In this document: in pieces, positions 1 to 64,000 of the stretch
Numbering within the stretch: position 1 is the first letter of the stretch
Layout: every line of letters begins with the position of its first letter
Source: Cafeteria roenbergensis
Lineage: Eukaryota; Sar; Bigyra; Bicosoecida; Cafeteriaceae
Direction of reading: 5' to 3'
NCBI GenBank assembly: GCA_008330645.1
Contig: VLTN01000016.1
Span: 124,001 to 188,000, forward strand
DNA length: 64,000 nucleotides
Made by a program: the position numbers and the translations under genes
Notes under the pieces: model-generated
Told to the model about the DNA's origin: nothing
Seen by the model: only the letters and a program-made list of their open reading frames with translations
Databases searched by the model: none

Positions 1-1540
1 CAGGCGGGCCGGCGCGCTCCCACGTGCCCTCAACCACGGCGCGGCCCATGGTGTTCATCACGCGCAGGGCCACGTGAAGCTCCTGCAGTTCCTCCGCTGC
101 GGCCTCGCCCACGGCAGAGGCGCCGGGCAGGACCTCTGGGCCCAAGGCTGAGAGCTTGGCCGCGAGGCGGTCGAGCGACGCCGCGCGGGCAGGGCCGCCA
201 GCGGCCTCGGGCCCTCCTTCCTCCACCGCCAGATCTCGGGCGGAAGCCTTGCACATGCGCTCGAGGATGAGCCGCTGGGCCACGAGCAAGCTGTCCACCG
301 CGCCCTCCGTGTCGCCCATGGAAGCCTGCGCCTCCGCCAGTCGGAACCAGCTCTCCATGTGGTCCTCGTCCTCTAGCACCAGGCCCTCGAGCACGCGGGC
401 TGCTGGCTCCAGCACGCCGGACGCGAGCCCCGCCGGCCCGCCGGCCAGCTCGATTGCGTTCCGCGCCGCGGCGAACCGGCAGTCGAAGGGGGGCAGCACG
501 GGCGGGAGCGTCGCAGCGCCGGGGGCAGCAGCGGCGGCAGAGCTCCCAGCAGAAGCGGCCCCGGCAGCAGCAGCTGAGGACGAGCCGGCGGTGGCGGCGG
601 TGGGGCCGGCGGCATCGACCACGGCGCCCTCGTCCTCGTCGTCGTCCACGTCCTCGTCGTCATCGTCCCCTGCGCCGCCCTCGGCCTCCATGGCCTTGAT
701 CATGATGTTCAGGGCCTTGATCAGGATCGTGCGCGCCTCGGCGGGCCGCTGCTGGCACGCCCGCAGGTTCGCAAAGGCGGCCAGCAGCTCCGCGCTCTCG
801 GGATCGGCGGCCAGGCCGCGCTGCACGGCCGCCTCGCAGGACGCCTCCGCCTCGGGCTCGTAGCACAGGTCGGTCATGAAGAGCTCTGCCACTGCGCAGT
901 AGGCGCTGCCCACCTGACGACCGAGGTGCAGGCTCGACACAGGGTCGCTGGCCGAGGCGTGCTGCGCCTCCAAGAGCTCGGAGCCCTTGGCGTAGGCGCT
1001 CAAGGCTTCCTTCCCCTCGCTCGTTTGCGCAAGCACCAGCCACTTGTGCGGCCCGGCGTCGGGCGCGAGCTCGATGGAGCGCTTCGCGACCATGTGTGCC
1101 TGCTCGGTCATGCCCGCGTCCATGAACGCCTCGCACAAGCCATCAAGGGCAGCCAGGTTCTTGGGCTCCTGGGCGAGCGCCCTGCATCCACGCGGCGGAT
1201 CACACCCGGAGAGCGGCGGGGGGCGGCTTGCATTGAGTTGGGTTGCCGCGGAGAACTTGGCAATCGGCCAAGGGTGCTGCGCGCCCGTTCGTTGCGCAGA
1301 GGCTCGCCACGCGGCCGAATCTCACTTTGCGTACTTGTCGATCGCGTCCTCGGGGCACAGCTTCTCGCGCAGCGCGTCGCCAGCCGCAATCAGGGCCGAG
1401 GTCGATTCGATCGTCGCCCGAGTCGAGCCCATGCCCGCGGTTCGGACCGCATCGCGACGGGCCGTCTCAGCGGCGACGGGACCAGCATGCGCAATGTCCC
1501 GGGGCCTGCGGCCGGGCTTGCGGCCCCTCTTGGGCGGCAT
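1..1540 (-). CDS. Acl4-like TPR protein, probable uL4 (Rpl4) assembly chaperone, 3' end beyond window
   Basis: The two exons are 1326-1540 and 1-1181 (continuing off the left edge). The intron 1182-1325 starts gtgag and ends gcag, and the phases agree. The N-terminus is basic (MPPKRGRK), which suits a nuclear protein. The join creates a TPR helix pair (DAIDKYAKALAQEPKNLAAL), and further TPR-like helices follow. The motif AELFMTDLCYEPEAEASCE closely resembles the signature of the yeast Acl4 family as I recall it; these chaperones protect newly made ribosomal protein uL4 before it joins the pre-60S particle. An Asp/Glu-rich and Ala-rich low-complexity insert lies at about 540-690. The ATG at 1540 is the first in frame that gives the basic N-terminus. 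It lies 221 bp downstream of the kinesin gene on the same strand. Family membership is inferred from motifs; another TPR protein is possible. Confidence 0.7.
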
Positions 1541-1761
1541 AGCGGGCGCGGTGCCCCAGGCAGAGGCGCTCGCCTTCGCGGCAGAGCCGGGCTGTCTGTC
1601 GACGCTGCGGCGTTGGTCTCGAGATTGTGTGACGGCCTGGGCCGCAGCGCAACGACGACAGGCAGCATGCTCTGCAACTCGCTGGCGGGACATCCACGCA
1701 CTGGAAATCAAGCGCACTCGGGAACACGGGACAGGAGCGGGGCACAGCGAATCGCGCGGGC

Positions 1762-4089
1762 CTAGGCCTCGCCGCCGGCCCGGGCCACGATGAGCTCTGC
1801 TTTGAGCCGCCGGTTCTCCTCCGCGAGGAAGGCGACGTCCTCTGCAGCGTGCTGCAGGTGCTTGCCCATGGCCACCGCCTGCTGCTTGAGCGTGGCCCGC
1901 TCCTCCTCGTAGCCCTCCACGATGGCCCGCACCATGCGAAGCTCCTTCTCGCGGGACACGCGCAGCTGCTCCTCCGCCTCGGCCCGCATGGAGGCCACAG
2001 TGACCTCCAGTTCCGCGCGCATGCTCTTGGCGTTGAGCAGAGCCACGTCCCTGTCGCGCTTCACCTCGAGCAGCTCCAGCTGCAGCCGCTCCAGCTCCGC
2101 CGCGCTGGCCCCGCCCTCCGCGCTGCCGTCCTCCGAGGCGTGCAGCCGCGCAAGCAGCTCCTGCCGCTCCCGCTCGGCCTCCTCTTGCAGGGCCAGGCGC
2201 TGCCTCTCCATGTCCTCCTTGAGCGCGATCTGCGCCTCCGCGGCCAGCCTCCGCCGCTCCTCCTCGGCGATGGCACCCCGCACCCCGGCGTCCTCCTCCA
2301 GCAGGCGCCGCTGGGCCGAGGCCTCCGCGCGCACTTCCTCCCGCTCGTCGTCCAGCTTCTTCAGCTGCTCCTTGATCGACAGCAGCTCAGCCTGCTCGCT
2401 CTCCACGTCGCCGTGCAGCCGCTCCACGCTGGCCAGCGCCGAGGCGATCTCCTCCGCGTGAGGCCCGTCCTCCACCCCGCCGTCCAGCGTGTGCAGCCGC
2501 TGCCACTCCCGCATCTGCTGCTTCAGCATCTCGCGGGAGTCCTTGTGCTGCTCTCTGAGCGCGCGAAACCGCTTCGTCAGCTTGTTCGAGTCAGAGTCGA
2601 GCTGCTTGAGGCGCCGCAGCGTTTCGAGGTTGTCCTCCTTGAGCGTCTGCATGACGGACTTGATCTTGTCCGTGTTGGCGAGGTTCTTCTTGCGCTCTTC
2701 CTCGTACAGCTTGGAGATGGCCTGCTGCTGCTCCCATGACTGCTGCTTGGCGTGCTCGAGCGCCGCGATGGTGTCCTCCAGCTCCGTCACTCGCTCCGTG
2801 TCCACCTCCTCCCCGGCCGCCGCCGCGCCAGAGGCCTTCGCCTGCTGCTCCAGCAGCTGCCGCCGGAGCTCCTCGATCTCGCTCCGCAGCTCTCGGATCA
2901 TCGCCTGGTTGACGTCCTCGTTGATCACCGCCTTGTTCTTGATCTGTTTGGCGCGGTCCGCGTACCGCAGCGTGGACAGCGTCTCCTCGTAGTTGTCGTC
3001 GGCGGGGCTGATGGCGGCGATCATGAGGGTCTTGGAGTTGCCGCCCAGCGACTCCTGCAGCAGCCGGGTCAGCTTCGAGTCGCGGTACGGCACATGACGC
3101 TTCTTCCCGTCAGCGCTTGCCAGGGCGTTGATGACGTTGCCGAGCGTGGTGAGCGACTTGTTGATCGCGGCCCCCTCCTTGAGGCGAGCGCCGGTGGCGC
3201 CCGTCTTGGACTGCCGCTCCGAGCCTGCCAGGTCGACCAGGTTGAGCTTCGCGTTGGTGGTCGTGGTGCGCTCCACGTCGCCGCCGTCGGGGCCCTTGAC
3301 CCTCTCCGTCCTCTTCTGCTCGATGCGGATGATGAAGCAGGAGTGGGAGCGGCTCGAGCGCGCGTTCATGTTCGTGGAGGCCACTTGGCGGACGGAGTTC
3401 CCCTGCTCGATCAGCTTCGCCACAGACTCGGCGTCCTTCACGACCAGCGTGGCCAGGTCCTTCACGTAGATTCCGAGCTTGGGGTGTTCGCGAACGTCCA
3501 GGCGCTTGTCGGAGGGGTTTAGGAGGTCCTTGATCACCTCGTTGTAGATCTCCAGATACGACACCGACACAAGGAACTCCACCTTGGCAGGCACGTCGTC
3601 CTTTGTCTCAGCGTCGGCGGCCATGCTCTCGGCTGCGGCCTCCGCGTCCACGACAGTCGCGTCCAGGCGCGAGAAGAGCTCCGCGTTGAGCCGGGGAATG
3701 ATTCCGACAGAGTCGCCCGACTCGCCCCCCATCATCGAGAACGTCTTGCCCGAACCAGTCTGGCCGTACGCGAAGATTGTGCCGTTGAAGCCCGCCATGG
3801 CGCCCTCCATGATCGGCTTGCCCAGGGCCTCGTAGACCTCCAGCTGGGTGCTGTCCCAAAAGTACGAGTGGTCGAACGTGAACATGTGCGGCTCCTTGCC
3901 CTCGCCGCCCTTGGCATCGGTGATGGAAACCTTCTTCCCGTCCTCGATCTCGATCACGCAGGACGCGCCGAGCCCGAGCTCGCGCTTGTTGAATGGTCGG
4001 CAACGCACCGCCACCTGGACGTTTGTCTGGGACCCCCCGCCAGCGGCGGCTGGCGACTTGGCCGACGCGGCCGCAGCAGCTGCAGCCAT
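1762..4089 (-). CDS. Kinesin-3-like motor protein, short tail
   Basis: Single-exon gene of 775 aa. After an Ala-rich N-terminus comes a complete motor domain. It has VRCRPFNKRE typical of kinesin-3, the P-loop GQTGSGKT near residue 110, switch I NMNARSSRSH, switch II DLAGSE, and the neck region YADRAKQIKNKAVINED. An Unc104-like segment (SWEQQQ, about residue 450) follows. The remainder is long heptad-rich coiled coil to the C-terminus. It would move vesicles or ciliary cargo toward microtubule plus ends, probably as a dimer through the coiled coil. Most kinesin-3 proteins are over 1,500 aa and carry FHA and lipid-binding PH domains; neither is visible here, so cargo binding must differ. It is divergent from VPS50, with 233 bp between start codons. 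The ATG at 4089 is the last one before the conserved motor start; an upstream in-frame reading exists but looks non-coding. Confidence 0.9.
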   Translation of the reverse strand: MAAAAAAASAKSPAAAGGGSQTNVQVAVRCRPFNKRELGLGASCVIEIEDGKKVSITDAKGGEGKEPHMFTFDHSYFWDSTQLEVYEALGKPIMEGAMAGFNGTIFAYGQTGSGKTFSMMGGESGDSVGIIPRLNAELFSRLDATVVDAEAAAESMAADAETKDDVPAKVEFLVSVSYLEIYNEVIKDLLNPSDKRLDVREHPKLGIYVKDLATLVVKDAESVAKLIEQGNSVRQVASTNMNARSSRSHSCFIIRIEQKRTERVKGPDGGDVERTTTTNAKLNLVDLAGSERQSKTGATGARLKEGAAINKSLTTLGNVINALASADGKKRHVPYRDSKLTRLLQESLGGNSKTLMIAAISPADDNYEETLSTLRYADRAKQIKNKAVINEDVNQAMIRELRSEIEELRRQLLEQQAKASGAAAAGEEVDTERVTELEDTIAALEHAKQQSWEQQQAISKLYEEERKKNLANTDKIKSVMQTLKEDNLETLRRLKQLDSDSNKLTKRFRALREQHKDSREMLKQQMREWQRLHTLDGGVEDGPHAEEIASALASVERLHGDVESEQAELLSIKEQLKKLDDEREEVRAEASAQRRLLEEDAGVRGAIAEEERRRLAAEAQIALKEDMERQRLALQEEAERERQELLARLHASEDGSAEGGASAAELERLQLELLEVKRDRDVALLNAKSMRAELEVTVASMRAEAEEQLRVSREKELRMVRAIVEGYEEERATLKQQAVAMGKHLQHAAEDVAFLAEENRRLKAELIVARAGGEA

Positions 4090-4322
4090 CGCCCGGGTCG
4101 CGCGCGCCGCGGTGGAACGTCCGCAAGGGGGCCGCTCCGGCCGGAGCGCGGACGGTTCGCCGCGCGTGCCGCAACTCCCAGCGCCCGGCGAGCCATCCTT
4201 GCAGCCGCAAATATTGGGCCGGCTGCGAGATTGCGACGGGCTCTGTTTGCACGGAGCGCGCGCCGCTGGCGGAATTAGCCCACCAGCGCGGAGGAGGCCC
4301 GCCTCGCGGCAGAAGGGCGAGC

Positions 4323-7300
4323 ATGGCCTTCTTTCGGAACCTGTTTTCCGCGCCGACCGCCGCGTCGGGGTCCCCCAGCCCCGCCGGGGCGCCGCGCCCA
4401 GGCCAGGGCGGGGGCGCGGCAGCGAGCCGGGGACGAGGCCCGAGCCTCCTGGATGTCGACGTGAGCCGCTCGCGCTGGGAGCGCCAGCGCCGCGCGGACG
4501 CTTGCGCCGAGCTCGAAGTGTGGCGGGGAGCGCCCGTGCCCGGCTGCTTGCCGACGCCGTGCCTGCGCGCCCGGCGCCCACACTCCGAGTGCGGATCCCG
4601 GGCCGGCGCAAGTTGAACGCCGCCCCAGCCAAGCGGCGGCGCCCCCCACAGCACGTGGCCCCCTTGGGGGGGAGGAGTATCTCCGCCCAGGCAAGGCGCC
4701 AGCGTCGCCGACGGGCGCAGCGCGGCGGTCTAGCCGCCCCGAGTCTGGGGTTGCAGCCCCGCCAGCGCGTGTGCTTTCGCAAGCCGCGCGGCCAGCGCCT
4801 CCCCACCCGTCGCCCCCGCTGATCCTTGTGCCCCCGGGCTTCCCGTCGGCATCGCGCTCGTCTGGGCTTGGCGCTGGGTGTGCGCGCCGCTCCGCGTGAG
4901 AGCGGGCGAGCCGGCGAGGGCTGCCAGCGATGCCGCAACCAGAGTTCGCCCCCTGCCCGCGCCCCCCCCCCCCCCCCCCCCTGTCCTCCCGCGCCGAGTC
5001 GCAGGTCCAGCGCGCCCAGGTAGATCGCGACAAGGCTCTGGACGACCTCCCCCGCCCCTTCTTCGACAAGGACTTCGACCCAATCGACCGCCTTCTGGCG
5101 GAGATGCCGGTGCCGGGCGGCGCACGCCCCGAGGCGGTGGAGAAGGCCGACCGCGAGCACGCCGACCGTCCCGCAACTGCCGCTGCTCGCCCGCCCGCGG
5201 GCCGCACGGAGGAGGAGCGGTCGCGCGACGTTGCCGACTGGTGCTACGAAGAGACGTCCCGCGCGGACCAGGCCATGGACGCGGTGCAGGGCCGCCTTAG
5301 CCGCGCCGTCATGAGCAACTACTCAGACTTTGTCGAGGGCATGCAGCTCATCCAGGGCGTGGAGGCGTCCATCGAGCGAGCCCTCGGCCTGGCAGGCATC
5401 GCGTCGCGACGGCTGGCCTCCGGGCGCCGCGGCATGGTCGTCGCAGGCTTGAGCCTTGTCAAGCTTCGCCGCCGGAGGGAGCGCCTTGCGGCCCTGCGCC
5501 TCCTCCTCGGCAGAGCCGGAACCCTCTCCCACGTCGAGGCAGAGCTCACCCGGCAGTGCGACGCCAACTGCTTCGTGGCGGCCGTGCGAACAGCGCTGCG
5601 CGCGCGGGCGGACCTCTCGGCCCACGCTGTCGCCGGCCTCACCGTCCTGGAGGGAGCGCGCGAGCGGGTGGGGTCGGGCGCCGCCCTCCTCGCCGTCCGC
5701 CTGCGCCTCGACCACGCGCTGGCTGTCGCAATGGCCGCCGCCCCGCGGGACCTCGACGAGACCGCGTCTGGCCTCCTCCTCCTGCCGCAGCCCGCGGGCG
5801 AGGCGGCGCCTGCCAGCGCCACTGGGGCAGCGCAGCCCGGCAGCCACGCCAGCGAGGAGGAGGAGGCCGCAGCCTTGCGCGCCATGCTGGGAGGCAGCGG
5901 GGGCTCCATGCCCCCGACCCTGGCGCCGCGCCGCGCCACCTGGACCGTTATGCGGCTCTGCCGCACCCTCGCCGCGGTTTCGCGCGCATATGCGTCCCTC
6001 GACGCGGCAGGGGTCGCGGCGTGGGCCCCCGAGGAGGCGGCGGCCAAGGCCGAGGCCCTGGAGGCGGACGCCGTGGCAGCTGCTCGCTCCCGCAGGGGAG
6101 GCCGGTCGCGCGCCGCCTCCGCGCTGGGGCCGGGCGGCCTGGCGGACGCAGGCGAGGAGAGCGGGGGGGCGGGGGGCGACGCGGACGCGGACGCGGACGC
6201 GGACTTTGAGCTGTCCGCCGAGGGCGTTGCGCGCGCGCTCGACATGTCCGTGGCCGGCCCGAGGGCAGGCGGCAAGCCGGCCCCGGAAAAGCCAGGCACC
6301 GCTGCGGAGCGCATCCAGCGCGCGGCTCAGGCGGGGGGCGACGGCAGCGCCAGCGGCAGCTCTGCGCCTCAGCGTCTCGTGGACCGTCTGCCGTCGATCC
6401 TGCAGGAGTCGGCCCGGGGCGCGGTGCAGCGCCTCACCAAGGAGGCCGTCGTGGACGCATGGCTCGCCCCCAAGCGCCGCTCGGCCGTCGCCGCGCTCCT
6501 GCGCGCCAGGCAGCTCGCCGCGGCGGAGGCGGCGTCGGCGGCGGCGGCGTCCACGCCGGACGAGGCCCGTGCGGAGGCCAGGCCCCGCGACGTCCCCGAG
6601 GCGGTTACGTCGTACCTAGCTGCCCGCCGCGAGGCCCTCACGGGGTCCACCTTCGCAGAGACATGCCGGCGCCTTCCGCCGCAGGCGCTGGTTGCCGCCA
6701 CCGTGCGAGCGTGCGGCGCCGCCACGAGCGCCCTCTTTGCCCACTCCTGCGCCCTGCAGTGGGCCAGGGACCCCGTTGCCGAGTGGATGGAGAACGAAGG
6801 CGAGACCGACGCGGTCACGGTGGCGCGCCTATTCAGGCAGGGCCTGGACGAGGAGGACGGGGCGGAGGAGGATGAGGAGAAGGAGGAGGCGGCGGGGGAC
6901 GCACGCGCCGCTGGCAGCGACGCCGACGCGAAGCCGTCATCTGCATCCGCCCCGTCTAAGAAGGCCAAGGGCAAGCGCGGCAAGCCGCGGGCGGCGTCTC
7001 GCGCGAGCCTGGGCACGGTCGCTTCCTCGGGCAGCGCGGCGGACGGGGGGCTCCTGGAGCGACTCCCCGCCGAGGAGGAGGCCGCCTTGTCAGCGAGCCT
7101 GGCCTCCCTCCGCCCCGCCCTCCTGCGATCGCGGGCAGTGGTATGGCAGACGGCGCAGCAGCGCGTCGGCGAGCTGCTCCTTGAGGCGGCCAGCGCCGGT
7201 GGGGCAGCCACCCGGCCTTACCTCGGCCTCGCGCTCGCCGTCTGCCGCGACTTTGCGCGCGTGGGAACGGAGTACGCTGGTTCCAGCGGCGGCTCCGTCG

Positions 7301-10300
7301 GCTGGTCCGTGCTGCGCGACGCTGCCGCGGTGGCCAGCGCCCGCGCAGCCTCGTCCATGCTGCGGGAGGCTGACGCGTCTCTCAAGTCCCTCCTCTCTCG
7401 CGACGCCTGGCAGCTTGTCCCCATCCAGCGGTCGGCGCTGCGGGGCGTGCTCGCGGCTGTGCGCCGCAGGGGCCGCGAAACCGTGCCCGCCAGGCTGCGG
7501 GCGATGCACGCCACCTCGGGCATGGGCGGCGGCTCCGGCGCGCACGCGCTCTCCCTCCCCGCAGGGGCCGCTGGGGCTTCCCGGCAAGGAGGGGGCGGCG
7601 TCGCTGGAGGCGGCTCCGACGCCGCTCCCGCCGCGCTTGCGGTGCCTCTCGTGCGGGGCCTTGCTTCAGCCGCCGTCAGCAGGCTGCTGCGCCGACGCCG
7701 CGCCGCCAGGGCCGCGGCGATGGCGCTCGCTACCGGAGCGGCCGCCGCTGTCGGGGAAACGGAGGACTCCATCGCCGCCGCGGACGCCTCGGCCATCACC
7801 GCCGGCGAGCTGGACGCGCAGGGCTTCCTCCAGAGCCGAGCTGGCCGGGTGCTGGTCACTTGGGCAGAGCCGAGCGGGGCGCTCGCATCGGCCGGCTCGG
7901 CCGCGCATACGGATGCTGCGGCCGTCGCCGCCAGCCGGCTGCCCCGCATCCCCACGCTGCCCTCGTCGTTGGCAGGCGGCGCCGAGAGCGGCAACCCGTT
8001 CGGGCCCTTCTCGGACGGCTCCCTGTTTGACGACGTGGCTGTGGCGGAGGCGACGGCGGTCGTCGCCGAAGCCACTCGAGCGGCCATCGCGCTCCACAGC
8101 GGCGCCCCCGCCACGGACCCCCGCGGGGGCGCCAAGGGGAAGGGCAGGGCTGCGGGCGGGAGGCGACGCGGCACGAGCGGCTCCGCTGCGGCCTCCAGCG
8201 AGCTCCCGGCTCTGTCGGACAAGGCTGTCCTTGCCGCGAGCGACGCAGCGCGAAGTGCGATGGCGTCGCTCCTCTCGGAGGCAGCAGCGTCTCTCAAGCG
8301 CATGCGCGAGTCTGCCGACCAGCGCGCGCGCGCCGAGGCGGCGGAGCAGGCTGCTGAGCTTGCTGCAGCGGCGGGCGGCAGCGACGGCGAGGGCAGCGTC
8401 GAGGGCTCGGAGGGGTCGGGCGGTGCGGCAGAGCACGACGAGGGTGCGGCGGCTGCTGCCCGTCACCACGATGCGGCAGAGCCGGGACCGGAGCCGGCTG
8501 CCCTGTCGCTGCTGCGGGTGCGGGCGGAGGCCGTGCAGGGCGAAACGTCTTCCCATCGCGGCAGAGCCGTCCCCCTGTACGGGGCTGGGGGGGGCGCCGC
8601 GTCAGAGGCTGCTGCAGACGGCTCAGTGGACGCAGACCTGGGGAGAACCATGGCGTCGACCCTCAGGCGCGCCACGGCTGCGCTCATGCCGCCCCAGGAG
8701 GAGGCGCTGGTGCTCCGGCGGACCAAGTCGCGCGGTGGTGCGGCGGGAGCCGGCGGGGACGAAGAGGACGGTGCGGACGACGAGGACGACGAGGATGACG
8801 AAGAGGAGGAGGAGGAAGACGACGACGAGGACGGCGGGGCTGGGGGTGGCGACGACGACGACGAGGAGGACAGCGACGAGGAACTGCAGCCCGGCTCGCA
8901 GGCCGCAGAGGAGCGTGCCGACAAGCTGGAGCGCGAGCGCAGCAAGGTCGAGGCGCGGCGCGTGCGAGTCCGCGTTGCGAGGCCTGTGGTGACCGCCGCC
9001 GCCCTCAACGGGGTGGCCCGAGCGGCAGGAAAGTTCGCCGTGGCGATGGAGATGCTCCCCGGGGCGGCCCCCGAGGCGGTGCGGGGGCTCGGCCGGCTCT
9101 TCGACCTATACCTCTTCGGGGTGGCCACGGCGTTCCTGCCCCCGGCCGCGCTGCGAGCCGTGTGCGCGAGCCCCGACGCCGTGGCTGCCGCCTACGAGGC
9201 GGCGGAGAAGGACCCGTCGGCCGCCGCGGAGGCCAGCGCGGCGTCCGGCGGCGGCATGGGCCCCGGGGCTGTCTCTGCAGCCTCCTCGCCGATGGGGGCT
9301 CCGAAGCGGAGCGGCCGCGGCCCGAGCTTCGTTACCGGCGGTAGGGGCGCAGCGGCCGGAGCTGCCGCCTCTGCCGCCTCTGGCGGGGGCACGGTGCTCC
9401 TGCCAGTGGCGCCTGCGGCGGTCGAGGCGGCCTTCCGCGCGGCGGTGGCCTCTGCGCGCGTGAAGGAGGAGGAGGTTCTCGCCCGCAGAGCCCGCAGGCA
9501 GGGCACGCCCTCCCTCGGCTCCCGCGCGCAGTCGCGGCGCCTGCTTCGCTCCCCCTCGGCCGTGGCCATGCGCAGCGGGCGCGACCGCTCCAGTGGCAGC
9601 GCCGGCGGCAGCAACGGAGCGGCTGCCGGCGCCGGGCTGCAAGGCGCCGCCGCGGTCCTTCCCCCCGTGGTCTACGGCGAACCCGGCTCCCTCTCGGCCT
9701 TCCTAGCCACGCACACGCGGCTGGACCACAGGAAGGGCGACGCGGGCGCCGCGGCGGTGGAGCTCTCCGGCCGTGGCGCGGCGGGCGCGGCGGCAACCGG
9801 AGGCGCCCACGGGGCGGGCGGCAGCGGGCCGTCGGCCATGGACGGCATCCCCTCCTCGCGGCGGCACCCCTTCGCGACGCTGCGCGAGGAGCTGCGCCGC
9901 ATCGCCGGGGAAGTGTACGGCTCCGACTGGGAGTCGCAGCTCAAGCCGGCGCCCAAGCCGGGCTGCGGGGTGCCCAAGCGAGCCCTGGAGCCCTCGGAGG
10001 ACCTCGTCGACATGCGCACGCCCGCCGAGGCCCCCGGGCTCGCCTGCCGCTGCGTGGCCGTGGAGTCGCTCGGCTTCTGCCTCGAGGTGCTGTTTGCGGC
10101 CGCCCCGCGCGTGGTCGCGGCGCTGCCCGTCTCGCACCGCGAGGCCTTCCAGAACAGGCTGGTCCGCGCGGTGACGGCCGCAAACCAGCTCAGGGGGGCT
10201 CTGTACGCGGCAGCGGCGGGCGGCCTCGGGCTGAACTTGCGCCGCCTCTCGGAGCGCATGGCGGGCGCTCGGTGGGACGTGCTGGAGATGGCCGAGGCCG

Positions 10301-10911
10301 CGGAGAGCGCTCACGTGGCCGAGGCGGGGGGCGTCCTCAGCCGGGCCGGGGCGGCGCTGGCCTCGCTGGCGGAGTCGGGGCGCATGCCGGAGCGATCGCG
10401 GCTGGCAGTGTGGGGTGCCCTCGAGGCACGGGTGTGGGGCGAGGTCGTGGACGGCTTCGCCGCCGTGCCCCACAAGACCTTTGCGGCCCTTGGGCCGATC
10501 AAGAAGGACCTCCACGACCTGCAGGCGCGCCTGCGACGGCACGGCCCTGCGGGGCTGGGCATGGGCAGCGCGGGCGGGGGAGCGGGCGGCCCGGACTCGA
10601 GCGGAGCGATGGGCGGCTCCGGCTCGCCCAGGGTCGGCGGCGCCGACAGCGGCGAGCTGCGGCGCGAAGGCATCCCCGCGGTGAGCAGCCGCAGCTCTGC
10701 CTTCCTCCTTGACTGGGTCAACGCCATGGTTCCGGACGGGGACGACGAGCTGCTGCAGTGGGCGCGGGAACACGCTGGCAGCTACACGCGGCGGCAGCTG
10801 CGGGCGCTGGCCGACGCTAGCTTCAACTCGGACAGCCGCAGCCGGGCCGCCACGCGCGCGCTCGTGGACAAGCTGAACAAGGTGCTCGACGAGGCGGACA
10901 AGGCCGAGTGA
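4323..10911 (+). CDS. VPS50: VPS50/syndetin, subunit of the EARP endosomal recycling complex, enlarged
   Basis: Proposed exons are 4323-4460 and 5005-10911 (2,014 aa). The first exon (MAFFRNLFSAPTA...) ends at a gtgagc donor. The acceptor gtcgcag follows a run of 20 C, and both are phase 0. The N-terminal core after PFFDKDFDPIDRLLAEMP matches the VPS50/VPS54 N domain: a helical region with GMQLIQGVEASIERALGLA, then long coiled coils. The C-terminal part (ARWDVLEMAEAAESAHV, LLQWAREHAGSYTRRQLRAL) matches the syndetin C-terminal domain. Human syndetin is about 960 aa; the extra length is Ala/Gly/Ser inserts and an acidic tract at 8758-8882. In known systems EARP tethers vesicles for endosome-to-plasma-membrane recycling. 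An ATG at 4930 also opens the frame, but the residues it adds are a poly-Pro reading of the pyrimidine tract. A donor at 4518 (gtgtgg) is a weaker phase-compatible alternative. Confidence 0.85.
4962..4981. repeat. Run of 20 C in the VPS50 intron
   Basis: Uninterrupted C20 located 23 bases before the intron 1 acceptor of VPS50. It probably serves as the pyrimidine tract of that intron. It would be a slippage hotspot, so its length may vary. Confidence 0.9.
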
Positions 10912-11259
10912 CGCGCCGGGCAGCGGGGCCTCTGCGCGCAGCGCCTGTGGGGGAAGAGGGGCTGGGGCCCCGCGCCCACGACAGCTGCGCGGCTGCAGCG
11001 GACGGCGGCGTATCGATTTGCTCTCGCAGGCGATGCGCGCCGGCCGAAAGCGCGGGTGGGCAGCGTGTGTGGCGGCGCCGCCTCAGCAACAGCTCGTTGA
11101 ACGACTCGTCTATTTTGGTTTGAACTGTTGGCCCCCCGAGCCGGCAGCGGCGGCTCACACGCACACACCCGTATGTGGGGAGGGTGGGGCACTCGCGCGA
11201 GCGCGCCTCCGGCAAGACAGGGGGGGGGGGGGGGGGCAGCATGCAGGGCGGTGGCAGGC
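10912..11259. other. Convergent 3' region of VPS50 and ornithine aminotransferase
   Basis: 348 bp between two converging genes. No open frame with family features and no RNA gene was seen. It contains a run of 17 G at 11220-11236, only 23 bases past the OAT stop; on the OAT mRNA this would read as poly-C in the 3' untranslated region. Confidence 0.6.
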
Positions 11260-12864
11260 TTACTCGCACTCGCTGCGCACTGCAGCCAGCACGTCCTTGA
11301 TGGCAGCGATGCTGCTGTCCAGCGTCTCCTCCGCGATCATGAGGGGCGGGGAGAACCGGATGATGTTCTGGTGGGTGGGCTTGGCTAGCACGCGCGCGTC
11401 CTTGGCCAGGCGGAGGCAGACGTCCCACGCGCTGAACGGCTTGCCCGTTGCCTTGTGGGTGCCCGGGCGCACGGTGACGGCGTTGAGAAGGCCGCGGCCG
11501 CGCACGCTCTCCACGCTCCCGCCGGCGCCCTCGGGCTCCACCATCTCCTGCATTTGGCTGCGGAACACGGCGCCGAGCTTGTCGGCGCGGGCAGGCAGCT
11601 TCTCATCGATGAGGACGCGGACGGCCTCCTCCGCCACCGCGCAGGCGAGGGGGTTGCCGCCGAACGTGGAGCCGTGCTGGCCGCGCTTGATGGAAAGCAC
11701 GACCTCGTCCGAGCCGAGCACGGCCGACGCTGGCAGCACGCCGCCGGACAGAGCCTTGCCGAGGATGACGATGTCGGGCTTGACCTCATCCCAGTCAGAG
11801 CAGAGCATGCGGCCGGTGCGGCCCAGGCCGGTCTGCACCTCATCGGCGATGAGGAGGACGTTGTGGGCCTCGCACACGCGCTTGGCCTCCCGCAGGTAGC
11901 CCTCGGGGGGCACCACCACGCCGGCCTCGCCTTGGATAGGCTCCACCATGAAGGCGGCCACGCGGTCGCTGCCGTGGCGCGTGATTGCCTCCTCCAGCGC
12001 CGCGATGCTGCCGTAGTCGATCGTGTCAAAGCCGGGCATGAACGGGCCGAAGCCGCCAGAGGACGACGGGTCGGTGCTGGAGCTGACGGCTGCCAGCGTG
12101 CGGCCCCAGAAGTTGTTCTTGGCGAAGAGAACCACCGCCTCGTTCGCGGGGACGCCCTTGACGTCGTAGGCCCAGCGCCTGGCCATCTTGATCGCAGTCT
12201 CGCCGCCCTCGACTCCCGTGTTCATTGGCAGCACGCGGTCGTACCCAAAGGTCGTGGTCAAAAACTTGGCGTACCGGCCCAGGCGCTCCGTGTAGAAGGC
12301 GCGGGAGGCGAGCGTGAGCTTGTCGGCCTGCTCCTTGAGGGCTGCGATGATGCGCGGGTGGCAGTGGCCCTGGTTCATGGACGAGTACGCGGAGAGGAAA
12401 TCGGTGTACTCGACGCCGTCCACGTCCCACACAGACGACCCCATGCCGCGCTCGAGCACCACGGGAAGCGGCTGGTAGTTGTGGGCGTTGTACTTTTCCT
12501 CCAGCGCAATGCACTGCGGCGCCAGTGGGCAGCGCGAGCACGGCAGAAACGAACGGGCGAACGTGGCTGCGAGCGTTCGGGACGCCGGCGACCCCACACC
12601 CTCCCCCCGTTTGCCCTGCCTCCACCGCCACGCAGCACGCACCGCGTGGGCCAGCCCAGGCCCGCGATGGGACTCCGCCTGTAGGCTCGCAGGGCGGCAG
12701 ACCCCGTGCGAGGCGTGGCGGGCAGAGGAATGCATGCTGCAGCCATTGTTCCAGCTCACCTGGTCACTGCGGCTGGCTGACGCAAGCCCGCGGGCCCCGG
12801 CCCGCGCGGCCGGAGATGCGGCAGACCTGGCCAACATGCGCTGCGCTGTGCGGCGGATCGCCAT
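11260..12864 (-). CDS. OAT: Ornithine aminotransferase, mitochondrial
   Basis: Exon 1 is 12760-12864 and exon 2 is 11260-12513, phase 0 (452 aa; the human enzyme is 439). Exon 1 encodes an Arg/Ala/Ser-rich presequence (MAIRRTAQRMLARSAAS), typical of a mitochondrial targeting peptide. Exon 2 begins in the conserved EKYNAHNYQPLPVVLERG. The fold-type I PLP signature is complete: DEVQTGLGRTG followed by DIVILGKALSGG, whose Lys forms the Schiff base; GQHGSTFGGNPLAC follows. The reaction is L-ornithine plus 2-oxoglutarate to glutamate-5-semialdehyde plus glutamate, linking arginine breakdown with proline and glutamate. The intron (247 bp) has a gtgagc donor and gcag acceptor. The gene converges with VPS50 and diverges from CIBAR. 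Sequence similarity is strong over the full length, so alternative aminotransferase assignments are unlikely. Confidence 0.96.
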   Translation of the reverse strand: MAIRRTAQRMLARSAASPAARAGARGLASASRSDQVSWNNGCSMHSSARHASHGVCRPASLQAESHRGPGLAHAVRAAWRWRQGKRGEGVGSPASRTLAATFARSFLPCSRCPLAPQCIALEEKYNAHNYQPLPVVLERGMGSSVWDVDGVEYTDFLSAYSSMNQGHCHPRIIAALKEQADKLTLASRAFYTERLGRYAKFLTTTFGYDRVLPMNTGVEGGETAIKMARRWAYDVKGVPANEAVVLFAKNNFWGRTLAAVSSSTDPSSSGGFGPFMPGFDTIDYGSIAALEEAITRHGSDRVAAFMVEPIQGEAGVVVPPEGYLREAKRVCEAHNVLLIADEVQTGLGRTGRMLCSDWDEVKPDIVILGKALSGGVLPASAVLGSDEVVLSIKRGQHGSTFGGNPLACAVAEEAVRVLIDEKLPARADKLGAVFRSQMQEMVEPEGAGGSVESVRGRGLLNAVTVRPGTHKATGKPFSAWDVCLRLAKDARVLAKPTHQNIIRFSPPLMIAEETLDSSIAAIKDVLAAVRSECE

Positions 12865-13344
12865 GATTCGAACTCGGGGGCCGACAAGGGGAGCAAGGTG
12901 CGGGCCATCGGCCGCGCCCGACACAGAAAAAGCGCTGGGCACTGCTCTGCCGCCCAGCGACTCCGCCAAGTCAAGGTACTCCCGACGCTCGCACGCAGGA
13001 GGACCGCGGGGCTCGACGCAAACGGGGCAGGCCGCGTTTGCTTACTGTGCCTCCACCTCCGATAGCACACCCGCCTTCCCCGGCTGTGCGCGCGTTGTGG
13101 ATGTGATTGCCTTGGCGGCTGCGAAACTGAGCTCTCAAGCCCTTGGCCAGGGGCCGGTGGCAACGCCCACAAAGGCAGGCCAGGCCGAGTTTCATGGCAG
13201 TCCACGGCGCAGAGCGCCCCGGCGGGCCGAAGGGCGCGAGCCATTGCGCTCGTCGTTTGCCCTATCACAATTCGTACCGCGGCTCTGCCGGCGACGGTTG
13301 GCAGCGCCGCTCGCTCGGCACTCTCGCGAGCGCCGGCGAGCAGC
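12865..13344. other. Divergent intergenic region OAT / CIBAR
   Basis: 480 bp between two start codons. It must hold both promoters, but I see no clear TATA box or recognisable motif, and no convincing coding frame. Confidence 0.5.
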
Positions 13345-13906
13345 ATGGCCTCAGGCACGCGTCCGGGGCAGCAGCCCATCAGTGATGTGATGCTTCACCG
13401 CATCCAGCTGGAGAAGAACGTGGCCGTGAAGCTGCTCGCGGAAGTCAAGTCGGACGTGAACATCGACAAGGTGAGGCCCGTTGGCGCCGGGGCTGCGCCC
13501 GGCAGCCGCACCATCAAGGGCAAGCGCCGAGGACTGTGCCCACGTAGCGAGGTTCTGTCGTGTCGGCCATGCCTTGTGGGGGGGGGGTTGGATGTGATAG
13601 CAGCCGCGGAGGACGGGCACGTCCGAGCACGAGGCGGTTTTTGGTTTGCTTGCGCTTGGTTTGCCGCGGTGCTGGTGACCCGCGCACTGACGCAGCGAAT
13701 GCGTGGGCCTGTCTCCTCGCAAACCGTGATGGCTTGCGCAGGCGGCTGCCTCTCGTCGCGCTACAACGGCGGATAGCCTTCGCGAGCTCGCCGAGGTGGA
13801 GCCCGACTCGCGCTTCCGCAAGGTGTTTGAGAGCCTCGCCGACGCACTCGGCCAGGTCGAGCGGACTCGCAAGGGGGTCCTGGTGAGGTCTTTTGCTGCG
13901 CATCTG

Positions 13907-13955
<49 letters not shown>

Positions 13956-14732
13956 GTTTTCACTGGTGCAAGGTAGCTTCGCGAGCGCCGCGTCTAGAGC
14001 CTGCAGCAGGCAACTGCCGAAGCATCCGGTCCGCTCACAGGCACCTGTCGCTTTGCCTCCTCTGTCGCGCGCGCGTACCCCGCTCCGCAGTGCGACCGGT
14101 TCTCCGAGACCCTCATCGAGCCGCTGAACACCCTCATCTCGGAGCACTTTGCCCCGGCGGAGCGCCTCCTGGCCGACCGCGTGTCGCTGCTGAAGCGCGC
14201 CGAGACCGCCCAGGCTGCCGCGGCCAAGGCCACCGGGTCCGCTGTCGCCGTGCAGAGCAAGCGCATGGCGGCCATGGACGCCACCCAGCAGGCCATCAAC
14301 GCGGACGCCATGGCCCAGTCAGCCATCGTGCGGTCCGCGCACCAGCGCGCGGCCGACCTCAAGGAGATCCTCAGCGAGTACGTGCGTGGCCGCATGCTCT
14401 TCCACTGCCGCGCGCTGGAGGGCTTCTCCCGCGCCTCTGCCGTCATCGCTGGCGCTGACCCGTCGAGAGCGGCAGCCGAGGTGGAGCGCGCAATGCTGGA
14501 CGCCGCGACCGACTCGGCCGTGCTGGCTCTGCCGGGGGACGAGAAGGACGGGAAGAGGGAAGCCGGACACCGGGCGCGCAGCAGCGGGCGGGGAGGGTCG
14601 GCTGGGCGCTCTGGGGCCGGGGCCGGGGCCGGGGCCGCGGCTGCGGCCGCCGCCGCCGGCCCGTCGCCGTCGTACAGCGAGAGCGAAGACGACGCGCTCG
14701 ACGACGACGGTCCCCCGTCGGGGGCGCCGTGA
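13345..14732 (+). CDS. CIBAR/FAM92-type BAR-domain protein
   Basis: Three exons, 13345-13470, 13742-13882 and 14091-14732, all phase 0, give 302 aa. Donors are gtgagg and acceptors gcag. The protein is an alpha-helical BAR domain from near the N-terminus to about residue 220. The segment LKEILSEYVRGRMLFHCRAL matches the FAM92 core around MLFHGKALEVY, and the helix before it (SRFRKVFESLADALGQ) fits in register. The last 70 residues are Gly/Ala/Ser-rich and acidic, probably disordered. In animals CIBAR1/2 bind CBY1 at the ciliary base and bend membrane during ciliogenesis. Here it supports a flagellated organism. The second intron carries a (CTG)15 repeat. Assignment to CIBAR rather than another BAR family rests on the core motif. 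Confidence 0.72.
13909..13953 (+). repeat. (CTG)15 microsatellite in CIBAR intron 2
   Basis: Fifteen perfect CTG units on the sense strand. They lie 26 bases after the exon 2 donor and well before the exon 3 acceptor at 14090, so they are removed by splicing in the model. An in-frame reading as poly-Leu is an artefact of the repeat. Confidence 0.9.
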
Positions 14733-15080
14733 CGCCCTCCGGCGCGCCGTGGTCCCGCCTGCACAACCTGTCATGCCTGGGCTGGTGCATGATGTGAGTG
14801 TGTGCGTGTCCGAGCCAGCGTCCGTGTCTGTGTCTGTGTGTGCCTGCTTGCGTGTGAGGACTTGCATCTTCCTCCTGCGTGGTGCGAACTTGGGTGGGCA
14901 GCCTGCCTGCGTCCCTTTCGGCGTCGAGGCGCTGCAGCGCGAATTGGGCCGTGAGTTGCGCTTGGCTCTGTTCGGCAAAGCTCAACCATGTGACTGCGTG
15001 TGCACTCGCTCCGGGCGCCGCGGCAGGCCGCAGTCGCTCGCGCACGGCCGCCCGAGGGGCTCTAGGGCGGGAAGCCAGCG
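14733..15080. other. Intergenic region CIBAR / NSE4
   Basis: 348 bp between tandem genes. It begins with a GT-rich stretch (14790-14860) likely in the CIBAR 3' untranslated region. No gene was recognised. Confidence 0.5.
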
Positions 15081-16504
15081 ATGGCCGCTCGGGAAACCGA
15101 CTCCCCCGGGCTGGACGCGCTGGAGGAGAGCATTGGCCAGGATGAGGCCGCAATTCGCGAGCGGCACGACGCGCTCGTTGCCGACCCCAAGGCCGCCGTG
15201 GCGATGGCTGCCAAGGCGGAGCTGCGTTCGAAACAGATCCGTGAGGCGGCTGGTGGCGCTGGCTGGCGGACGTGGGGCACCTGGTCGGGCGGCCGCTGGC
15301 GAGGCCCGTAAACCGTCCGTGAACCTGGCCCGCCCTTGCGCGACGCTGCGCGCCAAACGCCGCCGCTCGGCACTTCCCGACGAGCCCTTTGCGCTGTCGT
15401 GTGCGTCCGCTTTGCGTGCACGGCGCAGGCGGCGTGTCGGGCGTGCGGTCGCTGCACGTGAGCGCGCGGGACGCGAGTCTCATGCACGCCCTCAGCCGAG
15501 TTGGCGCTGACGCGTCTGCGGCGGGGACGTCCTTTGGGGACGTTGTGAGCCACCAGAGCTTCATCGAGGGGCTGCGGCATCGCTTCTCCGGCCCGCGGGG
15601 CACCAAGGGCACACCGCTGGTGGGCGGCGCCGAAGGGGGATTCAGCTGGGTCGACCTCGGCGCGGAGCTTGGCGGCTTCACGCGGATCCCCCCCGCGCTG
15701 TGCTTCCTGAGCGGCGTGCTGGGCATCGCGCCGGTTGCGAAGAAGCAGGCGCAGCGGCAGCCGCGGGCCCGGGCGGCCGAGGCCTCCACCGCGCCCGTGC
15801 TCAGACACTCCCACGTGAAGGACCTTGCCGCCGGGGAGTCCGCCAGCGCCAAGCGGCAGGAGGACCTCATGAACGACCTCTCGACGCTGCTGGCCACGGC
15901 CCCAAAGGTCCGCCTGGCGGACGGCAAGAAGGGCCGCCGCCTGCACCTCCTGCGGACGCTGGTGGACCCGTGGTCGCTCACGCAGACGGTAGAGCACATG
16001 TTCCACTTCGCCGGCATCGTAGCGGTCCACCAGGCCCGCGTGGAGCTGGGGAGCGACGGGGAGGCGTACATTGCCGTGGGCACGCTCAGGCGCGGCACGG
16101 GGGGCAGGGACGCGCTGGACGACGAGGCCAAGGACCTGGACGCGGAGGGCCACCTGGAGAACCTCGGCGGCACCAAGCAGTGCGTCCTGGACATGGACCG
16201 GGAACTGTGGAGCATGGCCGTCAAGGCCTACGGCATCGAGGCGCCCGCCCTGCCCCACAGGAAGACCGACGACTCAACGGCGCCGCCCGGGTTGGACTTT
16301 GCCTCCGGGGTGGCCGCCGCACCACGGCCCACAAAGCGCCCCAGGCCGGAGGAAGGCGACGGCGAGGCAGCGCACGCGCACGGGCGCGCCGGCGACGGCC
16401 CCGCGAGCCCTGCTGCCGCCGCCGGCTCGGACGCGGAGGACCGGGCCGAGGCGGGGCGCAGAGGGTCGCGCGGGGCGAAGCGGCTGCGTGGAGGCGAGGC
16501 ATGA
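15081..16504 (+). CDS. NSE4: SMC5/6 complex kleisin subunit Nse4
   Basis: Exons 15081-15240 and 15429-16504 (phase 1, gtgagg..gcag) give 411 aa. The N-terminal half has the kleisin helix region (GVRSLHVSARDASLMHALS) that contacts the Smc6 neck. The C-terminal winged helix carries the family signature: RTLVDPWSLTQTVEHMFHFA, equivalent to the DP.SF.QTVEN.F motif, followed by a short acidic strand. The tail (last 100 aa) is charged and low-complexity with a basic KRPRPEE segment. Nse4 bridges Smc5 and Smc6 heads with Nse1 and Nse3 in DNA repair and restriction of extrachromosomal DNA. It is immediately upstream (155 bp) of the RuvC-like gene on the same strand. The intron was placed because it removes a stretch with no family similarity and joins the helix in frame. 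Confidence 0.85.
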
Positions 16505-16658
16505 CGTCATCCGGCCGTTGTGCGCATTTGCGTGTGGCTCTGTCTGCCCAAAGGACTTGCTCGAGCGCCTCACGCGCGCCTGGCGGGCCACCCGTGGCAT
16601 TGAGCGGAGCACGGCGGGCGCTTGGGCTGCGGCGCGCACAGTTGCCACACCCCACGGG

Positions 16659-18164
16659 ATGCGCGCCGCTTTGCGCGGCGTGCAGGCGATCTCGGTGGCC
16701 GGCCTTGATGTTTCCATGCGCAGCACCGGCGCGGCCGTTGTCCAAGTGGTGCTGGGAGGGAGTGGCGCGGCTCGAACCGAGGGCTTGCGGTGGAAGGTGC
16801 CGGAGCTGGGCACGGTGCCGGCCAAGCCGGGAGCAAGCATCCTCGAGACGGGGGCAGCCATCGCCAAGCGTGCCGAGCACCTGGGCGGCGTGTCGAGAGG
16901 CCCAGAGCTGCGCATGCCGCTCCACGGATGCGCCATCGAGGGATTCATGCAGAGTTTTGTTGCGGGCAGGTTCCGGACGCAAAGCCTGTTCTTGCTTGCG
17001 CAGCTCAACGGGCTCGCGGCGAACGCCTTGTGGGATGTCGGCGGCGCGCCCCCGCTCGTCCTGATGCCCAACGCGGTGCGTGCACTGCTCCTCGTCCCGA
17101 CGCTCTCCGAGTGCGAGAAGGAGGAGGAGGCCCTCTACCGCGCGCTGGGGCGGGAGCCGCCGCCGCCGCCGGACCCCGGCGCCGCCTCCGCTGCTCTCAA
17201 GCGCGCTGTGCTGCGGCGCATCGCCATGATGGACCAGGACGCCGCCTGGCCAGTTCGCGGCCCGTCCGCGGCCTCAGCGTCGGTGACCGACCTGGTTCGG
17301 CGACACAGCCCCCCGGGGGCGGAAGCCACCCAGCGCCGCCGCCTGGAAGCCTTGCTCTTGCTCACAGAGAGCGTGTCCGACGAGGCGTTCGACATGGCCG
17401 ACGCAGCGGGGGTTGCCACTGCTGCCGCGTTGAACGCCATCGGCGTGCTCACTGCGACGAGCAGCCCGTCGCTCAAGCTGGCGCTGGCCCGCCACCGGCA
17501 GGCGCGCTCCGCCTCTGCGGAGGACGAGCAAGCCCTGCTGGACGTGGAGCCCGACGCGCGGGCGCTTGGCTCCCCGTGCTGCCGGCAGGAGGGGCTTGAT
17601 GGCCCTCCCTGCGCCGGGAGGAGGGCGGCGGAGATCGGCGCCCTCATCGCGAGGCACGGGACCAAGGCCAGCGTGGCGGCGCTGGGGGCGGCTGACGCCG
17701 AGACCCGGGTCAGGCTGTGCGCGGCGCTGGGCGCCGCGTGGCTCAAGGCCCTGGCGCAGGCCGGCGACACGGCTCGTGCAGGCCACGGGAAGCTGCCCAC
17801 GGGGTGGAAGCCCGGGGCTGGCACCGAGCCAGACGCTGGTTCCGAGGCCGAGTGCCCGCGGTGCAAGCACGTCGGCCTGTCGCTTGGGGCCCTGGGCGCG
17901 TGGCCGTGGGGCGGCGTGTCGCCGGCGCTGGCCAAGGCGACAATCGACAACTTGAGCGCGGCCGTCGCAAAGGCCGCGAACGCCAAGACCAGGCAGAGTT
18001 CGCGCCTGGGTCTCAAGCAGCCCGACGTTGAGCTGCTGGGGCCCATCGTGGCCGGCCTTCGCCTTGGGGCAACCGCAGCGGCTTCCGCAGTGCGCCTCGA
18101 GCTGGAGAGGCACATGCTCGACTCGGGGATTCGTCAAGCCCTCCCCGCGCCGCCTCGTCCGTAA
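16659..18164 (+). CDS. RuvC-like RNase H-fold protein with Cys-containing C-terminal half, unknown role
   Basis: Intronless, 501 aa. The N-terminal 140 aa look like a RuvC/YqgF-type RNase H fold. Strand 1 with an Asp is VAGLDVSMRSTGAAVV, strand 4 with an acidic residue is CAIEGFMQSFVAGRF, then comes a helix SLFLLAQLNGLAANAL and a strand ending LMPNAVRALL. These positions match the first two catalytic acids of RuvC-like nucleases; I cannot place the last acid with confidence. The remaining 350 aa are helical, with Cys pairs (SPCCRQ near 305, ECPRCKH near 405) that could bind metal. A basic, hydrophobic start (MRAALRGVQAIS) might be a short targeting peptide. It is the first ATG after the NSE4 stop. 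Possible roles are a Holliday-junction resolvase or another structure-selective nuclease, perhaps organellar. The fold call is moderate; the function is not established. Confidence 0.5.
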   Translation: MRAALRGVQAISVAGLDVSMRSTGAAVVQVVLGGSGAARTEGLRWKVPELGTVPAKPGASILETGAAIAKRAEHLGGVSRGPELRMPLHGCAIEGFMQSFVAGRFRTQSLFLLAQLNGLAANALWDVGGAPPLVLMPNAVRALLLVPTLSECEKEEEALYRALGREPPPPPDPGAASAALKRAVLRRIAMMDQDAAWPVRGPSAASASVTDLVRRHSPPGAEATQRRRLEALLLLTESVSDEAFDMADAAGVATAAALNAIGVLTATSSPSLKLALARHRQARSASAEDEQALLDVEPDARALGSPCCRQEGLDGPPCAGRRAAEIGALIARHGTKASVAALGAADAETRVRLCAALGAAWLKALAQAGDTARAGHGKLPTGWKPGAGTEPDAGSEAECPRCKHVGLSLGALGAWPWGGVSPALAKATIDNLSAAVAKAANAKTRQSSRLGLKQPDVELLGPIVAGLRLGATAAASAVRLELERHMLDSGIRQALPAPPRP

Positions 18165-18390
18165 TCCGCCCGCGCTCTTTGGCGCGTGGCCACCACCAGC
18201 TCCCCCGCCCCTGCGAGCCGAAGAGCCGGCCAGTTGCACCGCCGCACACAATCGAACCGAACCTGTCCTGCGTGGGTCAGTCGGCAGAGCCGCAGCGACC
18301 TCTTGCCAAGGTCACAAACTCAAAGTCGACGTGCCTGCGTGCGGGAGGCGCCGCGTGCAGCACCGCAGCCGTCGCAGCGGAGCGGGACAT

Positions 18391-19902
18391 ATGCTTGGCG
18401 CGCGAGCGCTCGCCCGGCTCGGCCGCTCGAGGCGCGTCTCGCCGGCCGCCGCGCCTGCACAGGCGCTCGCGGCGCCGTTCTTGCGGCCTTGGGCCCGCTT
18501 CCACGGCGACGGGGGCGGGTTCCTGGCATTCACCCAGGACGACGGCGTGGTGCCCAAGGAGGCGCGAAAGGTCATCCTGTGGGGCGCGGCCGTGAACGTG
18601 GCGCTGGGGGCGCTGAAGGTGGGCGTGGGCTCGGCAGCAGGCAGCTCCGCGCTTGTTGCAGATGGCGTGCACTCTGTGTCTGACATTGTGTCGGACGTGG
18701 TGACCCTCGCCGCGATGCGCGTGGCGCGCCTGCCCCCCGACGAAAACCATCTCTTTGGCCACGGCCGCGTGGAGGCCATTGGCACTCTGGGCGTGTCGGG
18801 GCTTCTGCTGATGGCGTCGGGGGGCATCGCGGTCCACGCGTACTCTGCCGCACAGGCGCTTCTGCCGGGCCTTCGGGGCGAGGGCGCAGCCCTTGCCGCG
18901 CCCGACTCCTCAGCTGGGGCCGCCCTGGCAGAAGTGGCGGCCGCGGCCGCGGACGGGTCCGCGTCGCTGGACCCGGCATTGAGCGCCGCCTTTGTCGCGG
19001 CCGTGGTGGGCATCGCGGCCAAGGAGTGGCTGTTCCGGTGGACGGCGGCGGTGGCGGAGCGGGTGTCGTCGTCCACGCTGCTGGCCAACGCCTGGCACCA
19101 CCGCTCCGATGCCTTTTCGTCCGTGGTGGCGGCAGCGGGAGTGGGCGGCGCGCTGGCGGGCCTGCCGCTCGTGGACCCGGTGGGCGGGCTTGTTGTGGCA
19201 GCCATGATCGCTAAGCAGGGGGTCGACATGGGGGTGGGCGCGCTGCAGGAGCTGTCGGACGAGGCAGCCGACCCGAGCACGACAGCGGCCGTCCAGCAAG
19301 CGCTGCTTGACGCGGCCCCGGGGGAGATTCTGTCCGTCCGCCGTCTCCGCACTCGGGTGCTAGGTCACTACGTGGCAGCCGAGGCCGAGATTGGCGTCAA
19401 CCCGGCAACCACGCTGACGTCCGCCAACGCGCTGGCCAGGGTTGCCGAGGCCCACGTCCGGAGGCAGTGCCCGCGCGTCGCGGATCTGAGCGTGGCGGTG
19501 GGACCCCACATTTGCGACGGCGCGGCCGGGACCGCTGCTCGTGGTTCTGGGGCAGATGGCACGGCAGGTGACCCATCGGGAGGCGCTGTTGCCCGGCAGC
19601 AGCACGCCTCGCCCTCGCAGGTGCCCCGCCGGCTGCCGGGCAAGGTGGAAGACGACATTGTGTCGCATGTGATTCGCGCCGTGCCTGCAGTGCGCCGTGT
19701 CACGCACCTGCGGCTGCACTTTTTGCCCGGCGGGCGGCGCTGCACCGCGGAGATGGAAATCGAGCTTCGCGACTTCTCGCAGACGCTTCATGACGCGTGC
19801 ATGGTGGCGGCGTCTGCGCGTCGAGCGGCGGAGCTCGTGCACGAGGTGGTGCGGGCGGACGTACACATTGAAGTCCGAGATGACGGCAAGCGGCAGCGCT
19901 AG
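18391..19902 (+). CDS. Cation diffusion facilitator transporter, probably mitochondrial
   Basis: Intronless, 503 aa. The first 50 residues are Arg/Ala/Ser-rich (MLGARALARLGRSRRVS) like a mitochondrial presequence. The CDF membrane domain follows with the two metal-site motifs: VADGVHSVSDIVSD near residue 94 (TM2) and AWHHRSDAFSSVV near residue 236 (TM5). The family motif ENHLFGHGRVEAIG lies between them. An Ala/Gly-rich insertion separates TM4 and TM5. A C-terminal cytoplasmic-type domain (LRTRVLGHYVAAEAEIGVNP) follows, with a second, possibly duplicated regulatory-like segment near the end (THLRLHFLPG). CDF proteins export Zn2+, Fe2+ or Mn2+ by proton antiport; a mitochondrial location would suggest a ZnT9/MMT-like role. 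Substrate cannot be read from sequence here. It is tandem with the upstream RuvC-like gene (226 bp gap). Confidence 0.85.
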   Translation: MLGARALARLGRSRRVSPAAAPAQALAAPFLRPWARFHGDGGGFLAFTQDDGVVPKEARKVILWGAAVNVALGALKVGVGSAAGSSALVADGVHSVSDIVSDVVTLAAMRVARLPPDENHLFGHGRVEAIGTLGVSGLLLMASGGIAVHAYSAAQALLPGLRGEGAALAAPDSSAGAALAEVAAAAADGSASLDPALSAAFVAAVVGIAAKEWLFRWTAAVAERVSSSTLLANAWHHRSDAFSSVVAAAGVGGALAGLPLVDPVGGLVVAAMIAKQGVDMGVGALQELSDEAADPSTTAAVQQALLDAAPGEILSVRRLRTRVLGHYVAAEAEIGVNPATTLTSANALARVAEAHVRRQCPRVADLSVAVGPHICDGAAGTAARGSGADGTAGDPSGGAVARQQHASPSQVPRRLPGKVEDDIVSHVIRAVPAVRRVTHLRLHFLPGGRRCTAEMEIELRDFSQTLHDACMVAASARRAAELVHEVVRADVHIEVRDDGKRQR

Positions 19903-20100
19903 CCTCGGCGCCGCTCGGAGGCAGAAATGGCCGGTGTATTTTCCCGATTTTGCGTGTGTCAAGCCCCGTTGTGCGAACGCTCACCAGCCGGGGCCGGCGC
20001 ACCGTCCGGCGCCCTTGCACCAATCGTGAGTTGCAACAGAGCAGCACTGGGGCAAGTGCCCGCCCAAGCGACGGCACTCGCGAGGGGGGGCGGGGCGCCG

Positions 20101-22938
20101 ATGGGCTCGCCGCCGAGCCCGCTCGGCTCGTGCGCCTCGCTCGTGGTCCACAGCGGCCCGTCGGGTGTTGTGGTTGCGGTGGGGCACCCTTCGGGCCACG
20201 CGGCGGCGCTTGAGCTGCCTCACGAATTTCAAACTCCTGCCGCGCAGCCGCCGCGCAGCGGGCCAGAGGCCGAGTGGAGCGAGCTGCACCGCGCAGCCAT
20301 GAACGGCAACAACTGCGTGGCCGGGGCGGCGCAGGTGTGGCTGGCGGGCGGCCCTTGGTCGGCGTTGGGAGGCTGCGACGTGGTGGCGGGAATTGGCCGC
20401 GGGCTGGGAGCCCGCCGGACGCAGCCGCTGAGGATCCGCCCCGAGCTTGGCAGTGTGCGCGCGGCCGTGGAAGCAAGCAGAGTGGACCCGCTGGCTCCTC
20501 GGTTCTGGCTGCTGACGTCGGCTGGCTGGGCAATTCTGGTCGAGTGCGCCCCAGACGTGGAGCGGCTGCGAATGCTGCGAAGCGTGCACACGGGTGTTGC
20601 GGTACCGCATGCCTCGCACGGCCCCGCTAGCCCGACCCTCCTCGCCGGCGAGGTCAGCGTTGGAGGCCGGGACTGCCTCGCCATTTGCGGGCGCCTCGCC
20701 GGCGGAGGTGACGGCAGAGCGGCTGCTCTTCCCGACACCGTGCGCCTGATCGACCTTGCGGAGCCGGGCAGCGGGCGAGGTGTCGCCGAGGCTCGCGTGG
20801 GGGGACTGTGCGATCTCGGGCTGTTGCGCTCCGCCGGACAGCAGCCCGCAGGTCGCGCGGTCTCGCTGCCTGACGACGCCGCCGTCGGCCTGGCCATGGC
20901 TGTGGTCCGGCTCGTGCCGACGGAAAGCGCCGTGCCGCCGCCGGGCCCGCCCGTGTGGGCTGTGCTCGCCCTCCCTGTCGTGCGGGCAGCAGACCGCGCC
21001 GGCGCCGTGAGGCTCGCCATCGGGCCGGACAGCGGTCCCGACGCCTCCGGCGCTTTGGGCAGTGTGGCGTTGCTTGCTGCGAGCCCGGTCAGGCGGGACG
21101 GGGGCGGCGTGGGGTACTGGCGGTCGCGCTCGGCGGTTCGCTCCGCCTGCGCCGACGTGGCTGCAGCCGACGGGCGGTCGGCCGAGGAGCTGGCGGCCAA
21201 GGCAGCGATTCGTGCTGCGGGCTGGGCAGGCGCCCCGCTGCGAGGCGCAGCTCGCGCCTCGGCGCCGCCTCAGCTAGGCGCTGCTGCAGAGGCAGCAACA
21301 GACGCAGGGCGAGGCGCGGCGGGAGCAAAGCGGCCGCGGGAGGAGCCCGGGCTCCCGCACGACAGCCCCTGCCTGGTGGTGTCGCTGAGGTGCCCCGCTC
21401 CGCCGGCCAGCGTGCCGCAGAGCGGAGGTGGCGACGCGGCAGGCCTTGCGCGGATGGGGCAGGTCGCAGACTCCGCGCTCGCCGCATGCCGAGCTCGGTG
21501 CGCTGCCCACGCGAAGCGCGCAGCCGAGGCAACGGCGGTCATTTCGTCCGCGCGCTCTCGCCTTGCCGCCCTGAGAGCGCGCTCTGGTGTCTCTCTTGCG
21601 TCGGCTGCGGCCCGCTCTGGGCCGCTGGGCTTGCCGTGCCTGCCGGGGCTGCGGGCAGGCCACGCGTTGCAAGGGCCAGTGCCAGGGGCAGCCGGCCGCG
21701 GGCTTGCCACGGTCGCGGCGCAGCGCGTTGGTTGTGAGCCTGCGTTTGCGCCCGCCACCGCGGCCGCAGGGAGGGCGCGAGTGTCAGCAAGTGGCGTCGC
21801 AGCTGCCACCCTCCGCGTGCGAGCAGCCCCGCTGCCTGCCCCAGCCCGCTGCCAGGAGCGGTGGGTGCTTGCGTTTGGCCGCCGGCGGCGGCAGACGGAC
21901 GGCGGTACATCTGCAGGCAGTGCAGGCGAGGGCGAGGGCGAAGGCGGTGACGGGTTCGCAGTGCCTCAGCCCGTGCAACTGCGGCTGCAGCTGCGCCGCG
22001 CCCCGACCGCGAAGCTCGGTGCTGTGGACGCCGTCGGGACTGAAGTGCCCTCCGTCGCTGCTCAGGTCCTAGCGGCGGCCAGTCTCGGCGGCGAGAGTGC
22101 GGCGTTCCCCGCTGAGGGGCCTGTGCCTCTGCTGCGCGGGGCAGCGGCTGGCCAACGGCGCGGGGCCACGGTGACGCTGGGCGGCTGGAGCGCCGAAGCC
22201 GTTGCGGAAGCGGCGGGTGCTCTTGCCAGCGCAACGCCCGCTGGCCTTGTCTGGGAAGGAGTGCCCGCTGCGAGCGACAGCAGCAGCGCCGTGGCGCCGT
22301 GGGACGCTGCGAGGTGCCGTCTGAGCGATGCGGCTGGCTACGCCTTGACTGCTCTCGGACTGAGCGTGCATGCCCGCAGAGTTGCTGTGGCGGCTGGGCT
22401 GAGCCTGGAGGAGCTTCACGCTCTGGCTGCCAGCCTTGAGGCCGTGGGAGGGCACGACGGCTGCTGGCGGGGCTCCTCGTCGTCCTCGTCGTCGGCTGGC
22501 CTGCTGCCGGCCACCTCGCAAGCATCTGGCTCGGAGGGGCAGCCGCTGCTCGCCGGGGCCAAGTCAGCAACTGCTGCTGATTGCAGCGTCGACGCGTGCA
22601 TCGACCGCGTGCTGCGGTGTTTGGAGAGCGCAGCTGGCACAGGAGGCCCACGGCTGGCCACTGGGGAGCTGGCTGCCGCTGCCAGTGCAGCAAGCAGCGC
22701 TGCGCCGAGCCGCAGCTCGTCCGAGTCGAGCGGCAGGGGCACTGCCGCAGCGGCTATCCGCCGGCTCCGTGCGGCTGCAGCTGCCGCCGAAGCCCCCTCC
22801 GTCCTGCTGGAGGATCTGCGAGCGATGAGCCTCGAGCCCGAGCCCGGCGTCGCGGCGGGGCTGTCACTGCTGGCCGCTGCCGAGGGAGCCGACGTGGCCG
22901 TGATGGCGTTGCGCCAGCCATCCACTGCAACAGCGTGA
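20101..22938 (+). CDS. Large protein of unknown function
   Basis: I do not recognise this gene. It is a single open frame of 945 aa from the ATG at 20101; the frame is open from 19927, but the first 58 residues look like translated leader. The N-terminal half shows alternating short hydrophobic strands (SLVVHSGPSGVVVAVGHP, RFWLLTSAGWAILVEC) that would fit a beta-propeller. A central region has a helical, Arg/Ala-rich coiled coil near residue 480 (AAHAKRAAEATAVISS). The C-terminal third is Ala/Gly/Ser-rich. A basic KRPREE cluster near 425 could be a nuclear signal. The architecture (propeller plus coiled coil) recalls Fanconi core subunits such as FANCB, but I see no diagnostic motif. It follows the CDF gene by 198 bp on the same strand. 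Confidence 0.55.
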   Translation: MGSPPSPLGSCASLVVHSGPSGVVVAVGHPSGHAAALELPHEFQTPAAQPPRSGPEAEWSELHRAAMNGNNCVAGAAQVWLAGGPWSALGGCDVVAGIGRGLGARRTQPLRIRPELGSVRAAVEASRVDPLAPRFWLLTSAGWAILVECAPDVERLRMLRSVHTGVAVPHASHGPASPTLLAGEVSVGGRDCLAICGRLAGGGDGRAAALPDTVRLIDLAEPGSGRGVAEARVGGLCDLGLLRSAGQQPAGRAVSLPDDAAVGLAMAVVRLVPTESAVPPPGPPVWAVLALPVVRAADRAGAVRLAIGPDSGPDASGALGSVALLAASPVRRDGGGVGYWRSRSAVRSACADVAAADGRSAEELAAKAAIRAAGWAGAPLRGAARASAPPQLGAAAEAATDAGRGAAGAKRPREEPGLPHDSPCLVVSLRCPAPPASVPQSGGGDAAGLARMGQVADSALAACRARCAAHAKRAAEATAVISSARSRLAALRARSGVSLASAAARSGPLGLPCLPGLRAGHALQGPVPGAAGRGLATVAAQRVGCEPAFAPATAAAGRARVSASGVAAATLRVRAAPLPAPARCQERWVLAFGRRRRQTDGGTSAGSAGEGEGEGGDGFAVPQPVQLRLQLRRAPTAKLGAVDAVGTEVPSVAAQVLAAASLGGESAAFPAEGPVPLLRGAAAGQRRGATVTLGGWSAEAVAEAAGALASATPAGLVWEGVPAASDSSSAVAPWDAARCRLSDAAGYALTALGLSVHARRVAVAAGLSLEELHALAASLEAVGGHDGCWRGSSSSSSSAGLLPATSQASGSEGQPLLAGAKSATAADCSVDACIDRVLRCLESAAGTGGPRLATGELAAAASAASSAAPSRSSSESSGRGTAAAAIRRLRAAAAAAEAPSVLLEDLRAMSLEPEPGVAAGLSLLAAAEGADVAVMALRQPSTATA

Positions 22939-23355
22939 ACCACAGGTGGGGGCGCGGCCTGGTGTGCACCTGTTTGCGTGTGTCGTGGACGAGTGCAGAG
23001 GGCCGTGGAACGGGCAGGCCGACGGGATTGGAGGTGGAGAGCAAGGGAGGGCCGAGCACTGTGCGATCGCTGTTGGGCTCTGACGGGCGCGCAAACGGCC
23101 ACTCACGGTCTGTGAATACAAGCAAGTGATACGCAAAGCCCATTCGCCACTTAAAGGCAGAGGGGGAGGGGGGGGGGGCCGGCAGAGCAGCCATCAAGGG
23201 ACATGATTGGAGAGGCACGGCTGGTAGCAGCCAGCCTGGAGAGCACCAACAGGCGCCAGGGCAGCCATGCCAGGGTGTGCCAGCTTGGCCCTGACCATCG
23301 CAGCTGGGCGGGCGCCGTACCACCGCCCACGGGCAGGTGTGAGAGCGGCTCGGGC
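22939..23355. other. Convergent 3' region
   Basis: 417 bp between the unknown + gene and the Gln-rich - gene. It contains a G-rich tract around 23161-23178 (C-rich on the minus-strand mRNA). No gene seen. Confidence 0.5.
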
Positions 23356-24393
23356 CTATCCAGAGGCTGCCGGCTCCGGCCGGAGGCATTCGTCGCCTGA
23401 CGCGATGCACTCCACAATCACTCCGCCGCCAATGGCGGCCGGCGGTTGACGCTGCGGGGTTGTGGCGGTCTCTCGCTTTGCCTGTACCGCGACGAACCCA
23501 GGGGGCACGCTGCCGCGGCGTTGCTGCTGCTGTTGCTGCTGCTGTGTCTGATGTTGTTGCTGCTGCGGCTGCGGCTGACGGGGGGCGCCCTGCCTCTTGT
23601 TCGAGGCGTGCCACGGGGGCACCCCGCCGAGCAGCCCCTGGGTCGCTGCGTTCCAAACAGCGTCGGCGCAAGCCCAGGGCTCCAGCAGGCACCCCATCAG
23701 GGCGAGGCGCTGCCGGCCCCACACCGCGGAAAACGAGCGGTCGACAGCAACGGGGGGCAGAGGACGCGTGTCGTGAGCCCGGCCGCTGGCTGCGATGGCC
23801 AGCAGCAACGTGGCCGAGGCCATGCACAGCGCGGACGCCATGGCGAGTCCACCGACGAGCCCCACGTGGCGGCACCCTGAGCTGTCGCCCGCACGCCCCG
23901 CTCGGGGGGCGTCCCTCCGTGGCGGGCGCAACGCGGCCAATTTCCGCTCGCCCGAAGGCGCGGGACCCGTCGGAGCCGCAGCCTGGGGCGAGGCGGGAGC
24001 CAGGTTGGAGATTGGCTCCTCGAAACGGACCGGGTGCTGCCTGCGCCGCTGCTGCCTCGGGCCGTCCTTAGCCATCGCAGAACGGAGCCGTGGCGGATCG
24101 CTCCTCCCATGGGGCCCGGGCACGGGAGGGCGGGCGTCTGCTGCGGCCGGGGGTCCATGTTGATCTCTTGTGCGAACTGTCCGCGCGGCTTGCGGCGGGA
24201 GGCTCATGCCTGGCACCCGGCACGCGTCCTCGACACTCACAGACGACGAGCAAGATTCGGACACGCTCGACGCGGAAGACGTGGCGCTGTCCGCACTCGG
24301 TGACCCTCCGCCCGGCTGCGAACTGCCGAACTCGTAGTGTCGCAACGTGGCGCGAGGGAAAAAGGCCTCCAGACCCTCCAGCTCGCTGCTCAT
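23356..24393 (-). CDS. Putative single-pass membrane protein with Gln-rich tail
   Basis: Not recognised. One open frame gives 345 aa from the ATG at 24393 (MSSELEGLEAFFPRATLRHY); the frame is open to another ATG at 24537. The first 190 aa are Ser/Pro/Arg-rich and low-complexity. One strong hydrophobic helix (LVGGLAMASALCMASATLLL) lies near residue 205, followed by a region with conserved-looking aromatics (LMGCLLEPWACADAVWNAAT). A Gln-rich stretch encoded around 23515-23575 and a short tail close it. No known domain is visible. It could be an anchored regulatory protein or a chance frame; in favour are the sharp hydrophobic segment, the absence of a better frame on either strand, and a composition unlike a shadow of another gene. 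Confidence 0.4.
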   Translation of the reverse strand: MSSELEGLEAFFPRATLRHYEFGSSQPGGGSPSADSATSSASSVSESCSSSVSVEDACRVPGMSLPPQAARTVRTRDQHGPPAAADARPPVPGPHGRSDPPRLRSAMAKDGPRQQRRRQHPVRFEEPISNLAPASPQAAAPTGPAPSGERKLAALRPPRRDAPRAGRAGDSSGCRHVGLVGGLAMASALCMASATLLLAIAASGRAHDTRPLPPVAVDRSFSAVWGRQRLALMGCLLEPWACADAVWNAATQGLLGGVPPWHASNKRQGAPRQPQPQQQQHQTQQQQQQQQRRGSVPPGFVAVQAKRETATTPQRQPPAAIGGGVIVECIASGDECLRPEPAASG

Positions 24394-25003
24394 GCCAGTC
24401 ACGCGCGAGGCGGGTCCGCAAACGACAGCCTCGCTGCTGGTTGGTCCAGCCGCGGGAGGCGGGGGGATGGGGGCGAGCCCGGCGAGGCAAGGGCTGGCAA
24501 GGGCAGCGTGTGCTGGGGTAGTTGTGTGGTCCGACACTGGGAGAGCAGAGCTCCAAGTTCAACCACGTAAGATGCAAGTGCTGGCGCTTGGGAACGGCTC
24601 CGCGCGGGGTGGGAGCGCGGCTCCGGGCGCGCCGCTGGCCTGCTTGGGCGAGGGGCGCTGTCGCACAACGGCTCCTGCTATTGTCTGCCCTGCCCAGCGC
24701 GTCGTGAGCGCGGGGAGGGGAGCTGCGGCGCCGAATCGCGAGTGCTCCTCCCCAAGAAGCGCGAGCGCCGCTCACTCGCAACGCATTCATCGGGCAGCAG
24801 TTGCAAACGGAGCCACGCAACGAAAACACACAGAGGCCGCCTGGCAAGGGCGGCGCGCAGCCTGGCCGAGGGCGGCTCGGCCGGCAGCAGCAGCTCCCGC
24901 TCGCCGGGCCGCCTACAGCCCGCGCATGGCGGCTGCAACGGCCACAAACCCCACGCGGCCGCGTTGCCACCCCATTCCGAGCCCTCCCGCAACACATGGC
25001 CCG
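24394..25003. other. Intergenic region
   Basis: 610 bp between two minus-strand genes (466 bp if the upper gene starts at 24537). It presumably holds the promoter of the Gln-rich gene and the 3' end of the RGG gene. An open plus-strand frame here runs antisense through the RGG gene and is not supported. Confidence 0.4.
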
Positions 25004-25373
25004 TCAGGCACTGCTGGTGCTTGCAGCGGGAGCGGCACTGTTGGCTTCGCGGTCGGCAGCATCGGCAGCACCTGGCTGCCCCTCCTCCGCAGCAGAGACC
25101 CCTCTTCCCTCGGGCCCGTGCGCTGCGGCTGCGGAAGGCGCGACCACCGAGGCCGAGGGCGCAGGCGCGGGTGTCGCCTCGGGTGCAGCAGTCGGACGGC
25201 GTGCCACGTCCGGAGTGAGCTCCAGCCCCGCCGCGGCCTCAAGCGACGCCCAGGGGTTTACCAAAAAGCCTGTCTGGAAGAGTGGGGCCTTGCCGTCGTG
25301 CGAGCGGGGCCGTTTTCCAGCACGGCCACCGCCTCGGGGCCGCGAAAACGCGCCGCCCCCACCTCGACCGAAC

Positions 25374-25405
<32 letters not shown>

Positions 25406-25501
25406 CCGGCCTCCGCCCCGGCCACCTCGCCGGGAATTCCTCCCGCCGCCCTGCCCTCCGCCTCTCCTTCCTCTCCTTCCACGTTGTCCCGGCGCCTCCA
25501 T
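25004..25501 (-). CDS. RGG-box protein with conserved-looking F.NPW motif
   Basis: 165 aa from the ATG at 25501. Residues 1-65 are an Arg/Gly-rich box (repeated RGG, a run of Gly encoded by a CCG-rich plus-strand stretch at 25376-25405). Next come a basic segment (RAGKRPRSHDGK) and the short motif LFQTGFLVNPWASLE. The rest is Ala/Pro/Ser-rich, probably disordered. RGG boxes bind RNA and are arginine-methylated; a nuclear or nucleolar RNA-associated role is likely but not proven. The Phe-x-x-Asn-Pro-Trp motif resembles terminal motifs in small eukaryotic proteins of unknown function, and I cannot name the family. It lies downstream of YEATS4 on the same strand, 319 bp apart. Confidence 0.5.
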
Positions 25502-25820
25502 TGCAAGCGTGGCAGGTTTGTGCTTGCAGAGGCTTGCTCTGCCGATGCCATTCTGAAACGCAGCAACACAGCATGCCACCCGCCCAACGAGCCGTGCGAG
25601 CGGCCAGGCTGGCACAGAGCCTGCCTGCGGCCAGCCGTGGGAGCGCAGGCGTGCGGCGGGCACGGTCTTGCGTCGCGATTGCTCGAACATGCGGTGCTCC
25701 TGGGCCGCGCGCAAACAGGCACCACCAAACCTTGCATTGGCCCAATTGCAAGCACGCATCGCAACGAACGCCACGCATCCACAGAATCGAATCGCGAGCC
25801 TTCCCGGCTACACGGGGCGC
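25502..25820. other. Intergenic region YEATS4 / RGG protein
   Basis: 319 bp between tandem minus-strand genes. It must include the YEATS4 3' end and the RGG-gene promoter. Nothing else recognised. Confidence 0.45.
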
Positions 25821-27174
25821 TCAGCGCCGAGAGGCGCCCGCCGAGGCATCGCTCGAAGTCGGCGCCATGGTGCTGCGCGTACATTTTGCGGTGCTCCACC
25901 CCAGCGCTTCCAAGTCCTTTGTGAGCGACACTGCCTCTGCATCGGCGCGCGCCAGGCGCTCCGTGAGGCGAGCGGTCTCCTGGGCCACGAAGGCCTGTGC
26001 GGCCGCAAGCTGGGCGAGGTCCGCCTCCGGCGTGTGTCCCTCTGCCTTGAAGTGGTGGGCATACCGGTGCGGGGCCGCCTTGGTCGCCGGCCCTGCTCTG
26101 AGCGCTGCCGCCACGTGGTCCGGCAGCCGCTCTGGGTGGTTGAATACCACCTCGTCGTAGAACTCGTGGACGACGGGAGCATCTGGGGGGTGCGTGCTGG
26201 CCTGGCCGGGCTGGGGGTGCAGCCGAAGGTGGTGTGCGATGCGCACAGGCAGCATTCCGTCATCATGGAAACGCACGGTGATCTGGGCCTCGAACTCGCC
26301 CCAGCCCTCGTCGGACACCTCGAACGGAGGCTCCGTCACAACTGCGGGTCGGCGCCGGCAACACGACCGAGCGGATCAGCACGTGCTCGGGGCGGGGGGG
26401 CAACTGAACGGGACAGCCAACGCACCAGTAGAGGTGGGTGGTATGCGGGGAGAGGGGGCCCCGGCACCTGGCTTCGGCGGTGCTCGAGCGCTGGCCGGCA
26501 ACACACGCTGCTGCTGCTTGTTCACCAGCTAAGGGCGAAGGAGGGCTGTCGCGAACAGAACGCAGGCCCGGTCGAGAGCGCAGCGCCGCGGCGCTGCGCT
26601 CGCGGGCCCGAAACCGTCGGGCGCTCGTCTCACCACGCAGGGGCTCGGGAAACGTCTCGTGCAGCTTGAATTCCACTGACTTGATGGCATGCGAGATGTC
26701 GGACCCGTCCACGCCACGCACGAACACTGCGGCAGGGCAGGCCGCGCGCGGATAGCACGCGAACGCGCGTGTGAGGCCGGCCCGCCGGTGGCGGAGGGAG
26801 CGAACGCGGCAGGGGCTGAGAGCGCGAAGCCTTTCGCGCAAAGCCGAAAGGAACCGGGGGGCTGCAGGAATGCCCAAGCGGTCCAGCTGTGCAGCACAAA
26901 TCTCACGTGTCCAGCGGTGCGTGGCTGGCGTGATCACAGGGGGAGCCTCGTCTGCCTTTCGTGCCACGGGCTTGAGCTTGAACGCGATGGAGCCATAGAC
27001 GATGGGGCAGTAGGGCGCGTGCGCGCCCGCGTGCGCCTCGTCCTCCATAAGGGCCATGACTTCTTTCAGAGCTGCTTCGGCGAGCTCCTCCGTCTCCGCG
27101 AGGCCCTTGGTTGCCTGGCTAGCCAGCAGCGCGTGCTGGCGCTCCATGCTGCTGGACGCCACGTTCTCGGCCAT
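25821..27174 (-). CDS. YEATS4: YEATS-domain protein, GAS41/Yaf9 homologue
   Basis: Three exons, 26907-27174, 26634-26726 and 25821-26341 (293 aa). Both introns are gtgaga..gcag, phase 1. After an N-terminal helix the YEATS domain starts at CPIVYGSIAFKL and continues across both junctions: HRWTLFVRGVDGSDISHAIK, FKLHETFPEPLR, then EPPFEVSDEGWGEFEAQI. It ends with the HEFYDEVVFNHPE motif. The aromatic cage residues W in GWGEFE and the preceding H..F segment are present. A C-terminal coiled coil (ARLTERLARADAEAVSLTKD) follows, as in GAS41. YEATS domains read acetyl- and crotonyl-lysine on histone H3. GAS41/Yaf9 is shared by the SWR1/SRCAP and NuA4/TIP60 complexes, which deposit H2A.Z and acetylate H4. 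It is divergent from the S9 peptidase gene across 191 bp. Confidence 0.92.
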
Positions 27175-27365
27175 GGCTTGCCCGGCAACGCGAGGAAGGA
27201 CAGCAGTCGGAGATTGCTTGCGCGACGGAAACACGCACGCCCGGGGCCGGCGGGGCTGGCGCAAGGGCAAGTGACGCGTCGTTGAGCCAGAGCTCCAGGC
27301 AAGGCCCATGGCTCTGCATGCAGCAGCCCAGCGCGCGAGGGCGCACTCGCCCCAGCGGCGGCACG

Positions 27366-30300
27366 ATGGCAACGTCCCTGACCCCCGAGGCGCTTGTGGG
27401 GATCCCTCGCGTGGGCGGGCCCAGCGTCTCGGCCAGCGGCGCGCGGTTCGCCTTCGTCGTGACGGAGATCGACTCGCACTCCGGCAAGAGCCGCCGCTCG
27501 CTGTTTGACGGCCCCAGCGACGGGTCCGAGCCCCCGGCCCCTCTTTTCCGTGCCAGACCGGGAGAGTCATTGTCCAGGTGCGACATTGTCGCGCTATCAC
27601 TGCGGCACGGCGTCGGAATCGATGGCTGCCGCCCGCGGGGTTGCCGACATTGACTTGCCTCCCCCCAACATCTAAAAACACACGCACTCACTCAAGCCAA
27701 AGCCCACAGACGATCTGCCCCTCCCCCTCCTCGCCCTTGGCCCCTGGTCGTGCTATTCCGTTTGCCGCGTGCGCCGCAGCCCGGTGTACAGCAGCGACGA
27801 GTCGACCATTTTTGTGCTCTCAAGCCACGGCAGCGACTCGGGGCTGACGCAGATCTGGGCAGTGCCGCGCGGCGGAGCCGCCGCCTACCGTGTCAGCAAC
27901 CTCCCTGTGTCCGCAATGGAGCTGTGCGCCGTGCCTTGGGGCGACGGAGACGAGCACCTCGTGAACGCCCTGGCCTTCTCGGCCATGGTCGTGGCAGGGC
28001 CCGCGCACGAGCAGGCCATCAAGGAGCGCGGGGCCCTGGCAGCCACCGCGGACGCAGATGCGGCTGACTCCCGCCGGCACGCCAAGCACATTGTTGCTGT
28101 GGACGACCTGCCCGTGCGGCACTGGGACTCCTGGGACACGAAGCGCCGCCGCGCTCACGTCTTCCTGCTGGCCGTCGCTAGGCCGGAAGCTCCCCCGCGC
28201 GCCAGCCCCGCCACGGACGCGGCCCGCCACCGCTGGCGCTGCGGCCGCTACGCGGACCTTATGGCCGGCCTGCAGTCTGACTGCCCAGACCAGCCCTGGC
28301 ACGGACTCAGCGACGCTGTCGCGTTTGCCCCCGGGGCAGAGACCGCCTGTCTCGCCTACCGCCCGCCCGCGTGGCAGGGCGCGTTCGCCGTGTGCACTGG
28401 CACGGCGCTGCACCAGTGCCGCGGCATCCCCATCCTGGACGTCGTCGCCTCCGCACGGGACGCGGCCGAGGCCCAGGCGGCCGCAGGGTCCGCTCCGACG
28501 CCGTTCCGCCTCTCGCCCGAAGACGCCGCGTCCGCCGCCCCGCTCCCGTCCGCGGCTGCGGCTGCGGCTGCGGCTGCGGCCCGCGCCGGGGACGCGAGCC
28601 CCCCCCTCTCTCCCGCCGCGCCGTTGCGAAGCGCGGCCCCCCCCTCCCCCGGGTCCGCTCCCCGCGGCCTGCGGACCGTGAGCTCCATCGGGGACATCCC
28701 GCTGGAGAGGGAGGGGCTCCCGGGCCCTGACGGGGCTCCCTGCCCCACACTTCCCCTCCGCAGCGCTGCCCCGCTCGTCCGCGACTGCCTCACAGGCGAC
28801 GTCCCGGCTGCCTGCTGGGCCCCGGCCTACTCGCCGGACGGGGGCACGCTCGCCTGGCTGGCGCACCGCGAGCCCGGGTACGAGAGCGATCGCGCCCGCA
28901 TCGTGGTCACCGTGACGGGGCCGTCCGGTGCGGTGCGGGTCAAGGAGCCGTCGCCCGCTGGAGCCACAGTGTCGGTGCGCCCGCCCCCGCCGCCCGGCGC
29001 CTCCCCTTGCCCCGCCGCCGCCTCTGCGGCGCTCGTTCCTCAGCTGTCATGCGCTGCCCACCGCTGGTTCATCACGGAGGACATGGACGCCTCGTTCTCG
29101 TCCGTCGCCTGGTGCGATGAGGCCACCATCCTGGCCGGCGTCACGGTCCGCGCGCGAGCGCGCGCAGCGATGCTGCTCGTCTCCACGGAGTACCTCGGCG
29201 GCGGCGGCAGCGCCACCCCCGGCATTCGAAAGGTGGTGGACCGGGTGACCGCCGCTGGAGCCGTGATCGACCACGGCGCCGGGTCCTTCTCCCAGCCGGC
29301 GTGCGCTGGGGCAACCGTGGCTCACGGTGGGCACGGTGCACGCTTCCGCGTGCTTGGGGTGGCGTCCTCCATGTCCAAGCCGAGCGAGGTGGCGTCGATG
29401 CAGGTGACGGAAGAGGCGCTGGCCAAGGCATCGGCTTCGTCGTGGAGCGCGGCTCTGCCGTCTACTTCGCCCCTTGGGGTGCAGGGCCCTGAGCAGCAGG
29501 TGTCCGGGCTGCCCGTGCTTGTGCCTCGGCGCCCGGCGGCCCTCTTGTCGACGCTCGCTCGCTCCCGGCTGGGCAGCCTTCAGCCTGCCCTCCGACCCGC
29601 AACGTTTGAGCTCTTTGCGGCAGGGGCGCCCCTGTCTGGGCCTGGCGCCCACGCTCCCGTCACGGAAGGAGCAGCAGCAGTTGCAGAGAGCAGCGAGGCC
29701 GCCGCTGGCAGCGCTGCCGCAGCCGGGGCAGTGCGGGGCGTGCGGCAGCAGTGGGTGCTGCTGCCCCCCGGCACCGACGAGGCCACTGCGGAACCCGGCA
29801 GCGTGCCTGTGGTCGTGCTGAGCCACGGAGGGCCCCAGGGCTGCTGGGACGACGGCTTTGGGCTCCGCTGGAACCCCCAGGTGTGGGCCTCAGCGGGGTT
29901 TGCGTGCGTGCTGACCAACTTCACAGGCTCGACCTCGTTCGGCCAGGAGCTCACGGACGCGATCCAGGGCGACTGGGGTGGGCAGCCAGCTGCCGATGTT
30001 GTCGCAGGGCTTGCCGCGGCGGTTCGGGCGCACCCCTGCATCGACGCGTCGCGCGCGGCCGTGTGCGGGGCCTCCTTCGGTGGGTTCATGGTGCACTGGC
30101 TCCAGTCGCACGCGCCGCCGGGCACCTTCCGCTGCGCCGTGAGCCATGCGGGGCTGTTCGACATGCGCTCCTTCTACTTCGCCACGGAGGAGCTGTGGTT
30201 CCCGGAGCGCGACTTTGGGGGCACCTACTGGGAGAGGCCGGATGCCTACGAGCGGTTCAACCCTGCTCGCTTCGTCCAGCACTGGCGCACCCCAATGCTC

Positions 30301-30498
30301 GTCATCTCGGGGGGCAGGGACTTCCGAGTGCCACAGGAGCAGGGCCTCGGCGCCTTCACGGCGCTGCGCCGGCAGGGCGTCCCGGCCCGCATGCTGGTGC
30401 TGCCCGAAGCCTCCCACTGGGTGCAGGACGCCACGCAGTTTGTGCTCTGGACGCGCGAGATGCTTGCGTGGGCCGGCAAGTATTGCGAGAACGAATGA
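27366..30498 (+). CDS. S9-family serine peptidase (acylaminoacyl-peptidase / dipeptidyl-peptidase type)
   Basis: Exons 27366-27577 and 27780-30498 give 976 aa (phase 2, gtgcga..gcag). The N-terminal 650 aa are propeller-like with repeats of short strands (VYSSDESTIFVLSSHG, PAYSPDGGTLAWLAH, FSSVAWCDEATILAGV). The C-terminal alpha/beta hydrolase is complete: LSHGGPQGCWDDGF for the oxyanion region, VCGASFGGFMVH with the nucleophile Ser near 835, Asp in ISGGRDFRVPQ near 916, and His in PEASHWVQD near 949. Such enzymes remove N-acylated amino acids or dipeptides from short peptides in the cytosol. There is no signal peptide. It is longer than the usual 730 aa because of Ala/Ser/Pro insertions around 28480-28680. 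It sits divergent to YEATS4. The S9 family is certain; the exact specificity is not. Confidence 0.93.
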
Positions 30499-31842
30499 CA
30501 GCGCAGCAATGTATGAGCGATGCGGGCTTCAATTCTGTGCGAGAGTCTTCCTGGTTCGGACTGGGCAGGAAACCGGCCAACACTCGCGACGGCACACAAC
30601 ACCGTGTACAACGTGCCTAGGAGCCTTCCTGCGCGCGCAGGACGCAGAAAATGTGGTCTCAAACCAGTAAACGTTGCGAGGTGACACGGCCGGCGGGGGC
30701 GCGCACGCACCCCGCTTGACCAAAGCCAAGCAACATCGTCGCAAAAAGCGAGACTCAGGCTATTGTTGGCGCCGCCCTCAGGTGGGGACTCCGGGCCCGG
30801 TTGGACTAGGACCCGCTTCCCCTATGCCGAATCGGCGCCGTTGACGCAGCAGAAGCGTCGGCCCTGGGGCTCACGGTGAGTCTGGCGTCGGGCTCCCTCG
30901 CCATGGGCGTCGTCGGCACATCCGCCACCGCGTAAGCGCGGACTGGGCGAGGATGGACGAGATGGGACGGGAGACAGCGGCGTCGCGACGAGTACGAAGC
31001 TGGAGTGCCGTGCATGACAATGAGCGCTGGCCTCAGGCTCATTATATCATTTGGCGATCACTATGCTGACGACAGGCGTTACCCTGTCGCCATCACGACT
31101 AAAGCATCGTCCCCGGCCTCCGGGACCCGCCCAGCTTGGGCAGGTCATTGGGGGAGCGGTGCCCGATGCTCACAGCTGGGATGCGAATGGCCAGAGGGGT
31201 GGGCCAGTTGCGGGGCCGGAAGACCGAAGCCGCCGCCTTGAGAGGCCCTTGGCGAGCTTGCGGCGAGTCTGCAGTGCACACAGCAACAGACGAAGCGGCA
31301 AGAGCGCAAGCGATGGAGCAAGGGCGGCAGGCTGATGCTCGGGGGCGAGGCGCGGCAGGGTGCGCAATGGGAAGGATCGCCATTGGCAGGACAAGGAAGA
31401 ATGTGGGGTGCGATCGACGCCGACAACCCACGGGGAACGCCGTAGGCGCATAAATTGGGTTGCCGGTTTCCTTTAGCGCCCTAGCATTTACTCTTCGCTT
31501 CGACGTGGCAGCCCTTCCGCGTGGGAACAAGCGGAGCGGCAGTGGCAGATGTCGAGCGGACGGCGAGGCAATCGGGAGCAAACGGCCTTCAGGCTCACAT
31601 TTCGCAGAGAGCGAGCCTCTTGCAGACGGCACCCGATAGGGCAGCCGCCGATGTGGTGTCGCGGTCCATCAGGACCTCGAGGCATCCTACGCCGGAGCCA
31701 TAGCTGGCTGTCGGCGGCCTCTCCCGGAGGAGAAGCGAGAGTGCCTCGGCCCGAGGCTGGGTTCGTGACTGCGGGCGGCTCTGCCAGCTCGAGGCTCTGC
31801 CTGGCCGTGGCGGCTCTGCGCTGGCCAGCCTGCACCCGCTGC
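30499..31842. other. Long intergenic stretch, no gene found
   Basis: 1,344 bp. I found no open frame with family similarity and no tRNA, 5S or U6-like sequence. Noted: an AT-rich element attatatcatt near 31040-31052; moderate GC compared with neighbours; a short coding-looking stretch at about 30830-30933 that ends in TAA but has no supported start. The right part probably holds the promoter of the SNAPC1-like gene. Confidence 0.4.
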
Positions 31843-34469
31843 ATGGCCGTGGGGGCCGATGGGCGCCTGAGACCGGGCGTGTGCGGCCTTGACCACGCCC
31901 TGGCGGCCGCCATTCGCGAGTACGCATCGGTGAGGCCGGTGGGGCGGGGCCTCAAGGCCAACCGCGGCACGGGCGCCCGCAAACGCCGGGCGGCGCGAAC
32001 TCATCCCTGCCCTCAGCCCCCTTCCTGGGATGTGGTGTCCTGTCCTGCGCAGGGCGACAGCCTCAGTGCGAGCTCCTTTCTCCGCGTGTGGGAGCAGCGG
32101 TCACTGCGGCTTTTGCATGTGTTGCTGGACGACGCGGCGGACCCGCACAGCAGGCTGATCCGGTACTGCGACGCCTACGCATGCGCTCTAGGTGAGGGCG
32201 GAGGCGGGGCTCCCACTCAAGGCGCACGCTGCGAATCGAGCGCATGCATGCGGCGCGCCCGTCTTGGTGAACCGCGCCTTCTTCGAGGCCCCACCCGCCA
32301 TGGTCCGATGCGGCTCTTTGCCTCGCAGCGCCGCTCCACTGCTCGCCGGGCCCTCCCGAGCCAGTTCACGAGGGCATGCCGGCCAGGCCAGCGCCAGGCA
32401 GCGAGTGGGTCTTCCCCCTGCCCGTGCGCGTGGGCGGTGTCCTGGCCGCTGCCACGCTCGCGCTCACGCAGCCGGGGCAGGACCAGGGACGCTGGCCAGC
32501 GCCGGTCCGCCTCGGGCCTGCAGAGATGCGTGGCCTGCGACAGACATGCCAGGAAGCCGTGTCTCGCGCCTCTCCGTCGCACCCTTCGGGTGGGGGCGTG
32601 GCGGAGGCTGCCGCGACGTCTGCGCTGCTCGGTGCGCTCGAGGCGCTGAGGGCAGCTGGCCTCGTCGTGACTGCCGCCACCGGCCTTGCGCCTGGCAGGG
32701 CCGGCGTAACCGCCGAGGCCCAGCGCCAACGCGCTTCCCCTGCTCGGCCGTGGCTTGCCCCGGCCGGCCTCGCCAGCCTCGCTCTGCCCGGCAAGTCTTG
32801 CGGAGCGGACGTTGCCGCGGCATCGCTGCTCGCTGCCACCGACGTCCCCGTCGATGTCGGGGCGAACTGCGTCCGTGTCGCAGGGCAAGCGGGGGTTCGG
32901 GCGGTTGAGGCGGCCTCCTCCTCCCTCGCCCTCCCGGGCGCTGCGGCCGGCCCCCTGCCATCGGTCCGGGCCCTACAGCGCGTCGCCCGTGCTGCGACCA
33001 CGCACGAGCGCCACATCCTCGCGGGCATGCGCACTGCTGCGAGCCTTGAGGCGCTGGCTGCCACAGACGGCTCGCGGCCGAGCCGGTGGTGGCGCATGCC
33101 GCCCCGCTCTGCAGGGGAGCGACCCAGCGGCTGCCACAGCGACGCTCCGAGGAGGGCCTCGGCAGTCGTGCGCGGTGCCAGCGGCGCTGAACCGGGCAGC
33201 GGCAGCAGCGGCGGAGGCGACCCCAGCTGCCGGCCCCTCACTGGGAAGCAGGCGCTCACTGTGCGGGGCTCGCAGGCAGTCAGAGCGGCTGTGCTGCGCT
33301 GGTGCAGAGAGCTGCAGGCGGCCACGGGGGGGCACTGGGGGGACTTCAGGGGCCTCAAGCAGGCCCTTGTCGGGCGGCACTACCGTAGGCCGGTGGAGCA
33401 GCCCGCTCCCGGCGCCTGGGAGGGAATCGTTGCAGCCGCGGCCATGGGCCGCGCAATCGCGGCCGCCAGTCTCAAGGCACCTGCCCCGGCGCCACCGGCG
33501 AGCAGCACCTCGTTGCCGGCATGGAGGTGCCTGCCACCCCGCTGGGCGCCGCAGGTTGTGCACTGGGATGGGAGCGTGCTGGGCGCTGCTGGGCCGGCCA
33601 GTGCGGCAGCTGAGTCGCTGCGGCGCGGGCCCGCTCCCCGCGGCAGGAGTCTCCGGGCCACGTCCTTGCCCACGGCTGCCGCCCTCGCCGCTGCGCAGCG
33701 GGGCCTCGGGGTGCGGCCGAGCTTCAAAGCGGCGCTCCGTGCCGCAGCGACGGCGTGTGCTGGCGAGCAGCATGGCCGCGGCGACGGCGGCTGCCCGCTG
33801 CGACTGTGCAGGCGGTCGGGGCCACGCGTGGACGCTCAGGGCCTCGGGGGGCGGGCCGTGGCTGCAGCGGCAGCCGCCGCTCTGGTCGCTGCTTGCGCTG
33901 ACGGCCCGGACGGCCTGGCGGGAGTGGCCAGGCTCCCCACTCCAGGCAGTGTGACTGTCGTGTCGAGCGGGGTTGCGTCGACACCTGGAAGGCGCAGACG
34001 TCGGAAGCGGAGGCGATCGCCCGCCCATCGCAGCCTGGGCTCAAGTGCGGGCAGCAGCAGCAGCAGTGACAGCGACAGCGACAGCAGCAGCAGCAGCAGC
34101 AGCAGCCGTGAGAGCGCGCGGCAGGTGCAGTCCAGTGCTGGGTGTGCAGCTGGGAGCGCCGCGGGGGACGACAGCTCCGATGAGACCGCTGCGGTGGCGG
34201 CCCTCTTGCGGCCCGAGGGCGCGGGGCCAGCGACGGCCCCACGCGTGACTTCGATGCGGGTGGCGGACGTCCCGGACGGCGCCGTGTTCGCTGTGGAGTC
34301 GCTGTCCGAGGGCGAGGTGGCCACCGTGTTTGCGGCCGTCGCCGAGCTGACCGCCGCGCTCGCTGGGTCGTCCCTCCGACTGCTCCCTGTTGGGGCGGCC
34401 TCCTCGTCAGAGCGGCTCCTTCAGGGCGAGTGGCTGGGATGGGCGACGAGCCTCTGCTTTGGCTGCTGA
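31843..34469 (+). CDS. SNAPC1 (SNAP43)-like subunit of the snRNA-activating protein complex
   Basis: Exons 31843-31929, 32053-32191 and 32329-34469 (788 aa; gtgagg donors, gcag acceptors; phases 0 and 1). The first 120 aa resemble the SNAPC1 core: a helix with SFLRVWEQRSLRLLHVLL, equivalent to the F..LW...F..I region, then FPLPVRVGGVLAAATLAL, TQP and a short segment equivalent to the VR.GALYLLY..Y.TQ motif. The rest (over 600 aa) is Ala-rich with a basic cluster (RRRRRKRRRSPAHR) followed by an Asp/Ser repeat tract near 34066-34110, both disordered. SNAPc binds the proximal element of snRNA promoters for RNA polymerases II and III. Similarity is weak and limited to the N-terminus. An acceptor at 32365 is also phase-compatible. 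A start upstream of 31843 is possible because the frame is open to 31549. Confidence 0.5.
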
Positions 34470-34527
34470 TGGGAGTCCTCCTTTTCCCGCGAGCATTGCG
34501 AGACTTGTGGGCCGATGTGAGAGTGGC

Positions 34528-34551
34528 GGGGGGGGGGGGGGGGGGGGGGGG
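34528..34551. repeat. Run of 24 G between convergent genes
   Basis: The longest homopolymer in the window. It sits 58 bases after the SNAPC1-like stop and 44 bases past the PIG-F stop, so it reads as poly-C in the PIG-F 3' untranslated region. Confidence 0.9.
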
Positions 34552-34595
34552 AGCTTTGCAGACCAGCGTCACGCCAACGCCCGCCCTCAGGTGCG

Positions 34596-35463
34596 TCAGT
34601 CGCGCTTGGGCCGAGCAAGGGCCTTGCCTGTGCACAGCACACGCGCTATGGCAGCTGTCGCCCCGATGGCCCCCGCAGTGGCGCCGGCCGCCGCGCCGAA
34701 GGCTCCTGTTAGGGGCCATCGCTGCCAGGGCTCCTCCCAGTCCAGCAGCAGCGCAAGCGCGCCCAAGTACACGCCAAGAATTGCCGGAATCACAGCCCCG
34801 AAGGCCGCCCACTCGACTGCACCGTCCCTCCCCGAGCAAGAAAATCTGCGCGCTGCGCGCTCGACGGCCGCCGCGCGTGGGTGCACCAGGGCCAGGGCAG
34901 GGCCCAGCAGCACCGCCACCAGAAACGATCCAAGCGCCAGTGAGTCCAGCACCCTGCGTGATCAAGCGCCAACACACGCAGCGCTGCATCCCGGGGTGGA
35001 GCGGGCGAACGCGCTGCCGGCTCCGTGCGAGACAGCGGCGCTCCCTCAGCAGACAGCATTTGTCCTCACGCTTGGGCGTCGGCCAAGCCTCCGTGGAGCA
35101 CCACCAGGACGGAAAATATGGGCACCGACACAGCTGCACTCGCTGCCAGTCCGCAGGCGCCTGAGAGCGTCGCTGTTCTGCATGCTCGGCAGCTGGCCGC
35201 CACCAACAGGCTCCCCGCCAGGGCCACGACAGCCGCCATCGTCACAAGCTCGCGCGGCGATTCGAAAGGATCGATTCCCCTGCGAGGGCGGCTCGTGGGC
35301 CAGGACCAAAGCGGCTGTCGCTGTCCAGGCGTGGCGGCACCCGGGGCGCGAGCTGCGAGCAGCAGCTGCAAGCTCACCGAACGGCCGTGGGAGCAAGGAG
35401 TGAGACCCACATGATGGCTATGTTGGCCCACAACACAGCCATGGCCCGAGTGTGCGGTTCCAT
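34596..35463 (-). CDS. PIGF: GPI-anchor biosynthesis protein PIG-F
   Basis: Exons 35378-35463, 35070-35279 and 34596-34953 give 217 aa (human PIG-F is 219), with gtgag donors, gcag acceptors and consistent phases. The protein is almost entirely hydrophobic, with about six membrane helices (MAVLWANIAIMWVSLLAP; MAAVVALAGSLLVAAS; VPIFSVLVVLHG; LGSFLVAVLLGPALALV; VIPAILGVYLGALALLL; a last Ala/Gly helix). The C-terminal signature LLLDWEEPWQRWPLTGAFGA matches PIG-F's PLDWDRPWQ.WP..C..GA. In the ER membrane PIG-F is the non-catalytic partner of PIG-O and PIG-G, which add ethanolamine phosphate to GPI mannose. It lies between the SNAPC1-like gene (convergent) and the RING-importin fusion (same strand, 297 bp upstream). 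An open plus-strand frame across it is a shadow. Confidence 0.85.
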
Positions 35464-35760
35464 CTCGGCCGCACGCGCGCGAGTGCCAGGCCGCGAGGCA
35501 GCGACCCTGGACGGCAAATATTGAGCGGGACTCGAAGATGCGTGCCATTTTGCTGGCTGTTGAGGCTCTCAGCAGCATCCTTTGTGGCGCCGGGCAGGCC
35601 AAGCTTTCAAGCCCTGTGACTGCCATGCGCTGGTGTGGCGGTTTGGCTCTGGACGCTGGCACTCAAGGCCCACACCTCGGGCCTCGCAGCTGACGCGACT
35701 GCAAGGGAGTGCGGCATGAACGCCCGCTCCCCTCCGGCCGGGGCTGGCCTTGAGCGAGCC

Positions 35761-37709
35761 TCAGTCGTCGCTTGTGGCGAACTGCTCGCAGAATGCGGAG
35801 GCGGCGGCTGCAACAGAGCTGTTGGGCGAAGACTGAAGCTCGGCAACTGCGTCGATGGCCCCAGTCTCAGCCAGGTCTTCAGGAGTCAATGCGTCAGACT
35901 GTGCGAGGTTGGAAAGCCCTTCGAGGGCCACCTGCTGGATGCGCGGGTCGGACATTTCAAGGCCCCTGCACAGCGCCATGGCTGCGCCCATGCCGACCAT
36001 GGACTGGGCCGCACTGGGGGACCCGCCAGCAGTGGCGTTGCTGACCACCCACATCGCCTCTCGGGTCGAGTCGCCGTCGAAGCTGCCCTCTGCGATTTTT
36101 GAGATGACTGCCTGCATGAACCCGGAGCTGATGACGCTGTCCACCTGCGAGGGGGACCCGGCCGCGATGTTGCTGACCGTCCAGCACGTCTCCTTCACGA
36201 TCGCCCGCTTTGGGCTGTCGAGGAGCGGCACCATTGCGTCGAGCCCGCCAGCGTCAATGACTTCCTGTGTCTGACTCTCGTCCCCGCTCGAAATGTTGCC
36301 CAGTGTGCGGATCACAGGGACGGTGAGCGAGGGCAGGCCAGACTCGAGCAGCCCGACCATGCGGTGCACGACGCCGCACTCGATCACAGCTTCGATTCCG
36401 TCGTTGGGGCCGTCGCTGATGTACGAGAAGCCCCACGATGCGTCGGCGAGCACCTCCGCGTCGTCGGAGAGCAAGCACCTAGCCAGGCATGGCAGCAAAG
36501 GCGCAATGCTGCTCAGGCTCGGCTTCGGCTTGCCACGCACAAGGTTCGAAGCGGCCCACACCCCGTTTCGCGTCATGGCGATGCTGGCAGACTCGGAAGA
36601 CATGCCCCTGGCCATCGCCTCGGCCGCCCCCTGGCTGAGGCATGCGTCGCGCAGACGGGCGCAGTCCCCGGCGATGTTCCCAATGCACCACATGGCCTGC
36701 TCGCGCACCTCGTTGAACTCAGAGCTGCCTGCCGCGGCTACGGCCGCCTCGATGGCTCCAGCCTCCACTGCGGCGTTGGTGAACTCGGAGGAGCCCGACG
36801 CCACGTTGGTGATCGCCCACAGCGCCTCGAACTGCAGGCGCACCGGGCCTGACCCCTGCGCCATGCTGACGAGGAGGGGCAGGCGGCCGCTCTCCACGAC
36901 CTCCTGGAGCGGGGGGGACTCCTCTGCGAGCGCGCCAGGGGGACCCAGGTGGGGCGGGGGGGCAAGTTGGGTCGCGCAACTGGAGGCAATGCAGCCGCAA
37001 GCAGGGCAGCCCTCGGCGCCGCTGCAGGAATGGCAAGCGTCTGTACGCCCTACGCAGCAAAGCCACAGACCTCACCAACCGAAAGGGCCTTGCGCACGTG
37101 GAATACGGCGTTCATGCGCGTTGCAGCGTCGGGGCTGTCGAGCATGCTGAGCGCGTCGGCGAGCCCGGTGTCGCCGCTGAAGTTGACATCGGGGGGCGCG
37201 TCCAGGAGATCGGGCATCACAGCGGCGGTGGCCCCACCGACTGCGGTGGCAACCGGGTGGTCGTTGCTGTCCGCGCGCTCAAGCGCCGGGCCGCCGTCGT
37301 TGCTCAAGTACTTCGCCGCGGCGCCAGTCAAGTCAGGCAGGGCAGACACAACCGCAGCCGCTGACTGGCCATCGAAGAGCGAGTGGACCATGCCTTCCGC
37401 CGCCTGGTCGGCGGCCAAGAACATGGCCTTGGCCCGCTCGCGCGAGCACGTTGCCGAGCACTGCGGGCACGAATCCAGCTCGGACTGCGCGAACAGCTGG
37501 AGGGTGCACGCCGCGCACTGGACGTGACCGCAGGCGAACTGTAGTGCGTTGGTGTCAGTCAGGTCGTTGAAGCACACGGGGCAGCACCCGTCCTCGGGGT
37601 AAAAGGCACCCTTCGAAAGCGACGGTCCACAAATCGCCACGCCCTCTGGGTGCTCTTGCTCCCCTGCCGGCGCCGCGCCAGCCGATCCAGGTGCTGCCGT
37701 GGACGCCAT
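35761..37709 (-). CDS. RING-finger / importin-alpha armadillo fusion protein
   Basis: Exons 37076-37709 and 35761-36923 give 598 aa (gtgagg..gcag, phase 1). The N-terminal 75 aa contain a C3HC4 RING: CPVC, then FACGHVQCAAC, then CPQC, with spacing C-x2-C-x13-C-x-H-x2-C-x2-C-x12-C-x2-C. Residues about 80-175 are a linker. The same exon then enters the importin-alpha fold (ADALSMLDSPDAATRMNAV), and the junction regenerates KALSVEESPPLQEVVESG. Armadillo repeats follow with the NLS-groove W..SN pattern: EALWAITNVASG, MWCIGNIAGD, GVWAASNLVRG, SWGFSYISDG, CWTVSNIAAG, MWVVSNATAG. No importin-beta-binding N-terminal domain is seen; the RING occupies its place. It may be an E3 ligase that recognises NLS-bearing cargo. 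The RING and the first armadillo helix share one exon, so a splice-model error is unlikely. Confidence 0.85.
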
Positions 37710-38436
37710 TGCGTTGGAAATTCGCAAGACTCTGGGTGCTTGGTGCCTGCTCTCGGCCTGGAGGCTTCGCCGGCCTGCAGAACGCGGTTCTCGTCGATCG
37801 GCTGCTTGCAGCGAGCACTGCGAGAAGCCTGCGCGCTCTGCAACCAATCGCTGCTGGGCCTCAGCGGACCCGGGTCAACGCAGGCCGTGTTGGGGGGGCT
37901 ACGGTCCCGTCTGCGAGGCTGCCACTTTGGCGCTTTCGCTGTCTGGGTGCCAGGGGGGGGGGAATTGGGGGCTTCGTTGCGTTGACCAACGCCCAACGCC
38001 GAACAATCCATGAAATCGCCAAAGGTGCGCCCCTTCACTCCGGGCTGTGCCACACCGTGCCTTCGCTTGCTTGTGTGGTCTGTTCGAGATGGTGGTGTGT
38101 GGTTCTTCGGGTTCGGCGTTGCAGGCGCGCTGGACCGCCTCCGCCCCGAGCATTCTGACTTCAGGCTGCCGAACTGTGGAAGCTACCGGCGTTTGGGCTT
38201 GTCTGCAAAGAGCGCTGATGTGCACGGGAGAGCCAGGTTGCCCCTGTGCCATCCGCCAGCTCCGCAGCCACTGCCGCTGCGCCAAGCCGGGGGGGAGGCA
38301 AACAATTGCGGACCAAAACGCTTTGAAGCTCTGCAGCGAGTTGCGCCACTGGCGTGCTCGTGGCACAGCAACCGGCGCAGCATCGACGGCCACGAGCACC
38401 CCGCGCTTCCCTCTTCCCGGGCCTGGTTTTGGTCGC
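37710..38436. other. Divergent intergenic region
   Basis: 727 bp between the fusion gene and the next plus-strand gene. Scattered short frames only; no gene recognised. G-run of nine near 37952. Presumed promoters of both genes. Confidence 0.45.
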
Positions 38437-39366
38437 ATGGCGGAGCCGTTGGCAAGGGGCGAGACCCTGAAGGCCAAGGTAAGCGTTCCTGCAGAAAACT
38501 CAACCGAACCCGTCGTGTCGGCCGCGCTGCGCCAGGGCGGGCCTGGGACGCGGGCCAGGACTTTGTCCTCAGCAGCAATGGCTGGTGGATAGCGCTGCTC
38601 CCTCTTTCGCCGCACCTGGGTGTCGCAGGCCCGAATCGGGGGAGCAAGCGTGCGCACGACTTACCGCCGCACTGAGCAGGCCTTCCACCCGTCGGACGCG
38701 CCGCCTGCCGCCCACATCCGACGGCAAGAAGTCAAGCAGCTTCGTCGCCCTGCTGCACTTGGCGAAAAGGCCCGGGCAGCCTGGAATGGCTCCACGGCCG
38801 TCGACAGGAAGCCGTGCGACCGCCAGGCAGCCACGCTTCACGCCTTCGACCGCCGGGACCGCGCGTACAACTACCGCGCCGAAGCGTTGCCCTCCAAGGC
38901 GGCTGTCGACACTGATGCCTTTGGGAGGACCCTGGGCTCGAGCCTGCGGCGCACAGCCCGCGCAGCCGAGATGGAGGTCAACCCGGCGCTGGCCGGCAAG
39001 CCGGCCTGGGACGATCGCACGCTTGTGGCTGACGGCACCCGGACCCGTGAGCAGCTCACGAAGCGCCTGGATGAGACGGCCAGGAAGTCTACGGGCAGGA
39101 GGCGAGCGGCTGTGAAGGGGTACGTTGGCCCTGTCGAGCGGGAGCGACAGCGCATGCGGCTGCTGAGGGCCCAGCGAGCGGCCGCAGCGACGGCCCAGCT
39201 CGAGGGGAGCGCGGAGTTCGGAGCCGCGGCTGCAGACTCGCGGGCAGTGACGGCCATGCGAGCTGCCGGCCTTGGCCTCGTGTCCGGCGACCCGGAAGTG
39301 TCGACCGGTGCCCCATCGCAGTCCGCCTTCGGCCTGGCAGTCAGCGCTTCGCGCACTCGCGCATGA
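38437..39366 (+). CDS. Basic protein of unknown function
   Basis: Exon 1 is 38437-38478 (MAEPLARGETLKAK) with a gtaagc donor. Exon 2 is 38629-39366 after tgtcgcag, phase 0; total 259 aa. I do not recognise the family. It is rich in Arg and Ala, with little low complexity by the standards of this window. Conserved-looking stretches are VRTTYRRTEQAFHPSDAPP, LHAFDRRDRAYNYRAEALP and a helical region ERERQRMRLLRAQRAAAA near residue 195. No membrane segment or signal peptide. Absence of Gly/Ser runs and the regular aromatic/charged patches suggest a structured or filament-binding protein; a flagellar microtubule-associated role is conceivable but unsupported. A downstream tRNA-Arg on the other strand lies 286 bp away. 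Confidence 0.55.
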
Positions 39367-39652
39367 CGGGGCCGCCGCTGTGCTTGTGTGTGCGTGCCCG
39401 CGTCCATGGCGCTGTCGGGCTGCTTGGTGGCCTTCCGGCTTCTCGGCAGCTGGTTTTCCCGCGCGGCAGGGCGGCTGGGAGCGCGGCAGGACCGTCGAGA
39501 CGACGAGAAGCAGATGAAGCGATGCGTCGCGAGTGCTCCCGGGGTCCGAGCACCTGACACAACTCTGAAAACTAAAGCGCAACCACCGCATCTACCGACA
39601 AGAGAGAACCGCCACGAAAATAACGACCAGAGCAACAGCAAACAAAAAAAGT

Positions 39653-39726
39653 CATCTGACGCAGGACTCGAACCTGCAACCTCCCGATCCGTAGTCGGAC
39701 GCGCTATCCAATTGCGCCAGCCAGAC
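39653..39726 (-). tRNA. tRNA-Arg (anticodon ACG), copy 1
   Basis: 74-nt cloverleaf: acceptor GTCTGGC with GTCAGAT (two G:U pairs), D stem GCGC, anticodon loop CTACGGA (ACG, read as ICG), T arm GCAGG-TTCGAGT-CCTGC, discriminator G. The internal A box (TGGCGCAATTGG) and B box (GGTTCGAGTCC) for RNA polymerase III are intact. A T7 terminator on its strand lies at 39644-39650. No intron. Confidence 0.97.
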
Positions 39727-40178
39727 AGATGAGGAAGATGTCGAAAATATGTACATGAGTTGTCTAGTTTATTGGGGTTGCTGCGCTTCGCATTGGCACC
39801 GCGCGAAGCCTGCTTGTGACACTGTTCAAGACCATGCCGTCGCCCGTTTCACCACGCCCTTGCAGCGTGGGGCCGAGGAGAGGCTCTGTTAGCCGAGCAC
39901 TCGCACTCGAACAAAGTAGCAAGCGACTGCTCGATGCGATAGGTTTGGGTTGGTTGCCGCTTGCTCCACGACCCCTATGCACTTGTCAACGGCTTGGCTC
40001 ACATTCGTCGGGCTGGCGCAACTGGCCGGCGCGTCTGACTGCGCATCGAGAGGCTGCATGGCCCGGAGCCGGCAGAGCGCAATCCCACGCATGTCGGCCA
40101 GCCGATTTCCCGCTGTGGGATGTCGCGAGCACAAGCCGAGTCGCAAGCAAGGGAGCAACCTCGTCGGGCGCCTGTGCC
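39727..40178. other. tRNA upstream region and leader of the next gene
   Basis: 452 bp. The first 60 bases next to the tRNA are AT-rich (gtcgaaaatatgtacatg), in contrast to the flanks. The rest is GC-rich. The downstream gene's frame is open from 39816, but residues before 40179 look like leader. Confidence 0.45.
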
Positions 40179-42449
40179 ATGGCTGCAGCCGGTCTTGTGG
40201 CCGACTCTCTGGCGGCGTCGCGCTGGGGTGCTTGGCTGCGAACGCTGTTCACGGCGTTGCTGACTATTCCGGCGATCATCACGCCGCTCACGCCTATTTT
40301 GGCCCCGCGGATCCTGCCCCATGTCTTCCCAACGGCCGATGAAGTCATGCTCCAAAACGAGCTGGAGGCCCCCCTCATTCGCTCTGCCTATGAGCTCCAA
40401 AGCCGCCTCTACGCGATGGCAACCTCAAATTTCCTGATCAAGGCGCTCGAGACGCCACAGCCAGTGCTCATCGACACGGCGATTGCTGGCACCATGTACT
40501 CCTTTGCGCGGTTCATTGCGGCTGCAGAGCGCGCCATGGAGCACCCGGATGCGGACCTGGGAATCTCTTCGTCCGGATTCTTTCCCTACCGGTTGGCGCC
40601 GAGGCGGCAGCGGGTGAACGGGCTCATCCACGCGACGATGAACGCGATGGGCTCGCGCGGAAGCAGCGGGTGCACGACAGACCTGGTCGAGATGCTGACC
40701 GAGAACACAGGCGCGACAATGTCGGTGCTTGCCGACGCTGAGCGTGCTGAGACGCAGCTGTGCACGGCCGGCAGCGAGTGTCGAGCCCCCAGTTTCTCCC
40801 GGGCGTCACATTGCAGTGGCGACGCGGACGGCGCTGGTGACTCGCTCTACGACCTTCTCGACGACGGTCGGATGGCATGGGCCGTGGGAGACGGCGCCGG
40901 GCCGGCAGAGCCAACGCTTGGGAGTGCGATGATGGAGGGCGCCTTCCCCGGCGACGAGGACGAGGATCTCGACGAAGCAGAGGCCGAAGAAGCTGCTAGC
41001 GAGAGCGGGTGGGAGGTTCTCGCTGCCGAACAGCGCGCCGCCGCAGCGGGCGGATCGGGGGGCAAGGGACCTCGGGCCACGCGCGGAGCCGACGGCTCGT
41101 GCCCGGCCGAGGCAGAGGAGCGGGCCGCGTGCAGCGCAGCGCGAGTCATGGCGCGGCACACCCGCTCCGTCGCGTGCGACCGCACACTGATGCTCAGGAG
41201 CGGGCAGCGCCGCGCGATCGCCGAGCTCATGCTGCTGGACCGGGGCGCCCCTCGCCGGGCGGGGCAGCTGGCCGTGGCCCCCATCATGCCGTTTCACGTC
41301 TTCGCGCAACTCGTGTACCCTGTTCTGGCGCCACTGTACGAAAACCCCGGGCTAGTGAGCACCGTGGTTCGGGCCAAGGCCGCGGTGCACGCATCCAGCA
41401 TCAGGCGGGCGAAGCAACAGCAGCTGCAGCGCATGCAGGCAGAGGCCGAGCGAGCAGCGTCCGGCGTGTCCACCGTGCCCCCTAACCCGCTGCTCTGGGC
41501 AGCGGTGACCCCGCTGGAGTCCCCCCCCGCAGTGCACGTGCGGACGCTGGCCAGAGGCACGATCTCGCAGCGGCCTCTGCGCCCGCAAGCGTCGCCATCG
41601 CTCGGCCCTCGCGGATTCGGAAGCGAGGCGCCAGCGAGCACGTCCCCCAAGGCCGGCCCAGTGCAGGGGCCATGGTTCCCGTCGATTTCGAGGGCGTCGT
41701 CGGCAGCGCAGAGGGCAACGTGCGTGCTGCTTGAGCTGCTCGACAACTCCACGGCCCGCGCAGTGCAAGCAGCCCAGCAGCCGCGCACGGCAGCGTCCCT
41801 GCCAGCCGCCTCGGGCCTCCCTGGCCTCGAGGTCGCCGCTCGGAGGGCGTCCCTGATCCACTGGCTAGGCCCGCTGGCAGGGGACTTGGTCCGGCTCCTC
41901 GACCCCACGATGCTGTGCGTCCACCGGGAGCGCATTATCCGCGTGCAAAACGCCGCCCTGGAGCTCATGCTGGTGCTGGACGCCGGACCGCAGCTCTTTG
42001 TGAGCAGCAAGGCGACGTCCCCGCTCGCAGCCGCAGCCGGGCAACACTCCGTGCTTGCCATGGCGTCGCACGTGCTCGTCGAGGTGGGCCGCCTGCCCCT
42101 GGTGGTGATGGACTGGGCTCTGCAGTGGCTTGGGGTGTACGGGCCCGACGCCGCCTTCACCGATGGCGTGTGGCCTTCCCCGATGCCGACGTCCCGGCGG
42201 CCATCGCACGGCCACCGCGTGTCGCCACCTGCCGACGACGAGGACGCCTCGTCCGGAGGGTCCCGCTGGCGGCCTGCCAAGCTGAAGCGGCTGCACGCCA
42301 ACGACTTCAAGGCGTGCACGGACATCTACGACGACCTGCAGCAAAGGCAGGCCGAGCGGGCGGAGGCGGAGCTCAGCCGCAGCAGGCTAGCAGCCGCCGC
42401 TGCGCGCTGGCGCCGAGCCCAGCGCAGCACAGGGGCCACCGCCGCTTGA
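40179..42449 (+). CDS. Unknown protein with N-terminal hydrophobic region
   Basis: Single frame, 756 aa from the ATG at 40179 (MAAAGLVADSLAASRWGAWL). I do not recognise it. The N-terminus has a hydrophobic stretch (LRTLFTALLTIPAIITPLTP) that could be a membrane anchor or buried helix. It is followed by a well-structured helical region (AYELQSRLYAMATSNFLIKA, VLIDTAIAGTMYSFARFIAA) to about residue 160. The middle is acidic (DEDEDLDEAEAEEAASE near 260) and Ser/Ala-rich. Another helical region spans about 360-420 (FAQLVYPVLAPLYENPGLVS) and 540-640 (HRERIIRVQNAALELMLVL). The tail is charged and coiled (DDLQQRQAERAEAELS). The alternation of structured segments with disordered linkers argues for a real gene. 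It converges with the kinase gene, stop codons only 22 bp apart. Confidence 0.55.
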   Translation: MAAAGLVADSLAASRWGAWLRTLFTALLTIPAIITPLTPILAPRILPHVFPTADEVMLQNELEAPLIRSAYELQSRLYAMATSNFLIKALETPQPVLIDTAIAGTMYSFARFIAAAERAMEHPDADLGISSSGFFPYRLAPRRQRVNGLIHATMNAMGSRGSSGCTTDLVEMLTENTGATMSVLADAERAETQLCTAGSECRAPSFSRASHCSGDADGAGDSLYDLLDDGRMAWAVGDGAGPAEPTLGSAMMEGAFPGDEDEDLDEAEAEEAASESGWEVLAAEQRAAAAGGSGGKGPRATRGADGSCPAEAEERAACSAARVMARHTRSVACDRTLMLRSGQRRAIAELMLLDRGAPRRAGQLAVAPIMPFHVFAQLVYPVLAPLYENPGLVSTVVRAKAAVHASSIRRAKQQQLQRMQAEAERAASGVSTVPPNPLLWAAVTPLESPPAVHVRTLARGTISQRPLRPQASPSLGPRGFGSEAPASTSPKAGPVQGPWFPSISRASSAAQRATCVLLELLDNSTARAVQAAQQPRTAASLPAASGLPGLEVAARRASLIHWLGPLAGDLVRLLDPTMLCVHRERIIRVQNAALELMLVLDAGPQLFVSSKATSPLAAAAGQHSVLAMASHVLVEVGRLPLVVMDWALQWLGVYGPDAAFTDGVWPSPMPTSRRPSHGHRVSPPADDEDASSGGSRWRPAKLKRLHANDFKACTDIYDDLQQRQAERAEAELSRSRLAAAAARWRRAQRSTGATAA

Positions 42450-42471
42450 ATTGCCCCCCAGGCAGCGGCGG

Positions 42472-44073
42472 TCACGTGTCCCATCCAAGCGCGGCCAAGG
42501 CCACGGAGCTGAGCGGGAGCGTCCACAGCCCCTGACCCCCGAACGCGTCGTCGACGCCGTCCTCAGAGTCCTCGCCCCCGACAGCGTCCTCAGCCCAGTC
42601 CCACCCGAAGAGCTCCCCCGCTGCCTCGGGCCGCTGGATCAGGCTTATCGCCCTCGTCGCGTCCTGCTCGCTTGTGGCCGCAGGGCCGCGGCCGGGGCGG
42701 CGCGTCCTGCCCGTGGCGGCCGGGCCGTCCTCGCGCGTGGCCCCCGCCGCAGCCCCGCCTCGTGACGGCGCAGCGGCCTGTTCAAGCCCGCTCCGCTTCC
42801 TGGCGCTCGCGGCGGGCCCGGTCGCCCGCCCGGGCCGCCCCCTGGGCGCCCGTCCGCGCCCCCTTGGCCCGTCTGCCGCCGAGGCGCGGTCCGCGGGGTG
42901 CCGCTGCGCCCTTGCACCGTCGCGGGCCACGGCTGCCGCAGCCGACCGGGCGTCGCTCTGGCCCAGCACCTCGAGGGCCTCCCATGCCCTTGGGGCGTCC
43001 GGCCCCGCCGCCCCCAGCGCCCCCACCCGGATGCTCAGGGCGCGGCCCGGCGGCGACTCGGGCAGGAGCGGGGGAAGAAGAGGGGCTGGGAGCGACGGCG
43101 ACAGCCACTCGTCGCCCAGCAGCTCCCGCGCGCCAGGGCGGGACCCCTCCCGCCACTGGAGGCAGCGCATGATGAAGCGCACGGCCGCGCCGCCGCAGCG
43201 CGGGAGCCACTCGGCGGCGGGTCGGGGCGGCCGCGGGGCAAACAGCACCTTGTCCCCGTCCGGCAGGGCGCCCAGCTCGGGCCACTCCGCTTCGTCGGGA
43301 AAGCCCAGCTTGGTTGCGAGGCTCGCCAGCTGTGCGATGTCTGCCTCCGCGCGAAACGGCGACACGCCCTCCAGCAGCTCCACAACGATGCAACCCACCG
43401 CCCACACGTCCGCCGCGGCCGCATACGACCGCGAGCCAAACAGCACCTCCGGCGCGCGCAGCCACCGAGTCCCGGTGTGGGGCGTCATCGGGCGCGTCGC
43501 ATCTCGCGCCCGGACGGCGGCGGCCGCAGGGGCCGTCGGGGCCGCTGCTCCGGCCACAGTTGCATCCGCGGCGCCGGGAAGCCACCGGGCCTGGCCAAAG
43601 TCCGACACGTAGAGCCGGCCCCCGTCGCCAAGCAAGAAGTTGGAGCACTTGAGGTCCCTGTGCACGACCCCCGCGTCGTCGTGCAAGTACGCCAGCGCAG
43701 AAAGCAGCTGCTTTGCGAAGCCTTTCGCAGCGGCCTCGCCGAGACCCGTTCCCGCGCCTCGAAGCACATCCGCCAGCGTGCCCCCGCCGAGGAGCGGAAA
43801 CACGAGCATCTGAGCGCCGTCGCGCCCCACGTAGTGGTCAAGCAGCGGAATCACGTTGGGATGAGAAAGGCTCTCGAGGACGCGCAGCTCCCTTGCAGGG
43901 TCCGGCCGCTCCACACCCCGCTCCGCAGGGCGCTCGAACACTCGCTTGACAGCCACGTGGCGTCCGGAGGGCACGTGGGTCGCCGCGAAAACGTCGCCAA
44001 ACGAGCCGCCTCCCAGCCGGTCGCCGAGCTCGTACTCGTGCGTCTTGCGGCAGGCGCCAGGCGGCTGGCTCAT
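42472..44073 (-). CDS. Protein kinase of the CMGC group, CDK20/CCRK-like
   Basis: Intronless, 533 aa from the ATG at 44073; the frame is open further upstream. Kinase residues are all present: LGGGSFGDVF, the ATP-binding Lys in VAVKRVF, Glu in the C-helix ARELRVLESL, VVHRDLKCSN, VSDFGQARW and TGTRWLRAPEVLFG. The CMGC features after APE (DVWAVGCIVVELLEGVSPF, then EADIAQLASLATKLGFPDEAEWPEL) correspond to the CDK20 pattern D.WAVGCI..ELL....LF.G..DI.QL and the insert with WPEL. The usual cyclin-binding PSTAIRE helix is not conserved. An Ala-rich insertion lies in the activation segment between DFG and TRW, and 170 disordered residues follow the catalytic domain. CDK20 controls ciliary length via ICK/MAK kinases. 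Kinase function is certain; the CDK20 subtype is moderate. Confidence 0.85.
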   Translation of the reverse strand: MSQPPGACRKTHEYELGDRLGGGSFGDVFAATHVPSGRHVAVKRVFERPAERGVERPDPARELRVLESLSHPNVIPLLDHYVGRDGAQMLVFPLLGGGTLADVLRGAGTGLGEAAAKGFAKQLLSALAYLHDDAGVVHRDLKCSNFLLGDGGRLYVSDFGQARWLPGAADATVAGAAAPTAPAAAAVRARDATRPMTPHTGTRWLRAPEVLFGSRSYAAAADVWAVGCIVVELLEGVSPFRAEADIAQLASLATKLGFPDEAEWPELGALPDGDKVLFAPRPPRPAAEWLPRCGGAAVRFIMRCLQWREGSRPGARELLGDEWLSPSLPAPLLPPLLPESPPGRALSIRVGALGAAGPDAPRAWEALEVLGQSDARSAAAAVARDGARAQRHPADRASAADGPRGRGRAPRGRPGRATGPAASARKRSGLEQAAAPSRGGAAAGATREDGPAATGRTRRPGRGPAATSEQDATRAISLIQRPEAAGELFGWDWAEDAVGGEDSEDGVDDAFGGQGLWTLPLSSVALAALGWDT

Positions 44074-44356
44074 GGCGCGCTCAGTGCCGGGGGCGTTGTG
44101 CACCGGCCTGCGGCAGCTGCCCTGGGCCTTGAGTGCGGCAAGCCGGCGGTCTGCATCGTGCGCGCGGCGCACGCGGCTCTGCTGCATCGCCAGCCAGCGC
44201 GCCCACGGCCCGCGCGTCACGGCCTCACTTGGTTTGCTCGGGGTGTGCGTGTGCGCGTGCCAGATGGAGCAGTGCGGACAGATGTCGCCTCGAGCTGTGT
44301 GGTTCAGGGAGCGCGGGCTCGGCGGCACACCCACGCAACGTCTGCTGCCCGGACAC

Positions 44357-45645
44357 TCAGAAGGTCATGGCATGCGGCATCTGGCCCTTGGTCAGGGTGA
44401 AGCGCGAGGCCATGTAAGAGCGCATGACCTTGTCCTTGAACTCGGGGAGGGCAAGGAGCTGGCTGTCAAGCTTGGCCTGGGCGTCCTTCTTGGCCGCGCT
44501 GATCTCGACAGAGTCCACCTTGGCCTTGCCGGCCTCGTCGAAGAAGTCAGACTCCTCGCGCTTGGCCCAAGCCACCTTGCGGGCCTTCTTCTCGGCCTTG
44601 CTCACGGTGTAGAAGGAATCCTCGCTGGCCTCAGCGGGGATGTCGACGCCGCTGATGTCCACCTTGGTGGTGGTGGCGATCACGTAAGCCTGGTTGAGGC
44701 GGCGCAGGGGCACGCCGTTCACCTTGAACGGGCCTGCGGGAGGCGCGCATCAAGCGGGGGGAAAACGCGTGCAGGGGGTCGCAAAGCGCCGCGGGCGCGC
44801 GCGCGCAAGCCAGGGCCCGTCGCCAAGGAGGAAAGCTGGCGCGCCGTCCCACGACAACAACAACCACTGCCCCATGGCTGGACGCTAGTCCAGCCCTCGC
44901 TACCCCCCTCCCACACCGCCAGCCGAGGCCGCTCGCAAGACAAACGCACCGGTGACCAGGAGGAGGCCGGACTCGAGCTGCTTGAGGAACACCACGCGGC
45001 GGCCGCGGAAGCGGCCGGACAGCACGATGAGAACGGTGCCCGGGGTGATCGAGGCGCGGAGCTTGGCCGAGGTCGGGCGGAAGTTGCGCTTGAGCGGCAC
45101 CTTCACGTCGTCGGCGGGGTAGAAGCGCGAGGCGGCGGCCGCGGGCTTGGGGGAGGCCTTGATCGACGGGCTCTTGCCGGCGGCAAGCTTGAACACGCCG
45201 CCCTCAACGAACTTGCGCGTGCGGCGCGACTTCTCCATCACACCAGGGGCAAGCTGGCGGTTGCCGGCGGACTTGGGCCTGCGAGATCACACAGCGGGCG
45301 GCGCGTTTCGGCGAGGAGACGGCGAGGTCAGGCGTGCAGCCTCGTCCGGCACAAAGTCGAGCGGCCAGTGCAGCCGCCGACTGCCCCCGCGGCGCCCAAG
45401 GCAGGGCCGCCCTGCTCTCCCAGGCAGCCCCGAGCCCCGCCCTCTCTGGCCGCGGCAGGGGAGCCGGCCTTTGCCCGAGCCTGTCCCGAAAGGCGGCCAA
45501 AGCGCGGGGCACCCTTGCGCGGCAGAGGCACGACCGCCCCGCCAGCCTCCCGTGCCGCCCCGGAGCCCCAGGACGCCCGGCCCGCCCCGGAAACAACAGC
45601 GGGGTCTGGTCAAAGCGCGCTGCGCTCCGCGATCAGCGCTCACAT
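44357..45645 (-). CDS. RPL6: Large-subunit ribosomal protein eL6, start codon split by an intron
   Basis: Exons 45644-45645 (only A and T of the start codon), 44950-45278 and 44357-44733 give 235 aa. The first intron has gtgagc immediately after AT and ends tctcgcag before G; joining restores ATG-CCC-AAG. The second intron is gtgcgt..cccgcag, phase 1. Protein: [13 protein letters not shown], then the eL6 core [80 protein letters not shown], and a C-terminal helical tail ending [16 protein letters not shown]. It binds expansion-segment RNA of the 60S subunit. Initiation at MEKSRR inside exon 2 is an alternative. Divergent from CFAP69 across about 200 bp. Confidence 0.93.
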
Positions 45646-45848
45646 GGCTGCTTGTCCCTGACCACAGCGAGGGCGAGTGCTCCGTGACTGCACGACGTCT
45701 TTTCGGCGGGTGTCTTTGCTGGCAGTCCAAGATTCCGCCGCGCAAGGCTCGGGCCCGGCAGAGCTCGCGGCTGCGGCAACGGCACCGTGCTCCCCGCCGC
45801 CCTGGCAGCCCACCCCGCCCAGGGGAGGCCGCTCCGAGGCCGAATCGC

Positions 45849-47453
45849 ATGGCGGGCGTGGCGAGCCAATGCGGGCTCGACTTTGGGGCAGCGTTTGCGC
45901 TGTTTGAAAAGGACTACGCGGCCAGCATGGCACGGAGGCAACGGGCTTGCCTGCGCCAGCTCGCGTCCCTGAACAAGGACGGGTGAGGAACGGCTGCCGG
46001 GGGGCTGGCCCAGCCGGCAGGCACGCTGCTGCCGGTCAGAGGGGGTCGGTTGCGAGGGCTCTGGCGCGCCCCGGCCGCCCGCCCACCCGCCGGAGCTTCC
46101 CGCGGCCAGTTGACCGCACTCGCACGGTTGCGGCTGCGCGCTTGCCTGGCCCACGCTCCGCCGACGGGGCGCCAGGGGCCCGCGCTGCGCCCCCGACATG
46201 TGGCACGGCGCACTGTTTCGAACCCAGGCCAGCGCTGTGCCCGATGCAACACTCAAGCCGCGCTGGTGAGCCGAGTGCGAGCGCGCAGCGAGCTGCTCCT
46301 TGCCAGGCACTGGTGCTTCCGTGTGTCCGCCCGGCCGCAGGTTCTGGCTCGCCGACCTTCCCTTGGTCGAGCGCCTGTTGCGCCTTGCGATGGCGCGCGT
46401 GGCGAGAGGCGGCGCTTCGATGGCGCCTGCGCTCGTCAACGTGATTCGCTTGCTCAGCGTGCAACCGCGGGCGGCCAAGGCCCACGAGGAGGCCGCTTTC
46501 GCCGATGCCGTGCGCGGCACCCTTCGCGTGCTGGGGTCGGCCCTTCGCGCGGGCGAGCCGCGCGTCGAGCTGGCTGCCGCCGAGACGCTGCTCGACTTCG
46601 CGCACGCCGTGCCCCCGGAGGGCGAGGTTCGTCTCCCCGGCGACTCGCGCCCCACCAGGTGGAACGCCAACCACGACTTGCTGCGTCGCTCCGGCACCCT
46701 GGAGCTCGTTGCGGCGGCGTTTGCGTCCGAGGTGGCGGAGCTGCAGGAGGCCGACGTGGACGGCGACGGCTGCGTGGACATGGCCGAGTACTACCGGTTT
46801 CGCATGCTGAACGACGGCACCACTGCTAACGACGACGACCAAAGCGTGAGCGCGCTCCGCATGCGGGCGCCCGGCACCGGTCGGTCCGCTGCGTCGTCTG
46901 GGGCCTCTAGCGGCACGGAGGAAAGCAGCCAAGCAAAGCAAAGCCGGGAGAGGGCCGAAGCGGCCGCGGCCGAGGACAAGGAGGACGACGAAGCTGAGGA
47001 AGCCGAGTCCTGGACGTCGTCGGAGCAGTTTCTGGACGTGGCAGCGCGCCTCGTGCGGGAGGTGAGCGAGCACCCGTCGGGGGCCGCCGCTCTCACCGCC
47101 GCGGGCGTGCCGCTGGCGTGCCTCGAGGTGCTTCGCCTCGTTGCTTCGCACAAGGAGCCCATCGTGGGGACCTGCCTGGAGACGCTTTGGAACCTGTGCG
47201 AGCACTCCTCCATCGCGCTGACCAAGGGGGTGGCCCTCTCGCTGCCGCAGCTCATCCGGAAGCACCGGGCGGCCAACGCCGCGCACGTGCTCGCCACGGG
47301 CGAGGCCCTGGGCGTGCTGCGCTCGCTGTTTTCCAGGGCCGCCGAGGAAGGCAGCTCTGTGGCAGAAAAGGCGCTGCGCAACGACACCATCGTCGTGGCC
47401 ACCGTGCTGGCAAGGACGCCGTCGCCCCCCAAGGAGTCCGAGAGCAAGGACTC

Positions 47454-47487
<34 letters not shown>

Positions 47488-50400
47488 CTAGCGGCGCGCG
47501 ACCCCACCGCAGCAGCCGAGCAAGAGGCCGCTCGCGCCGGAACAACTCCCGCTGTGGCGGCCCTGCTTCGAAGCGGCATGCTCGACGAAGGGCTGCTCTA
47601 CGCCTGCGCGGCCGAGCTGGATGTGCCGACCCCGGCGCCCCGCAGGCTGTACAGCAGCCACACGGAGGCCGACTTGGAGCTCAAGCTGCTCCTCTGGGAG
47701 CTTGCGAGCTCTGCCGTGCGCGCCGAGGCGGACCACCGCATGAGCCTGCGCGCATTCGCTAGGCTGCGCCGCGTCAAGAACAAGCGCCAGTTTGGCGCGC
47801 CCCGCTTCTGGAGCCGGTCAGAGCTGATGCGCATCCAGGAGGCTCGCGACGAGGCGCAGGCCAGGGACGACGCCGCCGCCGCCAACGCCGCTGCCGCCGC
47901 CAGAAGAGCAGGGCCTGGCGCCGCCGCCGCCGCTGCCGCCGCGGAGCGGCGGGCGCGGGACGCGGAGCAGGAACTGGAGGCACTGCGGCTGGCGGAGGAG
48001 GAAGAGGCGCAGGCAGCCGAGGGCCAAGAGAGGGCCATGCTCGTGGACTGGGCCCCTGCGGGACCGGCTCTGCGCGCCGTTCAGTCGTCTGCCCTGGTGC
48101 CGGCGCTGCTGACGTATCTCAATCCTGTGGACGACGCCGGGTCCGGCGACCCCGTGGTGCGCGCGCTGGCCGGCCTGGACGCCTCGGCGGACGCGGCCTC
48201 CAGCGCGGGGTCGGGATTCCGGGCGGGCACACTCGCCGGCGCTGCTGGAGTCACGGGGCCCGCAGCAGCCACCGGGGCCGGGGCCGGGGCCGGGGCCGGG
48301 GCTGACCCGTCCGCCCCTCCGCCGCTGCCCCCCCACCCGTACGTCTCTCGGTGGTCGCCAGACCAAAAGCGCCGGCTTGAGCTGAGCGCTCTGTCCGTGC
48401 TACGCCTCATCGGCCCTCTGTGCCTGCCGGCGGTGGTCGACGCCGACGGCTGCTTTGTGCTCTCCCTCTACCTGCGCGCCCACAGCGCAGCGCTGCGAGC
48501 GAGGCACGGCGCGGACGTGGCGGCTGCCCGTGCAGCGTCGGAAGCCGCTCGGGCGGCGAGCCTGACGGGCAGGCGGGGAGCCAGTGCCACCGGCGGCATC
48601 GGCGCTTCCACCGCTGGCCGTGGCGCAGAGACCCCAGCCGGGGCGAGCAGCCTGTTTGCGGCTGATGACGCGTCTCGCCAGTACTGCACCCTTCGCTTGC
48701 TGGCTGCGCTGTGCCGTGCGCCGCGAGGAGGCGCCGCTGTGGCGGCAGAGCTTGGCTCCATCGGTGTTGTTGGCGACGTCGTGGAGATCCTCCGTGCTGC
48801 CGAGGCTGCGGCATCGGCGGCCGCGTCGCTAGCCAGCGGCTCGGCTGCTTTCGCGGCTGCTGGCTCCGTCGGCGCGGCGGCAGCAATGGGACTTGCGCTG
48901 TCGCAGCCGCCAGGCGCGCTTGCGTCAGTGGCGGCCCAGGCGGGCATGGGTGCCTCGGCCAAGCCCGGAGGAATCCGCCTTGGCGACGGGGCGGCTGGCC
49001 CCGAGAGCGGGGGCAAGGTGCCCCTGGGGCTGCTGGCCGAGGCTGCCTGCGAGGCCCTGACCGCCCTCTGTGGCGGGTGTGGCGTTCCCAGGCGAGCAGT
49101 GACCACGGCAGAGCTCGACGAGGACGAGCAGATGGGTGCCGCTGAGACGGACGGCGTGAGGGAGGCGATCGACGAAGCCACTGCCCAGGAGGCAGCGAGG
49201 AGGGCCAGCGCCGCGGGCGGGACCCGTGGGGGGGAGGACGACGCCGCGGCAGGCGGCGCGGGCGGAACTCTCGTCCCGACCTCGGCTCGGGCGCTGAGCG
49301 CGAGGAACCAGTCGCTTGTGGACAGGCAGGAGGGCGAGCACGACACACGGGCGCCACGCCAGGGCGGGGCTGCGGGCGCTGGCAGAGCAGTATTCCGACC
49401 CAACCAGAAGGCGTTCAGGGCGTCTGGCGGATTCCGGCTCGTGCTCCGATGGCTGGCGGCGCTGGCAACAGCGCAGAGGGCAGAGCTTCGCGCTCGAGAC
49501 GCCGAGGCGGAGGCGGCAGCGCCGCGTCTCTCCGCCGCCGCCGGCCGTCGCTCGCACCTGAACGCGCGAGGCGAGGCGTCTGCGCTGCTCCCAGCACGCT
49601 CCGCCTTGGCGCGCGGAGGCGACGACGACGTGCTGGCGGGACTCGGGGCCACGGGCCAGGGTGCCCCCGCGCAGGGGGGGCTCTCCCGCGAGCCCACTGC
49701 CACTGCCACGCTCATGATGCGCGCCACGACGGCGTCGGGCTTTGCCGTCAGCGAGAACGGAGGGGGGGGCGCGCGGGGAGGCGCCTCTGTCGCCGCGGGC
49801 TCCATGCAGAAGTCCTCGTCCCCCCTGCAAGGGCCGCCCGACTCGGAGGCCCAGCTGGGCGCCTCGCTGGTCGTGAGCCTGTGGTCATCGGTGTCCGGGT
49901 CGCGCCGCGCGGTGGCGCGGCTTGTGGAGGCCGGCGCCATCGACTCCGTGCTCGACTGGCTCGAGGTGTGCTCCGTGCGAGAGCGGGGCGCCGTCCTGGG
50001 TCTGCTGGCGGACGTGGCCGCGGAACCAGCGTCCAAGGCGCAGTTCAGGGCCTGGCGGTCGGAGACTGACGGCGGAGGGGCTGCGTCGCTGTTGATGCGC
50101 ACCTGGTGCGAGGACGAGGCCAGGAGGGGAGTGAAGCACGGCCCTGGGGGCGAAGTGGCCAACCTTCTCGAACCGCTCGCCGGAGCTGCTGGCGGGGTCG
50201 GGGGGCAGCCCGAGCCAGAGGACGAGGAGGCAGAGGCGGACGACGGCGGTGTCACCGGCGCGTTTGGTCGGCTGCGGGAGGCGCTCCGGGCCGCCAGGAT
50301 GTGGGACTCGGTGGACGGGCAGCAGGCCGGTGCTGACAAGGACGGCGAGGCAGTGGTCGCCACTGGTGTCGTGTCGACGCGTGGGGGGGGGCTGCCGTCT

Positions 50401-51096
50401 CTGGCGGAGCTCGCGGGGCAGGCCGACCTCCGGCCAAAGGTTTGGGCAGTGCTCTCCGCCCTGGGCTGGGAGGCCATTGACGAGGGCATCGCAGGTGACC
50501 TCGCCGACCTGCCCCTTGCCTTCCGCGTTGCGCTGCAGATGGCCAGGGCGCTGCCCGAAGCCCGGCGGGGGGCCGCGTGGGTCGTACTGGACTCCGAGAT
50601 GCAGAGCCCCTCACTGCCAGCCGCCCTGCGGGCCACGCCGGTGCCGGAAGACGCTGAGCTTCTGCGCGACGGCACAGAGGCCAGCCGCGCAACCGGCGTC
50701 GACATCCGCGCCGCCCAGCGCCGCGTGGCGCAGGCTACGCAGGACGCCGTCGACTCGCAGGCTCACGGGTTCATGCAGGCGGTGGTTGACAAACGCCTTG
50801 CCATCGAGGAAAGCGCCCGCCTGGCGCACCGCCGGCGTGCCGCGCCCAAGTCGCTCAGCTTCGAGGAGCGCAGGGCCGCGCGCGACCGCAAGAAGGCCAT
50901 GCTTGCGCGGCAGGCAGGCGGACCCGGCGCCGGGGCTGGAGCCGGCGACGGCCGGGAGGGGTCGCCTCGCGCAGCCGACCCAAGCCCCGTTGCGGAGCCG
51001 GACGCACAGCTGGGAGAGGGCGCAGGAGCCTATCACCCAATCGCGGACTGGCAGGTCGGGGCAGCAGAGGACACAGATTCTGACTTGGAAGACTGA
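45849..51096 (+). CDS. CFAP69: CFAP69, ciliary central-apparatus protein, enlarged and with an EF-hand
   Basis: Exons 45849-45982 and 46341-51096 give 1,629 aa (phase 2, gtgagg..gcag). Armadillo-like helical repeats match CFAP69 in order: LNKDGRFWLADLPLVERLL, ETLWNLCEHSS, LRNDTIVVATVLART, and ADLELKLLLWELASSAVRAE. Human CFAP69 is about 940 aa; extra length comes from Ala/Gly/Ser loops. A canonical EF-hand loop (DVDGDGCVDMAEY, Asp at 1, 3, 5, 9 and Glu at 12) occurs near residue 183. I do not know an EF-hand in animal CFAP69. Later come a charged coiled coil (EQELEALRLAEEEEAQ) and a C-terminal coiled coil with RRRAAPKSLSFEERRAARD. CFAP69 belongs to the C1b projection of the axonemal central pair. 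It is divergent from eL6. Confidence 0.82.
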
Positions 51097-51325
51097 GAGG
51101 TGAAGCAAGGCGCCTCACGCTGGGGTGGGGCGCACTGCCCGCGCTGTGTGGTTTGCGTTGGGCGCAGCGAAGCAGCAGCGGGCGCCTTGGGGGAGGGCGC
51201 ACCAGCCGCGCCCCCGCGCCTCCATCCGGGCACGCAACAACTGCTTGCCAGTCAGGTCACATTGTAAAACACACGCACAAGGAGTCCAGAAATGCGAAAC
51301 GAAGCAGCAAGCTGGGATGGGTGCA

Positions 51326-54300
51326 CTACAAGTCCCGGAAGGAGCGCCCTGCGGCCGGCATGTCCGGGAGGACAAAGCCGTAGAGGGCGTGCCGGTGGCC
51401 GCAGTCCCCGAGCGGGCCTTCATCGAAGGCGCCGTTTGAGCTCCCAAACTGTGGAGCGCATACGCAACGTCCTAGATTGAGGTCGCAGGCGCCTCGGCGC
51501 GAGCACTCCACGCTCTCCTTGGAGCCTTCCACCACGGTTTGGAAGGAGATGTAGCCTCCCTTGAGGTTGCTGCTGAGAAGCTTGATGGGAGGTTGCCGCC
51601 CATGCTCCGACACGAAAGTCACGTCGACCGCGTGCGGCTCGCCATCCGACGTTACGCCGCAAAGCGATTGGAACGGCCAGCACTCGGCTGACTCCAGCTC
51701 GGAAGACGTTCCCTCCACGCCGTCGGCGCCGTGGAGGGGTAGGTAGTCGCGGCTGTCGGGCAGCCTGTGCGTGCACGTCGAGTTGAAAGGCACGATCGAC
51801 GTGTTCGTCTGGTTGAGATTGCTGTCGTAGAAGGTCGTCACGTTGCGGAACCAGCCCGTGTAGAGGCGCGTGGAGGTGGCCGGGTGGACGGAGACGTCGC
51901 GCATCGCGTTCATGCTCTCGAGGCTTGCCTCGATCCCTTTGGGTCCGGTCACCGATGTGTTGGACAGGATGAAGACGGACGGCGTGCCCTTGAAGTCCAT
52001 GATCACGAACCCGCTCGAGGCGTTGCAGGTGATGCGCTGGCGCGCGAAGCGAGGCGCCACCTGGGCCTCGCGGGTCAGATTGCGGGTGCCCGCGCCTGGG
52101 ACATTGAATGCTCGGCCGTCGCTCGAGACCTCAATGGGGCTGACGGGCAGCGTCGACGGGTACGGCACCAGCCGGTTGCCGTCCGCGTCCACAGCCACCT
52201 CCGTTCTCTCGGGGTCAGCCCCCGCAGGGCAAGTGGAGCGCTTGCAATCCGGGCCAAAGTAGTCTCCCCGGGAATCGTGGTAGGGTCCCGTGTAGGCAGC
52301 CCGCTCACAGGAGCAGCCAAAGTTCTTGTCCTTGTCCCACTCGTCGTACGGCAACACTTCGCCAACGTAAGACTCCTTGGTGATTGCGTCCCGGGAAGCA
52401 TTCGCGGCCTGGCCCATGCTGATGCAGCTCCCGTGGCCGGAACACCCTTCGGCGAAGAGTTCTGTGCCTCCCTGCCCCTTGACGAGGGACTGGCCAGAGC
52501 AAGTCGTGGACCCACAGTCCGAGCCTGTGAAGCCTTCGGCGCAGACGCACACACCAGAAGCGCCGTTGCACACGCCTTGGCCCCCGCAGGTGGCGAGCCT
52601 GTGACTGCTTGTGAGACCCTGCTCGCGGTGCGCCGAGTAGGTGACGCCGGACGCGGAGTCCGTGGCGCTCAGCACGGCGCTGTTCACAAAGCTGGTCGTG
52701 TTGCCCGTGTCCGGCACCGGCCTCGCCTCGTCGAACCAAGCCGCCGCAGTCGGGCATGTCCGGCTCTCGCAGGCGTACCCGGTGAAGCCCGATGTGCAGG
52801 CGCAAACAAACGTTGGGCCACGGCAGAGGCCCCGTCCGAGGCAGCTCGCGGGGCAGTCGTTGATGTGGGCCGTGCTGCGAGAGCAGTCCTTCCGTTGCCC
52901 GAAGCCGGCGTCCTGGTGAACGCCCACCCGGTCGGAATCCCCCCACCTGGAGTAGCAAGCACATTCACCCGTGACTCGGTTGCAGAATCCTCGTCCCGAG
53001 CACTCTTGGAGGACCCTAGAGCCGTCTCGCGACATGCCCCCGTGGGTCCCATTGCGGAAGTCGCCGTGGCGAACCAGGAAGCTCTCGTTTCCGGGCGACA
53101 GGTATGACCGAATGCTCATCGGAGCGGAGTTGCTCAGGGTGATGGGTGGCACGTTCCCCGGGTTTGCGAGAAACGTGATGGCGTGAGTGACGCCGTCCGC
53201 ATCGCACAGCGTCCCGGAGGCGTTGGAGAAGCCCGTGATGTTGACGAGGTCGACCTCCGGGATGGACTCGATCGCCGCCTTGAGGTCCAGCAGGCTGGAA
53301 TTGGGCGACAGGCGAGGGAGGATGCGACCGTACAAGCTCAGGGTGACGCTGCCAGCGCATGGCTGGTCACACACGCAGTCCAGGATCTGCACCTCGTTCA
53401 CTTCCGCAGTTTCGTCCGCGTCTTGCTCGAGAAAGGTGACCGGTCTGGCCGCTGTTCCCACGGCAATGTCCTCATTCGCGGCCCCGTTGAGCTCAGTCGT
53501 GTTCGCGTCCACCACGAGCTCCAGTTTCAAGTCCTCCTTGAGACCAATCCACGTCACCACCCACTCGTACGCGCCCGTCCACTCCCATGGTGCCGCAACA
53601 TCTGTCACGTAAATGCCTCGGGTCACGTTGATTCCCCCAAAAGTCGAGTCCAAGGCGTCGATGGCGATGGCCATGGCCTCTCGAGTCACGTTCCACGGCA
53701 GGGCCGGGGTCACAGCGCCGCCCAGCCGGAGCGCAAAGGTCCCATTGAGGAAATAGCCGTCCTGGATGGTCGTAACGTCGCACGTGGGATTCGAGATGTT
53801 GTTGTAGCCGCTCAAGGACGTGTTGTGAAGGCACTCGAGCTCGGCCGTGTCCCCGTAGTTGCGCGTGAAGGTGATGAGCCACAGCACCCCTGGGCCCCCA
53901 ATGTACCGCACCTCGGTGGACACCTGGTTGATGTTTGGCAGGCTCTCGATGAGCGTGTCCAGCTCGCTCGCACGGGCGCTGTACGGCACCGTGACGTTGA
54001 ACTTTCCGTCGAAGCACTTCGAGAAGCAGCCTCCCGCAGGCCTGGAGATGGTGTTGTCAAACACCACCGACACGGTGCCGTTCACTTCGTTCCCCTCCCG
54101 CTCAGTCCACGTCGTTACTTTGACGTCGTTGCCAGAAGCAATGTTCAAGTCCGTCACTTGCAGCTGCGGCACGTTCCCGCCAATGTCGTCCCCTACGAAG
54201 GTGATTCGCCACTCGAACCCTTCGTACGGAATCCCCCCCGAGTCCGTCCCGGTGACATCCACTCGCGAGACCTGAGCGAGAGAGAGGCGGCGTTGGACTC

Positions 54301-55637
54301 GCAAGGAGAGGCGGCCGCATTCGCATTCACCTCGGGGGACAGGGCCACAGAGCCACCACGCTGCAGCACGTGCCCCCGCCGTGGGGTGCGGCGCCGCGTG
54401 TGTGTGTGCGCCACGGGGGGCGAAACAGCATGCCTGTGCCAGCTCCACCCACGTCTGCCGCTCGCTCACCGTGACTTGGTCGATTACCGACGGGCTGATG
54501 TCCTGCATCTTCTCGCGCATGCTGTCGCCCACGCTCCCTGTGGCAGCGGCGTCCATGGCAATGTCAGTCGTCTTGGCCACAGCCTTGGATGCGCAGATCT
54601 TGCATGCTCCGCCCGCGTCCGTGGTGTCGAAAATGAGGGCGAACGTTCCGATGATCGGGAAGTCCCCGGTGGCTGGCTTCAGGTCCTGCACTCGGACCTG
54701 TGAGCACGGGCGGTCGTTCAAAGGGAGGGGAGGGGAGGGGAACCAAGCGAGTGGGCAACACCGCATTCGTGGGGCCATGGCGCAAGCGCACGTCGCGTGT
54801 TCACGCCATCAGCTGCCGCGCGCGGACCACGGCGGGTGCTCTGAGCCTCGCTCACCACTTGGACCTCGTCGATGTCGTAGTCCGCGGTGAGCAGGATGGA
54901 CTGCACCTCGTCGCGGTGGTCTGCAAAAGTCCGCACGGACTGGATTTCCTTGGTGCCTTGGGTCATGGGATCGTCACCAAAGGGGCAAAGCCTCATAGTG
55001 CAGTCCGGGCCCGTCCATCCCTCATGACATGCGCACCCGAAGTTCATGTCCGCATCCCACGAGCTGTAGCGAGCCTTGTACTTGTACTGCATTCCGTCAT
55101 AGCGTTCGGCCCGCTCGCGAATCGACACGCACTCGCCGTGTCCAGAGCAGTCAGCCACGCAAACGGAACGCTGGCATGCGTCGCCCGTGTACCCGGGCTG
55201 GCACACGCAGACCCCTGTCGACCCGTCGCAGTAGCCAGCGTTCGAGCACTCGGCCAGCTGATGAGCCGAGCCATCCGGCTGAGGGTAGTCGAACCACGCG
55301 GGGCCCTGCGGGCAACTTCCTGCGGCGCACGCCTCTCGAAGCACAGACGAGCAGGGTAAGACAGGGACAGTGGGGAGGCTGTCGAGCGCTCTTTGCGGGC
55401 AAAACAGCGTCGCTTGCCGCGCTGGCCCCAGCCGGAACCACCCGTCACGCCCTCACGTCTGCTGCAGTCCGGAGCTGCGGACCAAGGGTCGCTGCACTCG
55501 CACACGTTTTCACTGCCCAGCGTGCAGCGCCCCCTCGGGGCATGGCAGTGGTACGGGCAAGTTGCCTCGGCCGGGAAGCTCAGCACAGTCGCGAGGGCGA
55601 CTGCCGCCCAGGCTCGAGCTGCAGCAGCCCCTCCCAT
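51326..55637 (-). CDS. Secreted EGF-repeat, beta-sandwich glycoprotein, mastigoneme-like
   Basis: Exons 55457-55637, 54856-55319, 54470-54697 and 51326-54271 give 1,272 aa, all junctions in frame. A signal peptide (AAAARAWAAVALATVLSFPA, cleavage near residue 25) precedes cysteine-rich EGF modules: CHAPRGRC, CSNAGYCDGSTGVCVC, CSGHGECVS, CACHEGWTGPDC, and the hallmark MRLCPFGDDPMT. Residues about 220-700 hold beta-sandwich repeats with the pattern G.F.L.F...T..I and W.ITF (GFEWRITFVGDDIGGNVP; VLWLITFTRNYGDTAELE). More EGF modules (CSGRGFCNR, CGGQGVCNGASGVCVC, CSGHGSCIS) follow, and one at the C-terminus (CSRRGACDLNLGRCVC). Numerous N-x-S/T sites. No membrane anchor. EGF-plus-CP.GDDP architecture is familiar to me from stramenopile flagellar-hair and surface proteins; a role on the flagellum is inference. 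Converges with CFAP69. Confidence 0.75.
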
Positions 55638-55909
55638 TCCGGGGACCCTGGCGGTGCCGCTCCGCAGGGGGGGTGGGCAGTCTTGCACGGGCTCGCGCGC
55701 GCCCTGTGGTGCCGGCAAGAGACGCGGCATCGCTGCATCATTAAACGCCGGCGCGGCAGAGCTCCGCCGCCCGTTGCATGCGGTCGCGCTGCTCGCTCCC
55801 AGAGCGCCGAAGAAGCTGCCACTGCGCAGCAGGGGCAGCCAGGAGGGGGTGGGGGGCTGTACCGCGCTGTGGCAGGAGAAAGGGGGTGGACGGCAGCCTT
55901 GCCGACACG

Positions 55910-57067
55910 ATGGACGACCCTCGCGTGTTCCGGCACACGGCAGCCCTCCTCTCCACACCGCGGCGACGAGATCTCATCTTCAGCGGCAGGTTCGGGTGGC
56001 TTGGCGAGGAGAGCATGGAGCTTTCCGTGACTGGCAAGTCGCGAAGCAGCGAGCCAGATCCCCCAACAGGGCCGCAAGCGCAGCCGGCTCGGGCAGCAAC
56101 CGACGGAGACGGCCTCCGCCCGCTGGGAGGCCTTCCCAGTCCCCGGACGCGTGCTACGCATCCGCTGGGAAGTGTCCCGTTCGGTGGGCTTCCTGGTGGG
56201 GGGGGTCTTGTCGGGAATGCGCGCGAGCAGGGTGCTACCCTGAATGCCCAGCGGCGCCGGCTTCACGCCTTGAACGCGGCGGTGGCGAAGCAGCGCCGCA
56301 TTGTCGAGGCTGAGGCCGCGCGTCTGGAGGCCAGCCTGAACAGCATGCTGGCACCCTACTGGCGCCGGGGCGATACCGAGGCGGAGGAGTACGTCCTCAA
56401 ACTGGACGAGGTCGACGACCCTTCGAGCAGCTCAGCATCCAACGCCAGAGTTTCCGGGGAGAGCACGTTGCGGCGCGATGGGGCGCCACCTTGCCAGTCG
56501 CTGAGGCCGCTATCGCCAGCGTCGGCCCGCGTCCTGAGGCCGCCGAGCCCGCCCTCCGCTCTGCAACGAACTCTCGTCCCCGTTCGCCCGGCCGTGGACC
56601 CCGAGACGCTCGCGCGCGCGCAGACGGAGGAAGTTGCGCGTCGCCGCAGGCTGCTGCGGTTGGGGGCGGCTGTTCTTGATGAGGCGGCGGCAATGCGCCA
56701 CGGGGAAGCCGGCGCTGGCCGCCGACCCCGCCTGCAGCCAGAGGCTGGCAACGGCCTCCAGGCGCTGGCAGAACTGCGCCGGGCCAGGACGGCGCTCTCT
56801 GGGCCGACGACTGGGAGCCTCCGTTCGGCCCAGACGGCGCTGCGCGCTGTTGTTGCTCGAGCCAGGACGCTCTTGCTCGATCACGCAGCAGGGCTGGCCC
56901 TCGAAGACGCGGAGCACCTTGCAGCGGCAAGTTGTGCTGGCGAACCAGGTCTAACCCCTCACGAGCAGCTCGCTGCCGGGGTCGCCAACGCGCTGGCAAG
57001 CGAGTGGGCAAAACTTGTGGACGCAGCAGCCCTGCAAGAGCGAGCTGCAGCCACCGCGATTCGTTGA
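55910..57067 (+). CDS. Coiled-coil protein of unknown function
   Basis: Single frame, 385 aa from the ATG at 55910 (MDDPRVFRHTAALLSTPRRR); upstream in-frame ATG at 55778 adds a Cys/Arg-rich leader that overlaps the divergent promoter and is not favoured. It has a structured N-terminus (RRRDLIFSGRFGWLGEE), a Gly/Pro linker, then a helix (LNAQRRRLHALNAAVAKQRR IVEAEAARLE region, about 120-150), another linker, and helical segments ETLARAQTEEVARRRRLLRL and the last 110 residues. No known domain, membrane segment or targeting signal. It lies head to head with the mastigoneme-like gene across 272 bp, which suggests co-expression but proves nothing. I do not recognise a family. Confidence 0.5.
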   Translation: MDDPRVFRHTAALLSTPRRRDLIFSGRFGWLGEESMELSVTGKSRSSEPDPPTGPQAQPARAATDGDGLRPLGGLPSPRTRATHPLGSVPFGGLPGGGGLVGNAREQGATLNAQRRRLHALNAAVAKQRRIVEAEAARLEASLNSMLAPYWRRGDTEAEEYVLKLDEVDDPSSSSASNARVSGESTLRRDGAPPCQSLRPLSPASARVLRPPSPPSALQRTLVPVRPAVDPETLARAQTEEVARRRRLLRLGAAVLDEAAAMRHGEAGAGRRPRLQPEAGNGLQALAELRRARTALSGPTTGSLRSAQTALRAVVARARTLLLDHAAGLALEDAEHLAAASCAGEPGLTPHEQLAAGVANALASEWAKLVDAAALQERAAATAIR

Positions 57068-57210
57068 CGCCGGGGCACAGGTCGTCGTTTTGCGTGCAAT
57101 TCGCTGGCCTCGGCTCCGGAGCAGCATGGTGGGCACAATCCGCTCTGGGCGGGGGAGTCCGTGACCGCAAGCGTCCCGCATCGTTGCAGTAAAAATCACA
57201 GCAAAAAAGT

Positions 57211-57284
57211 CACCTGACGCAGGACTCGAACCTGCAACCTCCCGATCCGTAGTCGGACGCGCTATCCAATTGCGCCAGCCAGAC
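57211..57284 (-). tRNA. tRNA-Arg (anticodon ACG), copy 2
   Basis: Same 74-nt sequence as copy 1 except one base in the 3' acceptor strand (GTCAGGT instead of GTCAGAT), which turns a T:A pair at position 2 into a wobble. A and B boxes are intact. A T6 terminator on its strand lies at 57203-57208. Upstream flank is AT-rich. Confidence 0.95.
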
Positions 57285-58064
57285 AGATGGGTTAAGATGG
57301 ATACTTTGCATATTGATAAAACAGATACATGTGACAAGCGGCTTGGGGAGGTTTGCTGTGGAGCCACCGGTCTGTCCCTCGTTGCGGAAGAGCCAATGCG
57401 GCCTTCGTTCGCGCTCGCATTGCGGCGATACGGACCGGGCGCTTGGTCGTGACTCTCGCGTGACACACCCATGTCACACGACTCGTCATGTTTGCGAGGG
57501 CGAAGTCCGGGGAGGAGGGGCGCGACAATTTCCTGGGCCGCTCTCCCTCTTTCGCAGCCCGACATGGGAGTGGTTCCCGCTGCTGTGTCCGGAACGCTGG
57601 AAAAGCGACGGATCAACCGATTTCGCTGCATGCATCCCGTGTACCTATACTTGGCCGTGCTACACACCTATTCGGGGCAGCAATGGCGCGTTTCGGGTGT
57701 GATTGATGCGCGAGTTCGATGTGTGTTGACAAAGCGTGCCTGAACAATAGCAGGTGTCGCGATATCTTGTCCGTACACTTGGCCCCCAGCAGGGCGCACC
57801 AGCTCTCTGTGTCTGTCAGCTGAGCCGCCGACCGCGGCTAGGAGACGCTCCGAGCACACTATTTTGCGTTCGATGCCATCGACCTGTTCCACATGTAGCA
57901 GCAGGCGATTGCGTCCCAGTGCGGACCTAGAGTATTTTTGTTCGGGCCACCCCAGGGACCACGGAAGGAACCGCCCCGCTCCTCGCTGTCACGATGCAGG
58001 AGTCTGACACTTCCTGCTTCTGGCTGCTCGAAAGCAAACCATCGGCTCAAAGTTCGCACTGCAT
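57285..58064. other. Low-GC island between head-to-head tRNA-Arg genes
   Basis: About 780 bp whose GC is visibly lower than the rest of the window (for example 57295-57330 is mostly A/T). No open frame with recognisable features, no terminal repeats and no target duplication seen. It may be degenerate inserted DNA or simply RNA polymerase III promoter surroundings. No family can be named. Confidence 0.5.
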
Positions 58065-58378
58065 TCACATAGCGTCGAAGCGGCTCAGTTTCGCGGCGAC
58101 CAGCAGCGCGCTGAATCCATTCTGCGCAGCTCATCGCTCCCCCGCATACAGTGACGCATAGACCAACCGGAGGTCACCACGAACGGGGCTCGCCATCCCG
58201 AGCCGCAGGCCGAGCCGCAGGCGGGGGCAAGCAAGGCAGTGGACACTCTCACCACCGGGTTTTGCCATGCCACGCTTGCCCCGCCGTCCAGCAGCCGTCT
58301 CAGCTCCCCGACGTCGCCGGCCTCGACAGTGGCAGCAAGGGCACGGCCGCGCCGGCAGCCCGGTGGGGCGGAGGCCAT
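58065..58378 (-). CDS. Short ankyrin-repeat protein or truncated remnant
   Basis: Two proposed exons, 58253-58378 and 58065-58121 (gtgaga..tgcgcag, phase 0), give 60 aa ending at a TGA. The join makes one good ankyrin repeat: ALAATVEAGDVGELRRLLDG, then GASVAWQNPVNGFSALLVAA and KLSRFDAM, matching the pattern A...GD...LR.LLD.GA.V.W.NP.NG.T.L..AA. Ankyrin proteins normally have several repeats; here the frame stops after the second helix pair, at the border of the low-GC island. I found no further repeat on the downstream side. It could be a broken gene end, or an additional intron could lead to exons I cannot recognise. A longer N-terminus from 58417 is possible. Confidence 0.4.
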
Positions 58379-58463
58379 CGCTGGCGGCCCGAGTGCCAGG
58401 CTTGAACGTGTTGTCAATTGTGGATGTACGTGTATGCACTTTTCGCCCGGATTCCTCGTATCT

Positions 58464-58537
58464 GTCTGGCTGGCGCAATTGGATAGCGCGTCCGACTACG
58501 GATCGGGAGGTTGCAGGTTCGAGTCCTGCGTCAGATG
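58464..58537 (+). tRNA. tRNA-Arg (anticodon ACG), copy 3
   Basis: Identical in all 74 positions to copy 1. A and B boxes intact. T6 terminator at 58540-58545. Sixteen bases after the terminator (58546-58561, gctgttgctctggtcg) also match copy 1's downstream flank (39624-39639 on the other strand), so the copied unit extends beyond the gene. Confidence 0.97.
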
Positions 58538-59097
58538 ACTTTTTTGCTGTTGCTCTGGTCGATGCTTCGTTCGCTTCTTGTGTTGTGGGATAGCGGAGCT
58601 TGCCGCGCCTCCAGTTCCCAATACCCCATGGCCAACGACGTGTTTTCAAGTGAAAGAGGAGTTGCGAATCGGCTCCCTTGGAGCTTGGCTTGCGGCGGGA
58701 GGACTTCCAAGCCATCCCGATCCACAATTTGACAGCGACTGCAGCCACTCCTACCGTGCCACCGACACGGCCATCCCTGACGAGGTGCGCACGGCCCGGG
58801 GTGGTCGCGCCTCTTGATCTGCATCAGCTCCAAGTGACTCGCCGTTGGCGAGAAGCTGAGCAGCTCGCACCGCTCGAATGACGGCATCGCTCACGCAGCA
58901 GCGTGGTTAGACTGCATGGCAGCACCGACGCACAAGCGACAGATACACGGGCGCGCGCGGGGGGAGGGGGGGGCGCGCCGTTTGAGGGCTGGCGCCGCCG
59001 AGTGGCCGCGGCGTTGTGCGCTGTTCCCGACATTCCACCGCTCTGCTCGCAGCGGACTGGCTTGTCGCAGGCTGCAGGCGCAGGGCACACAGGCAGC
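58538..59097. other. Intergenic region tRNA-Arg / Rab gene
   Basis: 560 bp. GC rises back to the window level by about 58900. Presumed Rab promoter at the right end. No gene seen. Confidence 0.45.
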
Positions 59098-60203
59098 ATG
59101 GCTCGTGCCGGCAGCGATGCCTTCGACCACATGATCAAGTTGCTGCTCGTTGGGGAGGCTGGCGTGGGCAAATCGTCCATCCTGTTGCGTTTCACTGAGG
59201 ACGCCTTCGACGACGGCCAAGCCGCAACGTGCGAGTCGTGCAGGACAGGCCTGATGGGCACCGTGGCCTAAGGCGGGAGGGAAGGGTCGCCAGTGCGCTA
59301 CCCCGCGTTGGGCGTGCACCGCTGGCTGGGCTACCCCCTCTCAGGGTTGCGGCTGAGCCTCTGGCAGCGAGTGGGAACGCGATTGCTTCACACTCCCACC
59401 CGCGGCCTATCGCGTTCGACGGCATGCGCATCGGCTGTTCGCAGAATTGGAGTGGACTTCAAGGTGAAGACCGTGACGGTCGGGCGCAAGCGGGTCAAGG
59501 GTGAGGCCTGCCTTAGGCTCGGTGCTTGGCTGCTCGCCGGGCGCCGCTCCACGACTGCGAAGCCAGTGGCTGCCACGGCACGGGCATCAGGCGCTGCACA
59601 GCCACTGCCAGACATTCCAGCCCGCGGCAAGTTGGGGGGGCACTTGCACCGCGCGGAGCGGCATGTCGCCACCCGCCTGCCTTCGCGCGCGCAACGCTCC
59701 CCTGTGCAGTGACCATCTGGGACACGGCTGGCCAGGAGAGGTTCCGGACGCTGACCTCAAGCTTCTACCGGGGCGCGCACGGAGTGCTGCTCGTGTACGA
59801 CGTCACGCAGCCGGAGACGTTCGAGAAGCTGGAGCACTGGCTGGGCGAGATCGACGGCTTCAGCGCCGACGGCGGCGCTCACGTGGCCAAGTTGCTGATC
59901 GGCAACAAGTCCGACCTGGACGAGCGCCGGGCTGTCGCCTTTGCCGACGGCGAGGCCTGGGCGCGGACGCAGGGCATGCTCTTTCTGGAGACCAGCGCCA
60001 AGACCAACACCAGCATTAGCCAGGCTTTTGAGGAGGTGATCGAGCGAATCCTCGAGACCCCAGGGCTCGTCACGGCTTCGCTGCCCGCGGCATCTGCGGC
60101 GGAGGCCCCTGGCACGGCGTCGGCTCCGTCGAGCGGCGACGTCGACATTGACGGAGGTGGCGACGGGGATGCAGGACCGAGCGGTGCAGCAGGCTGCTGC
60201 TAG
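59098..60203 (+). CDS. Rab-family small GTPase, Rab18/RabC type
   Basis: Exons 59098-59228, 59445-59500 and 59710-60203 give 226 aa (donors gtgcga and gtgagg; acceptors gcag; phases 2 and 1). All GTPase motifs are there: P-loop GEAGVGKSS, effector region [36 protein letters not shown] and ETSAK. The effector stretch and [29 protein letters not shown] (split here for length: [25 protein letters not shown]) resemble Rab18. The tail ends in Cys-Cys for double geranylgeranylation. Rab18 acts at the ER and lipid droplets. The 55 residues before the CC are low-complexity Ala/Gly/Asp. An in-frame TAA soon after exon 1 shows that the intron must be removed. The subfamily call is moderate; Rab identity is certain. 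Confidence 0.92.
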
Positions 60204-60525
60204 TTCGTGCTCGAGCCTACATTGCAAGGGGCGTGTGCATGTGTGGCGCCGCCGCCCGCCGCCTGCAGGCGGACGAGGCGCTGCATCGGGATTATGTCGA
60301 CTCGTCGCCCTCGTCTCGAACTCTTCCCACACGCTGCTCTCTCACAAGCCACCTGCCTGAACTTCGTCAGAGGCTTTGGCTGCAGCCTCGAGGCGGCCCG
60401 TGCGCTGCGTCTCTGACCTCTCCGAGGGCCAGGCTGCCGGCAGAGCAACCATGCCCGCAGCAGCAGCCGCTGACTGGCATCACACGCTCGCCCAGGCTCG
60501 CGCCCCTTGCACAAGCGCACCGATC
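60204..60525. other. Intergenic region Rab / bL33m
   Basis: 322 bp between tandem genes. No recognisable gene or motif. Confidence 0.45.
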
Positions 60526-61196
60526 ATGGCAAAGGTGGGTGCTGTGGTCGCCGCCCCCCACGCGCTTTGGTCAGGCAAGAGCGCGTATCGCTGCCCGGCA
60601 GCGTTTGCTGCAAGCCCGCCAGTCTTCCCCGCTGGCTGTGCCGCCACTTGCGCGCTCCCCCTCCCGCCCCTCCCCCCCCCCTCTTGCACCCTCGGCCTTC
60701 AGGGCAAGGTAAAGGCAACCATGATCAAGCTTGTGTCTACTGCCGGGACCGGGTGAGTCCGCGCGCCGTGTCCGACTGGAGCAGCGCCTGGCGCCGCCAG
60801 CGGACGGTGCGACTCTCGGGCTGCTTCAGCACCGCTCCCTGCTCTGGTCACGCCTCGCCAGTTCAGTTGCCCCCCCCCCTCCCCCCCTTTCTCCGCCGTC
60901 GCTGCTTGCAGCTTTTTCTACACGGCCCGGAAGAACCCGTCGTCCATCCAGCACAAGCTTGGGTTCCGCAAGGTAAGGCAAGCTCTCCCTCTTCCCGCGC
61001 TCGTGGACTCGTTCAGCGCCCCAGCTCTCGTGTGCTCGGCGTCGGCCGTGGGAGGAACCGGTCCAGTAGCATCGCTCAATCCCCGCCCGTGCCCCGACGC
61101 TTTCCGTGCCTGTCCGCGAGACGTGCGCAGTACGACCCCATTGTGAGGCAGCATGTCCTGTTCACCGAGGTGCGAATCAGTCGCGCAAAGAAGTGA
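60526..61196 (+). CDS. MRPL33: Mitochondrial ribosomal protein bL33m
   Basis: Four exons, 60526-60534, 60703-60752, 60912-60972 and 61131-61196, give 61 aa, the usual length for bL33. The first exon is only nine bases (Met-Ala-Lys). Donors are gtgggt, gtgagt, gtaagg; acceptors are ttcag, tgcag and gcgcag; C-rich pyrimidine tracts precede the second and third exons. The protein reads MAKGKVKATMIKLVSTAGTG, then FFYTARKNPSSIQHKLGFRK, then YDPIVRQHVLFTEVRISR, and ends AKK. This matches the bacterial-type L33 signature FYxTxKNP....KL..RKYDP..R.HV.F.E.K. It lacks the CxxC zinc ligands, as in many mitochondrial versions. No long presequence is present, also common for MRPL33. It converges with EMC10. 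Confidence 0.93.
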
Positions 61197-61442
61197 CCGG
61201 TTGAGGTGATTGTGTGTGGAGCCCGTTCCCGTGCAGCCGAGGTGCGCACGGGGTGGGAGCGTGTCTTCTTGTGCGTCGGTGCGGGCGCTGGGTGTGCATG
61301 GGCGTCGATCGCGGCTGAGCGCCCAGTCCAACCCGTCTCCCTGCCGTTGGCGGCCCATGCGTGTCATTGCTGCTTGTCGGTAGGATATGCGCGTCATGCC
61401 ACACGCTGGAGCACACGCGACCCGGAGAGGGCGCCGCCGCGA

Positions 61443-62820
61443 TCACGCGCGGCCGCCGCCTCCGCCGCCTCCGCCTCCGCCTCCGCCGCCCTCGCCCTCG
61501 CCCCCTCCGCCGCCAGAGAGAAGGCTCATCACCGCGTACGCGATAAGAACGGGGACGATATAGCCACCGTACTGCTGCCAAAACGTCGGTGGCGCCTCAG
61601 GGGCGTCCTTTCCGCCCTGCCTGCCCTGCGTGCCCTCGGCTCGCATGTTGGGGTAGGGCCACCCGCGGGTCGCAGGGCTCGCGGGAACTTGCTGCGCCGT
61701 CTCGGGCACGAGCACCTTGCCCCTTGCCCGGGGCGTGGGGCCTTGCAGGGTGGCGTCTCCTGCACGCTGCGCCTGCGCGGCCAGGAGAGCAGAGAGCGCA
61801 GAGCTCATCTGCCCAGCGCGGCCGCCCGGAGTGGCCGCACAGCCCGAGCCGTAGGGCACCCGTACCAGAAGGTCCATGCCCACAACGTCGGGCGTGAGGA
61901 GGTTGGCGGAAGCGTTCTCGCGAGTCTCGTGGGTGTGGGCACCGCCTCCGGCTCCCGCGCTTTCAACCATCGCAAGGGCCCGAGCGAGGCTGGCCTGGGT
62001 GATGTGAAGCCCGATCCAGTGCTTGAGGCCGCCCGCTGCCAGCTCGCACTGCGCGGAAGGACGTCACGGCAAGCGAGGCGAATGCCGAGGCGGCAACGGC
62101 TGGCCATGGCGCCGGGAACGCCAACGACAGCGCCACACGCCCGAGACAGCGTATGTACGCAGGGTGGACGTGCGGTCGGGCACGTGCAGCGGGCATGCCT
62201 GCCACACGGCCGGAAGCGAGACAACGCTTCCCCTCGGCCCCCCTCCCCCCCCCGACATCAATGGGCGCGACTCACAGCCCGAACGGAGGCCACAACGTCC
62301 GCCCGTCCGTCGGAAACAATGCGGACCCGGTAAGAGCCATCTGCCCGCGCAAGCTCCTGCGACGAATCCCTTGCAGGTGGCAAGAGGCGGAGTGCAGTTT
62401 GGTGGCCATCTCGGCCGCGCGTGCGCAACCCAGCCCGCGCATGCTCGCCGCTCGGTGGCAGCGCACTAACCACCAAGTTGTCTTGCTGCTCGTGCGTCCA
62501 CGGTGCCTGGCCCTCGAACACCAGCGGAAGAGACGTCTGGTTCGCCCGCACCTGCACGGCTGCCTTGGCCACAAAGGCCCCGCCGTCGCCAAGGGAGTGC
62601 TCCAGTCGAAGGGCAGCGTTCGCGACAGACAGACTGCGATGGTCGGCGAGAAGCAAGCGCGGGTCACCAGGTTGCGCGCCACGCCAGGCCGCTGGGGCGG
62701 GCAGGCCGTCCCCTCGCCGCCCGCCGAGGCCGTTCTTCTCCCAATCCCCATGCAGCTTGGCACGCTCCACGCAGATGCTCACAGCGCCATGCAAGCGACC
62801 ACCAGAACACCTGACCGCAT
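61443..62820 (-). CDS. EMC10: ER membrane protein complex subunit 10
   Basis: Exons 62783-62820, 62471-62633, 62276-62356 and 61443-62048 give 295 aa; donors gtgagc, gttagt, gtgagt and acceptors all gcag, phases consistent. Residues 1-19 are a signal peptide (MRSGVLVVACMALLSVANA) created by the first splice. The luminal domain follows the EMC10 plan: ALRLEHSLGDGGAFVAKAAV, TSLPLVFEGQ, then LARADGSYRVRI (equivalent to LNGLYRVRI), then RACELAAGGLKHWIGLHITQ. A Pro/Ala linker leads to a single C-terminal membrane helix (YGGYIVPVLIAYAVMSLL) and a poly-Gly/Glu tail, as in the human membrane isoform. EMC inserts tail-anchored and multipass proteins into the ER. It is divergent from the last gene (198 bp). 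Confidence 0.9.
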
Positions 62821-63018
62821 CCTGGGCCCTGCTCCCCCCTCTTCTGCCTTGAGGAGTCGGGGTGCGCCCTCCAATCGGCCCGCCTTTCTCGCAGCGAGCG
62901 CCCGGGAGCTCTGCTGGCGTGTCGAGCGGGCGGCTTCAGCTCGTCGCAAGGCGGACCCGCCAAACTCTCACCCTCAGCGGCCCCTGCCCGCGACGTGCGC
63001 GGGTGCGGTTCTGGGGCC

Positions 63019-64000
63019 ATGTCGTCGGGCGTGCCTACTTCTCTGGCAGCCGCCAGTGAGCTCCTGGGCCGATTCGCGGCTGCCGCGTTGGGCCGGCGAG
63101 CACGCACCTCGCACGATCGACTCGGGCCGAGGCATTTCGGCTCGGCCGCGCGGCTGCAGACCTGCCCACCCCGCGCCCGCCGCCGCACCTTGCAACCCCT
63201 TGTCCGCTGCCCGCGCCCGCTGTCCTGCAGACCGGAGTGCGGCTCTGGAATGGCTCCGGACCAAGATCGCCGCGATGCCGTGAGACGGACTGCGCGCCTC
63301 TTGCCCTCCACCTGGCCGCTCGGCGGCCGACGGCACCGACGGCAACGACTCGTAGCCGGCGAGTTGGTACTCCCGCACCCTTCCCTCCTCTGGCAGCGCC
63401 AGCTGGACCGCCCACGGGCCTGTGCCGCGGCTCTGGCCCGCGCACTTGCGCCAGCCAACGTCATTGAGCGCTGCATGCGCTGCCAGGGACTCGCACGGTC
63501 CCCCGGCCCGACACACGGTCTGGACGAGCCTTGCTCGTGCGCGCGTGGCGGGGGGGGACACGAGTGAGGGTCAGCCGCGGCGCGGCCTCGAGCTGCGGCC
63601 AAACGCTGTGCGCGCCCTCGCACGTCCTGCTGCTTGCTCCACCGTCCCGCGCAGGGAGACGGACGAGCCCTTGCGTGTCCTGAGCGCTGGCGCGGAGGAC
63701 CCCGAGTTCGATGCCGAGGTTGCCCGTATGCTTCTTGCGCGGCGCTCCGGCCTCCGCTACGTCGTCGTGTCCACCCACGAGGGCTACACGGGCCTGGGCG
63801 CGAAGTACAGGGACCTGGCCCCAGCACTCACCGTGGTGCCTGCGGCAATTTCTGATTGGGACGGGGCTGTGCCGAGCGCCGGGGCCACCACCGGCTCGAC
63901 GGCCGGGGCAGCAACGGCTGGAGCGGGTGCGACGGGCACAGGCGACGCGGAGCCCAGCGCCGGGAGCTTTGAGCTGGCCATTTTGCCGCTCTGGGACGGG
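63019..64000 (+). CDS. Unknown protein, 5' part only
   Basis: Exons 63019-63055, 63231-63279 and 63655-64000 (continuing past the window), with gtgagc and gtgaga donors and gcag acceptors, phases 1 and 2. Protein begins MSSGVPTSLAAANRSAALEW, then LRTKIAAMPETDEPLRVLSA, then a structured region PEFDAEVARMLLARRSGLRY, VVVSTHEGYTGLGAKYRDLA, PALTVVPAAISDWDGA. An Ala/Gly/Thr linker follows. I do not recognise the family from this portion. The alternating helix (VARMLLARRSG) and strand (LRYVVVSTH) suggest an alpha/beta domain. A further exon between 63280 and 63654 cannot be excluded. Divergent from EMC10. Confidence 0.5.

What the first reader, a model, noticed from the sequence alone, without database searches (positions are those of the whole stretch)
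35761..37709. RING finger fused to importin-alpha armadillo repeats
One gene encodes an N-terminal C3HC4 RING and a C-terminal importin-alpha-type armadillo domain with the Trp/Asn groove residues. The importin-beta-binding domain is missing and the RING stands in its place. The RING and the first armadillo helix lie in one uninterrupted exon, so this is not an exon-mixing artefact. It suggests a ubiquitin ligase that selects NLS-like cargo, or a regulator of nuclear import; I know of no described protein with this layout.
Basis: partly seen in the sequence, partly recalled or inferred. Interest (0 to 1): 0.72.

Follow-up and report, generated by a model that had tools for sequence, protein, structure and literature searches.

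The report
RING finger joined to importin-alpha
A single-celled flagellate has a gene that joins a ubiquitin-ligase-type RING finger to the part of the nuclear import receptor that grips nuclear localisation signals, so it may mark or hold back proteins bound for the nucleus instead of carrying them in.

Summary
The minus-strand gene has exon 1 at 37709-37076, a 152-bp GT-AG intron at 37075-36924 and exon 2 at 36923-35761, and encodes 598 residues. Exon 1 carries a complete C3HC4 RING (C43-C84) and the start of ARM1; exon 2 carries the rest of an importin-alpha ARM domain (313.7 bits to a PDB importin-alpha; best model pLDDT 89.6, TM 0.89 to rice importin-alpha). All 16 NLS-groove residues examined are unchanged. 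No importin-beta-binding (IBB) domain was found. The genome is very probably Cafeteria roenbergensis/burkhardae strain BVI. It has two other importin-alpha genes, each with an IBB upstream. One has an intron at the same codon and phase as the window gene, so the splice is well supported. The RING lacks the basic 'linchpin' residue, and expression, activity and conservation in relatives could not be tested. Best reading: an E3-like protein that uses an uninhibited importin-alpha groove as NLS receptor; ligase activity is inferred. My literature searches showed no such protein. New variant of the known 'E3 domain plus ARM receptor' layout.

The parts
37076..37709 (-). Exon 1: start codon, RING, acidic linker, start of ARM1 (residues 1-211 plus first base of codon 212)
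37458..37583 (-). C3HC4 RING, residues 43-84
37164..37457 (-). Linker, residues 85-182: 5 basic and 13 acidic residues. Residues 1-182 hold no two adjacent basic residues, unlike the IBBs of C5 and C13
37076..37163 (-). First part of ARM1, residues 183-211, encoded in the RING exon
   Evidence: weak when scored alone
36924..37075 (-). Intron, 152 bp, GT-AG, phase 1 in a Glu codon; same codon and phase as the intron of the C5 importin-alpha
35761..36923 (-). Exon 2: rest of the importin-alpha ARM domain, stop codon included; degenerate ARM10 and no acidic tail beyond it

Best explanation
It is a duplicated importin-alpha that has a RING where its paralogues have the IBB, and that now works as an NLS-directed RING E3. 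Shown: one open reading frame from RING to ARM1 and a well supported splice to the rest of the ARM domain; intact NLS-groove residues; no IBB found; an intron shared with an IBB-bearing paralogue. Inferred: with no IBB the groove is free of auto-inhibition and cannot hand cargo to importin-beta; the degenerate ARM10 and the missing acidic tail suggest poor recycling by CAS. The protein should therefore bind classical NLS peptides steadily, and the RING on its roughly 98-residue acidic linker brings an E2~ubiquitin to the bound protein. The result would be degradation, or ubiquitin masking of the NLS, of cytosolic, orphan or foreign NLS-bearing proteins.
For: One reading frame and a supported splice. 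All eight zinc ligands. V45 between the first two ligands and P82 in CPxC, positions that contact the E2 in known RINGs (roles recalled). 16 of 16 groove residues examined identical to rice importin-alpha 1a at 41.7% overall identity; they are also 16 of 16 in C5 and C13, and 12 of 16 in the diverged C14 protein. Best ARM model pLDDT 89.6, and the 50 Foldseek hits listed, of 1,682 at E up to 10, are all importin-alpha/karyopherin-alpha structures or complexes. No IBB found in the window, while both close paralogues have one upstream of their ARM exon. Precedents: BRAP2 binds NLSs and retains cargo in the cytoplasm (PMC4377634 passages), and is a RING E3 (PMC5628404, search listing); UBE2O ubiquitinates bipartite NLSs (PMC4363627 passages).
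Against: Ser85 stands where RNF4 has the linchpin Arg (alignment; role recalled). Every Pfam RING model scored below its cut-off. No usable structure of exon 1 (pLDDT 40.5). Four of the five ARM models were poorer (74.7 to 46.1). In the codon-usage test the RING frame scored -0.135, below another sense frame (0.056); the test had little power, since the true frame of the last 300 bases of exon 2 scored -0.137. No relative of the fusion outside this genome was found, though no other eukaryote genome was searchable. No expression data.
Confidence: 0.5

Rival explanations
1. A negative regulator of nuclear import without important ligase activity: an IBB-less importin-alpha that holds NLS cargo in the cytoplasm, the RING serving for dimerisation or docking.
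For: Intact groove and no IBB found; linchpin residue missing in the RING; BRAP2 retains NLS cargo in the cytoplasm (PMC4377634 passages).
Against: All eight zinc ligands and V45 and P82 (E2-contact roles recalled) are kept, more than a docking module would need (inference).
Confidence: 0.22
2. A specialised importin that still carries cargo to the nucleus without importin-beta, or works at the nuclear side, with the RING as an added regulator, for example of its own turnover.
For: Drosophila has many IBB-less importin-alphas, and the paper states that IBB-less importin-alphas are functional in nuclear transport in yeast and Drosophila (PMC8645118 passages).
Against: ARM10 is degenerate: Pfam Arm_3 not found in the product nor at its locus; the acidic tail of both paralogues is missing, so recycling by CAS looks poor (inference).
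Confidence: 0.15
3. Two products from one locus: a transcript starting downstream of the RING gives a plain IBB-less importin-alpha, and the RING form is minor or incidental.
For: In-frame ATG codons lie inside exon 1 downstream of the RING (translation); RNA could not be examined.
Against: No stop lies between RING and ARM1; the frame is open from upstream of the first ATG to the stop at 37050.
Confidence: 0.09
4. Artefact of assembly or gene model.
For: Only one genome was available, and it is a draft.
Against: No N in the window; contig of 602 kb, very probably from a published PacBio assembly polished with PacBio and Illumina reads; splice position and phase match the C5 paralogue.
Confidence: 0.04

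Closest known systems
Importin-alpha (karyopherin-alpha), e.g. rice importin-alpha 1a; C5 and C13 genes of the same genome
   Same: ARM domain with all 16 examined groove residues; one intron position and phase shared with C5
   Different: No IBB found, degenerate ARM10, no acidic tail; RING at the N terminus
IBB-less Drosophila importin-alpha duplicates (alphaKap4, alphaKap6, alphaKap2D-H)
   Same: Importin-alpha duplicates without IBB; some partially processed copies keep one parental intron (PMC8645118 passages)
   Different: No RING is mentioned in the passages read
Plant U-box-ARM (PUB-ARM) E3 ligases (recalled)
   Same: E2-recruiting domain in front of an ARM substrate-binding domain
   Different: U-box has no zinc ligands; their ARM is not of importin-alpha type and has no NLS groove (recalled)
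BRAP2 / RNF52
   Same: Binds NLSs and retains cargo in the cytoplasm (PMC4377634 passages); RING E3 (PMC5628404 search listing)
   Different: The nucleotide-binding plait named in that listing is not in the product; BRAP2 has no ARM domain (recalled)
UBE2O
   Same: Ubiquitination directed at NLS regions (PMC4363627 passages)
   Different: Called a ubiquitin-conjugating enzyme there; no importin-type ARM domain (recalled)

Membership tests
Importin-alpha | ARM domain with Trp/Asn NLS-binding arrays | tested here: met
   PDB match 313.7 bits; 16 of 16 examined groove residues identical to rice 1a
Importin-alpha | N-terminal IBB | tested here: not met
   No Pfam IBB in the product; no match to a C5+C13 IBB profile in the window, best E 0.21
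Importin-alpha | C-terminal ARM10 and acidic tail used for CAS recycling (role recalled) | tested here: inconclusive
   Pfam Arm_3 not found; a degenerate ARM10 aligns, acidic tail absent
RING-type E3 ligase | Eight zinc ligands with C3HC4 spacing | tested here: met
RING-type E3 ligase | Pfam gathering score | tested here: not met
   Exon 1 alone: zf-C3HC4_2 25.8 against 27, zf-C3HC4 19.7 against 21; the other RING models fall 4.6 bits or more short
RING-type E3 ligase | Linchpin basic residue after the last Cys (common in active E3s, not universal; recalled) | tested here: not met
   Ser85; RNF4 has Arg in the alignment
RING-type E3 ligase | Ubiquitin transfer | not testable with these tools
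   needs an assay
PUB-ARM | U-box in place of RING | tested here: not met
   No U-box family among the 13 Pfam families at E up to 0.1; zinc ligands present
BRAP2 | BRAP2-type domains besides the RING (nucleotide-binding plait; ubiquitin-binding zinc finger recalled) | tested here: not met
   none among the Pfam families of the product at E up to 0.1

The most novel reading that the evidence does not exclude
In this flagellate a classical NLS also acts as a degron: an importin-alpha turned into the substrate receptor of a RING E3 that marks NLS-bearing proteins that linger in the cytosol (orphan ribosomal proteins, unassembled histones, or foreign nuclear proteins of the viruses that infect this host).
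Probability: 0.35. Interest if true: 0.78.

Novelty: new variant of a known kind. Interest (0 to 1): 0.56.

Why it matters
Importin-alpha is a highly conserved transport receptor, and its auto-inhibition by the IBB is a textbook mechanism (recalled). A natural fusion with an E2-recruiting domain in place of the IBB would show that the NLS receptor can be turned into a ubiquitin-ligase specificity module, linking nuclear import to protein quality control. It is simple to test with purified protein.

Tried and rejected
Rejected: an exon-mixing artefact (shared intron position and phase); an IBB exon hidden upstream (none found); a second RING-importin gene in the genome (the RING query found the window gene and one weak hit at C2:654399, 42% over 45 residues, E 0.008, not examined further).

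Led nowhere: relatives of exon 1 in viral contigs (no pattern match); of the ARM part in viral contigs (17 stretches matched a pattern, 0 confirmed); of the ARM part in prokaryote genomes (2 of 21 stretches confirmed; both read as tandem HEAT-type repeats in contigs titled as bacterial, not importin-alpha); one exact 18S pattern (no match). AlphaFold of exon 1 failed (pLDDT 40.5). The codon-usage test had little power, and the RING frame did not win in it. GC by codon position is alike in residues 1-110, residues 111-185 and the exon 2 frame, only weak support; the line labelled exon 2 in that output was out of frame, and the row for 35764-37071 is the one used. A K[KR]x[KR] search for an NLS mimic did not discriminate: it is absent from residues 1-182, but also from the C5 and C13 IBBs. 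No chlorophyll-binding family match pointed to a heterotroph. Literature searches for the layout: listings and abstract starts seen; two searches listed 12 of 59 and 10 of 40 papers; only PMC8645118 from these was opened, by passages. (Srp1/Sts1) was seen as a listing only and not used.

Full report
What was checked. The locus lies on the minus strand. Joining 37709-37076 to 36923-35761 gives 1,797 nt, 598 codons plus a stop, with a 152-bp intron that begins GTGAGG and ends CGCAG. Without splicing, the exon 1 frame stops at 37050.

The RING. Residues 43-84 read C-x2-C-x13-C-x-H-x2-C-x2-C-x12-C-x2-C. No other stretch in six frames of the window fits the pattern used, and none occurred in 20 base-composition shuffles. 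Pfam RING models match it at E 9e-6 (zf-C3HC4_2, exon 1 alone), all below their curated cut-offs. In the PDB the best of 57 matches at E up to 1 are RING E3s (RNF4, COP1, TRIM34, TRIM5), with weak E-values from 2e-4. V45 and P82 suit an E2 interface; Ser85 replaces the linchpin Arg that RNF4 shows in that alignment (roles of these residues recalled). AlphaFold without an alignment gave no usable model of exon 1.

The ARM domain. The product matches importin-alpha in the PDB from residue 183 on, best 313.7 bits, E 2e-92. For comparison, the best score of the C5 importin-alpha of the same genome is 388.8 bits. Exon 2 alone, as a single sequence, is predicted at pLDDT 89.6 in the best of five models (the others 74.7 to 46.1); the 50 Foldseek hits listed, of 1,682 at E up to 10, are all importin-alpha/karyopherin-alpha structures or complexes, TM up to 0.91 by query length. 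In an alignment with rice importin-alpha 1a, two further PDB importin-alphas, C5, C13 and C14, the 16 groove residues I named (W/N of ARM2-4 and ARM7-8, W/Y of ARM5, R/N of ARM6, plus one Asp and one Arg; choice of positions recalled) are all identical to rice in the window gene, as they are in C5 and C13; C14 keeps 12 of 16. Overall identity of the window ARM is 41.7% to rice, 36.1% to C5 and 35.8% to C13.

Is the join real? The C5 importin-alpha has a 144-bp intron inside ARM1, after the first base of the Glu codon that follows ...LRRLLSI; the window gene's intron follows the first base of the Glu codon after ...VRKALSV. Same codon, same phase. C13 has no intron there. So exon 1 of the window gene ends where an importin-alpha exon of this genome ends, and its last 29 residues align with ARM1. 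Taken alone those 29 residues are weak: no importin-alpha hit in the PDB at E up to 10, and 5.5 bits with a three-sequence ARM1 profile, reached by 1 of 999 shuffles. GC by codon position is alike through the gene. A codon-usage test did not favour the RING frame, but it also failed on parts of exon 2.

What is missing. Pfam IBB hits only C5 in the genome. C13 has an IBB-like exon that Pfam missed (it scores with a profile that includes it). For both paralogues the splice from IBB to ARM is inferred from order and strand. The two-sequence profile finds nothing in the 64-kb window (best E 0.21). Residues 1-182 of the product hold 6 basic and 22 acidic residues and no two adjacent basic residues, whereas the C5 and C13 IBB stretches hold 13 basic and 5 acidic each, with KRR clusters; so no NLS mimic is visible that could sit in the groove. 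Pfam Arm_3 (ARM10) hits C5 and C13 but not this gene; a degenerate ARM10 aligns, and the acidic tail of both paralogues is absent.

Which organism. The genome has 36,303,456 bases in 167 contigs, the window 65-76% GC in 4-kb steps, and there is no chlorophyll-binding match. The published assembly of Cafeteria roenbergensis strain BVI has 36,327,047 bp, 170 contigs, 70.1% GC and N50 460,467 bp (PMC6972860 passages); contig C26 here is 460,467 bases long. I take the genome to be that assembly, less three contigs. Later papers use the name C. burkhardae (search listing; that it covers this strain is recalled). It is a heterotrophic bicosoecid stramenopile.

How it most likely works. Shown: the anatomy. 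From established knowledge (recalled): the IBB both inhibits the groove and recruits importin-beta, and constructs lacking it bind NLS peptides well; several PDB entries are titled as delta-IBB constructs. Inference: the window protein should bind NLS proteins without inhibition and should not deliver them to importin-beta. With a RING on a long acidic linker in place of the IBB, the simplest function is ubiquitination of bound NLS proteins. BRAP2 and UBE2O show that NLS-directed retention and ubiquitination both exist in animals. Against this stand the missing linchpin and the lack of any assay, RNA or comparative evidence. The main rival is a sequestering protein without ligase activity; another is an importin-beta-independent carrier, as suggested for IBB-less Drosophila importin-alphas (PMC8645118 passages).

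Novelty. Six literature searches showed no RING-importin-alpha fusion in the papers listed; two of them listed only part of their hits, the library holds only open-licence PubMed Central papers, and no eukaryote protein or genome collection could be searched. E3 domain plus ARM is a known layout in plants (recalled). The new element is that the receptor is a classical importin-alpha with intact groove. I call it a new variant of a known kind, interest 0.56, held down by a single genome and no functional data.

Noticed in passing
L024/L025 (G000:C14:68563-76992, + strand): A 2,810-residue open frame holds a second, strongly diverged importin-alpha-like ARM core (36% identical to window ARM residues 328-554; 12 of 16 groove residues kept), broken by a long low-complexity insert and followed by a Cys/His-rich cluster. 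A possible further zinc-finger/importin-alpha combination; gene model not tested.
   Followed up: partly
L013 (G000:C13): Importin-alpha with an IBB-like exon that Pfam PF01749 misses and with a long tail holding several FG pairs; the C5 tail has a few as well.
   Followed up: partly
window 39651-39727, 57209-57285, 58463-58539: Three predicted tRNA-Arg(ACG) genes within 19 kb.
   Followed up: no
window 46270-51093 (+): Long open frame with a CFAP69-type ARM region (cilia and flagella protein), E 5e-20, fitting a flagellate.
   Followed up: no
window 51329-54808 (-): 1,160-residue open frame whose only Pfam match at E up to 0.001 is one EGF-like repeat (E 3e-5, above cut-off).
   Followed up: no
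window 39768-42446 (+): 893-residue open frame on the other strand, upstream of the gene, with no Pfam match at E up to 0.001.
   Followed up: no
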